A stretch of DNA of 36,946 bases, taken from positions 1 to 36,946 of the IMG/VR virus record IMGVR_UViG_3300020595_000089; one strand, written 5' to 3'. Made by a program: the position numbers and the translations under genes. The stretch comes from a virus. Within the stretch, counting starts at the first letter, position 1, and each line of letters opens with the position of its first letter. This document shows, in pieces, positions 1-36,946 of the stretch. Below the pieces are notes generated by a model that saw nothing but the letters and a program-made list of their open reading frames with translations, did no database searches and was not told the origin of the DNA.

Positions 1-1
1 T

Positions 2-2248
2 CCAACAATGCGTCAGCTTGAAGGCCCTACGACAGACGAGCTTCTTGCTGATCAATATAGCAAGATTATGGCGGAGCAAAAAACTGCGGACGAAGCTGCC
101 TCCACTGCTCGCCAAACAGAAATCGACAACCTTCAAACCCTTTTAAGAGAAGAGATCTCAACCTCTGCTGACGCTGCATCATCTCAGCGATCAGATATGA
201 CGACCGCTCTTGAAAACCGTATCAAAGAACTTCAAGCCGGTGTCGATACTGAGACCGCAGCTTTACGCCAGCAGGGTCTTGACGAAAGATCTGCAATCTC
301 AGCAGAGCAGCAGCGCATCTCTGATATGGTTCAAGCAAACATGGATCAGACCGCTGCTGACTTGGCGGCTCAAGAGGAGCGCGTAAAGGCGGCTCAAGCA
401 ACTGCTGTCGGCAGCTTGGAGGACCAACAGAAATCTTTAGTAACTGACTTTCAGTCTAGGATAGAGGAACTTAACACCACCCTTAATGACACGCAAAAAC
501 AAATTAGTTCGGACTTGGACGCAAGAGATGAGGCTTTAACTGGCGCTCAAAAAAGCGCTCAAGATGCGCTTCAAGCTACAATAGGTTCTGTCAGAGATGA
601 CCTAGCATCGACAAGAGAGGAGCTTTCTGCAGAGGACTTATCTCAAGGCAACCTGATTGCTAACTTAGAGGGCAGGATTGGGGATCTTGGATCTTCTTTA
701 AACAAGACTACGGAGCAAATTAACACTGACCTTGACGCTCGTGATGCTGCATTAACTGGCGCTCAAAAAAGCGCAGCAGAGGCTGTTCAGCAAGAAATTG
801 ACTCGGTTAAAAGCGATCTGGCTACGATTCAAAGCGATATTGAGACTGAAAGCGCGGCTCAGATACAGGCTTTGCGCGACGAGCGAGGCACGCTGATTGG
901 CAACATTGAGGCTAATGTTCAAAACTTAAAAGACAGTATCGCAGCAAAGGCAGACCCTGACGACCTTCAGCTTCAGATTGAAAAATTGCGCGGAGAGTCC
1001 GAAAATCTCAAAAGCACTGCGAGTGAAGAGCGAAAAGATTTGTTTTTACAAATGGAAGCTCTTCGTGATGGCGCTTTAACGAACGATCAGGTTAACGCTT
1101 CTATTGCCAGCGCTTTAGAAACTGGAACTTTGTCGCCCGATCAAATTAATTCGGCAATCGAGACATTAAAAGGGGAAGTTGAGGGCAAGATCGGCGGTCT
1201 TGCGTCAACAGAAAGTTTGAACCAGCTTCAATCTGACATCGAAGGAATAGGGACCGCTCTCACAGGTACTATTGCCAGTTCTTTAGACCTTAGCTCAAAG
1301 GTAGATTTGTTACAGAAGGCGCTTGAAGGAAGAGCTACAAACGAAGACTTGGCCACGCTTCAAGAATCTTTGCAAGGCAATGCCAGTGGCATCGAGGCTC
1401 TTCAAAAGGCGGTTGAAGGAAGAGCTACAAACGAAGATTTAGCAGTCCTTCAGGAGTCATTGGCCGCGACAGCTAGTAAAGATGAGCTTGCGGCACTTCA
1501 AGCATCTTTGACCGGCGCTACAGGAGATTTCGACACTCGGTTTTCAGAGCTTCAAAAACAAATGCTTAACCCTGATGACATCGCTAAACAACGTGCCGAT
1601 GCTATTGCCGCTGCAATGGACCCGATTGCGGCTCAACGCCAAGAAGCTATTGCTGCAGCAATGAACCCGATTGAGGCTCAGCGACAAGAAGCGATCACTG
1701 GCGCAATTAACCCTATTCAGGCTCAGATAGAGGAGTTGAGAGGCAGTATTCCTGCCCAGCAAAACATTGACATTGAGGCTCTGAGGCAGTCGATTATCGA
1801 TGAGTTAAAGACTCAAACACCTCCTCCCGGCGGCGGCACTGGTGGCGGAAACGTAGATGTTGGGCCTATTGCGGTTGAACCGGGATTCAGCGGAACGCCG
1901 ATTGACAACTTTATGGGCGGAAACATTCCAACCGGATATATCGACGTTGGCCCTTCAGCTTCAGAGGCGGCTGGTTTCAACCCTGCTGGCGGAGGCAATC
2001 AAAGCGCTGCCGTAGCCACACAATTACCAAAAGCGTCAGGCTCAAAAATTAAAGTCGGCAACATGCCCGGCGGCGGCGTTGGTTCAGGGTATGTAAAGAC
2101 TGGCGCTCCTGCGTACAATCAATCAGGATTTCTTGCAGGAGAGATACCTCCTGACGGGAGCTTTTCAGGACCATTTCAAGTTACGCAAGCCCCAGCTCTG
2201 CAAGCGGCTCCTGAGTTTTCATACGCAGGTTCTCGAAGGAGGCGGTAG
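2..2248 (+). CDS. Long coiled-coil virion-type protein, 5' end cut by the window
   Basis: The frame is open from base 2. The first ATG (base 8) has no visible ribosome binding site, so the gene probably starts upstream. Residues to about 600 are Ala/Gln/Glu/Asp/Leu-rich and predicted to form a long coiled coil. Two segments are repeated: KAxEGRATNEDLAxLQESL, with near-identical DNA about 90 bases apart near 1320 and 1410, and a 15-residue unit PIxAQRQEAI near 1625-1730. A Gly/Pro-rich tail (about 600-746) carries FLAGEIPPD and ends in RRRR. FLAGEIPPD recurs in the gene at 4223. Its place before the neck genes suggests a structural, scaffold-like or internal virion role (inference). No enzyme motif is seen. 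Confidence 0.8.
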   Translation, partial: PTMRQLEGPTTDELLADQYSKIMAEQKTADEAASTARQTEIDNLQTLLREEISTSADAASSQRSDMTTALENRIKELQAGVDTETAALRQQGLDERSAISAEQQRISDMVQANMDQTAADLAAQEERVKAAQATAVGSLEDQQKSLVTDFQSRIEELNTTLNDTQKQISSDLDARDEALTGAQKSAQDALQATIGSVRDDLASTREELSAEDLSQGNLIANLEGRIGDLGSSLNKTTEQINTDLDARDAALTGAQKSAAEAVQQEIDSVKSDLATIQSDIETESAAQIQALRDERGTLIGNIEANVQNLKDSIAAKADPDDLQLQIEKLRGESENLKSTASEERKDLFLQMEALRDGALTNDQVNASIASALETGTLSPDQINSAIETLKGEVEGKIGGLASTESLNQLQSDIEGIGTALTGTIASSLDLSSKVDLLQKALEGRATNEDLATLQESLQGNASGIEALQKAVEGRATNEDLAVLQESLAATASKDELAALQASLTGATGDFDTRFSELQKQMLNPDDIAKQRADAIAAAMDPIAAQRQEAIAAAMNPIEAQRQEAITGAINPIQAQIEELRGSIPAQQNIDIEALRQSIIDELKTQTPPPGGGTGGGNVDVGPIAVEPGFSGTPIDNFMGGNIPTGYIDVGPSASEAAGFNPAGGGNQSAAVATQLPKASGSKIKVGNMPGGGVGSGYVKTGAPAYNQSGFLAGEIPPDGSFSGPFQVTQAPALQAAPEFSYAGSRRRR

Positions 2249-2250
2249 CT

Positions 2251-2505
2251 GTGAAATCTTCTGCCCCTAAGAATGTAGCCAACCCGAGCCTTTACGCCAA
2301 AGCAAAAGCTAAGGCCAAGAGCAAGTTTGACGTTTACCCGTCAGCATACGCAAATGCGTACATGGTCAAGGAATACAAGAAGATGGGCGGCACTTACAAG
2401 ACCCCGAAGAAAATGAACAAGGGCGGCGCGGTTTTTATAAAGCCAAAAGGCTGTGGTGCTGTTATGGAATCTAAACGTAAAATGGTAAAAGTGCCCCGTG
2501 GCTAA
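2251..2505 (+). CDS. Small Lys-rich conserved phage protein
   Basis: An 84-residue basic protein starting at GTG, two bases after the previous stop, with a GGAGG-type site inside the end of the upstream gene. The N-terminal half (NPSLYAKAKAKAK, then YPSAYANAYMVKEYKKMGG) resembles small proteins seen in many marine phages and some bacteria, possibly the DUF5872-type group (from memory, unchecked). The C-terminal half has MNKGGAVFI, one of the x-GG-x-V tags common in this operon. It overlaps the next start by 8 bases, so the two are probably translationally coupled. Function unknown. A nucleic-acid- or capsid-associated basic protein is a guess. Confidence 0.8.
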   Translation: MKSSAPKNVANPSLYAKAKAKAKSKFDVYPSAYANAYMVKEYKKMGGTYKTPKKMNKGGAVFIKPKGCGAVMESKRKMVKVPRG

Positions 2506-2809
2506 GACCGGACTAGACAAATGGTTTGGCGAAAATTGGGTTGATATTGGCGCTAAAAAGAAGGACGGAAAGCTTCAGGAATGTGGCCGAAAAAGCGCAT
2601 CAAAAAAAAGTGGCAGGTCATACCCAAAGTGCGTTCCGGCAGCAAAAGCGGCCAGCATGACGGAAAGCCAAAAGAAAAGTGCGGTAGCCAGAAAAAGGTC
2701 TAAGCGGCAAGGCGTAGGCGGTAAGCCTACAATGGTTAAAACTTTCGCCGCAAAAGGCGGATCAATCAACAAGAAACCGGGTAACTCTGGTTTATTTGGG
2801 AGAAGGTAA
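2498..2809 (+). CDS. Basic Cys-containing small phage protein with C-terminal SGLFGRR tag
   Basis: 103 residues, GTG start overlapping the previous stop. The N-terminal domain (GLDKWFGENWVDIGAKKKDG, ECGRK, YPKCVPAAKA, then SQKKSAVARKRS) matches the pattern of a small widespread phage/bacterial family possibly annotated DUF5872. The two Cys could bind metal or be incidental. The C-terminus has AAKGGS and ends NSGLFGRR. Nearly the same tag ends the next protein (SGLYGRR) and opens the protein at 4223 (NSGLYGR). The next gene starts immediately after the stop. Molecular role unknown. Confidence 0.8.
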   Translation: MAKTGLDKWFGENWVDIGAKKKDGKLQECGRKSASKKSGRSYPKCVPAAKAASMTESQKKSAVARKRSKRQGVGGKPTMVKTFAAKGGSINKKPGNSGLFGRR

Positions 2810-3529
2810 ATGGCGACAAAATCAGGCAAAGAAACCGGCGCTGCTTTGAGCGGTAACAAAAAATCGTCGACGAGAAAATCAAGAAGGGAAGATTTTGACA
2901 AAAAGATTTCTAACGCAAAAGACAAAAGGACGCAAACCTTCTATGAAGTTTACAATGTACTAAAAAAGGATGCAGGCGCGGCGCTTCCTAACAAAGTTAT
3001 GGGTGAAGGATTTGACAAGCTAGTTGCCAAAAAATTAGGTAAAGAAACCGGTGCCGCTTTAAACGATAACGAAAAGTCGGCAATCAAGAAGCTTACAGGC
3101 TTTGACAACAAAAACGATTTTATCAAATACAAATACGGTATGAATCAAGGTGGTTCTGTAAAAATGAAAGCAAAAGGTTACAGCGCTGGCGGCGCTCCAA
3201 AAAGCCGCGCTCAACGTCGAGCAACCTTAAGTCGCGCTCAACGAAGTATGCTTGATGGTGTTCAGGGACGAGAAGGCAGTAAGCAGTCTACGAGTGTTAT
3301 TCAAGACCTGTCTGATCAGTACGGCTACAAGCCCGGCAAAAGAGCTGGCGCTAAAGGCGGCATGGGCAAAGGTAAAAGGGCAAAGCCACCCGGAATGCAA
3401 ATGGGCGGTGCTGCAATGAAGACCAAAGGTTACGCTAAAGGCGGTGCCGCAATGAAGACCAAAGGCGCAGCAAAGGGCGGTGTAAGAAAGCCTTCATCTA
3501 GTAAGAGTGGTTTATACGGGCGCAGATAG
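2810..3529 (+). CDS. Lys/Gly-rich basic protein with KGG repeats, putative virion component
   Basis: 239 residues, strongly basic, starting directly after the previous stop, which lies in a GGGAGAAGG context that can serve as its ribosome site. GKETGAAL occurs twice (about residues 5-12 and 77-84). The C-terminal third holds tandem MGGAAMKTKGYAKGG-type repeats and ends SGLYGRR. No known fold is recognised, and the protein looks disordered. Its place among structural genes and the shared tags suggest a virion or DNA-associated protein (inference). Its stop overlaps the GTG start of the next gene by one base. Confidence 0.75.
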   Translation: MATKSGKETGAALSGNKKSSTRKSRREDFDKKISNAKDKRTQTFYEVYNVLKKDAGAALPNKVMGEGFDKLVAKKLGKETGAALNDNEKSAIKKLTGFDNKNDFIKYKYGMNQGGSVKMKAKGYSAGGAPKSRAQRRATLSRAQRSMLDGVQGREGSKQSTSVIQDLSDQYGYKPGKRAGAKGGMGKGKRAKPPGMQMGGAAMKTKGYAKGGAAMKTKGAAKGGVRKPSSSKSGLYGRR

Positions 3530-4236
3530 TGGCTTATCTTCAGAGCAATATCCCGCACTTCAAGTGCTGGGTTCGCAAAGAATACACGCATAATCATGAG
3601 AAATATCATGGCGAATTTATTCATGCGATGGCAATTGCTGTAACCACTATGCCCACTCGGTGCTTATCCTTTCAGATGATTTTTACCGGAGCTGAGACAT
3701 ACGACGATGATGAAGAACAAAACGCACATGGCGGAGCGATGTGGGCCAGAATGCCAATCACAGGACTTGTCGCTGACACGCCACTTGATGATTGGCCTGA
3801 ACCAATGCCTGTCTGGGCTGCTCAACCTTGGGACTGCAGTTCTCATTGCCACGCTGTTTACGTTCTTGATCGCTGCACTCCTTGTCCTTGGCTCGCTAAG
3901 ATTGATGGCAAATTTTATCCTGCAAAATACTATTTCACGGTGGATTATTCGGAAAATGAAATTGCTGATGACCCTGCCCAACACAAACAGTCGCATGTTT
4001 TAGAGTTGCTTGATGCAGGCAAATGGACCGGTAATATCGTCGCATTGCCTAATAATCGTGTACGGGTCACACACCCTGCATGGTTTGAAACGGGAGATGG
4101 TGCGCCAGACTTTAAGCCTAGCCAGCATATTCATTACAGCAAATCTGATTTAGACTACACACTAGATGTGAACCAAGTTTTCGACAACCTATATGCCGAA
4201 ACGAACGAAGAGGATTTTGACGATGAAAAAGAATAA
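3529..4236 (+). CDS. Conserved structural-operon protein of unknown function
   Basis: 235 residues. The GTG start overlaps the preceding TAG. The N-terminus (AYLQSNIPHFKCWVRKEYTHNHE) and the segment FTVDYSENEIADDPAQHKQSH, followed by LPNNRVRVTHPAWF, follow the pattern of a family common in pelagic and other marine phages, where it lies close to head-tail genes. No catalytic motif is evident. It is rich in Trp, His and Cys, has an acidic C-terminus, and looks like a soluble folded protein. Its last bases overlap the next start by 14. A virion or assembly role is inferred from context only. Confidence 0.8.
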   Translation: MAYLQSNIPHFKCWVRKEYTHNHEKYHGEFIHAMAIAVTTMPTRCLSFQMIFTGAETYDDDEEQNAHGGAMWARMPITGLVADTPLDDWPEPMPVWAAQPWDCSSHCHAVYVLDRCTPCPWLAKIDGKFYPAKYYFTVDYSENEIADDPAQHKQSHVLELLDAGKWTGNIVALPNNRVRVTHPAWFETGDGAPDFKPSQHIHYSKSDLDYTLDVNQVFDNLYAETNEEDFDDEKE

Positions 4237-4906
4237 CGGCAACTCTGGTTTATACGGCAGAGTAACCAAGAAGCAAATGGGCGGAGCTGCTAAACCAGTT
4301 GGCATGAGCGGACCCGGATTTCTTGCGGGTGAAATACCTCCTGACGAGAGTGGGAAAAAAACCTTGAGAAGCATTTTTGATTTCGAGCCTAGTGAAGAAG
4401 ATTTAAAAAGGAATCGGGCTAAAAAAAATTATTATGAAAGTCTCGCTCGCAAGGAAGGGCCGATGATGCGAACCAATGACTTTCAAGATGAAGACATGAA
4501 CGGCGTTGACGACCGAGACGAGTCTTCTCGCGGCAAAAAACGTCCTCCCGACAGGGGAGGAAATTCTCGCGGACATGTAAAAACTGGACCGGGAAGAGGT
4601 CCAAGAGGCCCTTCACGCGATCAGCTTCAAAGAATACAAGAGATGCTCGCAGGTAAAGCAGATCGTGGTGGCAGAAACCCCGGAACTAGAATGCCAAGAC
4701 TTCCCGGCGGTGGTAGGTTAAGACCGCCAGAAATGGGGCCGAATCCTGATGCGGAACGAATGGGACCGAGACGGTTTGAAGGAATGGGCGCAAGCATTAT
4801 TGATGCCCTTGGCATCAAGAGTGGTAAGATGGGTGATAAGTCCAGAAAAGAACCACCCCGTCCCAGAACTACCGGCGGCAGAAGAGGTCGCGGAAGGAGA
4901 AAGTAA
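4223..4906 (+). CDS. Gly/Arg/Pro-rich low-complexity virion-type protein
   Basis: 227 residues from ATG 4223. An in-frame ATG at 4193 is less likely, because AGAGGA sits 8 bases before 4223. It opens MKKNNGNSGLYGR, the tag that ends the two proteins at 2498 and 2810. It then has QMGGAA and FLAGEIPPD, the latter shared with the first gene at protein level and almost exactly at DNA level. The remainder is disordered Arg/Gly/Pro sequence ending GRRGRGRRK. It may bind nucleic acid or link virion parts, but there is no direct evidence. It ends one base before the gp4-like gene. Confidence 0.75.
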   Translation: MKKNNGNSGLYGRVTKKQMGGAAKPVGMSGPGFLAGEIPPDESGKKTLRSIFDFEPSEEDLKRNRAKKNYYESLARKEGPMMRTNDFQDEDMNGVDDRDESSRGKKRPPDRGGNSRGHVKTGPGRGPRGPSRDQLQRIQEMLAGKADRGGRNPGTRMPRLPGGGRLRPPEMGPNPDAERMGPRRFEGMGASIIDALGIKSGKMGDKSRKEPPRPRTTGGRRGRGRRK

Positions 4907-5602
4907 ATGGCTGTTAGCGGAACTAAAAGTTTCGAGCCTGATGTAGCCGAGTACATCGAAGAAGCGTTTGAAAGATGCGGAATCGAGTTGCGCACTGGTT
5001 ACGACTTGCGAACTGCAACACGCTCGCTCAACCTAATGCTGGCTGAGTGGGCTAACCGTGGTTTAAATCAGTGGACAATCAAGCAAAACGCAATTCCGAT
5101 GCTGACTGGAACGATCACTTACAATCTTGATCCAACAGACTCAACAGCGGCAATTGACGTGCTTGATGTTTTTGTCCGAGAAGAGTTTCAGGGCACTAAT
5201 ACTGACATTCCGTTAAGCAGGATGAGTCGGGCGGAATACTCGCACCTAGCGACTAAAACAACGACGGGCAAGCCTAATCAGTTCTTTGTTGATAAGCAGT
5301 TGTCCCCAACCGTGACGGTTTGGCCGCAGCCTGACAAAAACAACACCTATACGCTGTATGTGAACGTCTTGACTCGAATGGACGATGCTGGTGGCGGCGC
5401 TAATTCTTTGCAGATGCCTTTTCGGTTTTACCCCTGCCTGACGGCTGGCTTGTCTTATTATCTAGCTCTAAAGAAGGCTCCTGAGAAGGTTCAAATGCTC
5501 AAGCAGCTTTATGAAGAAGAGTTTACAAGGGCTTTAAGTCAAGACGAGGAGCGAGCAAGTTTTAGGATCGCTCCTGATTTACGCAGCTATAACATCGCTT
5601 AG
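4907..5602 (+). CDS. P22 gp4-like head-completion/head-tail adaptor
   Basis: 231 residues. The N-terminal helices EYIEEAFERCGI, LRTATRSLNLMLAEWANRGLNQW and the following threonine-rich beta region match the P22 gp4-like family (packaged-DNA stabilisation, first ring below the portal). Proteins of this family close the head after packaging and dock the tail tube. The C-terminal segment (FRFYPCLTAGLSYYLALKKAPEK, then RALSQDEERASFRIAPDL) is also typical. It heads the neck and tail cluster that continues with the genes at 5916 and 8004, which indicates podovirus-type morphology. Start ATG follows AAGGAGAAAGTAA. Confidence 0.85.
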   Translation: MAVSGTKSFEPDVAEYIEEAFERCGIELRTGYDLRTATRSLNLMLAEWANRGLNQWTIKQNAIPMLTGTITYNLDPTDSTAAIDVLDVFVREEFQGTNTDIPLSRMSRAEYSHLATKTTTGKPNQFFVDKQLSPTVTVWPQPDKNNTYTLYVNVLTRMDDAGGGANSLQMPFRFYPCLTAGLSYYLALKKAPEKVQMLKQLYEEEFTRALSQDEERASFRIAPDLRSYNIA

Positions 5603-5604
5603 CC

Positions 5605-5919
5605 GTGGCCTTCGCATCGAACAAAAACGCTTGGGGCATCTGTGACATTTCAGGTTTCAGATACCGCCTGCGCGACATGAAAAAGACTTGGGATGGTTAT
5701 TTGGTCGGGCCAGATCAGTGGTCCCCGAAGCATCCTCAGTTGATGATTAAGCCGACACCTGTTGATCCACAGGCTTTGAAAGACCCTAGACCTGATCAGC
5801 CAACCGACAATAATTTCTTTACGGTCTACACCAATTCCGGCGATGGTATTCTCGGCACACAATTGCAAACATTTGCAATATCCTGTAATGTTGGAAATGT
5901 GGAGGTAACCACATCATGA
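5605..5919 (+). CDS. Neck-cluster small protein with a degenerate zinc ribbon
   Basis: 104 residues, GTG start two bases after the previous stop. Residues 10-48 (WGICDISGFRYRLRDM, GYLVGPDQWSPKHPQ) follow a small phage family that normally reads CDxCGFRY...VCPxCWxxxHPQ, a four-Cys zinc ribbon (from memory of the family). Here only Cys13 remains. The others are Ser16, Gly35 and Gln38, so zinc binding has probably been lost while the fold signature is kept. The C-terminal half is beta-rich and may contact the tail. It overlaps the next start by 4 bases (ATGA). Confidence 0.75.
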   Translation: MAFASNKNAWGICDISGFRYRLRDMKKTWDGYLVGPDQWSPKHPQLMIKPTPVDPQALKDPRPDQPTDNNFFTVYTNSGDGILGTQLQTFAISCNVGNVEVTTS

Positions 5920-6563
5920 GTTTTACTTTAGCGACTTTGAAGACCGCCGTTCAGGACTATTTGCAAGTTGATGAAACGACTTTCAACGATAACCTAAACA
6001 CGTTTATTCAGGAGGCAGAGACTCGAATCTTTAAGCTTGTTCAGCTATCTGAGCAGCGTAAGAATGTGACAGCGACGACTTCGCAGAACAATCGGTTCTT
6101 GGCAACGCCATCTGATTTTTACTCACCGTTTTCGCTGGCGGTCATTGACAATGGGACGTACTATTATTTGCTATTGAAGCATCCGTCGTTCTTGAAGGAA
6201 TATGACCCCTCAGTCTCTAGCAGAGGTCGCCCAAAGTATTACAGTAATTTTGACGATGCAGCATTTGAGCTGTCGCCGGTTCCTGATGCAAATTACAGCG
6301 TAGAGCTGCATTATCTGCATGAACCGGCTTCTCTTACTTCTGGCGCAGATAGCGGAACCACACTGCTCAGCACTGATTACCCAGATGCTTTGCTGTATGG
6401 CACGTTGGCCGAAGCTGCCATCTTCTTGAAAGAAACTCCTGATGTGATTGCCAACATGGAACAGCGTTTCATGGCAGCAATCGGAAGAATGAAAAACCTG
6501 TCCGAAGGTCGTGATACGCGAGATGAATATCGTTATGACCTATTACGGACAGGGGTGAGTTGA
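5916..6563 (+). CDS. Tail tube adaptor, T7 gp11-like
   Basis: 215 residues. The sequence LKTAVQDYLQVDETTFNDNLNTFIQEAETRIFKLVQLSEQR, then LATPSDFYSPFSLAV, RGRPKYYS and a C-terminal DALLYGTLAEAAIFLKETPD helix, is the usual pattern of phage adaptor or tail tubular protein A (T7 gp11-like). This protein forms the ring between the head-completion protein and the nozzle. It sits between the gp4-like and gp10-like genes, as expected. The ATG follows GGAGGTAACCACATC. The stop TGA shares a base with the next ATG. Confidence 0.82.
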   Translation: MSFTLATLKTAVQDYLQVDETTFNDNLNTFIQEAETRIFKLVQLSEQRKNVTATTSQNNRFLATPSDFYSPFSLAVIDNGTYYYLLLKHPSFLKEYDPSVSSRGRPKYYSNFDDAAFELSPVPDANYSVELHYLHEPASLTSGADSGTTLLSTDYPDALLYGTLAEAAIFLKETPDVIANMEQRFMAAIGRMKNLSEGRDTRDEYRYDLLRTGVS

Positions 6564-7282
6564 TGGAGAAGATTGAAAGTTTAAAAGGAAAAAAAGTTGC
6601 ATTGATTGGTTTGGGCGCAAGCCAGATTGACTATGTAATCGGCATGGAAAATAGCAAGCAATGGGATGAGGTCTGGGTTATCAACAGCGCCTTATCGGTT
6701 TTTGCTTGTGATCGAGTTTTCATGATGGACCCAGTAAGCCGGTATTTAGATACCGAAGATGCTGGAAACCAGACGGACGTAATGCGCCGTTTATTACCCA
6801 CTTTTGACAAACCTATTTATTCTTGTGAGCTTGATGATCGAGTTCCTGCTGTGGTTGAGTTTCCACTTGCTGAAGTCATGACAGACGCTAAGTGCGCTTA
6901 CTTTAATACTACTGTTGCGTATGCAATGGGTTTTGCGTATTGGAATCGGGTCGGTCATATAGATCTATTTGGCTTGGATTTTAGCTACGCGCATAACATT
7001 CACTTCGCTGAAGCTGGCAGAGCTTGCGTAGAATTTTGGATCAGTAAGTGTCTTGAGAACGGTATCGGGATTGGCGCATCCCCAAGATCGTCATTGCTTG
7101 ATAGCAATGTTGGTGTGACTGAGCGATTGTATGGCTACCATCGACTTGACGATCCATTGGTTGCAATGCCGCAAGATGGAGAGTGGCATGTGTTTCCACG
7201 TTCTATGATGAGCGAAATGGTGAAAAAGCATAATCTTGAAACCATTGAACTCCCTAAAGCACCGGAGCCATACAAGGGATGA
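6563..7282 (+). CDS. DUF115/MptE-like Rossmann-fold protein inside the tail operon
   Basis: 239 residues from ATG 6563, reading TGATG with the previous stop and preceded by AGGGGTGAG. Residues 9-21 (GKKVALIGLGASQ) are a Rossmann-type nucleotide loop. VWVINSALSVFACDRVFMMDP, then NTTVAYAMGFAYW and HIDLFGLDFSYAH (about 131-143), recall the DUF115/6-hydroxymethylpterin pyrophosphokinase MptE-like superfamily. That superfamily includes flagellin- and LPS-sugar-handling proteins. The reaction here is unknown. Possible roles are glycan or nucleotide-sugar chemistry, or a non-catalytic virion part. It is tightly coupled to tail genes on both sides. Family assignment is by pattern only. Confidence 0.65.
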   Translation: MEKIESLKGKKVALIGLGASQIDYVIGMENSKQWDEVWVINSALSVFACDRVFMMDPVSRYLDTEDAGNQTDVMRRLLPTFDKPIYSCELDDRVPAVVEFPLAEVMTDAKCAYFNTTVAYAMGFAYWNRVGHIDLFGLDFSYAHNIHFAEAGRACVEFWISKCLENGIGIGASPRSSLLDSNVGVTERLYGYHRLDDPLVAMPQDGEWHVFPRSMMSEMVKKHNLETIELPKAPEPYKG

Positions 7283-7569
7283 TGAAAGACGATATTGGTT
7301 TCCAGCTAGGAAACGTCATGGTTGCTACTACCCAGAACAAGGGGCATGACCCTGAATTTTGGGCCGAGCAAGTCACTAACAAAATTGTGGGGATTAGCGA
7401 GACTGCAGCGCCTCATGTTCGGCAGCAAGCGGAGGCTTTCAGAAGTCAGGTTTATCAAGTAATATTGCTAGGGATGAAAAACTCAATAAAATCAGACCGA
7501 GTGACCCTTTCAAATAAGCTTCGCCAGCAAGGTCACGAGGCAATGGCGAACATTATCAAGGAGCTGTGA
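7279..7569 (+). CDS. Small conserved helical phage protein
   Basis: 96 residues. The start overlaps the previous stop (ATGATG, first ATG at 7279). It is mostly helical (DPEFWAEQVTNKIVGIS, PHVRQQAEAFRSQVYQVILLGMKNSIKSDR) and ends in KLRQQGHEAMANIIKEL. Similar short proteins accompany tail-tube genes in related marine phages (family impression, not searched). No enzymatic motif. It could be an assembly chaperone or minor neck protein, but that is a guess. Confidence 0.75.
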   Translation: MMKDDIGFQLGNVMVATTQNKGHDPEFWAEQVTNKIVGISETAAPHVRQQAEAFRSQVYQVILLGMKNSIKSDRVTLSNKLRQQGHEAMANIIKEL

Positions 7570-7571
7570 CA

Positions 7572-7997
7572 ATGGCTATCACATCTGCAATTTGTACAAG
7601 TTTTAAGCAACAGTTGCTTGTTGGGACTCATAATTTTACCAACGGCGCTAACTCATTTAAGTTAGCACTTTACACTTCTAGCGCGACTCTTGGGGCAGGA
7701 ACTACGGTTTATGTCACCACAGGTGAGGCTTCTGGGACGAACTACCCCGCTGGCGGATCTGCGTTAACAAACGTAACGCCTTTCGCTACAGGCGCGGTGG
7801 CCGTGTGTGATTTTAACGACCTTACGTACAGCACGGCAACAATTACGGCGCGTGGAGCACTACTATATAACGACACGCAAGGTGATAAAGCCGTTGCAGC
7901 CATTGATTTCGGCGGCGATAAAACCAGTACCGCAGGTGATTTTACGGTGGTTTTCCCGGCACCAACTGCGACTGGCGCTATTATCAGATTGGCGTAA
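7572..7997 (+). CDS. Conserved beta-rich phage structural protein
   Basis: 141 residues from ATG 7572, chosen over GTG 7566 because AAGGAG at 7559-7564 is properly spaced. The sequence is Thr/Ala/Gly-rich and beta-predicted: FKLALYTSSATLGAGTTVY, SGTNYPAGGSALTNVTPF, GALLYNDT, KAVAAIDFGGDKTSTAGDFTV, APTATGAIIRLA. This pattern recurs in many podo- and siphophage tail or appendage proteins of unknown position. The spacing to the next gene is only 6 bases. A secreted or virion-surface beta-sandwich is plausible. Confidence 0.75.
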   Translation: MAITSAICTSFKQQLLVGTHNFTNGANSFKLALYTSSATLGAGTTVYVTTGEASGTNYPAGGSALTNVTPFATGAVAVCDFNDLTYSTATITARGALLYNDTQGDKAVAAIDFGGDKTSTAGDFTVVFPAPTATGAIIRLA

Positions 7998-8003
7998 TGG
8001 CGA

Positions 8004-9902
8004 ATGCCTTTACAAGAAATAGATTTTCAGCCCGGAATCAACAAGGAGGCTACCGACTACAGCGCTAAAGGCGGCTGGGTCGATGGCAACCTGATACGAT
8101 TCCGCAAAGGTAGGGTCGAGAAAATTGGCGGCTGGGCGCAGCTTGGCGGTCAATACTTTCTCGGAATCTGTCGCGCACTTCATTCTTGGATTTCTCTTGG
8201 CGGAACCAAATTCTTAGGAATTGGCACCACTTGGAAATATTACATCGAGGAGGGCGACTCCTACAACGACGTTACCCCTATTAGATCGACGACTTCCGCA
8301 GGCGACGTTACATTTGCAGCGACCGACGGCTCATCAATAATAACGATTTCAGACACAGGGCATGGCGCTGTAACAAACGACTTTGTCACATTTAGCGGCG
8401 CGACGACTTTAGGCGGTGTTATTACCGATATCGTCTTGAACCAAGAATATCAAATACTACTTGTCACAACCGCAGACGCTTACCAGATAGTCGCAAAAGA
8501 CACTAGCGGCGACACGGTTGTTGCAAACTCTTCGGATACTGGAAACGGCGGTTCGAGCACCGTTGGTACTTATCAAATTAATGTTGGCCTCGACACTTAC
8601 GTTAACAGCAGCGGCTGGGGTGTTGGAACATGGGGTGCTGGCGGCTGGGGTTCTGCTTCAACAATCTCGGCGGTTAACCAGTTAAGAATCTGGACGCACG
8701 ATAATTTCGGCGAGAACCTGATCATCAACCCTCGCGGCGCTGGTATTTACGAATGGATTGAAAATTCAGGCGTATCCGTTAGAGCTGTGAGCTTGGCAGG
8801 TCGATCAGGCGCTAGGCAGGTTCCGACTGTTGGGTTGCAGGTTATTACGTCGGAGACAGACCGTCATCTCGTGGTTTTGGGTGCTGATCCTGTCTCTGGC
8901 GGAGCAAGAACGGGCGCGATTGACCCGATGCTTGTTGCCTTCTCGTCAGCAGAGGACGAGCTTGATTTTGAGCCAACTACAACAAACAGCGCGGGTGACG
9001 TTCGGTTATCTTCAGGTTCTTTTATTGTGGGCGGCTTAAAGTCTCGGCAAGAAATACTGATATGGACCGATACATCACTTTATTCGATGACCTTTATTGG
9101 CCCACCCCTTACCTTTGCCGTTAACTTGGTGAACGAAGGCGCTGGCTTACTGTCACCAAATGCTGCGGCAAACTCTCCAAGCGGCGTGTTTTTTGCTTCC
9201 AAGACAGGATTCAACTTTTACAACGGCTCTGTGCAACGACTGCCTTGCACAGTTCAAGAATACGTCTTCAACGATATCGACCTGAACCAAGCGTTCAAAT
9301 CCTTTATGAGCATTAATTCTCGGTATAACGAGATCTGGTTCTTTTACCCATCAATCGAGGACGGGACTGGCGAGATTAGCCGGTATGTCACTTATAACTA
9401 TCTTGAGCAGACTTGGGCTATCGGTAGCATGACTCGATACGGTTGGCTTGATGCAGGTATTGAAGACTTGCCGATTGCTGCAGCTCAGACTTCTGGTCAG
9501 AATCTATTGTACAACCATGAGACTGGCTACGATGACGGGCTTGAGCCTATGTCTGGCGTTTATATCGAATCAGCAGATATCGACATCTCTGCGGGTGAAT
9601 ATGACGTTTTCATGAAGAAAATGATCCCAGACATGGCATTCGTGACCGATACAGGCGTTAGCAATAACCCTGCCATGAATATTGTTGTAAAGCGCAGAAA
9701 CTTTCCCGGTCAGTCATTGATCACCGATTCAACCACGAAGGTCACGCCTACCAGCACGTTTACAAACTTGCGAACAAGGGCGCGACAGGTGGTTTTTCGG
9801 TTTGAATCCGATGATGATAACGATGTAAACGACCAGAAAGGCTATAAGTGGCGGCTTGGTTCGACCAGAGTTGACCTACAGCAGAGCGGTAGACGTGGAT
9901 GA
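8004..9902 (+). CDS. P22 gp10-like tail tube/packaged-DNA stabilisation protein
   Basis: 632 residues. The N-terminus (EIDFQPGINKEATDYSAKGGW, NLIRFRKGRVEKIGGW) is the signature of the P22 gp10-like tail accessory/nozzle family, functionally equivalent to T7 gp12. The family forms the beta-propeller nozzle closing the tail tube. A Gly/Trp stretch GWGVGTWGAGGWG (about residues 204-216) is typical of it and is echoed in the protein at 35903. Length is in the usual range. The C-terminus ends RVDLQQSGRRG. It overlaps the next gene by 4 bases (ATGA). Confidence 0.85.
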   Translation: MPLQEIDFQPGINKEATDYSAKGGWVDGNLIRFRKGRVEKIGGWAQLGGQYFLGICRALHSWISLGGTKFLGIGTTWKYYIEEGDSYNDVTPIRSTTSAGDVTFAATDGSSIITISDTGHGAVTNDFVTFSGATTLGGVITDIVLNQEYQILLVTTADAYQIVAKDTSGDTVVANSSDTGNGGSSTVGTYQINVGLDTYVNSSGWGVGTWGAGGWGSASTISAVNQLRIWTHDNFGENLIINPRGAGIYEWIENSGVSVRAVSLAGRSGARQVPTVGLQVITSETDRHLVVLGADPVSGGARTGAIDPMLVAFSSAEDELDFEPTTTNSAGDVRLSSGSFIVGGLKSRQEILIWTDTSLYSMTFIGPPLTFAVNLVNEGAGLLSPNAAANSPSGVFFASKTGFNFYNGSVQRLPCTVQEYVFNDIDLNQAFKSFMSINSRYNEIWFFYPSIEDGTGEISRYVTYNYLEQTWAIGSMTRYGWLDAGIEDLPIAAAQTSGQNLLYNHETGYDDGLEPMSGVYIESADIDISAGEYDVFMKKMIPDMAFVTDTGVSNNPAMNIVVKRRNFPGQSLITDSTTKVTPTSTFTNLRTRARQVVFRFESDDDNDVNDQKGYKWRLGSTRVDLQQSGRRG

Positions 9903-10210
9903 GCAGGCTGCTTGAAACGCGCCTTCCGTCGTCGATTGGCGAGTCCGTTACAAGTGACACTTACAATCGCTTGGTTCGGATTCTTGAAATTAACCTTGGT
10001 GCGGTCGATATTACGATATCGCCTCACTATAACGCTGACCAAATTTCTAAGTTACAATTCGCAACAGGTGCGATAATATTTAATACTACGACATCAATCC
10101 ATCAGGCGTTTGACGGTAATCAGTTAAGAGATTTATACCAGCATCAAACGTATCCCACTGGGGTTCAAGTAACCAGTGCAGTGGGCCAATTAACGGTGAG
10201 TACGCCATGA
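9899..10210 (+). CDS. Small virion protein ending in one GVQVTSAVG beta repeat
   Basis: 103 residues. SRLLETRLPSSIGESVTSDTYNRLVRILEINLG is followed by a beta-rich region and the C-terminal GVQVTSAVGQLTVSTP. That last segment is one unit of the 22-residue repeat that fills the protein at 35903 (for example TGVQTTSAVGSLTVDAE). The N-terminal part matches a small protein often found after the nozzle gene in related phages. A tail-tip or appendage adaptor role is inferred. It is coupled to the gene on each side by ATGA overlaps. Confidence 0.75.
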   Translation: MSRLLETRLPSSIGESVTSDTYNRLVRILEINLGAVDITISPHYNADQISKLQFATGAIIFNTTTSIHQAFDGNQLRDLYQHQTYPTGVQVTSAVGQLTVSTP

Positions 10211-12087
10211 GTATAGACCAAACATTGCTGGATATTTACTCAGCTCAGCCTCAACTGCCCCCTATGGGTATGGCCGAAGGCGGCGAAGTAAGCCGAGAAG
10301 AAATGATGATGCAGGCCGCTGAGGGCGTGGCTGAGGGTCAAGCAAATCCCGATGAGGCTATTCGCTCTTCAATTGAAGAGTTGCTGGCACAGGCTTCTCA
10401 GACAGAAGATCCGTCTGAGCGTGATCAATATTTGCATCTCGCTGAAGCAGCCGAGATTGGGGCTGAAGCTCCGATGGCCCAAGCAGCCAAAGAACTTGCG
10501 CAAGCTGGTAGAGGTGAAGACACTCATCTTGCTCATTTACGAGCGGGTGAAGTCGTAATCCCCCCCGAGGCGTTTGAAGACGAAGAATTTGAAGGGCTGA
10601 TTGAAAAAAAATTCCGAGAGCTTGATATCGACCCAGAGAGAATGGTTGTCGGCGTCGGTATCGCAAGCCTAAACCCTATTACCGGTTTGGAAGAGTTTGG
10701 GTTCTTTAAGAAGTTAGCTAAAAGCGTCAAGAAGGTTGTTAAAAAGGTCGTCAAGCCTCTGGCGAAGTTTGCGCAATTCTTGCCACCTCCGGTCGGCCCT
10801 ATTGCAGCCCTTGCAAACAAAGCGTTCACGGTTTATGACGTTGCAAAAGGTCGAGCTAGTCCTCTTGCATTGTTAACCATGGGCAAAGGCGCTCCTGCCG
10901 GTGGCGGTAGTGGCGGAATAGGAAGCTTGTTTGGCGGCGTAAAGGAATTTGTAACAAAAGGCGCTGATGGCGTTGGCTTACTCGGCAATGTCGGCAAAGG
11001 CCTTGGTAGTTTATTTACAGGTCCCGGAGCTGACAAATTTGGCAGGTTCGGAAAGCTAGGAGATCTTGTTACAGGCCCCGGAGCTGACCAAGTTGGCAGC
11101 TTTGGCCGTTTAGGCGATTTCGCAGGCGGGATTGGCGATGCTTTGGGTGTTACTGACTATGCTGCTCAAGCAGCGGCTGCACAAGGATCTTCTTCTGACT
11201 TTTTAGCTAGAATGCCAGCGGACCCCGATACTGTTGCTAGGTTTAATGAACTTCAAAATGCGGGATTGAGTCAAGACGAAATTGCTGCTGAATTTGGCTG
11301 GGGTTCTAATCAAGGTCAAGGCGGGTTCGGAGGTTTATTCTCCGGTGGTGGCGCTGACGATAAGGGTAATTACGGTGTTTTAGGCGACTTGCTAGGAGGG
11401 TACACTGATAAGCTTGGCTTGACTAATTACGGCGGTGGTGCAAGTGGCGGCGGTGGTAATCGCGGCTTTGACTTAGGCGGCATTGGCGGTGTTGGGATTG
11501 CAGCTCTTTTGGGCAAGCTTGCATATGACCAAGCTAAGAACGACAAAGGGGTTCAGCTTACGCCAGCCATGACCATGAGCCGGTATGGTGGTTATCAGTT
11601 GGCCAAGCGAGATGCAGAAGCTGCTGGTGAAGCGCCACCTGATCGAAGAGACTTTGCCATGATGGAAGATATGCCTGTGTTAAGTGGCGGCAGGAAAACT
11701 CCTGTAGCAGAAGAACCTGTAACCGGAATGCGCTACGGCGGTGAAGTAATGCCGATGCGCTACGGCGGTATGGTTCCGATGGCTTACGCGACCGGTGGCA
11801 ACGTCTCCACAGCAGATTTTAAAGAAAAGAACGGCGGTATAAGTGGGGAAGGAACTGAAACCAGCGACGACATCCCCGCGATGTTGAGCGATGGCGAATT
11901 CGTAATGACAGGCCAAGCAGTACGCGGGGCCGGTTCCTTCGACATGGACAGCAATAACGGCATTATCACATTAACGCCAAACGGCGGCGAGAGCAGGGAC
12001 AAAGGCACTCAGCTCATGTATGAGATGATGGAGCTTTTCGCGGAATATGCCGATAAACCAAAAGCAAAGAGGGTTAAAGCAGCATGA
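10207..12087 (+). CDS. Large virion protein with cationic amphipathic helix and GEFV motifs
   Basis: 626 residues. It contains HLAHLRAGEVVIPPEAF (about 107-123) and DDIPAMLSDGEFVMTGQAVRGAG near the C-terminus. These are related LxxGEhV motifs seen in many marine-phage virion proteins. Between them, residues 166-191 form a strongly cationic helix (FFKKLAKSVKKVVKKVVKPL and following) resembling membrane-active peptides. A Gly-rich linker with repeated FTGPGADKFGRFGKLGDLV-type units follows (about 270-410). MRYGGEV/MRYGGMV/YATGGNV tags lie near 505-530. Likely an internal or ejected protein that contacts the membrane (inference). No transglycosylase motif is seen. Confidence 0.8.
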   Translation: MSIDQTLLDIYSAQPQLPPMGMAEGGEVSREEMMMQAAEGVAEGQANPDEAIRSSIEELLAQASQTEDPSERDQYLHLAEAAEIGAEAPMAQAAKELAQAGRGEDTHLAHLRAGEVVIPPEAFEDEEFEGLIEKKFRELDIDPERMVVGVGIASLNPITGLEEFGFFKKLAKSVKKVVKKVVKPLAKFAQFLPPPVGPIAALANKAFTVYDVAKGRASPLALLTMGKGAPAGGGSGGIGSLFGGVKEFVTKGADGVGLLGNVGKGLGSLFTGPGADKFGRFGKLGDLVTGPGADQVGSFGRLGDFAGGIGDALGVTDYAAQAAAAQGSSSDFLARMPADPDTVARFNELQNAGLSQDEIAAEFGWGSNQGQGGFGGLFSGGGADDKGNYGVLGDLLGGYTDKLGLTNYGGGASGGGGNRGFDLGGIGGVGIAALLGKLAYDQAKNDKGVQLTPAMTMSRYGGYQLAKRDAEAAGEAPPDRRDFAMMEDMPVLSGGRKTPVAEEPVTGMRYGGEVMPMRYGGMVPMAYATGGNVSTADFKEKNGGISGEGTETSDDIPAMLSDGEFVMTGQAVRGAGSFDMDSNNGIITLTPNGGESRDKGTQLMYEMMELFAEYADKPKAKRVKAA

Positions 12088-14588
12088 GCATTTTGACTCC
12101 GGGGCAATTACAGCGCATACGCAAATTTGAAGAGGGTGGCGCAACTGGCGATGGTTCTTACGTCGCCAACGTAACCAGATCAGACTCAATGATGGACCCT
12201 ATCACCCAGCAGCTCCTTTACGGAACGGACGGGCAGGGCGGCTTTATACCGGGAGCATTCCGTGCGGCAGAGAGAACCTTCTTTGATGAAGAAGGCAGGC
12301 CGATCGTCATTCCCCAAGAGATTGCTGGTCTTTCTCCAGATCAAATTCAGGCTCAGCAGTTAGCGAGAGGTGCTGTCGGCGTACAACAACCCTTTATTCA
12401 AGAAGCCATGAGCCGTGGCCAGCAAGGCATTGACGCGCTTCAAAGTGGTATTGGTGGTCAAGCCTTGGCTTCACAGCAAGCTCTTCAGCAGATTCAAGAA
12501 GGATCACGGTTCGCACTCGATCAAAGAGATCGAGCGATGACTGACGCTATTGGTGGAACTCAGCAAGGTCGAGCTAGGGCGGTTGAAGCAGAAGGTCGAT
12601 TGCGCGGTGATTTAAGTGACATTACAGGAATGGCCCAAGATAGCACTGGCCAGTACATTGACCAACTCGGTCAGCAGGCGGCTCAAGGCCGACGAGCGAC
12701 CGAAGATTTTGGCATGGACTTGGCAAAGGTCAGGCAGCAGGGTCAGAGAAGTTATGACGAGTTTGGGCGTGACATTACAGATTCGTTTGGAATGGCCGCT
12801 AGGGGTCGAGAAGATTTAGCAAGAGGTCTGGCTGGAGGTCAGGACTTATCGGCTCAAAGTACAGCAGGTCAACGGGCTAGGCTTGCTTTGGCTGAGAAAG
12901 GTTTGCAAAGCGGGATATCTGACCTTTCTGGCAACCTGACAGATTCAGTCGGGATGCGGATGATTGGTCAGCAAGGGTTATCAAGAGATCTTGCGAGAAG
13001 CGAGCAGTTAGCCTCTGCGGCAGGCGCATCTCAGCGAGCGCGTTTGGGTCTTGCAGAAAGCGGCCTGAAGGGTGGTATCTCACAGCTTGACCGAGATTTG
13101 ACTCGGCAGCTTGGCGCTGAATCTGCGGCTACCGGCGAGTTTGGCGGTCAGCTTGGTGAGGCTCGAACTCAGCTAAAAAACACAGTCGAAGATGGCTTTA
13201 ACATAGGCGACAAAACTTCTGAGTATTTTGATCCCTACGAAGATCGAGTGGTTCAGCAGTCGATTCGAGATGCGAGCGAAGGTTTAGCCAAGCAAGACAT
13301 GGCTCAGTACGCCCGAGACATCTCTTCAGGCGGAGAGTCTGCGTTTGGTTCAAGAGCGCGTTTAAGCGCCGAAGAGCGAGCAGAAGCCATGGGTCGAGGA
13401 TTGGCCAAAGAAGTTGGCGGAATTCGCTCAGCAGGCTTCCAGCGAGCGCAGCAGACAGCTATAGGAGAAGATGAGCGAGCCAAGCAGGCTCAGAGAACCG
13501 CTTCGTCCGGTTTGGCGTCTTTAGCTGGCCAAGAACTTCAGGGTGAGCGCGGTTTAATTGACCGGGCAGCTCAAGCTTCTCAACAGCGTTTGGGTTCTGC
13601 TCAAAGCTTGGCAGGAATGCGGCAACAAAGAGCGGCAAGTGAGCTTGGGTCTTCACGAGAGCTTGCCAACATGCTTGGACAGACGGCGCAACAAAGATAT
13701 GGCGCTGGAGAATCTGTAGCGTCTTCGGCAGCTCAAGCGGCTCAACAGCAGTTTGGCGCTGCTCAAAATCTGGCAGGAATGCGGCAGCAGCGAGCTGCGA
13801 GTGAATTGGCGTCTGGAAATCAATTAGCAGATGTTTACCGTCAAGGCGCTCAACAAATGTATGGTGCTGACCAAGCGTTGGCTGGACAGGCTCAGCAAAT
13901 TGCCCAACAAAAGTTGGCAGCAGGGCAGGGCTACGGCAATTTAATTCAGCAGACGGCTCAGTCTCAACTTGGTGCTCAACAGCAGCTTGGTGCTCAAATG
14001 GGCCAGCAGGCTCAGCAGCAGTATGGAGCGCAGCAGGGTCTTCAAAGTTTAATGAGCGGAGCGGCTCAACAGCGATACGGTGCTGGAACTGGGCTAGGTC
14101 AAACGCTTGCCGGTTACGGCCAGCAGGACGCTGCAGCAAGAACTGCAGCAGCTCAGCAGGGTATGAATGTGGCAGGCAGTTTGGCAAACCAATACGGCCA
14201 GATCGGACAGCAGCAGTTTGGCGCAGGTCAGGCTTTGGCTGGTGCGCAGACAGGTTATGGCGGTTTCTTGAGCGGTCTTGGCGGACAGGCTCAGCAAGCG
14301 GCTCAGCAAGATGTGGCATCTTTGCAAGGTATTGGCGGACAGGCTCAGCAGCAGCGGCAGCGTGAGCTTGACGCGCAGCGTGCTGGTTTGCTGCAGGCTC
14401 AGCAAGCGCCGTTGGCTCAATACCAAGCGTTGATGCCGTTCGTGAACATGAGTCCAACTGGGCAAACCAATGTTCAAACGCAATACACGCCGCCGCCAAA
14501 TGCTTTGAACGCAGGTTTAGCGGCAGGACTTGGTGCCTTGGGTACAGTGTCTAACTTTAACAACCCAAATAATCAGTTAAGGCAGTAG
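12084..14588 (+). CDS. Very long Ala/Gln-rich internal virion (putative ejection) protein
   Basis: 834 residues. The N-terminus MSILTPGQLQRIRKFEEGGATG carries a GG tag. SDSMMDPITQQLLYGTDGQGGF and the proline-poor middle follow a pattern common in marine phages. From about residue 470 to 780 it is a long degenerate repeat array built on LAGMRQQRAASEL and AQQRYGAGxxL units, rich in Gln, Ala and Gly and predicted helical. It may form an extended tube or tape-like bundle ejected with DNA (inference from composition and position). The repeat DNA also keeps minus-strand frames open by codon bias; these are not genes. The start overlaps the previous stop. Confidence 0.8.
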   Translation: MSILTPGQLQRIRKFEEGGATGDGSYVANVTRSDSMMDPITQQLLYGTDGQGGFIPGAFRAAERTFFDEEGRPIVIPQEIAGLSPDQIQAQQLARGAVGVQQPFIQEAMSRGQQGIDALQSGIGGQALASQQALQQIQEGSRFALDQRDRAMTDAIGGTQQGRARAVEAEGRLRGDLSDITGMAQDSTGQYIDQLGQQAAQGRRATEDFGMDLAKVRQQGQRSYDEFGRDITDSFGMAARGREDLARGLAGGQDLSAQSTAGQRARLALAEKGLQSGISDLSGNLTDSVGMRMIGQQGLSRDLARSEQLASAAGASQRARLGLAESGLKGGISQLDRDLTRQLGAESAATGEFGGQLGEARTQLKNTVEDGFNIGDKTSEYFDPYEDRVVQQSIRDASEGLAKQDMAQYARDISSGGESAFGSRARLSAEERAEAMGRGLAKEVGGIRSAGFQRAQQTAIGEDERAKQAQRTASSGLASLAGQELQGERGLIDRAAQASQQRLGSAQSLAGMRQQRAASELGSSRELANMLGQTAQQRYGAGESVASSAAQAAQQQFGAAQNLAGMRQQRAASELASGNQLADVYRQGAQQMYGADQALAGQAQQIAQQKLAAGQGYGNLIQQTAQSQLGAQQQLGAQMGQQAQQQYGAQQGLQSLMSGAAQQRYGAGTGLGQTLAGYGQQDAAARTAAAQQGMNVAGSLANQYGQIGQQQFGAGQALAGAQTGYGGFLSGLGGQAQQAAQQDVASLQGIGGQAQQQRQRELDAQRAGLLQAQQAPLAQYQALMPFVNMSPTGQTNVQTQYTPPPNALNAGLAAGLGALGTVSNFNNPNNQLRQ

Positions 14589-14612
14589 CTAAGCTCTTAA
14601 ATTGAGGTTTAA

Positions 14613-15419
14613 ATGACTATCGGAAGGCCACAAATAGAAAAAGAAATTGACATCTTTAACGAGGGCGGGGAAGTAATGTCTCCTGAAGTTAAGGCTTATT
14701 ACGACAGAGTCCAAGCTGCCTCAGAAAGAAAGCCGACTTCTTTTGAGGATATCTCCTCAAGAGCAAATGAGCTTTCGGCGCTTTTCCCGCAGACCAGACA
14801 AGCCAGTTTTGGCGATTTGGCGATTGCGCTCAGCAGGGGTCTGGCTCAGCAAGCATCAACGGGAAGACCTTCTTCTCTTGGTTATGGTTTGGCTGCTGGA
14901 TTTGGAATATTTAACGAGGCTCAACAACAAAAAAGAGCTGCTGCTGACGCTATGCGGCAAAAGCTTATGCTCATGGCTTACGAAGATATCGAAAGAAGAG
15001 GCGCAGAATCTCGTCAGTTACAAAAAGATATGCTTGAAGCTGATTTTGAATTCAAGATAGAGCAGATGAAGAATACTGGGGGCACTTTCAAGTCAAAAAC
15101 GCTTGAGGCGCAAGCTTGGAATTTTGTTCTAAGGGCTGAAGAAGACCCTTCCTTGAAAGAAACCGCGCAGTACAGGGCTGCTGTTACCATTCTTGAAAAG
15201 CCAAGAAGGAATTATCAGCAGACAGAAGCGGGAACGGTTATGATTGAGCAGCCGGGATATGATCTTTCTAGGGTCATTCCCAAGGCAAGCGTACCAACTG
15301 ACACGTCGCAGACTCAGGTGCCTGCAGGGTTCACTCCTACAGGAAAGTTCAAGGACGGCAAGATGGTTTACCAAAGAATTAATGCCGACACTGGCAATAC
15401 TGAGTACGGAGTTTTCTGA
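14613..15419 (+). CDS. Putative internal virion protein with GG tag
   Basis: 268 residues. The N-terminus (GRPQIEKEIDIFNEGGEVMSPEVKAYYDRVQAA) contains the x-GG-x-V tag shared across the operon. A Gly-rich helix follows (FGDLAIALSRGLAQQASTGRPSSLGYGLAAGFGIFNEAQQQKRAAADAM) that could insert in or lie on a membrane, then a charged helical segment. The C-terminal part is beta-like (TPTGKFKDGKMVYQRINADTGNTEYGVF). It precedes two more proteins of the same block with 1- and 4-base overlaps, so the three may act in one complex. Function unknown. Confidence 0.78.
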   Translation: MTIGRPQIEKEIDIFNEGGEVMSPEVKAYYDRVQAASERKPTSFEDISSRANELSALFPQTRQASFGDLAIALSRGLAQQASTGRPSSLGYGLAAGFGIFNEAQQQKRAAADAMRQKLMLMAYEDIERRGAESRQLQKDMLEADFEFKIEQMKNTGGTFKSKTLEAQAWNFVLRAEEDPSLKETAQYRAAVTILEKPRRNYQQTEAGTVMIEQPGYDLSRVIPKASVPTDTSQTQVPAGFTPTGKFKDGKMVYQRINADTGNTEYGVF

Positions 15420-16084
15420 TGGCAGAATTTCAAACAATTTCTCTTGAGGAGTTTGAATCTTTGCCTATGGAACTTCGCAGCCAGCCCGAGCCTACGGTTG
15501 AGAGAGTTTTTGGGCCAACTGTTAGCGGAATTCTTCCCGGTACAGAAAAGTCAAAATCTCCTTTTACTCAAGACCAAAGAAAAGATGCTGGATATGCTCT
15601 TCGCATGGAAAATGCGGTCGAGGAAATGGAAAGATTAGAAGATTCCGGGTTTGACCCAAGAAATTTTACCGAGTCTGTGCTTATAGAAAAAGGCCCATTT
15701 TTGCCTGAGGTAGCTGAAAACTTCTTGAAGTCCCCTCAGTACCAGCTTTATACGAGAGCGATGAACGACTTCTCCATGGCTCAGCTTAGAAAGGATACTG
15801 GTGCGGTTATTAATGACAGCGAAATGGTTTGGATGAGGACAAGCATTCAGCCTATGGCGGGTGATGCTGACGAGGTTATTGCTGCAAAAAGACGAGCAAG
15901 AAGAGAGTTGCTATCCGTAATGAAGGGTAGTGCTGGAAACGCTTATGACGCTGCCATGGCTAACTTTGAAAAAGAAAGCGACGGGAGAGTGACTGAACAG
16001 TCGGCGCTCAGAGAATTAATTCGCAGAGCAAAAAAAGATCCAGATCTTGCTGTTAAGTTAAGAGAAAGAGGATTGATTCCGTGA
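15419..16084 (+). CDS. Helical internal virion-block protein
   Basis: 221 residues, starting in TGATG with the previous stop. The central segment KSPQYQLYTRAMNDFSMAQLRKDTGAVINDSEMVWMRTSIQPMAGD is a pattern seen in many phage internal or DNA-transfer proteins. The C-terminus EKESDGRVTEQSALRELIRRAKKDPDLAVKLRERGLIP is strongly helical. No catalytic residues are recognised. Probably part of the ejected complex with its neighbours (context inference). Confidence 0.78.
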   Translation: MAEFQTISLEEFESLPMELRSQPEPTVERVFGPTVSGILPGTEKSKSPFTQDQRKDAGYALRMENAVEEMERLEDSGFDPRNFTESVLIEKGPFLPEVAENFLKSPQYQLYTRAMNDFSMAQLRKDTGAVINDSEMVWMRTSIQPMAGDADEVIAAKRRARRELLSVMKGSAGNAYDAAMANFEKESDGRVTEQSALRELIRRAKKDPDLAVKLRERGLIP

Positions 16085-18624
16085 CAGAAAAAGCATTAGA
16101 AACACTTCCTGATGACATCCTGCTTGATATGGCAACGCCAATAAGCGCTACTTCTTCAGAGGTTAAATTTGACGACGATTTTTTAATGAAAATTGCCGAG
16201 CAAAACTTATCAAATAGCGTGGACACTAAAACCGGCGCTCCTGCAAGCGTTCGTGCTCAAGTTGCTGCCGCTCAAAAGCCTGAAGATAGGCTCAACACTC
16301 TACGAGGGTTTTACCCAGACGCGATTCCTGTTGAGGTTTTTGATCCAGAGTACGGAGCTACCAAGTTTGGTCGAGGAAATTTTATTTTTACCAACCCAGA
16401 AACCGGTAAACGTCAGCTCTTCGACGAAGATTTTCGTATCTTCGGAATTCCAGCGCCAACATTAGGTGATTTTGCAGACATTGGGCCTGAGATTGCAGAG
16501 ACCGTGGGCGCTATAGGCGGCGGTATCGCTGGTGCAGCTCTTGGTGCCGCTGCTGGCGCACCTACAGTATTTGGTTCGATACCTGCAGCTACCGCTGGTT
16601 TCGTTGCAGGGGAAGGTCTTGGCAGCGCCTCTGCTAGAGAAGCTTATATTTCTGCGTTGGACTTCTTTGGAGAGGTTGAGGACTCAAGGACTGGCCTTGA
16701 AAGGTTTGGCGATTTTACGACGACCGCTGCCGTAAACGCTGCTGCAGGACCAATTGTTAGCAAGATAGCACAGGGCGTGAAATTTGTTGCAGGCGCTCCG
16801 ATTCGCTACTCTCAAAAATCACTAAGCGTTCCTGCAAAAGAAGCTTTAGAGCGCATGAACCGAGCTGGTGTCAGCAATCCTACAGCGGGACAGGTGACTG
16901 CAAACCCTGTGGCAAATCTTTTTGAAAACGCATTAGCGAAAGCGCCAACATCTACGACCACAATGAGGATCAATGCTCAGCAAACCTTGCGAGAGCTTGA
17001 AGAATCTGCCTTAAAGTTAGCTGAGAAATACGGCGGCGTCAGGTCAACCTCAGAAGCTGCAGAAAAAGTCATGGACGCCGCTCAAAGAGCTAGGGCGACT
17101 TATGATAACCAAGTAAATGAAATGTACACGAGGGTCCAAGATTTAATTCCCCCGACCACTACTAGCGATGGTTTGGCTGTTCAAAGGTTTGCGGCTAAAT
17201 ATATAGAAGCTGCTGGAACCGCTACAGGCAAACCGGAGCTTAACCCTGCATTGCGTCAGGCCGAGATGGTTCTTAAAGACGCCAAAGATGGTGCTTTGAC
17301 CTTTCAAAGATTAAAAGATTTCAGAACCAGCCTCATGCGTACTGTGAGAAAGGCTGAAAGTCAAGGCGCGTTGAGTGGACCCGAAGCGAAAGTAAAAGAG
17401 CTGGTTGGTTACGTCACTCAAGACCTCGATAACTTGGTCATGAAAGCCTCTGCTGAGTCTGCGATGGGCGCTACCAGACGGAGCATCAAGGATCATGACA
17501 TCATAGGGGCTTACAAAGCTGCTAACGCTTTCGTCAAAGAGAATATGAAGAAAGGTGGCGATATCGCTTTTGTTGACGGCGTTATTAAAAATGGCGCAGC
17601 GGAAGCTACTGGTGCATTGAGGTATGTATTGCAAGGCTCAAAGGAGGGCGGAGAGCGTTTTGAGCGTTTAAGAAGGCAATTCGACGATGAAGAGTACGGC
17701 GTTTTAGCTGGTTTCATGCTTGGCAAAATGGGCTTGCCAACTCCTAGTCTTGCTGGCATATCAGAGCTAGGAGAAGAAGCCTCGAAGCAAGGTGCTCAAG
17801 CAATATCTGAGGCTGGATTTTCTCCTGCGACATTTATAAAAAACTGGAACACGCTTAGCAAAGAAGCTAGAGAAGCCATGTTTAAAGGCACTGAGTATCA
17901 AAACTTAGCGCCAGCTTTAGACGATCTGGTTTTTAGCATTGACCGCGTAGGAAAAGCAGCCGCAGACATGGCGAACCCTTCTGGAACCGCAAGGGCTATT
18001 GCCGCAATGGGTATGCTTGGTGTTTTTGGCGCAGAATCCATGTTTGGAAAAATGATTGGCGCTGAAGGTTTTGAGTACGGCTTTGGGGGTCTTATAGGCC
18101 CTTACGCCTCTGCGAAGTTATTAACCAATAAGGACTTTGTTAAGTGGCTATCTAGCGGCGTAGAAAAAGCTGCTTTTAATCCGAATTCTTTTGGCCAACA
18201 CATACGAAGGTTGGTTCAGATCTCAGAGGTGAATCCTGACATAAGAGATGAGATCAACGCTGTGGTTCAAGGTCTTACTCAAGAGCAGATTGAGCCTTCA
18301 AGCTCAGAGAACGCCTCGTCTCAAACTTCTGTAAATGAAAATCCTACGGGTAATGAGATGCGGTTCAGGGAGTCTTCAAGCAAGGAGATTTCTGACAAGC
18401 TTTTGCCAAACAGGGAAGAGATGCTTTCACAGATGGACTCTTTGGGAAAAAGCTCTCCCTCAAGCTTTGACTCTGAGTCATTGTTTTCTCCGCTGCCAAG
18501 TATTGCGTCTTCAGGATCGATGCCGTCTGCTTCGTCTCTTTCTCCGACCATCCTGCCTAATGAGCAGGACCGAGAGCTTGCAATGCGTAGGCAGGCAACT
18601 GGAGGCATTGCAGGGTTAGTCTAA
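16081..18624 (+). CDS. Largest putative ejection protein, with glycine-zipper segment
   Basis: 847 residues, GTG start overlapping the previous stop. Residues about 140-190 are a Gly/Ala glycine-zipper (IAETVGAIGGGIAGAALGAA...ATAGFVAGEGLG) able to span a membrane. A long helical middle with many Lys/Glu pairs follows, then a second Gly/Met-rich hydrophobic patch (AIAAMGMLGVFGAESMFGKMIGAEG). The Ser-rich tail ends MRRQATGGIAGLV, another GG tag. The architecture suits an internal protein that forms part of a trans-envelope DNA channel (inference). Its last 9 bases overlap the convergent minus-strand gene, with no terminator visible between them. Confidence 0.78.
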   Translation: MTEKALETLPDDILLDMATPISATSSEVKFDDDFLMKIAEQNLSNSVDTKTGAPASVRAQVAAAQKPEDRLNTLRGFYPDAIPVEVFDPEYGATKFGRGNFIFTNPETGKRQLFDEDFRIFGIPAPTLGDFADIGPEIAETVGAIGGGIAGAALGAAAGAPTVFGSIPAATAGFVAGEGLGSASAREAYISALDFFGEVEDSRTGLERFGDFTTTAAVNAAAGPIVSKIAQGVKFVAGAPIRYSQKSLSVPAKEALERMNRAGVSNPTAGQVTANPVANLFENALAKAPTSTTTMRINAQQTLRELEESALKLAEKYGGVRSTSEAAEKVMDAAQRARATYDNQVNEMYTRVQDLIPPTTTSDGLAVQRFAAKYIEAAGTATGKPELNPALRQAEMVLKDAKDGALTFQRLKDFRTSLMRTVRKAESQGALSGPEAKVKELVGYVTQDLDNLVMKASAESAMGATRRSIKDHDIIGAYKAANAFVKENMKKGGDIAFVDGVIKNGAAEATGALRYVLQGSKEGGERFERLRRQFDDEEYGVLAGFMLGKMGLPTPSLAGISELGEEASKQGAQAISEAGFSPATFIKNWNTLSKEAREAMFKGTEYQNLAPALDDLVFSIDRVGKAAADMANPSGTARAIAAMGMLGVFGAESMFGKMIGAEGFEYGFGGLIGPYASAKLLTNKDFVKWLSSGVEKAAFNPNSFGQHIRRLVQISEVNPDIRDEINAVVQGLTQEQIEPSSSENASSQTSVNENPTGNEMRFRESSSKEISDKLLPNREEMLSQMDSLGKSSPSSFDSESLFSPLPSIASSGSMPSASSLSPTILPNEQDRELAMRRQATGGIAGLV

Positions 18625-18855
18625 TTCTTCTTCGGTTTGCTCGGCGGATATTACTGCGCCGTCAACATTGAAATCGAACTCATAACCCATAAAAGTTTCG
18701 TCTTCTAGCTTGATGGTTAAGTTTCGGCTTATGAGGCGTAGGAGAGCTGCCTGCTGATGCAGGGTGAGTTGAGTGAAGAGCTGAATAACTTCTGCAGCCT
18801 CCAGCGGTGGACGATAGCTTGGTGGTAATATTTTCTTTGTCTTAAAAATATTCAC
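18616..18855 (-). CDS. Small acidic-tailed protein downstream of an RHH regulator
   Basis: 79 residues if started at GTG 18855, one base after the stop of the upstream regulator, with GGCGAG about 8 bases before. An in-frame TTG at 18870 would add five residues. The sequence AAEVIQLFTQLTLHQQAALLRLISRNLTIKLEDETFMGYEFDFNVDG is helical then beta, ending in acidic AEQTEEELD. It may be the partner or an anti-regulator of the ribbon-helix-helix protein (operon inference). No family recognised. Confidence 0.65.
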   Translation of the reverse strand: MNIFKTKKILPPSYRPPLEAAEVIQLFTQLTLHQQAALLRLISRNLTIKLEDETFMGYEFDFNVDGAVISAEQTEEELD

Positions 18856-18856
18856 G

Positions 18857-19021
18857 CTAAGACTCGCCAAACAATTTAGCGTGCTCGTTCTCGATCAAAA
18901 TTTTAAGCTGCTCTATCCGGGTTCTTCGTTCTTCAAAACAAATCTCCTGAAGCATGTCGTAAGTTTTTTGATCGACAGCTAAACTTTTTCTCTGTCGAGA
19001 TGGTTCTGTTGTTGTTTCCAT
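18857..19021 (-). CDS. Ribbon-helix-helix (Arc/CopG-like) putative repressor
   Basis: 54 residues from ATG 19021 with AAGGAT upstream; a longer TTG start at 19057 lies inside the promoter and is rejected. RKSLAVDQKTYDMLQEICFEERRTRIEQLKILIENE has the short strand (11-16), helix A (17-29), turn and helix B (33-48) pattern of small RHH DNA-binding dimers. The strand residues Lys12, Ser13 and Ala15 would face the major groove. It is transcribed from its own minus-strand promoter and sits between the virion operon and the early genes, a sensible place for a stage switch. Its targets are unknown. Confidence 0.7.
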   Translation of the reverse strand: METTTEPSRQRKSLAVDQKTYDMLQEICFEERRTRIEQLKILIENEHAKLFGES

Positions 19022-19048
19022 TACGCATCCTTGGTTAAAATCTGTTAT

Positions 19049-19077
19049 ATTGTACAAAAGCTTGGAAGAAGTTGCAA
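19049..19077 (-). promoter_or_regulatory. Sigma70-type promoter for the RHH operon
   Basis: On the minus strand TTGCAA (19072-19077) and TACAAT (19049-19054) are separated by exactly 17 bases. Transcription would start near 19042, about 20 bases before ATG 19021. The spacer lacks the GACACGG block of the early promoters, so it is a different class. It overlaps the start region of the oxygenase gene on the other strand. Confidence 0.6.
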
Positions 19078-19079
19078 AT

Positions 19080-19796
19080 ATGTATTCGCTGAAAAACTAT
19101 ATGCTCTCAATGCAATCTCACTGGTATCTTAACCAGCCGGTCTACAAGGCTGTGCAAGATTCTATACCGGCCATAGCTCGTTATCGAGCAAAAGAAGGCA
19201 CAGAAAATCTTGGTGAGATGCCTATTCAAAAGCTTACTAAAAAGATCTGGCCAGACGTTTACAAGGTGCCGCTTTTTAGAAGGCAATATTGCAAGATGTT
19301 GTGCGAAGAAATTGACACTATGCGCAGGGTAATTGGGTTCGAGCCAAACGAAGGTGAAGACGAACTTAGGCAAATCCCTGAAATCGTCTTAAAAGAACAC
19401 GTCCCAGAGCTGTACCGAAATATGTGGCATGTGGTTCAGAATGTTTTGTCGCCGATCATATTCTCCTTGTACCAGCGCGAAGTAGCTGAGATAGCAAGCG
19501 TACAAATAGCCAACTACAACCTGAAGGATAAGCAACAGGGCGCTTGGCATCACGATGAGAGCGCAGATATTAGCGTGGTGATACCGTTAAATACTGGCGA
19601 CTATAAAGGTGGTGGTACTGAGTTTCATAACCACGGGGTGCTTAGTCCGTTACCCAGTGGCCACGCTTTAATTTTCCCAAGCTTCACAAATCTGCATAGG
19701 GGCTTGCCGGTTGAGGAGGGTGATCGGTATCTTCTGGTTTTCTGGCTTTACGACAGAAAGCGAGCAATCCACTTGTACGAGGAGGTTGTCGAATAA
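19080..19796 (+). CDS. 2-oxoglutarate/Fe(II)-dependent oxygenase
   Basis: 238 residues from ATG 19080 with GGAAGAAG 8 bases upstream; TTG 19050 would add ten residues. Iron ligands are visible as H157-x-D159 (WHHDES) and H206 (NLHRGLPV), with R216 (EGDRYLLVFWL) as the 2-oxoglutarate-binding basic residue. The pattern GGGTEFHNHG...LPSGHALIFPS is that of the prolyl-4-hydroxylase-like double-stranded beta-helix. The family hydroxylates proteins, nucleobases or small molecules; the substrate here is unknown. Such genes are frequent in marine phages. It is followed by a strong terminator, so it forms its own transcription unit. Confidence 0.85.
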   Translation: MYSLKNYMLSMQSHWYLNQPVYKAVQDSIPAIARYRAKEGTENLGEMPIQKLTKKIWPDVYKVPLFRRQYCKMLCEEIDTMRRVIGFEPNEGEDELRQIPEIVLKEHVPELYRNMWHVVQNVLSPIIFSLYQREVAEIASVQIANYNLKDKQQGAWHHDESADISVVIPLNTGDYKGGGTEFHNHGVLSPLPSGHALIFPSFTNLHRGLPVEEGDRYLLVFWLYDRKRAIHLYEEVVE

Positions 19797-19859
19797 CTAG
19801 GTCTGAACTTTTTAATGTGCTAAAGCCCGACCACAAAAGGGAAGTATAGCTGACATCGA

Positions 19860-19883
19860 GGGGCTGCAAGGCCCCATTTTTTT
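19860..19883 (+). terminator. Rho-independent terminator after the oxygenase
   Basis: GGGGC (19860-19864), loop TGCAAG, GCCCC (19871-19875), then A and seven T. It separates the oxygenase unit from the first early promoter at 19918. The run TTTTTTTGCCTGCAATTT that follows the stem recurs after the terminator at 24808. Confidence 0.85.
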
Positions 19884-19917
19884 GCCTGCAATTTGTTGAA
19901 TTAATTTGTATAAAAGC

Positions 19918-19946
19918 TTGCACATGGACACGGCCTTTGGTAATAT
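19918..19946 (+). promoter_or_regulatory. Early promoter A (GACACGG class)
   Basis: TTGCAC (19918-19923), 17-base spacer containing GACACGG, TAATAT (19941-19946). Upstream ATTAATTTGT and downstream GCATGTTGGAGAGAGAAACTAA are conserved in copies B and (in part) C and D. It drives the genes at 19987 and probably 20460. Confidence 0.8.
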
Positions 19947-19986
19947 AGGCATGTTGGAGAGAGAAACTAAAGCAAGGAGAAGTGAG

Positions 19987-20385
19987 ATGATGAGACTAGG
20001 AAGCGGAACGGGCAGCTTGGTGAACCACATTTACAGTCGGTCCACCCCAGTTGAACCAGAGGTAGGGATGGGTGCAACACTGTTGAGTTGGACTGACAGG
20101 CATCCTGCAACGGTCACAGAGGTTTTCAAGAAAGGTAAGTACAAATACTTTACGGTTCGAGAAGATCGCTGGGAAAGAGTCTCTGGAATCATGGGCGAAA
20201 GTGAAAACGTGGTTTACGAATTTTACCCAAGCAAAGAAGGCGAAGGTCGAGAGGCGACTTACAGAATCAAAGAAAGCGGTTATGAACATGTCTTTCTTAA
20301 CCCAGACACCGGGCGGTTTTTCAAGATGAATACTGGCGGTGTCATAGTAGGTCGAAGAGAAAAGTACCATGACCCACACTTTTAA
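19987..20385 (+). CDS. Conserved early-region phage protein
   Basis: 132 residues from ATGATG at 19987 after AAGGAGAAGTGAG. The frame is also open back to ATG 19951 (MLERETK), but that ATG lies at the predicted transcription start of promoter A. The pattern GSGTGSLVNHIYSR, then EPEVGMGATLLSWTDRHPATVTEVFKKGKYKYFTVREDRWERV, recalls a small protein carried by many unrelated phages. A compact beta-rich fold is likely. Function unknown; early host-takeover or nucleic-acid role is only inferred from the promoter. Confidence 0.75.
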   Translation: MMRLGSGTGSLVNHIYSRSTPVEPEVGMGATLLSWTDRHPATVTEVFKKGKYKYFTVREDRWERVSGIMGESENVVYEFYPSKEGEGREATYRIKESGYEHVFLNPDTGRFFKMNTGGVIVGRREKYHDPHF

Positions 20386-20392
20386 CCTAACC

Positions 20393-20411
20393 GGGCCGTG
20401 TAATGCGGCCC
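20393..20411 (+). other. Intergenic stem-loop GGGCCG/CGGCCC
   Basis: A perfect 6-bp GC stem with a 7-base loop 8 bases after the stop of the preceding gene. No U-tract follows, so it is more likely an mRNA 3'-end stabiliser or weak attenuator than a full terminator. The next gene continues 49 bases downstream without its own recognisable promoter. Confidence 0.5.
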
Positions 20412-20459
20412 ACGTTTGGTATCGTTATCTTTCTACTGGAAAAAACTAAGGAGAAAACC

Positions 20460-20795
20460 ATGGGTATGTATATAAATGTTTATCGTGATGCAGGCGGTTA
20501 CGACTGTAGCAAAAACGGGGTTAGTCGAAATTTTAACTCGGTTTGTGTGACCAATATCGAAGGCCCATTCGAGCCAACAGAGGAAAGGCCAGCAGTGCTC
20601 TTGCTTGAAGGCCCCGGCCCCGGCGGCAATCCAATTTTAGTCCCCATCGAGGTTATTGAGTCAGGCGCTCATTATATGTTCGGCGGCAACTTTGGGTACA
20701 CCTCAGACAGTCGGTTTTCGGAAGCGGTTAAGAAGATTGCTCCCGGTAATACCGGTGCTGTGAAGTTCCATGATCGAGTCGAAAGGTGCGATTAA
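20460..20795 (+). CDS. Conserved phage protein of unknown function
   Basis: 111 residues from ATG 20460 after CTAAGGAGAAAACC; an in-frame ATG at 20403 lies in the hairpin region and lacks a ribosome site. MGMYINVYRDAGGYDCSKNGVSRNFNSVCV, GPFEPTEERPAVLLL, SGAHYMFGGNFGYTSDSRF and a final HDRVER follow a family found in many tailed phages in early or regulatory regions. It is predicted beta-rich. No role is established to my knowledge. Confidence 0.75.
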   Translation: MGMYINVYRDAGGYDCSKNGVSRNFNSVCVTNIEGPFEPTEERPAVLLLEGPGPGGNPILVPIEVIESGAHYMFGGNFGYTSDSRFSEAVKKIAPGNTGAVKFHDRVERCD

Positions 20796-20808
20796 TTTGT
20801 GTAATTGC

Positions 20809-20837
20809 TTGCACATCGACACGGCATTTGGTATTAT
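20809..20837 (+). promoter_or_regulatory. Early promoter B (GACACGG class)
   Basis: TTGCAC (20809-20814), 17 bases with GACACGG, TATTAT (20832-20837), followed by AAGCATGTTGGAGAGAGAAG. It matches copy A closely from about base 20792 to the start codon at 20882. Confidence 0.82.
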
Positions 20838-20881
20838 AAGCATGTTGGAGAGAGAAGTTAAAACTAAGAAGGAGAAGTGAG

Positions 20882-21355
20882 ATGGCCTATGTAAGTAAAG
20901 AGAAAAAAGCTGAGTTGGCACCAGCGATCAAGGCGGTTCTGAAGAAGTACGGGATGAAAGGTACGATTGCCGTGAGGCATCACAGCTCTTTGGTTGTGAC
21001 TCTTCGGTCAGGTGAGATTGATTTTCTGAAGTGCCTCACCGAAAAGTCTTTTGCTAACAGGTGGGAGCGAGCCGAAGAATTTGCTAAGAGCGAATACGCG
21101 AAAGGCAGATCTGCTCTTGAGATCTACGAGGAGGGGGTTTTGCGGAACGATGTCAACACCTACTGGATCGAAGATCATTATGAGGGTGTTGCGAAAGACT
21201 TTTTGTTTGAGCTTAAAGACGCGATGGAAGGTCCGAAGTTCTTTAACCATGACGACTCAATGACTGACTACTTTCATCGAGCGCATTACATCGACATCAA
21301 GATTGGAGCTTATGACAGGTCTTATATTCACAACGGGTTAAAGGAGGCAGCGTGA
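20882..21355 (+). CDS. Conserved phage protein with RHHSSLV motif
   Basis: 157 residues, ATG after AAGGAGAAGTGAG. The pattern MAYVSKEKKAELAPAIKAVLKKYGMKGTIAVRHHSSLVVTLRSGEIDF, then YWIEDHYEGVAKDFLFELKDAM, DYFHRAHYIDIKIG and a final aromatic segment is shared by proteins in many T4-like and other phages. His28/His29 could bind metal or nucleic acid, but no activity is known to me. First gene after promoter B, followed by two overlapping small genes. Confidence 0.78.
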   Translation: MAYVSKEKKAELAPAIKAVLKKYGMKGTIAVRHHSSLVVTLRSGEIDFLKCLTEKSFANRWERAEEFAKSEYAKGRSALEIYEEGVLRNDVNTYWIEDHYEGVAKDFLFELKDAMEGPKFFNHDDSMTDYFHRAHYIDIKIGAYDRSYIHNGLKEAA

Positions 21356-21498
21356 AGAACAAAGCGATAAGGGTATTGAATTTAATTAGGAGGAGCCACG
21401 AAATTGTCAGGCATCGAGCGTACTGGTACGTCCTCGGAGGTTTGTTCTCGGCAAAGGTGGTTCTGACTTACTTGATTGCTAAAGGGGTTTTGACGTGA
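21352..21498 (+). CDS. 48-residue putative single-pass membrane protein
   Basis: GTG start at 21352 overlapping the previous TGA (GTGA), with AAAGGAGGCA just upstream. A basic N-terminus (KNKAIRVLNLIRRSHEIVRHR) is followed by a hydrophobic stretch YWYVLGGLFSAKVVLTYLIA long enough to cross a membrane. It ends TTGACGTGA, overlapping the next GTG. It is a candidate membrane-interfering or holin-like protein, but nothing specific proves that. Confidence 0.55.
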   Translation: MKNKAIRVLNLIRRSHEIVRHRAYWYVLGGLFSAKVVLTYLIAKGVLT

Positions 21499-21683
21499 TT
21501 CACGCCCCATTGACCAAGCCTGTCAAGAGGGGCAGGCCGTTAACCACTGGCCGGTTTAGCACGAGAGCTGAGCTTGAAGCTAACGTCATGGATCGATACA
21601 GAAAAGGTTGGTCAGCTCGGAGGATTGGGATTTACACCGGCATAACCGATGGGACGGTTGTGAAAATTATTGCAAATAATTAG
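21495..21683 (+). CDS. Small HTH protein with AT-hook-like KRGRP
   Basis: 62 residues, GTG start overlapping the previous stop. KRGRPLTTGRF (residues 11-21) resembles an AT-hook. Residues 24-60 (RAELEANVMDRYRKGWSARRIGIYTGITDGTVVKIIA) form a helix-turn-helix similar to resolvase-type HTH domains. A DNA-binding regulator is likely. It ends just before promoter C, so it could act on that promoter family (inference). Confidence 0.65.
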   Translation: MIHAPLTKPVKRGRPLTTGRFSTRAELEANVMDRYRKGWSARRIGIYTGITDGTVVKIIANN

Positions 21684-21692
21684 CATAAACAC

Positions 21693-21721
21693 TTGCACAA
21701 CGACACGGGATTTAGTATTAT
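21693..21721 (+). promoter_or_regulatory. Early promoter C (GACACGG class)
   Basis: TTGCAC (21693-21698), 17-base spacer AACGACACGGGATTTAG, TATTAT (21716-21721), then AAGCATGTTGGAGAGAGAAAC. It drives the genes at 21762, 21994, 22243 and 22589, the unit that contains the ribozyme candidate. Confidence 0.82.
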
Positions 21722-21761
21722 AAGCATGTTGGAGAGAGAAACTAAATCAAGGAGAGACGAG

Positions 21762-21980
21762 ATGAACGAAGCAAGAAAAGTTGTGTTTGGTCCGGGTAAC
21801 GATTCGCTCAGAGAGATTTTTGTTGACGGGGTTCATTTCGGAACATGCGAATTTGATTTCAACGCTGATTGTTTTTGGATGCACGGAGAAGATCCTGAAG
21901 CCAATTACGGAAGAGATTTTGAAGACAGCTTTGAAGATATTGCAAAACGCTACGGTGGCGTTGTTCACAAGATTAACTGA
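21762..21980 (+). CDS. Small acidic hypothetical protein
   Basis: 72 residues from ATG 21762 after AAGGAGAGACGAG. The frame is open back to ATG 21726 (MLERETK) at the predicted transcription start. The sequence REIFVDGVHFGTCEFDFNADCFWMHGEDPEANYGRDFEDSFEDIAKRYGGVV is beta then acidic helix, and could mimic DNA charge. No family recognised. Confidence 0.65.
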   Translation: MNEARKVVFGPGNDSLREIFVDGVHFGTCEFDFNADCFWMHGEDPEANYGRDFEDSFEDIAKRYGGVVHKIN

Positions 21981-21993
21981 AAGGAGGAGTGAG

Positions 21994-22173
21994 ATGGAAA
22001 ATTTTGAAACGAAGGGGCGAAGTGGCGAGTGGTATTACGGTTACATTCGCCGAAAGGGTCTTCGTAACCTCTGGGTTGTTAGGTGTCCAAAAGGCAACTT
22101 TTACGCCGCCACTGATAACAATTTAAGCGCGGCTATCAATGACGCTGCAAGGTATCGTGAATTCGGCATCTAA
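21994..22173 (+). CDS. Small basic hypothetical protein upstream of the ribozyme candidate
   Basis: 59 residues from ATG 21994 after AAAGGAGGAGTGAG. The sequence ENFETKGRSGEWYYGYIRRKGLRNLWVVRCPKGNFYAATDNNLSAAINDAARYREFG looks like a small three-stranded sheet plus helix. No family recognised. Its TAA (22171-22173) directly touches the 5' strand of hammerhead stem I, so a translating ribosome would cover and unfold the ribozyme until it terminates. Confidence 0.7.
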   Translation: MENFETKGRSGEWYYGYIRRKGLRNLWVVRCPKGNFYAATDNNLSAAINDAARYREFGI

Positions 22174-22223
22174 CCCACTGATGAGCTTGTGAGATTCTAT
22201 CGAAACGCCGAGAGGCGTCTGGG
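22174..22223 (+). ncRNA. Hammerhead self-cleaving ribozyme candidate (compact type I)
   Basis: Read as RNA: stem I 5' strand CCCA (22174-22177); core CUGAUGA (22178-22184); stem II region 22185-22201 closed by the expected G-C pair; GAA plus A15.1 (22202-22205); stem III ACGCC (22205-22209), GAGA tetraloop, GGCGU (22214-22218); cleavage base C (22219); stem I 3' strand UGGG (22220-22223). Every invariant hammerhead core base is present. The cleavage triplet is GUC, and stem I is open to both sides (type I). Stem II is weak: pairs alternate with pyrimidine mismatches. The element fills the gap between two small early genes, and cutting would leave a 23-base leader with AGGAGG before ATG 22243. 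Activity is inferred from sequence, not shown. Confidence 0.75.
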
Positions 22224-22242
22224 AAAACAAAGGAGGAGAGAG

Positions 22243-22587
22243 ATGGAAAAGGTAAAGTTTGGAATAGTGTGGAGGACGACCGACTACTGCATGTCGGAGC
22301 TGGCGAACTTTGTTGAATGTGCTGACAACATCGACAACGAAGATGGGGTTCGAGATCGTTACGAGGCTTTCGTATGGGATGTTTACGCTGGCAGGGTCAA
22401 GCCTAGCACATTGGTTGAACCTGAGTTGCTCACTTTATTTATTGGAGACCTAGACAACCGGGCGCACATCGATTACCTCGAAGGTCATTATGCTGACGAG
22501 CCTAATATCGTTGCTGGTGGCAAGCGGTTCTGGGAGCGATGCAAAAAGCTTCGGGCAATTCATCCAAATCTTTATCGGGGAATGTGA
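22243..22587 (+). CDS. Hypothetical early protein just after the ribozyme candidate
   Basis: 114 residues from ATG 22243 with AGGAGGAGAG upstream. An in-frame GTG at 22189 would translate through the ribozyme and is rejected. KFGIVWRTTDYCMSELANFVECADNIDNEDGVRDRYEAFVWDVYAGRVKP and WERCKKLRAIHPNLYRGM are helical and acidic. No family recognised. If the hammerhead cuts, the mRNA of this gene begins with a 5'-hydroxyl UGGG leader. Confidence 0.68.
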   Translation: MEKVKFGIVWRTTDYCMSELANFVECADNIDNEDGVRDRYEAFVWDVYAGRVKPSTLVEPELLTLFIGDLDNRAHIDYLEGHYADEPNIVAGGKRFWERCKKLRAIHPNLYRGM

Positions 22588-22588
22588 T

Positions 22589-22822
22589 ATGAACGTGATA
22601 GGAAAGCGAGTGGTAGGGAACTGGGGCGCTGGAATTCCTGAAAACGAAGGCACGATCTACGGCATGAGGGATGGTCATTTCGCCATGGTTCGATGGGATG
22701 ATTGTGAGTACGCAGAGCCGGACAGTATCTTCGGTTCCAAGGCAGAATACGCCATCTCATCGATCAAGGAAAAAGGCTGCACCAGCAAAAATGGCAGTCC
22801 AATCGGGGTATTTTATTGCTAA
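22589..22822 (+). CDS. Small SH3-like hypothetical protein
   Basis: 77 residues from ATG 22589, one base after the previous stop; the ribosome site would be the GGGGAATG context. GKRVVGNWGAGIPENEGTIYGMRDGHFAMVRWDDCEYAEPDSIF resembles the small beta-barrel (KOW/SH3-like) proteins that phages carry. The C-terminus is Cys/Gly-rich. Function unknown. It is the last gene before promoter D. Confidence 0.65.
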   Translation: MNVIGKRVVGNWGAGIPENEGTIYGMRDGHFAMVRWDDCEYAEPDSIFGSKAEYAISSIKEKGCTSKNGSPIGVFYC

Positions 22823-22849
22823 TTTCTTTCAATTAATTTGTCCAAACAC

Positions 22850-22878
22850 TTGCAATACGACACGGGATTTAGTATTAT
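22850..22878 (+). promoter_or_regulatory. Early promoter D (GACACGG class)
   Basis: TTGCAA (22850-22855), 17-base spacer TACGACACGGGATTTAG, TATTAT (22873-22878), with AATTAATTTGT upstream. The leader differs slightly from copies A-C (ATGTAGGGAGAGCAAG), destroying the short MLERE frame. It drives the run of genes 22919-24798. Confidence 0.82.
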
Positions 22879-22918
22879 AAGTATGTAGGGAGAGCAAGTT
22901 AAACAAAGGAGGAGTGAA

Positions 22919-23224
22919 ATGGAAGTTGGGATGAAAAAGTTGATTGACAAGATCATCGAGGATTACGGTAACCGACACAACGCCGAGGGTTTTGCAGAAG
23001 GGTTGGGTTACAAGGTCAACAGAAAGTACATCAAGGTGACGAGCAGAAACGATGGTTATGTATGGGGGTTTGTGGTCAACACTGACAATGACGAAATGTT
23101 CAGAAAGGGTGACATTTTGAAAGCTGACGGTTGGAGCACTCCAGCGAGAAACGCAGCGAGAGGCAACATTCTTGATGAGACATTCGGCTGGGTTCGCTGG
23201 ACTGGACCAGAGTATTTAAACTAA
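22919..23224 (+). CDS. Hypothetical early protein
   Basis: 101 residues, ATG after AAAGGAGGAGTGAA. KKLIDKIIEDYGNRHNAEGFAEGLGYKVNRKYIKVTSRNDGYVWGFVVNT is helix then beta, with a C-terminal GNILDETFGWVRWTGPEYLN. It resembles small alpha/beta early phage proteins but no family is recognised. First gene behind promoter D. Confidence 0.68.
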   Translation: MEVGMKKLIDKIIEDYGNRHNAEGFAEGLGYKVNRKYIKVTSRNDGYVWGFVVNTDNDEMFRKGDILKADGWSTPARNAARGNILDETFGWVRWTGPEYLN

Positions 23225-23235
23225 GGAGGAGTGAG

Positions 23236-23517
23236 ATGGGTATCAAAGCAGCAATAAACGCGGTCAAGAAGTTGCGGTTTGAGGATTACAAAAAGGTCGA
23301 TGGTGAGTACAAGTTTGTCGAAGCTCCTGTCGAGTGGTTTGAATCTGAGGACGGACGATTCTTGATAACCGATGAGCGCGGTGGTCCGATTGTGATTGAT
23401 TATTACGACTCGTTTTTTGAGTCAGGAGGAATCCACCCCAAACTGAACAAGGCTGTTGAAAAACACGGCTGTTACTGGGAGTGGGAAAACCCCGGTGCGA
23501 TTTGTTTAGCTTGTTAA
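23236..23517 (+). CDS. Hypothetical early protein
   Basis: 93 residues, ATG after TAAGGAGGAGTGAG. The sequence EDYKKVDGEYKFVEAPVEWFESEDGRFLITDERGGPIVIDYYDSFFESGGIHPKLNKAVEKHG is acidic and beta-rich, ending in a Trp/Cys-containing tail (CYWEWENPGAICLAC). No family recognised. Confidence 0.66.
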   Translation: MGIKAAINAVKKLRFEDYKKVDGEYKFVEAPVEWFESEDGRFLITDERGGPIVIDYYDSFFESGGIHPKLNKAVEKHGCYWEWENPGAICLAC

Positions 23518-23530
23518 GAAGGAGGGCGAC

Positions 23531-23743
23531 ATGAGAAATCGATCAGAGTTAGAAAAAACCGCGCTGACCAAAAGTATGATTGCAAATACTGAAGGCGGCA
23601 GAACTGTATTCATCGAAGTCGGTCGGTACAAGAATAGTGCTAACAGGGTCAGGGCTATCGTCAAAAAACTGGGCTATCACTTCATCAAGACTGATGGAGG
23701 ATACGAAGTAAGCCGAGAGAACAAACGCGGAGTTTGGGCTTGA
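23531..23743 (+). CDS. Small basic hypothetical protein
   Basis: 70 residues, ATG after GAAGGAGGGCGAC. RTVFIEVGRYKNSANRVRAIVKKLGYHFIKTDGGYEVSRENKR suggests a basic alpha/beta fold such as small RNA- or DNA-binding proteins. No family recognised. It is followed by a 65-base gap holding the first copy of the AGCGGCTTAGG hairpin. Confidence 0.64.
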   Translation: MRNRSELEKTALTKSMIANTEGGRTVFIEVGRYKNSANRVRAIVKKLGYHFIKTDGGYEVSRENKRGVWA

Positions 23744-23777
23744 AAAATTAATGACGCGAGCGGCGTAAAATAAAGGA

Positions 23778-23792
23778 AGCGGCTTAGGTCGC
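23778..23792 (+). repeat. AGCGGCTTAGG hairpin repeat, copy 1
   Basis: AGCGGCTTAGGTCGC, the first of three copies (others at 24165 and 24808). This copy folds with a GU pair and lacks the last base of the stem. It lies 16 bases before the ATG at 23809. Downstream GAGAGCAATGACAGTAAGAG is repeated after copy 2. Confidence 0.65.
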
Positions 23793-23808
23793 CCATGGGG
23801 AGAGAGCA

Positions 23809-24174
23809 ATGACAGTAAGAGCGAACATTGATTACAGAAACGGGTACATGTCTTCGGAGTTTATTGAAGGCATGGCTCGCCGTTATTTTGGGGCCGATGT
23901 TGTTAACGCTTTGCCGCGTTACGTTAGAGGAAAGCGCAAGGGTCAGCTAAAAGGCTTCCTTCAATGGCAAAAAGTTGTCAAAGGCGGCTGGGTTAGCGTT
24001 TACGGAGCGGCTGGTAATGGTTACGTTGAGCGCAGGGTTAATCAAGTGATCAGGGTTGAGTTAAATTTGCCAGAGTGGGGTGCAGAGCCTACACCAATTG
24101 CAAAATGGGAATGGGAGCACGATGTTGATCGTGATTCAGCAAAAGTTAAAACCTACGAAACAAAAGCGGCTTAG
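23809..24174 (+). CDS. Basic hypothetical protein next to the methyltransferase
   Basis: 121 residues beginning MTVRAN, the same first codons as the methyltransferase gene (MTVRAE). GYMSSEFIEGMARRYFGADVVNALPRYVRGKRKGQLKGFLQWQKVVKGGWVSVYG resembles DNA-binding modules of small phage proteins, but no named family is recognised. The stop TAG is embedded in the second AGCGGCTTAGG hairpin. It may assist or regulate the methyltransferase (context only). Confidence 0.68.
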   Translation: MTVRANIDYRNGYMSSEFIEGMARRYFGADVVNALPRYVRGKRKGQLKGFLQWQKVVKGGWVSVYGAAGNGYVERRVNQVIRVELNLPEWGAEPTPIAKWEWEHDVDRDSAKVKTYETKAA

Positions 24175-24180
24175 GCCGCT
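24165..24180 (+). repeat. AGCGGCTTAGG hairpin repeat, copy 2
   Basis: AGCGGC-TTAG-GCCGCT, a perfect 6-bp stem with tetraloop TTAG. It includes the TAG stop of the preceding gene and directly precedes the AGGAGGAG ribosome site of the methyltransferase gene. Folding could tune re-initiation. Confidence 0.7.
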
Positions 24181-24192
24181 AGGAGGAGAGCA

Positions 24193-24798
24193 ATGACAGT
24201 AAGAGCAGAAGAAAGTGAAACGACTTTAACAGCTAGGGTCGGCAATAATGCCGACTTGTTAGTTGATTGTGTGAAAATGTATGCGAATTTTGGAGATGTT
24301 ATTGTTGATGTGACTTATGGGAAAGGAGTTTTTTGGCAAAAAATCGACTTGTCCTTGTATGATTTTAAAGGCACAGATTTGGAGGGAGGAGTAGATTTTA
24401 AAAATCTGCCATACGGAGACGCTTCCGTTGATTTGCTGGTTCTTGACCCTCCTTACATGCATGGTGGCGCTACTATTAAGGCTTCCATTAACGATTGTTA
24501 CCGAAATCAAAATACCAGTCATGCCAGCGTCATACGTTTATACGCTGGAGGTATTCTTGAAGCGGCAAGGGTGTTAAAAAAGAAAGGAAGAATTTTTGTA
24601 AAATGTCAGGATGAAATTGAAAGTGGCAAGCAAAGATGGTCGCACCTTGAGTTGATGAGCATTTTAGAATCCTTTGGTTTTTGTGCTCTTGATCTTTTTG
24701 TTTTGCAACAAAAAAGCGTTCCTGCCATGCGTCAAAAAACGCAAAAAACAGCTAGGAAAAACCACTCATTCATGATTGTCGCTGAGTTTCGAGGATAA
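24193..24798 (+). CDS. Phage DNA methyltransferase (DPPY amino-methyltransferase type)
   Basis: 201 residues. DVTYGKGVFW (39-48) corresponds to the SAM-binding DPxxGxG motif I, Asp62 in KGTDLEGG to the acidic motif II, and DPPY (85-88) to the catalytic motif IV of N6-adenine/N4-cytosine methyltransferases. The order motif I then DPPY, without a clear target-recognition insert, fits a short phage orphan enzyme. No nuclease partner is nearby, so self-protection or regulation of phage DNA is more likely than restriction. The C-terminus is rich in Lys/Gln. Target sequence unknown. Confidence 0.82.
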   Translation: MTVRAEESETTLTARVGNNADLLVDCVKMYANFGDVIVDVTYGKGVFWQKIDLSLYDFKGTDLEGGVDFKNLPYGDASVDLLVLDPPYMHGGATIKASINDCYRNQNTSHASVIRLYAGGILEAARVLKKKGRIFVKCQDEIESGKQRWSHLELMSILESFGFCALDLFVLQQKSVPAMRQKTQKTARKNHSFMIVAEFRG

Positions 24799-24807
24799 AT
24801 AATTAAT

Positions 24808-24830
24808 AGCGGCTTAGGTCGCTTTTTTTT
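24808..24830 (+). terminator. Rho-independent terminator after the methyltransferase (hairpin copy 3)
   Basis: AGCGGC-TTAG-GTCGCT (one G-U pair) followed by eight T. This is the third copy of the AGCGGCTTAGG hairpin, here with a U-tract. It is followed by GCCTGCAATTT, as at 19884. It ends the early plus-strand transcription run. Confidence 0.78.
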
Positions 24831-24857
24831 GCCTGCAATTTAACTTAGGATTACGAC

Positions 24858-25034
24858 ATGGAAAGACAGTCAAACATCCCCACCTTGCGAGTTCTGAAGA
24901 TGCTCGACCGCATCGTTGATGAGATGGACGAAGATTTGCGAGCTTACGAGCTGAGCAGAATCCATGACTATCTTGCGATGAAGTTCAATCGGGAAACCGG
25001 GAAGCTGGCCAGCGAGGAGCTAAAGAGCCTCTGA
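24858..25034 (+). CDS. Small charged helical hypothetical protein
   Basis: 58 residues, ATG after TTAGGATTACGAC. MERQSNIPTLRVLKMLDRIVDEMDEDLRAYELSRIHDYLAMKFNRETGKLASEELKSL is an amphipathic helical protein. The stop overlaps the convergent minus-strand gene by 15 bases. It lies beyond a terminator with no clear promoter, so expression is uncertain. Confidence 0.55.
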   Translation: MERQSNIPTLRVLKMLDRIVDEMDEDLRAYELSRIHDYLAMKFNRETGKLASEELKSL

Positions 25035-25223
25035 TTTTTCTTTGGCTTTGCGAGCAGCATAGTCAGTCAGCTTCTCACCAAACATTCGCTGGAACCACTG
25101 ACCCCAAGTGTAGCCTTTACCCTCGACCAACTGATGCCTGCGCTTCCAAGCAGATCGGGCAGCGTAATACTTTTTAGCGTCCGCCCACTTCTGCTCCCGC
25201 TCCAAATCCTTACCAGAGATCAC
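25020..25223 (-). CDS. Small basic protein at the end of the recombination operon
   Basis: 67 residues, GTG start overlapping the nuclease stop. The sequence KDLEREQKWADAKKYYAARSAWKRRHQLVEGKGYTWGQWFQRMFGEKLTDYAARKAKEKSEAL is strongly basic and helical with several Trp. It could be a DNA-binding accessory to the RecE-like nuclease (operon inference). No family recognised. Confidence 0.65.
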   Translation of the reverse strand: MISGKDLEREQKWADAKKYYAARSAWKRRHQLVEGKGYTWGQWFQRMFGEKLTDYAARKAKEKSEAL

Positions 25224-26001
25224 TAAGGTTAAACTCCGTGATCAAACCGTTATCAAAAGGTCGATAATCGCCGGTTTGCTCACACCTCAAACCAATCTCA
25301 AGCGCTTGCTGGTTCTTGGCATGACCATACTGCACAGCCTCCTCGGTCAACGTGTAAACGCCAAACGGGTAAGGGTGCGCCTTTTCTTGCGCTAAGAAAT
25401 AAAACTTGTCGCATGGTAAGTCAAGGTATTCAGCAGCAGCCATATAAAACGCTGCCTGCTGGTAATACCTGAACGAGTTCACAGCGTTTTTAAATCCACG
25501 CGGTGAGGCATCACGGCAGGTCTTCAAGTCCCAGATGTCGGTCCCTGTATACCAATCAAGCTTGCCTTTGCAGGGTTGCCCCCAAAATTCAAAAACCAAA
25601 GTCAGCTCAACCTTGTGCTCTGGTCTCGGGATGAAGTCTGCTAAAACCTCACGCCGCTCCATGCAGATATCATAGAGGTCTTGCTTGCAAGGTGTGCGTC
25701 CGTTTAGGCCAGACACCCAGTCCTCGTATCCTTCTTTGCCTGCCTTGGTTCGCTTGTCGAATCCGGGATCAATCGCAAACTCATCATCGAATTTGTGATG
25801 CTCCAAGAAAACCGTGTGCTGAACCCTACCCTCCAGCAAGGCCGGTGATTCGTTAAACGGCTTGGCATTCTTCCAAGTGTACGGGCACTTGATCAGAGAG
25901 GTGAGGTCATGCGACCGCCACGCTCTCTGACCGTCAACCGTGATTGCCGCATAAGCTGGGTAATCGAGATCCTCATAGATCCCCGGTTTAAAATCTGGCA
26001 T
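25210..26001 (-). CDS. RecE/Cas4-like PD-(D/E)XK exonuclease
   Basis: 263 residues. The PD-(D/E)XK core is visible: His62 (GRVQHTVFLEH), Glu132 (KVELTLVF), Asp149 (CKGKLDWY), Asp158-x-Lys160 (WDLKTC), and the YYQQAAFYMAAA helix with Gln181/Tyr186. This matches the phage PDDEXK family often called exodeoxyribonuclease VIII-like (DUF3799). The enzyme would resect double-stranded ends for recombination or for replication of linear intermediates. It is co-transcribed with the SSB-like protein. No separate annealase is recognised in the window. Confidence 0.82.
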   Translation of the reverse strand: MPDFKPGIYEDLDYPAYAAITVDGQRAWRSHDLTSLIKCPYTWKNAKPFNESPALLEGRVQHTVFLEHHKFDDEFAIDPGFDKRTKAGKEGYEDWVSGLNGRTPCKQDLYDICMERREVLADFIPRPEHKVELTLVFEFWGQPCKGKLDWYTGTDIWDLKTCRDASPRGFKNAVNSFRYYQQAAFYMAAAEYLDLPCDKFYFLAQEKAHPYPFGVYTLTEEAVQYGHAKNQQALEIGLRCEQTGDYRPFDNGLITEFNLSDLW

Positions 26002-26009
26002 ACACTCTC

Positions 26010-26102
26010 CTAAAACATCATTACGCCGAGCACGATGCCACTCGAAAAAGCGGTGACAACGGCCCAGCCGGTGAAGCGTGAAAGACTCATCTCCTTAAAC
26101 AT
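26010..26102 (-). CDS. 30-residue transmembrane peptide
   Basis: ATG at 26102 overlaps the end of the upstream gene. MFKEMSLSRFTGWAVVTAFSSGIVLGVMMF has a charged start and a 20-residue hydrophobic helix. A longer in-frame version back to 26219 lies inside the upstream gene and is not favoured. It could be a membrane anchor or a toxin-like peptide; expression is uncertain. Confidence 0.4.
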   Translation of the reverse strand: MFKEMSLSRFTGWAVVTAFSSGIVLGVMMF

Positions 26103-26538
26103 CAGAAGACCCCCGAGGATCGTCGCCCATCGCAAAACGTGTGTACCATATTTTTTTCCTCTTATCAGTCGTACTATCACCCTTCCTCCCCTCACGCCAT
26201 GCGTACTTAAATGCTGCAATCTCAGCGTATTCCTGAACGCGCTTCAAACCGTAAAGCTGAATCATTACATCGATGCACTCGACACCACCGACCTTGTAAT
26301 GGCTCGGTGAGTTGACGACATCTTCCACCGTCACGGTGATGGTTTCAGACAGGCTTGGTTCAAACTTTTTCAGGGCGCTCAGATAAAGCTTGTTCTGCTT
26401 TGGCGTACACTCTTTGGTTTTTTTAATTTTATAGAAAGTAGACGGTGCCAAGTTGTGCTGATACAAAAACTCAGTGACTGACACCTTCTGCTCGGTTAAA
26501 GCCCTTTCAAGCCGGGCAAGCATTCTCCGAGCGTCCAT
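26095..26538 (-). CDS. HTH-DUF3310 fusion (T7 gp1.7-related domain)
   Basis: 147 residues. Residues about 5-45 (LARLERALTEQKVSVTEFLYQHNLAPSTFYKIKKTK) form a helix-turn-helix. Residues 75-137 (VNSPSHYKVGGVECIDVMIQ...EIAAFKYAWREGRKGDSTTDKRKKIWY) are a DUF3310 domain, the family that as I recall includes the T7 gp1.7 nucleotide kinase. The combination suggests a nucleotide-related enzyme tethered to DNA, or a regulator using the domain as sensor (inference). It lies between the SSB-like and nuclease genes, with end overlaps on both sides. Confidence 0.72.
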   Translation of the reverse strand: MDARRMLARLERALTEQKVSVTEFLYQHNLAPSTFYKIKKTKECTPKQNKLYLSALKKFEPSLSETITVTVEDVVNSPSHYKVGGVECIDVMIQLYGLKRVQEYAEIAAFKYAWREGRKGDSTTDKRKKIWYTRFAMGDDPRGSSDV

Positions 26539-27233
26539 TAAAACGGGATATCGTCGTCTTCAAAATCTTCGACGGCAGCAGGTTTTTTCTTCGCTGAAGA
26601 CATCGCAGCCAAACCACCTTGGCTCTCACTCGCCTCAGCCTTTCGGCCCTTCGAGTAAGCGGCAGCGATCTCAAAGCTTCCGTCAATCATCTCGCACAAA
26701 AAGGCTGGCAGGTCTGCAAAAATGTCACAAGCCGCTTTACTTTCGTCACAAGAGTCGCCAGAAAATTCTTTGCAGTAATCTTCCAAGTCGAACATCACCT
26801 GATCGTTTACCGTCGCAACTTTCTTAGCGCCGCCATCTGGTTTAAAGATTGAAGTAATCTTGGCGCGACCACCAGCGGTGTGCTCGACCTCAAGATCGCA
26901 GCTCACCCCAAGTATGTTGGCCATGTCGAATGATTTTAGCTCTGCCTCAGTGAAGGACTTGCCTCGCCATGACTTTAAATCTTTGTGCAGGGCAGAATTT
27001 TCATTCAAAGATAATGTATACTGCTTGAAGATGCTGAACGGCTGGTCCTTCGATGTACGAAGATCTGGCAGTTCAAAGAAAATAAATATGGTGTGCCGCT
27101 TTTTAGCATCCTCATCTTTAAACTTTTCTTCACGAGTGCCTGCGTCCGCTAGTTTGTAACAAATTGCTCGATGCGTGCCGATTGGCACCGCCTCGAATTC
27201 CCCTCCTCCACTGCTGCTTGCTGTAATTCCCAT
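26538..27233 (-). CDS. Phage single-stranded DNA-binding-like protein with SSB acidic tip
   Basis: 231 residues. The OB-type beta core is EFEAVPIGTHRAICYKLADAG, KRHTIFIFFELPD, KQYTLSLNENSALHKDLKSWRGK and LGVSCDLEVEHT. The pattern fits the phage DUF669-like/ssDNA-binding group. A Lys/Ala linker leads to the last ten residues EDFEDDDIPF, the same type of acidic tip that bacterial SSB uses to recruit DNA-processing enzymes. It is the first gene of the minus-strand replication/recombination operon, started from the palindromic divergent promoter. Confidence 0.78.
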   Translation of the reverse strand: MGITASSSGGGEFEAVPIGTHRAICYKLADAGTREEKFKDEDAKKRHTIFIFFELPDLRTSKDQPFSIFKQYTLSLNENSALHKDLKSWRGKSFTEAELKSFDMANILGVSCDLEVEHTAGGRAKITSIFKPDGGAKKVATVNDQVMFDLEDYCKEFSGDSCDESKAACDIFADLPAFLCEMIDGSFEIAAAYSKGRKAEASESQGGLAAMSSAKKKPAAVEDFEDDDIPF

Positions 27234-27244
27234 GGTGCTTTTCC

Positions 27245-27297
27245 TTGTTTTGTGTAAAAGTGTGCACTATAGTACACACCTAATTTAAAAAAGACAA
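27245..27297. promoter_or_regulatory. Divergent promoters with overlapping -10 boxes on a palindrome
   Basis: Plus strand: TTGTTT (27245-27250), N17, TATAGT (27268-27273) for the primase-helicase. Minus strand: TTGTCT (27292-27297), N17, TACTAT (27269-27274) for the SSB-like operon. Both -10 boxes share the same bases at the centre of the 20-base near-palindrome GTGTGCACTATAGTACACAC (27260-27279), a likely operator. Only one polymerase could sit there at a time. Confidence 0.75.
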
Positions 27298-27311
27298 GCG
27301 GAAAAAGACCC

Positions 27312-29471
27312 ATGGCAATCAAGGTATCAAGGCCCTCAAAAAACCAGAGCACGCCACTAACGGCTGATGCTCGATCAGAATTTGAAAACTTTCTCCTCAG
27401 CAACGGCATGACAATCGACCCCAAAAAAGGGTTGGTCAGTGATGGCTCAGTCGGTCGCGCTTATATGGAGGTTGAAGGGAAGCGCAAGCTAACAGGCTGG
27501 TATCAGTTGTGGTTAGACCAAAGCGTTCCTTATGGCCGGTGCGGTGATTACCGGTTGGATCACGTCAATCCAACGGCTCAGTGGAGGCCTAACAACGGCG
27601 CTCGATATGAGATGACTGAAGATCAAAAGGCAGAAATAAGACGGCTGCAAGAAGAGGCGAAGATCGAGCAGTTGAACAAGCAAACCAAGGCGGCAAAGAT
27701 CGCTCAGAACATTTGGGAGAAGTCAACCCCATGCGAGAAGCACCCATACCTTGAGCGTAAGCAGGTACTAAGCCACGGTCTCAGGCAGCATGAAGACGGC
27801 AGGCTGATTATCCCTCTGCTGGACGCGCAGCTTGAGATCGTCGGGCTGGAGTATATCGATGACGATGGCGGTAAGAAATTCCTCACCGGCAGCAAGAAGA
27901 AGGGCAGCTTCTTTATTCTCGGCCAGCACATGCTGCAGGATGCGAAGGTCATTAATTACGCTGAGGGTTATGCGACAGCGGCGAGTTATTTTCAGGACAT
28001 GGCCCAGCCGGTGGTGGTTTGTTTCGATGCAGGGAATCTAAAACCGGTTGGTGAGACGATTAGCGATTACTTTCCAAACGCAAAGCACGTCTTTATTGCC
28101 GACCAAGACGAGAGCAGGACTGGCGAGGTTAAAGCCGTTGAAGCGAGTCAAGCGGTGCGAAGCCGGGGCGCTGAAAGCGAGGTGCTCATCCCAGAGACGA
28201 TTGGCGACTACAACGACCACGCGGTGGAAGGTGAGCTAATCCCCAAACTGAAACCGGTGACGGTGCCGACCGAGTACGATTTCAACCGAAACGAAAGGGG
28301 TAGGTATCTTAACACTAAGGGCAACGTGCAGGGCGTGATGATCCTGAACGGCATCAAGTGCGCGTACAACGTGATCAAGAAGCGCATGGAGATCTTGGTG
28401 CCCGACTCCAAGTTCATACAAGACATGCAGGATGAGTCAGCGCTGATCGAGATCGAAGATCGCTGTATCCAGATGAATATACCGCACACGAAGGTCCGAG
28501 ACTATTTAAAGCTGCTGGCGATTGAATATAACCCAGTGAAAGATTGGATGGAATCGAGGCCATGGGACGGCCAGAGCAGGCTGCAGGCGTTCCTAGACAG
28601 CATTACGAGCGCTGACAAGTCTCTGAAAGAGATGCTGATGAAGAAGTGGTTGATCAGTTGCGTGGCGGCGGCTTGTGAACCAAATGGTGTCAGCCTAGAA
28701 GGTATACTGGTCTTCCAAGGGGCGCAGGGTTTGGGCAAGACGCTATGGTTCAAGCGGCTGGCTGATTATGACGAGGGTTGGTTGCTGGAGGGTGCAACGC
28801 TCAACCCATCCGACAAGGACAGCGTGAAGCAGGCGGTGAGTCATTGGTTGGTTGAGTTAGGCGAGCTGCAATCCACCTTTAAACGCTCTGATATGGACCA
28901 ATTGAAAGCATTCGTTACTAAGAGAGTGGACGAGCTGCGCCTACCTTACGATCGAGCGTTTACAACATACCAGAGGCGGACAGCGTTTTACGCCAGTGTT
29001 AATGAGCGTGAGTTCCTGATCGATACTACTGGGAACCGAAGGTTCTGGGTCATACCGGTCACGGGTATTGATGTTAATCACGGCGTGGACATGCAGCAGC
29101 TTTGGGCTGAGGTTAAGGAAACCATGTACCGAGAAGGTCAGCAGAACTGGTTTCTAAGCCCAGATGAGCGAGCGCAACTGCAGGAAAGTAACGAACTGTA
29201 CAGGACTCAGAGCAGCGTCGAGGACTTGATCTTGGAGCACGTTGACTTCGACTCGGACAACACGAAACCGGTGCAGATGACTAAGCTGCTGAGGGACTTG
29301 GGGGTGAGTAATCCGCGCATGGCGGACTTCAAAGATGCTGCAAGAATTTTGAGCGAGCGCGGGAAAGAACCACGCAGAAGCTCTGGCAAAAAGATCTACG
29401 ACCTATGCTACTCAGCCATCGAAGACGACAAGTCAGACTCATTTGGTTTCTCCCCGAAGGGGTGGGATTAG
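27312..29471 (+). CDS. TOPRIM primase plus VapE-type helicase, replicative primase-helicase
   Basis: 719 residues. The N-terminal 100 residues contain WYQLWLDQSVPYGRCGDYRLDH, a nucleic-acid-binding module. Residues about 210-300 form a TOPRIM domain (NYAEGYATAASYF, VVCFDAGN, VFIADQDES). Residues about 415-620 are a virulence-associated-E type P-loop ATPase: Walker A GAQGLGKT near 470, WLVELGEL as Walker B, then DELRLPYDRA and TTGNRRFWVIPV. The protein would prime and unwind at the origin. It is transcribed alone from the palindromic promoter, and a candidate origin follows it. No DNA polymerase gene is seen in the window. Confidence 0.87.
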   Translation: MAIKVSRPSKNQSTPLTADARSEFENFLLSNGMTIDPKKGLVSDGSVGRAYMEVEGKRKLTGWYQLWLDQSVPYGRCGDYRLDHVNPTAQWRPNNGARYEMTEDQKAEIRRLQEEAKIEQLNKQTKAAKIAQNIWEKSTPCEKHPYLERKQVLSHGLRQHEDGRLIIPLLDAQLEIVGLEYIDDDGGKKFLTGSKKKGSFFILGQHMLQDAKVINYAEGYATAASYFQDMAQPVVVCFDAGNLKPVGETISDYFPNAKHVFIADQDESRTGEVKAVEASQAVRSRGAESEVLIPETIGDYNDHAVEGELIPKLKPVTVPTEYDFNRNERGRYLNTKGNVQGVMILNGIKCAYNVIKKRMEILVPDSKFIQDMQDESALIEIEDRCIQMNIPHTKVRDYLKLLAIEYNPVKDWMESRPWDGQSRLQAFLDSITSADKSLKEMLMKKWLISCVAAACEPNGVSLEGILVFQGAQGLGKTLWFKRLADYDEGWLLEGATLNPSDKDSVKQAVSHWLVELGELQSTFKRSDMDQLKAFVTKRVDELRLPYDRAFTTYQRRTAFYASVNEREFLIDTTGNRRFWVIPVTGIDVNHGVDMQQLWAEVKETMYREGQQNWFLSPDERAQLQESNELYRTQSSVEDLILEHVDFDSDNTKPVQMTKLLRDLGVSNPRMADFKDAARILSERGKEPRRSSGKKIYDLCYSAIEDDKSDSFGFSPKGWD

Positions 29472-29767
29472 CGGAACGAGTGTGGGAACCACACTCACAC
29501 ACGGGCCGTTGGGTGTTCATGTAAATGGTTGAATCTATCATTATGAGTGTGAGGTAAAAAAAATGCTAACCTGTACCCTATATTGAATGATGCGTAAGCT
29601 CTTGTTTATACTGTTGTTATTGTTATAGGGTGTATAGGGTATAGTATATATAATATTAAATAAGTGAACAGTGTAAACAGCAGACCATAGTATTTACATG
29701 GCGCGTAATTGGTCAAAGGAAAAGCGCTATACACTACACTCGACACACTTGGCTTGGCGGAGGACTG
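29472..29767. other. AT-rich intergenic region with iterons, candidate replication origin
   Basis: No gene is supported in these 296 bases. It holds a stem-loop GAGTGTG-GGAAC-CACACTC (29478-29496). TACCCTATA (29574-29582) is inverted relative to tandem TATAGGGTG (29624-29632) and TATAGGGTA (29633-29641), next to an AT-only stretch TATATATAATATTAAATAA. Adjacent iterons beside an AT-rich run, right after the primase-helicase gene, suggest an origin. This is inference only. Confidence 0.45.
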
Positions 29768-30013
29768 ATGATGGTAGACTACAGATTCGAGTGGAGCTTC
29801 GATCAGACGCGGGAAGAGAACTATCGAAGATGGCGGCAGCTCAATAACGCGGAGCGGGACGCTTACAACATCGCGCAGGAGCTGGAAGCTGGGGCGCGGA
29901 AGATATTCAATCAGATGGAGGGACGATGGCGGAGCGAGGCAGACCAAAGAAGGAACGACCACAGTTGGCAGCGGCACCAGTTCAATTCGAGCAGGATGAC
30001 GAGTTTGGGCTAA
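29768..30013 (+). CDS. Small charged hypothetical protein overlapping the terminase gene
   Basis: 81 residues from ATGATG after GCGGAGGACTG. The sequence YRFEWSFDQTREENYRRWRQLNNAERDAYNIAQELEAGARKIFNQMEGRW is acidic/basic helical. The last 88 bases overlap the small terminase in another frame, which is unusual for this compact genome. The strong ribosome site supports translation. Function unknown. Confidence 0.55.
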   Translation: MMVDYRFEWSFDQTREENYRRWRQLNNAERDAYNIAQELEAGARKIFNQMEGRWRSEADQRRNDHSWQRHQFNSSRMTSLG

Positions 30014-30441
30014 CGGAAATGCAGTCGGCGTTCGTCTGGCACTACACGAAGGGTGGGTGTGCGCAAACGGAGGCTGCGCGGAGAGCGGGGTTCAGCTTCC
30101 CGTCGATGAGCGCATCGAAGCTGATGAACGGGCGTGATCATCCCAATGTGGTTAAGGCGATCAGAGCTGAGCAGGAAGAGTTGCGTCAGAAGTTCGCCAT
30201 CACGCCAGAGAAGACAGGCTCAATGCTATGGCGTATCGCAGAGACAGCGTTCGAGAGCGGGGCTTACAACGCCGCTGTAAGCGCGGTGAAGGAGTTGAAC
30301 CAGTTAGCTGGCTTGACGATACAACGCAGCCAAAGCCTCAATATCAATGCCAACCTCGACAGTATGACCAAGAGTGATATCAAGTCTCGGTTGAACGAAT
30401 TACTAGGCGTGTCGGAAGATTTAAAAGACAATGATGTATGA
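29926..30441 (+). CDS. terS: Terminase small subunit
   Basis: 171 residues, ATG after GATGGAGGGACG. A basic start GRPKKERPQ is followed by the Terminase_2-type HTH: LTEMQSAFVWHYTKGGCAQTEAARRAGFSFPSMSASKLMN, then HPNVVKAIRAEQEELRQ. A helical oligomerisation and tail segment follows (TPEKTGSMLWRIAETAFESGAYNAAVSAVKELNQLAGL). It recognises the packaging site and recruits the large subunit. No large terminase gene follows; a palindrome-rich non-coding stretch does. Confidence 0.82.
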   Translation: MAERGRPKKERPQLAAAPVQFEQDDEFGLTEMQSAFVWHYTKGGCAQTEAARRAGFSFPSMSASKLMNGRDHPNVVKAIRAEQEELRQKFAITPEKTGSMLWRIAETAFESGAYNAAVSAVKELNQLAGLTIQRSQSLNINANLDSMTKSDIKSRLNELLGVSEDLKDNDV

Positions 30442-30946
30442 TCGGTTTTATCAATGGATGATCGATTTACGATAGTCTTTGCAGATAACTGGGAAAGAGG
30501 CCTCTCCCAGACTCTTGCCCCATTTCGCTGTCTAAATAGAACCCTTCGAGCTTTCGCCTCTAAGTCATTGATTTTAAAGGTCATTACCTGTCATGACAGG
30601 AGAATCGAGGGGGATATCCCCGCGAATTCTTTGCGACCCTGTGCTCACAGGCGGGGCAGAATAGTTTTCTGGACCCCTATGGGTTGGTTTTTTAGGGTTC
30701 AACCCTAGATCAAAAGCTGGGGGCGACCCCCCTAAAAGGCGGCGGCGGCGTTGCGGTAAGGGTAAAACCCGGTTCGACACATTCAGTATAAGAAAATTAG
30801 AGAAGGTAAAAAGGGGGTCCCTTTGTGGGCGAATAAGGGAGGAGAGGTCGCCCGGAGGAGTGAGAACAAGGGACCCCCCGTTTCAGATTCTCTTGCATGG
30901 GACCCCTATTTGCAACAGAATTGCCAAAACTTTACTGGTACTGCCC
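30442..30946. other. Palindrome-rich non-coding region after the small terminase
   Basis: About 500 bases without a convincing gene. It contains CTGGGA...TCCCAG around GAGGCCTC (30489-30510), CCTGTCATGACAGG (30587-30600), GGGGATATCCCC (30610-30621), TAGGGTTCAACCCTA (30693-30707) and GGGGG-CGA-CCCCC (30719-30731). A large nested structure pairs GGGGGTCCCTTTGT (30813-30826) with ACAAGGGACCCCC (30866-30878) and encloses GGGCGA/TCGCCC. GGACCCCTAT occurs twice (30671, 30901 region). A packaging (pac/cos) or replication site is a reasonable reading, but unproven. Confidence 0.6.
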
Positions 30947-31372
30947 ATGGTTGATTCTCGCAACAAGGGGGCCGCGTATGAACGCGACACTTGCAAGAAG
31001 CTAAACGAATTCTTCGCCGAGCATGGTTTCGACATTACCTGCAAGCGGAACCTCGACCAATACCAGACTGCCGACCTCGCCGACATCAAGATCCCGTACC
31101 ACGCGATTGAGTGCAAAGCGTACAAAGAGGGGTGGTGGTGGAAGCCTGAGTGGTGGAAGCAGGTCAAAGCCGCCTGTGGCAATGACATCCCGGTTCTCAT
31201 CTACAAGTTCAACAACAAGCAGTCCCGCGTGTGCATCCCCATGTACGCGATTAACCCCGGCCTACCTCGTGATAATGACCTCACGGCGGTGATGACTTTT
31301 GATGATTGGCTGGTTATTATGCGTAAGAATTGGGATTATTATGAAGCCCTAGTAAAAATTGAGAACATCTAA
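30947..31372 (+). CDS. PD-(D/E)XK endonuclease, Holliday-junction-resolvase-like
   Basis: 141 residues from ATG 30947. A GTG start at 30860 would run through the palindromic structure and is not favoured. SRNKGAAYERDTCKKLNEFF supplies Glu12, TADLADIK supplies Asp46, and IECKAYK supplies Glu55-x-Lys57, the catalytic order of archaeal Hjc-like and phage PDDEXK resolvases. The Trp-rich segment GWWWKPEWWKQV follows. A role in resolving branched DNA before packaging, or as an accessory packaging nuclease, fits its place next to terS. It overlaps the next gene as TAATG. Confidence 0.7.
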   Translation: MVDSRNKGAAYERDTCKKLNEFFAEHGFDITCKRNLDQYQTADLADIKIPYHAIECKAYKEGWWWKPEWWKQVKAACGNDIPVLIYKFNNKQSRVCIPMYAINPGLPRDNDLTAVMTFDDWLVIMRKNWDYYEALVKIENI

Positions 31373-32991
31373 TGGCAGTCAATTTACTCGCAGCTCAAGT
31401 CATACCTAAGATTGCAAAGGCCGGTAAAGGCTCTGGCACCGCAGCGTACACCTCCAGATCTATTGAATCTATGGAGCCTGAAGAGGAGAAAAGAACCGGC
31501 TTGTTTGGGAGTAACACTTACGCCCCCGAAGGCATGGTCCGCACCCCGTATGGTTTTGTAGAAGAATCCGAGTACAAGCTTTCCCCCGCGCAGTTGATAA
31601 ACATTGCAGGCGGTTTCGCGCCCGGAGCTGCTACATTGGAAAATTCTGGAGAATATTGGGCCTTCCCAGACTACGAAATGACCCCCGGAGAAATGTTCGC
31701 TTCTGAAGAAATGTCGCCCAGTCTAAAAGAGAACTTTGACGAGGGTAATTACGGCACAGCGTTACTTCAAGGGATAGGCCAACTGGGTGATGCTGCTGTT
31801 GTGTTGCCTTTTTTTGGAGCGCCTTTAAATTTCATCTCAAGCGTACCTAGAGCTGTTCAGAAAGGCATTGAGGCGTTGGGAAAGGTCAAGTCTGTAGAGG
31901 ATGTGACAGAGGACGCGATTCGGTTTGCTGATGAGATGGAAGATTTCAAAGGCATGATGGAGGATAAGTCGCGCTATTACGACCCTGAATTCCAAGCTGC
32001 CACTGACGCCCACCCAGTTGTAAAGCGATCTCTTGAGCAGATGGGCGAAATCCCTGAGACTTCCTTACGCGAAGATTTCTTGACAAGAGACTTTATGGAT
32101 TCCCGCCCATTCAACTTTGGCGACGTGGAAGTTGTCGGGTATGACGACGCGGTTGAAGAGCTTTACCGCAGGGCTAGACGCCTTGGTTTTGATGACGACA
32201 AGATCCCTTACCCCGGCCCCGTGACAAACTCACCGGACGCCACTAAGAGAGCAGTTATTGTTTTGGGTCCACCGGCTTCTGGTAAGTCTACGATTGCAAA
32301 CCCGATCGCTCGAAAATTTGACGCGACGATTATCGATCCAGATGAAGCGAAAAAGCTATTGCCTGAGTACGGCGGGGGTGTTGGCGCTAATGCGGTTCAT
32401 TCTGAGTCCAAAGCTATCATTGAATTGGTTCAAGAAATCGCTATGGAGCAGGGAGACAACATTGTCATTCCTACGGTCGGGCAAGATTTAGGGAAGGTGC
32501 GAACCCAGATCAAGACCCTAAAGGACCGTGGTTATGAGGTTGACGTTGTTGATGTGGTGGTTCCTGCAGCAGACGCTAGGATTCGCATGTATGGCCGCTT
32601 TGCAAAAACTGGTCGAATCATACCGGCAAAATACTTAGACGAAGTTGGGGACAACCCGTCCAAAAATTATGATATTTTACGAGAGGAAGGGATAGCAGAT
32701 GGCTACACGAGAATCGATAACACAGCCCCGATCGAGCAACCAAGGGCTTTACTCGAAGACACAAGAGAAGTCCTTGAAGGCACAGAACTTCGACTACGGG
32801 ACAGCCGACGAAATGGGGGAGCTTTACGCCCAGAGTCCGCAAATGCGGGGGGTGTTAAGCCGAGTTCTGGACCGATTGCGCAAGGAGGGGGGCGAGGATT
32901 AGCTGGTTTAGGCCAGCCGGAAATGCCAGCGTCGAACCAGTTTTTTGACCCGTCCGACCCTGCCTTTAAGCCTTTTTTGAATGGTAACTAG
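31372..32991 (+). CDS. Virion-like protein with a zeta-toxin-type kinase domain
   Basis: 539 residues. The first 250 are like phage internal proteins (NIAGGFAPGAATLENSGEYWAFPDYEMTPGEMF, DAAVVLPFFGAP). Residues about 290-450 form a P-loop kinase of zeta-toxin type: Walker A GPPASGKST (299-307), DPDEAKKLLPEY from about 322, VHSESKAIIELVQEIAMEQGDN, and GRIIPAKYLDEV. Zeta toxins phosphorylate UDP-N-acetylglucosamine. The C-terminus is Gly/Pro-rich and ends NQFFDPSDPAFKPFLNGN. No epsilon-type antitoxin is seen. It could be a packaged toxin-like kinase delivered with DNA (inference). Confidence 0.72.
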   Translation: MAVNLLAAQVIPKIAKAGKGSGTAAYTSRSIESMEPEEEKRTGLFGSNTYAPEGMVRTPYGFVEESEYKLSPAQLINIAGGFAPGAATLENSGEYWAFPDYEMTPGEMFASEEMSPSLKENFDEGNYGTALLQGIGQLGDAAVVLPFFGAPLNFISSVPRAVQKGIEALGKVKSVEDVTEDAIRFADEMEDFKGMMEDKSRYYDPEFQAATDAHPVVKRSLEQMGEIPETSLREDFLTRDFMDSRPFNFGDVEVVGYDDAVEELYRRARRLGFDDDKIPYPGPVTNSPDATKRAVIVLGPPASGKSTIANPIARKFDATIIDPDEAKKLLPEYGGGVGANAVHSESKAIIELVQEIAMEQGDNIVIPTVGQDLGKVRTQIKTLKDRGYEVDVVDVVVPAADARIRMYGRFAKTGRIIPAKYLDEVGDNPSKNYDILREEGIADGYTRIDNTAPIEQPRALLEDTREVLEGTELRLRDSRRNGGALRPESANAGGVKPSSGPIAQGGGRGLAGLGQPEMPASNQFFDPSDPAFKPFLNGN

Positions 32992-33182
32992 CGAAGAATC
33001 TCTCTGACATCCCCGCACCGCCGGTAGAGGTGAAAGTAAACGCCTTTATCGGCCAGCACTTTCATCCTGCGCTCCATGACCTCATCGAAGTGTTCCGCGC
33101 CGCAGGATCTTGTTTTTACAAATTCAGATCTGTTACCGCTAGTAACAAACTCCTCAAGCTCGTATATATTGTCCTCAATCAT
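32988..33182 (-). CDS. Small acidic hypothetical protein
   Basis: 64 residues from ATG 33182 with GGAGAG upstream; a longer frame to 33236 lacks a ribosome site. MIEDNIYELEEFVTSGNRSEFVKTRSCGAEHFDEVMERRMKVLADKGVYFHLYRRCGDVREILR. No family recognised. It converges with, and overlaps by 4 bases, the zeta-domain gene. Last gene of the minus-strand operon from 34160. Confidence 0.62.
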   Translation of the reverse strand: MIEDNIYELEEFVTSGNRSEFVKTRSCGAEHFDEVMERRMKVLADKGVYFHLYRRCGDVREILR

Positions 33183-33339
33183 TTTTACTCTCCTTCCAAA
33201 TTTTAAAAATGTATTTAGCCTCGGGGCCAGCGCCATGTTCTTGGTCTAAGGCTGACTTCACGGCTTTTTCCTGCGCGATCAGAGACTTATGTTTCATGTG
33301 AAACATCACGCGATCAATTGTTTCGAGATACTTTTCCAT
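33175..33339 (-). CDS. Small basic hypothetical protein
   Basis: 54 residues from ATG 33339 with AAGGAGCTGGAGAGGC upstream. EKYLETIDRVMFHMKHKSLIAQEKAVKSALDQEHGAGPEAKYIFKIWKESKND is helical. It overlaps its neighbours by 8 and 26 bases. No family recognised. Confidence 0.58.
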   Translation of the reverse strand: MEKYLETIDRVMFHMKHKSLIAQEKAVKSALDQEHGAGPEAKYIFKIWKESKND

Positions 33340-33448
33340 GCCTCTCCAGCTCCTTGAGTATTGCGGTGAGTAGCTCGACAATCTTGTCATGGTTTTCTAG
33401 GACCCGCTCAGCGTCCTGTTGATCTAGTTCAATCGTAATCTTTGCCAT
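33314..33448 (-). CDS. 44-residue helical hypothetical protein
   Basis: ATG 33448 after AGAGGTACAACC. AKITIELDQQDAERVLENHDKIVELLTAILKELERHGKVSRNN has a short strand followed by a coiled-coil-like helix, a layout that could also be a minimal RHH-like or dimerisation peptide. No firm family. Confidence 0.58.
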   Translation of the reverse strand: MAKITIELDQQDAERVLENHDKIVELLTAILKELERHGKVSRNN

Positions 33449-33470
33449 GGTTGTACCTCTGTTGATAAAT

Positions 33471-34160
33471 TTATGCAGCCTTCGAGAGATTCCGAATGAC
33501 TGTGAACTTCGACATTCTAGCGAACTCATTGGTTTTCTTGTTAACGACTAAGAAAGGATACTTCTTAGCAGACTTTTTATAGCCAACCAGTTCGTACTCA
33601 TTCCCGCTGATGTTGATCATTTTCTCTATATCGATACCAAGCTTCTCAGAAACCTTCTTCAATTCGTCTCGATACTTGATCAGCTTATCAACAACCTCTT
33701 CAGCTCTTTCCTCAGTAGTTAAAGGTCCGCTAACTGGCGTGTCTGGCAGCTCGGCACCGTTTAAAACCTTGTAGGTGTACTCAAGTTTTTTGCCGCTATG
33801 TCGCATGGTACGCCAGTCTTCATCATGGTTCTGATCGATCAATCGACCCTTTGAAAGCACCATTGCGTGCCCCCTGATGTAAACCAAGTATGTATCGCTT
33901 GGGTCTGCCGTTGCCGCAAACCTAGCAACAGTTTTGTTTTTATGCTCTTCAAGATCTAACTCAGACCCATATTTTTCTCGCATGAAGAGGGAAAGCTCTC
34001 CTCTGTAGGTGCTGCCCTTCCAGTTCCCGCGCTTTTTAAACCTGCGCTTGTAATCGTTAAAAACATCTTCTGGTTCTAGCCCCATGACGATTGCCGCAGC
34101 AAATATCCCGCAACAACCCATGTCGTTAACGTACTTACCGTTAATTTTTTTTCTTTCCAT
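33471..34160 (-). CDS. Possible papain-like (C39/NlpC-type) cysteine-peptidase-fold protein
   Basis: 229 residues from ATG 34160 with AAAGGAGG upstream; the open frame to 34373 runs through the promoter and is rejected. The pattern DMGCCGIFAAAIVMG (Cys16/Cys17 at a helix start), GHAMVLSKG (His98) and RLIDQNH (Asp109/Asn111) is that of papain-like folds, where Cys, His and Asp/Asn form the active site. The C-terminal third is a separate helical/beta module with no recognised match. It may cleave a host or phage protein, or be an inactive fold. Assignment is by motif spacing only. Confidence 0.55.
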   Translation of the reverse strand: MERKKINGKYVNDMGCCGIFAAAIVMGLEPEDVFNDYKRRFKKRGNWKGSTYRGELSLFMREKYGSELDLEEHKNKTVARFAATADPSDTYLVYIRGHAMVLSKGRLIDQNHDEDWRTMRHSGKKLEYTYKVLNGAELPDTPVSGPLTTEERAEEVVDKLIKYRDELKKVSEKLGIDIEKMINISGNEYELVGYKKSAKKYPFLVVNKKTNEFARMSKFTVIRNLSKAA

Positions 34161-34186
34161 GGCTACCTCCTTTTGATTACACCGTA

Positions 34187-34215
34187 ATTGTACCACTTCC
34201 CGTGTCTTTGTGCAA
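34187..34215 (-). promoter_or_regulatory. GACACGG-class promoter, minus strand
   Basis: Minus strand: TTGCAC (34210-34215), 17-base spacer with GACACGG, TACAAT (34187-34192). It precedes the gene at 34160 by about 30 bases and shares AATCAAAAGGAGG leader sequence with the plus-strand copy at 34250. Confidence 0.78.
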
Positions 34216-34249
34216 CTACTTATACATAGATACTTCGATAGATTAAGTG

Positions 34250-34278
34250 TTGCATAACGACACGCATTGAGGTATAGT
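34250..34278 (+). promoter_or_regulatory. GACACGG-class promoter, plus strand
   Basis: TTGCAT (34250-34255), 17-base spacer with GACACGC, TATAGT (34273-34278), then TCTATTGAATCAAAAAGGAGG. It drives the overlapping genes from 34306 through the serine recombinase. Together with the minus-strand copy it forms an inverted pair about 35 bases apart. Confidence 0.76.
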
Positions 34279-34305
34279 TCTATTGAATCAAAAAGGAGGA
34301 GCGAT

Positions 34306-34425
34306 ATGGCGGAGTACAACAAGGAAGCAGTAGAGAGAGCGATTCGCAATGTTCGTAAAGGCAAGCGAATCAAAAAGGCTGAAGCATTAGTTATTCACAG
34401 ATTGCTTAAAGGGAGAGCACGATAA
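34306..34425 (+). CDS. 39-residue basic peptide
   Basis: ATG after AAAAGGAGGAGCGAT. MAEYNKEAVERAIRNVRKGKRIKKAEALVIHRLLKGRAR is a single amphipathic basic helix pair. The stop shares its last base with the next start (TAATG). First gene behind the plus-strand GACACGG promoter, so it is likely translated. Possibly a DNA-binding peptide. Confidence 0.6.
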   Translation: MAEYNKEAVERAIRNVRKGKRIKKAEALVIHRLLKGRAR

Positions 34426-34703
34426 TGAGTAAAGAAGAATTGTACAAAGAGATGGCGATATTCGCCACTAGGTCTGGGATCAACCCAAAGGAAGCGGTCT
34501 CGTTGCCAGCAATATTTGAAAGGGTTGCAAAGGTTTGCGAGGTATCAGTACGAGCGGCTGTAAGTATGGCAACTTATACCAACAGCGAGCTTGGCGAGTT
34601 GGTTGCCAAGGCTGCTAGAGAGGTTTCTACTTCGGAGGCAGCAGAGGAGTGCTGGGCAGCTTTCATCGAGGATCGTAACGAAAAAGCTTGGAGTGCTGCA
34701 TGA
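34425..34703 (+). CDS. Helical hypothetical protein
   Basis: 92 residues. The sequence SKEELYKEMAIFATRSGINPKEAVSLPAIFERVAKVCEVSVRAAVSMATYTNSELGELVAKAAREVSTSEAAEECWAAFIEDR is fully helical and may be HTH-like. It overlaps the next ATG (ATGA at 34700). No family recognised. Confidence 0.65.
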   Translation: MSKEELYKEMAIFATRSGINPKEAVSLPAIFERVAKVCEVSVRAAVSMATYTNSELGELVAKAAREVSTSEAAEECWAAFIEDRNEKAWSAA

Positions 34704-34933
34704 ACGCTATTGAGAAGAAAGTTTTTTACAACCGAGTTCGCAGGGGTTGCCTAAAGCACGATATTGATATTGTTTACGATGGCGTGCCGAAGATGTATCG
34801 AGCGGTTGAACTGGTCAAGGATGGGAGCGTGATGTTTGCTGACAGAGCGGAAGATCGAAAGCCTCTTGATATAGACTGGAAAAGGTTGCATGAGGAACTT
34901 GTCGAATACGGTTACACTGGAGGCGTCAAATGA
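34700..34933 (+). CDS. Small hypothetical protein
   Basis: 77 residues from ATG 34700, chosen over TTG 34688 because it overlaps the previous TGA as ATGA. The sequence NAIEKKVFYNRVRRGCLKHDIDIVYDGVPKMYRAVELVKDGSVMFADRAEDRKPLDIDWKRLHEELVEYGY is alpha/beta. It overlaps the recombinase start by 4 bases. No family recognised. Confidence 0.62.
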   Translation: MNAIEKKVFYNRVRRGCLKHDIDIVYDGVPKMYRAVELVKDGSVMFADRAEDRKPLDIDWKRLHEELVEYGYTGGVK

Positions 34934-35721
34934 GCATAAACCCAATAAAACAAGTCAACAGCATTTACGGCTATGTTAGGGTCTCGACGAAGGAGCAGGT
35001 TAAGAGCGGTATTTCTCTTGAGACTCAGAAGAAGAATATCGAAGAGTTTGTCAGGTCCAAGTACAACCGAGGAGTCGATGAGTGGTTCATAGACGACGGC
35101 GTATCAGGCCTTAGCCCAATTCTTGAAAGGCCTGCGTCTAAGGATTTGACTGACACGATGGACGAGTTTGACGTAGTGGTTTGCACTCGCTTGGATCGTT
35201 TGTCGAGATCGACGAATGACCTTCTGAACATGATCCCAAACTTTGAGGGTTGCGGTATAACACTGTTCTTTTGCGAGCAGTTCGGGGAAATGCCAATTGT
35301 CTACCCCAAGCCTGCGAGCGAGAAAGGCTTGCGATCAAGGTTCGATATGGCTGAGATGGCAAACAAGATAATGCTTATGGTTCTGTCAGCGGTTGCAGAG
35401 ATTGAGCATTCGACCATTAAGGATCGATTCGGAGACGGAAAGATTGACTGGGCCTCTCGCGGTTACTCTATCGGCGGCAGCGTGCCTTTCGGCTATCGTA
35501 AAGTTCGAGAAAAGCATGGCAACAAGATGAGAAGCAAGCTGATCGAGCACGAAGAAGAGCAGAAGATTCTTAAAACCATAAGAAGACTTCACAAAAGAGG
35601 TCTTGGATGCAGGAAGATTGCCAATCAAATCAACTCCTTATACAAGGATGTTAATATGAATTATAACAAGGTTGATCGGATCCTAAACCGTAAATATCAG
35701 GGCTTATCAAGCGCCGCATAA
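34930..35721 (+). CDS. Serine recombinase (resolvase/invertase or integrase type)
   Basis: 263 residues. The catalytic domain has YGYVRVSTKEQ with Ser19 as nucleophile and Arg17, then VCTRLDRLSRS with Arg87, Arg90 and Arg93 of the active site. DFI-type helix AEIEHSTIKDRFGDGK follows, and GYSIGGSVPFGYRKV begins a shortened Recombinase-type domain. The C-terminal HTH (RLHKRGLGCRKIANQIN) binds DNA. It is smaller than large serine integrases and larger than Gin/Hin invertases. It could integrate the phage, or invert or shuffle the fibre genes just downstream. No att or crossover sites could be identified by eye. Confidence 0.83.
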   Translation: MSINPIKQVNSIYGYVRVSTKEQVKSGISLETQKKNIEEFVRSKYNRGVDEWFIDDGVSGLSPILERPASKDLTDTMDEFDVVVCTRLDRLSRSTNDLLNMIPNFEGCGITLFFCEQFGEMPIVYPKPASEKGLRSRFDMAEMANKIMLMVLSAVAEIEHSTIKDRFGDGKIDWASRGYSIGGSVPFGYRKVREKHGNKMRSKLIEHEEEQKILKTIRRLHKRGLGCRKIANQINSLYKDVNMNYNKVDRILNRKYQGLSSAA

Positions 35722-35754
35722 GGGTTTAATATGGGCATTCACATAGGAGTAGTT

Positions 35755-35901
35755 ATGACTGCTTTAGAAGATATTCAACTAGCCATCACTAAGCTCGAAG
35801 CCTCTCTTGAGCAGGACTTCATGACGGACGCTGTGCGCGACATCATGACGACTGCGGTTGCTCATTTGCGAGATGCTGAGAGTCAACTGGTAGGCGGCTG
35901 A
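35755..35901 (+). CDS. 48-residue helical hypothetical protein
   Basis: ATG 35755 after AGGAGTAGTT; an in-frame ATG at 35731 is weaker. The sequence TALEDIQLAITKLEASLEQDFMTDAVRDIMTTAVAHLRDAESQL is a helical hairpin, like small assembly chaperones that precede fibre genes. Its stop is one base before the next ATG. Confidence 0.58.
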   Translation: MTALEDIQLAITKLEASLEQDFMTDAVRDIMTTAVAHLRDAESQLVGG

Positions 35902-35902
35902 T

Positions 35903-36616
35903 ATGCAGGAAGGCTGGGGTCGCGGCACTTGGGGTTTAGGTGCGTGGGGGACTCCCCTTTATATTGATGTTCCGGTAACGGGGCAACAGACAACTTCGGC
36001 GGTTGGCTCTATGACCGTCGTTGCTGGCGCTGTTGTCCAGCTCACCGGCCTGCAAATTAATTCAGGCCTTGGTGCCCCGACCGTTGACGCCGAAGCGAAT
36101 GTCTACCCTGCGGGGAGGCAGATCAATTCTGCAGTCGGATCGCCAACGGTCAGGGCGGAATCCAATGTAACACTTACCGGCCAGTCGATCACATCTGGCG
36201 TCGGTTCGATTTCTGTGGTAGCTGCGTCGATCGTTCAGCTTACCGGCGTTCAAACCACATCTGCTGTTGGTTCTCTAACGGTAGATGCCGAGGCGAATAT
36301 CACGCTTACCGGACAGCAGATCACTTCCGCCCTCGGAACTGCTACTGTCAGAACGGTTAACAACGTATTCCTGACTGGCCAGCAAATAAATTCAGCGCTT
36401 GGCGATGTCACAACAGTTGCCGGTTCGGTAGTTTCATTGACTGGACAATCGGTTACAATTGGGCTAGGTACGCCTCTAGTCTGGGGTGAGATAGTGCCGG
36501 GGCAAGACCCCGATTATAATGTTATTGATACATCTCAAAGTCCGGGCTACAGCCCAATCGATACCAGCCAAGACGCTGGTTATGATCAAATTGAAGCAGG
36601 GCGGGATGCCGCCTGA
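35903..36616 (+). CDS. Beta-repeat appendage protein (22-residue repeats)
   Basis: 237 residues. The N-terminus QEGWGRGTWGLGAWGTP is like the Trp/Gly segment of the nozzle protein. About eight 22-residue units follow, consensus LTGQQxTSAxGxxTVxAxxNV, filling residues about 24-200. The C-terminal tail has three xxGYxxID-type units (PDYNVIDTSQ, PGYSPIDTSQ, AGYDQIEAG). Such repeats form elongated beta structures in phage appendages. One unit also ends the protein at 9899. Likely a tail or fibre-associated structural protein. Confidence 0.75.
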   Translation: MQEGWGRGTWGLGAWGTPLYIDVPVTGQQTTSAVGSMTVVAGAVVQLTGLQINSGLGAPTVDAEANVYPAGRQINSAVGSPTVRAESNVTLTGQSITSGVGSISVVAASIVQLTGVQTTSAVGSLTVDAEANITLTGQQITSALGTATVRTVNNVFLTGQQINSALGDVTTVAGSVVSLTGQSVTIGLGTPLVWGEIVPGQDPDYNVIDTSQSPGYSPIDTSQDAGYDQIEAGRDAA

Positions 36617-36631
36617 AGAAGAGGATAGAAC

Positions 36632-36946
36632 ATGGCTACTTTTGTAAATTTTCTCAGATTGACCGAATTGGCGACTGGAGAGGGATCGGGAACTTGGGGC
36701 ACAACCACAAACCAATCGCTTGAACTAATCGGCGAGGCGTTAGGCTACGCGACTCAGCAAGCTTTTGGCAGCGATGCTGATGCAACGACCACGGTTGCCG
36801 ATGGGGCATCAGACCCAGCGCGAGCGATGTATTACAAGATTACTTCAGCGGCAAGTTTGACAGCCACGCGCACCTTAACGATTGCGCCTAACACCATCAG
36901 CCGCGTCATGTTTATCGAGAACGCAACCACTGGATCTCAGTCAATC
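36632..36946 (+). CDS. Phage appendage/fibre protein, 3' end cut by the window
   Basis: 105 codons, open to the window end; ATG after GAAGAGGATAGAAC. ATFVNFLRLTELATGEGSGTWGTTTNQSLELIGEALGYATQQAFGSDADAT is the N-terminal pattern of tail-fibre or appendage proteins that are frequent in marine phages. The beta-rich TSAASLTATRTLTIAPNTISRVMFIEN follows. The receptor-binding part would be downstream of this window. Confidence 0.72.
   Translation, partial: MATFVNFLRLTELATGEGSGTWGTTTNQSLELIGEALGYATQQAFGSDADATTTVADGASDPARAMYYKITSAASLTATRTLTIAPNTISRVMFIENATTGSQSI

Follow-up and report, generated by a model that had tools for sequence, protein, structure and literature searches.

When a hammerhead ribozyme cuts, the upstream RNA is left ending in a 2',3'-cyclic phosphate and the downstream RNA beginning with a 5'-OH. 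Type I hammerheads are known from phages (PMC7761336). In 2011, Perreault et al. proposed that phage transcripts are cut by such ribozymes into operon- or gene-length mRNAs, and for one haloarchaeal virus the mapped 5' end lay within three nt of a predicted cut; the role of hammerheads in bacteria and phages was called unproven in the same work (PMC3088659). The prophage clusters described there resemble the arrangement reported here in that several hammerheads flank single genes or short blocks (PMC3088659). However, those clusters are prophages in bacterial genomes, whereas the present set is found on viral contigs and reaches 14 type I elements within 7.4 kb. The type II hammerheads (RF02276) of the Streptomyces phages R4 and phiELB20 are likewise present as many ribozymes among small phage genes, but their architecture is permuted and stem II is open, unlike that of the type I set. 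In phiELB20 (L090), 6 type II hammerheads above the Rfam cut-off are found in 3 kb (270 to 2876), with a spacing like that of the type I arrays.

Two Rfam families share the core of the phage set. The type I hammerhead RF00163 also has the same helix order, open stem I and NUH triplet; the phage set differs from it in a very short stem I that lies on or beside a stop codon. RAGATH-1 (RF03152) has the same core but requires an upstream stem-loop that pairs with loop II, and in its structure only the G10.1-C11.1 pair is needed before a pseudoknot replaces helix II (PMC11300833). Pseudoknots have been reported for all three hammerhead types (PMC3088659).

The window analysed here is the whole of the IMG/VR record IMGVR_UViG_3300020595_000089 (36,946 bases). 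A candidate hammerhead lies between two genes on the plus strand, and one close homologue of it, at the viral locus L004, was available for comparison. The features are as follows, with the basis of each assignment in brackets.

21994-22173, plus strand: upstream small gene, 59 aa, no family match; a different gene stands here in L004 (ORF)
22171-22173, plus strand: stop codon (TAA) that ends the upstream small gene; the next base is the first of stem I (sequence)
22174-22223, plus strand: hammerhead element (direct sequence reading)
22174-22177, plus strand: 5' strand of stem I, CCCA, an open-ended helix that covaries in relatives (sequence)
22178-22184, plus strand: catalytic core CUGAUGA, C3 to A9 (sequence)
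22185-22201, plus strand: stem-loop II, 17 nt, GCUU-GUGAGAUUC-UAUC (model alignment, folding, loop-class comparison)
22202-22205, plus strand: core GAAA, comprising G12, A13, A14 and A15.1 (sequence)
22205-22218, plus strand: stem III, A-U plus CGCC/GGCG, with GAGA tetraloop (sequence, covariation, folding)
22219, plus strand: C17, with predicted cleavage 3' of this base (hammerhead numbering; test of U16.1 and H17 at free positions)
22220-22223, plus strand: 3' strand of stem I, UGGG (sequence, covariation)
22220-22242, plus strand: 23-nt leader of the downstream mRNA after the predicted cut (sequence)
22243-22587, plus strand: downstream gene, 114 aa, no family match (ORF; PHROGs)

Within stem III, the CGCC-GAGA-GGCG hairpin occupies 22206-22217, and U16.1 is base 22218. 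The window copy has every base of the type I core (C3 U4 G5 A6 N7 G8 A9, G12 A13 A14 A15.1, U16.1 H17) and all three standard pairs that flank it, namely A-U at 1.1-2.1, G-C at 10.1-11.1 and A-U at 15.1-16.1. Stems II and III are closed; the stem I helix is open-ended, which makes the element type I. The leader runs to the ATG at 22243 and contains a strong Shine-Dalgarno sequence, AAAGGAGG, at about 22228-22236; AAAGGAGGAG precedes the start codon. An earlier note on this DNA had described a hammerhead core with stems I and III in the right order at this position, a stem I that begins directly after a stop codon, and a 23-base leader with a strong ribosome site. Each of these readings is borne out, and every base that it named is found in the sequence.

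Relatives were recovered from viral sequences by pattern. The first scan fixed only CCACUGAUGA and GAAACGCC, i.e. the 5' sides of stems I and III, and matched 72 viral stretches with 64 distinct hits. The 3' side of stem III, which this pattern left free, is the complementary GGCG in 42 of the 64. U16.1 is present in all 42; at position 17 there are 39 with C, 3 with A and none with G, and UGG continues after this position in 40; the chance rate of GGCG, U16.1 and UGG together at random positions is about 0.0009 per position. The free positions (GGCG, U16.1, H17) are the test of the family that is free of selection. Two further IMG/VR patterns freed stem III or stem I, and the family counts are to be read as "at least". 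A descriptor requiring at least 12 stem pairs gave at least 332 hits and at least 275 distinct type I hammerheads in 2.47 Mb of IMG/VR loci, and none in each of three Markov controls. Owing to its stem II, the window copy does not reach this threshold. In a relaxed scan there were about 40 apparent failures of stem II; on inspection these were mostly stems with one bulged base, and thus do not weaken the family.

The MAFFT alignments A2 and A3 misplaced strands of stem III or stem II and were set aside, and alignment A4 was used. In A4, two-sided changes are seen in 14 of the 15 pairs and pairing is kept in 94.4% of cells; 339 cells are changed on both sides, compared with 15-64 when the partners are slid by one to three columns. 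Covariation thus extends to stems I, II and III, but the count is descriptive only, because the descriptor required paired stems. The compensatory changes in stems I and III that the earlier note had proposed looking for among relatives are present in A4, with pairing being part of the selection. The core CUGAUGA is invariant save for N7 in alignments A1 and A4, where it was partly fixed by the search patterns. Pairing between loop II and the 3' flank is raised in the family (31% strong, compared with 15% in shuffles), while that with the 5' flank is unchanged, which is consistent with a stabilising pseudoknot in several subgroups.

A covariance model, R1, was built from 82 sequences of A4, with the window copy and L004 left out. 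It scores the window element at 47.6 bits (E 8.2e-12); the next match reaches only 10.5 bits, and the window therefore holds a single copy. L004 scores 54.6 bits and the Acinetobacter phages score 38.9-39.6 bits. An independently built model thus recognises as a hammerhead what had been put forward as a candidate, and together with the empty Markov controls it agrees with the previous judgement that a chance match was very unlikely.

With Rfam, the window gives no hit at the gathering cut-offs, and the best sub-threshold match at permissive thresholds is RF00008, at 17.5 bits and in the wrong register. Searches at both settings of the window, L004 and the other loci yielded no usable hammerhead for the window, sub-threshold matches being in the wrong register. 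The covariance-model hit that had been suggested as a check is thus absent from Rfam at gathering score. However, the hammerhead gathering thresholds also miss almost all intact relatives, so that this failure says little about the window. Of 12 records, none lies above the RF00163 cut-off (best 31.5 bits, compared with 34), and this model recovers neither the window element nor that of L004; the cut-off is exceeded by one intact relative, L244. Because the curated models miss most members, the set is likely absent from routine annotation. The RAGATH-1 architecture was also considered for the window element and rejected: the window is not reported at E<=10, L004 reaches 15.1 bits as against 56.3, and the sequence upstream of the element differs between the two. 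A blastn search of the region against 50,697 phage records returned nothing.

Genomic context was analysed for the 263 elements with enough flanking sequence. A stop codon upstream and a start codon downstream on the same strand surround 235 of them, with a median distance of 27 nt from cut to start; the intercistronic position described for the window element is thus that of nearly all of the family. In 59% of the 263, the longest upstream ORF terminates close to the core, its stop codon ending 0-8 nt before C3, compared with 3.9% at random positions. In many members the stop codon UAA is itself part of stem I (e.g., GGUUAA-CUGAUGA). In up to 48 of the 263 elements (e.g., L193 and L164), the upstream ORF apparently terminates at the UGA within the CUGA of the core; part of this count may be an artefact, in that the core itself provides a stop in the frame concerned.

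The densest array lies in the first 7.4 kb of contig IMGVR_UViG_3300031999_000054 (L111 plus L147), where 14 type I hammerheads are found on one strand, one after every small gene or two. Other array contigs have 12, 12 and 11 copies, and in mapped stretches the spacing ranges from 265 to 1,927 nt. Across bacterial and archaeal genomes totalling 257 billion bases, the strict pattern matches once; the set is therefore virus-borne and rarely seen as prophage. The window element is not an isolated oddity but, judged by its homology, a member of this large, virus-borne set of compact type I hammerheads. Searches of PHROGs with 85 genes downstream of relatives gave 26 families, mostly of unknown function and almost all matched by a single gene, and there is therefore no common downstream gene. 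These families include RecT/Bet-like annealing proteins and one anti-restriction protein.

Among cultured phages, single elements are present in the Acinetobacter phages JeffCo and SH-Ab 15497, Agrobacterium phage OLIVR1, Cellulophaga phage phi19:3 and Pseudomonas phage phiIBB-PAA2. Acinetobacter phages also carry hammerheads with the loop II class of the window (L087, 1502-1551; L088, 1501-1550; L089, 1501-1550). The Acinetobacter elements form no dense array; they follow either a helicase gene (in JeffCo a tRNA is annotated beyond the element) or, in Alexa, an integrase gene. A self-cleaving ribozyme of unrelated fold, the Type-P5 twister (RF02684), is found above the Rfam cut-off in three hammerhead-bearing phage loci (L021, 1199-1253; L032, 1664-1718; L062, 1252-1306, 3482-3544 and 3865-3929); Rfam finds none in the window.

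Neither of the two proteins that flank the window element (59 and 114 aa) has a family or a function in PHROGs, and no relatives were found with the upstream protein as query. Viral contigs contain 11 relatives of the downstream protein, of which the closest, at 99% identity, is that of L004. Only L004 has a hammerhead; the other ten relatives are without one, and the downstream gene therefore does not need it. The upstream gene of L004 differs from that of the window, but the element still follows directly after the TAA of that gene. The swapped sequence begins at the ribosome site (21984) and extends as far as the stop codon (22171); on either side of it are blocks with 96-99% identity. Over its 50 bases the element differs at a single position, 22200, where the window has T and L004 has a G that pairs with C10.2.

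This change falls in stem II, where the window retains the G10.1-C11.1 pair and has mismatches at C10.2 x U11.2 (base 22200) and at U10.4 x U11.4. The mismatch at C10.2 ends the stem after one pair, whereas L004 (GCU/AGC) and 34 other distinct members of the loop class have at least two stacked pairs. In this class, with loop II GUGARAYYC, the four-base arms are fully complementary in 34 of 36 distinct members; the exceptions are L004, with one mismatch, and the window, with two. The energy of the hammerhead fold exceeds the predicted minimum by about 7 kcal/mol in the window, 0.3 in L004 and 0 in L027 and L050. Because of this distance from the best alternative and the mismatches in stem II, the window copy may be slow or dead, and is probably impaired. 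The earlier note had named the weak stem II as the main doubt, rightly in view of the other members of the loop class, and had envisaged either compensating loop contacts or decay. Decay gains support from the pair lost at base 22200. As to compensation, the best pairing between loop II and the 3' flank of the window copy found by script is 3 bp, which is not convincing; a tertiary contact between its stems I and II is likewise not evident.

L055 and L004 agree at 92% over the upstream gene and the element, and L050 matches both L004 and the window at about 92% across the element and leader. The simplest reading is that the ancestor of L004 arose when recombination inside loop II brought together the arms GCUU and UAGC; one more stem II pair would then have been lost in the window lineage. 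Perreault et al. disqualify hammerheads that have several mispairs in a short stem (PMC3088659). By their criteria the window copy would be set aside barring measured activity, and L004 would be accepted (PMC3088659). We file the window element as a degraded hammerhead by descent, of doubtful activity, and accept L004 and the family as type I hammerheads.

The sequence of the element, its position, its homology and covariation, and the erosion of its stem II are directly seen. They lead us, with considerable confidence, to regard the window element as a type I hammerhead by descent within an early polycistronic transcript, and the intact members of its family as ribozymes that would cut between genes. 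Cutting of early polycistronic mRNA between genes is the most likely role; from sequence comparison we infer self-cleavage, its products and an effect on expression. An intact element would fold during transcription and cut after C17. The upstream message would keep the ribozyme body at a structured 3' end with a 2',3'-cyclic phosphate, and the downstream message would start at a new 5'-OH end, with a short, unstructured, A-rich leader and a ribosome site. In this manner the device could turn an early polycistronic transcript into gene-length mRNAs, and many phages would repeat it after gene after gene. The window copy, short of stem II pairs, would probably cut slowly or not at all.

For the window copy only, the balance is even as to whether it is a dead relic, inherited with a gene cassette and under no selection, with the two genes simply co-transcribed; this would be compatible with an active family. 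The two mismatches, where 34 of the 36 members of the loop class have none, and the high energy of the fold favour a relic, as does the recombinant appearance of L004, which combines an L055-like upstream gene and 5' half with an L050-like 3' half and leader (92% on each side); this recombination would have made the first stem II mismatch. On the other hand, all core bases, stem I, stem III and the G10.1-C11.1 pair are intact, in a metagenome contig one differing base may reflect misassembly, and according to Perreault et al. stem II commonly has two pairs and slower natural variants are active (PMC3088659). The recombinant junction within loop II also bears on the possibility, which we consider unlikely, that hammerheads are kept mainly as short homology islands for cassette swaps, RNA cutting being secondary. 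Such swaps would account for the replaced stretch between L004 and the window, bounded as it is by ribosome site and stop codon, and for the element pairs with similar flanks, of which 21 are similar on the downstream side only, 21 on the upstream side only and 9 on both. However, stem I, loop II and stem III vary widely with pairing kept, which pure homology would not need.

It is very unlikely that the stem III hairpin alone is the functional unit, as a 3'-end stabiliser or attenuator with an incidental core. This hairpin is strong and of a kind often found between phage genes, but U16.1 and H17 are invariant or nearly so where the first scan left them free, stems I and II covary too, no T run follows the hairpin and the terminator scan lists none there. 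Chance resemblance might be argued from the Rfam scores below threshold and from folding alone, which gives the element no unusual stability (z -0.4). Its probability is nonetheless negligible: the R1 E value opposes it, as do the retention of the element next to another gene in L004 and the hundreds of family members in a like context, and the homologues already refute it.

Beyond the 2011 proposal, what is added is the density of the elements, their tie to the stop codon, their scarcity in cellular genomes and an RF00163 cut-off that none of 12 records reaches. In open-licence papers, no report was found of the dense, stop-adjacent arrangement in lytic phages. A broader proposal, to which we give somewhat less than an even chance, is that a large group of mostly lytic environmental phages punctuates its early operons with compact type I hammerheads on or next to stop codons, one for every gene or two, such that every gene would obtain its own 5'-OH mRNA and the ribozymes would also serve as junctions for cassette swaps. 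If true, this would be a general and little-catalogued route to phage mRNAs that needs neither RNase III nor separate promoters. Where almost all early genes are followed by a ribozyme, fixed relative to the stop codon and ribosome site, the idea of mRNA processing becomes directly testable.

The window also contains an intergenic repeat of 101 nt in four imperfect copies (19890-19990, 20781-20881, 21665-21765 and 22822-22922; 68-80% identity). Three copies have sigma-70-like hexamers on the plus strand, at about 20810, 21694 and 22850, and the first copy contains a similar TTGCACA...TAATAT. The repeats are probably repeated early promoters.
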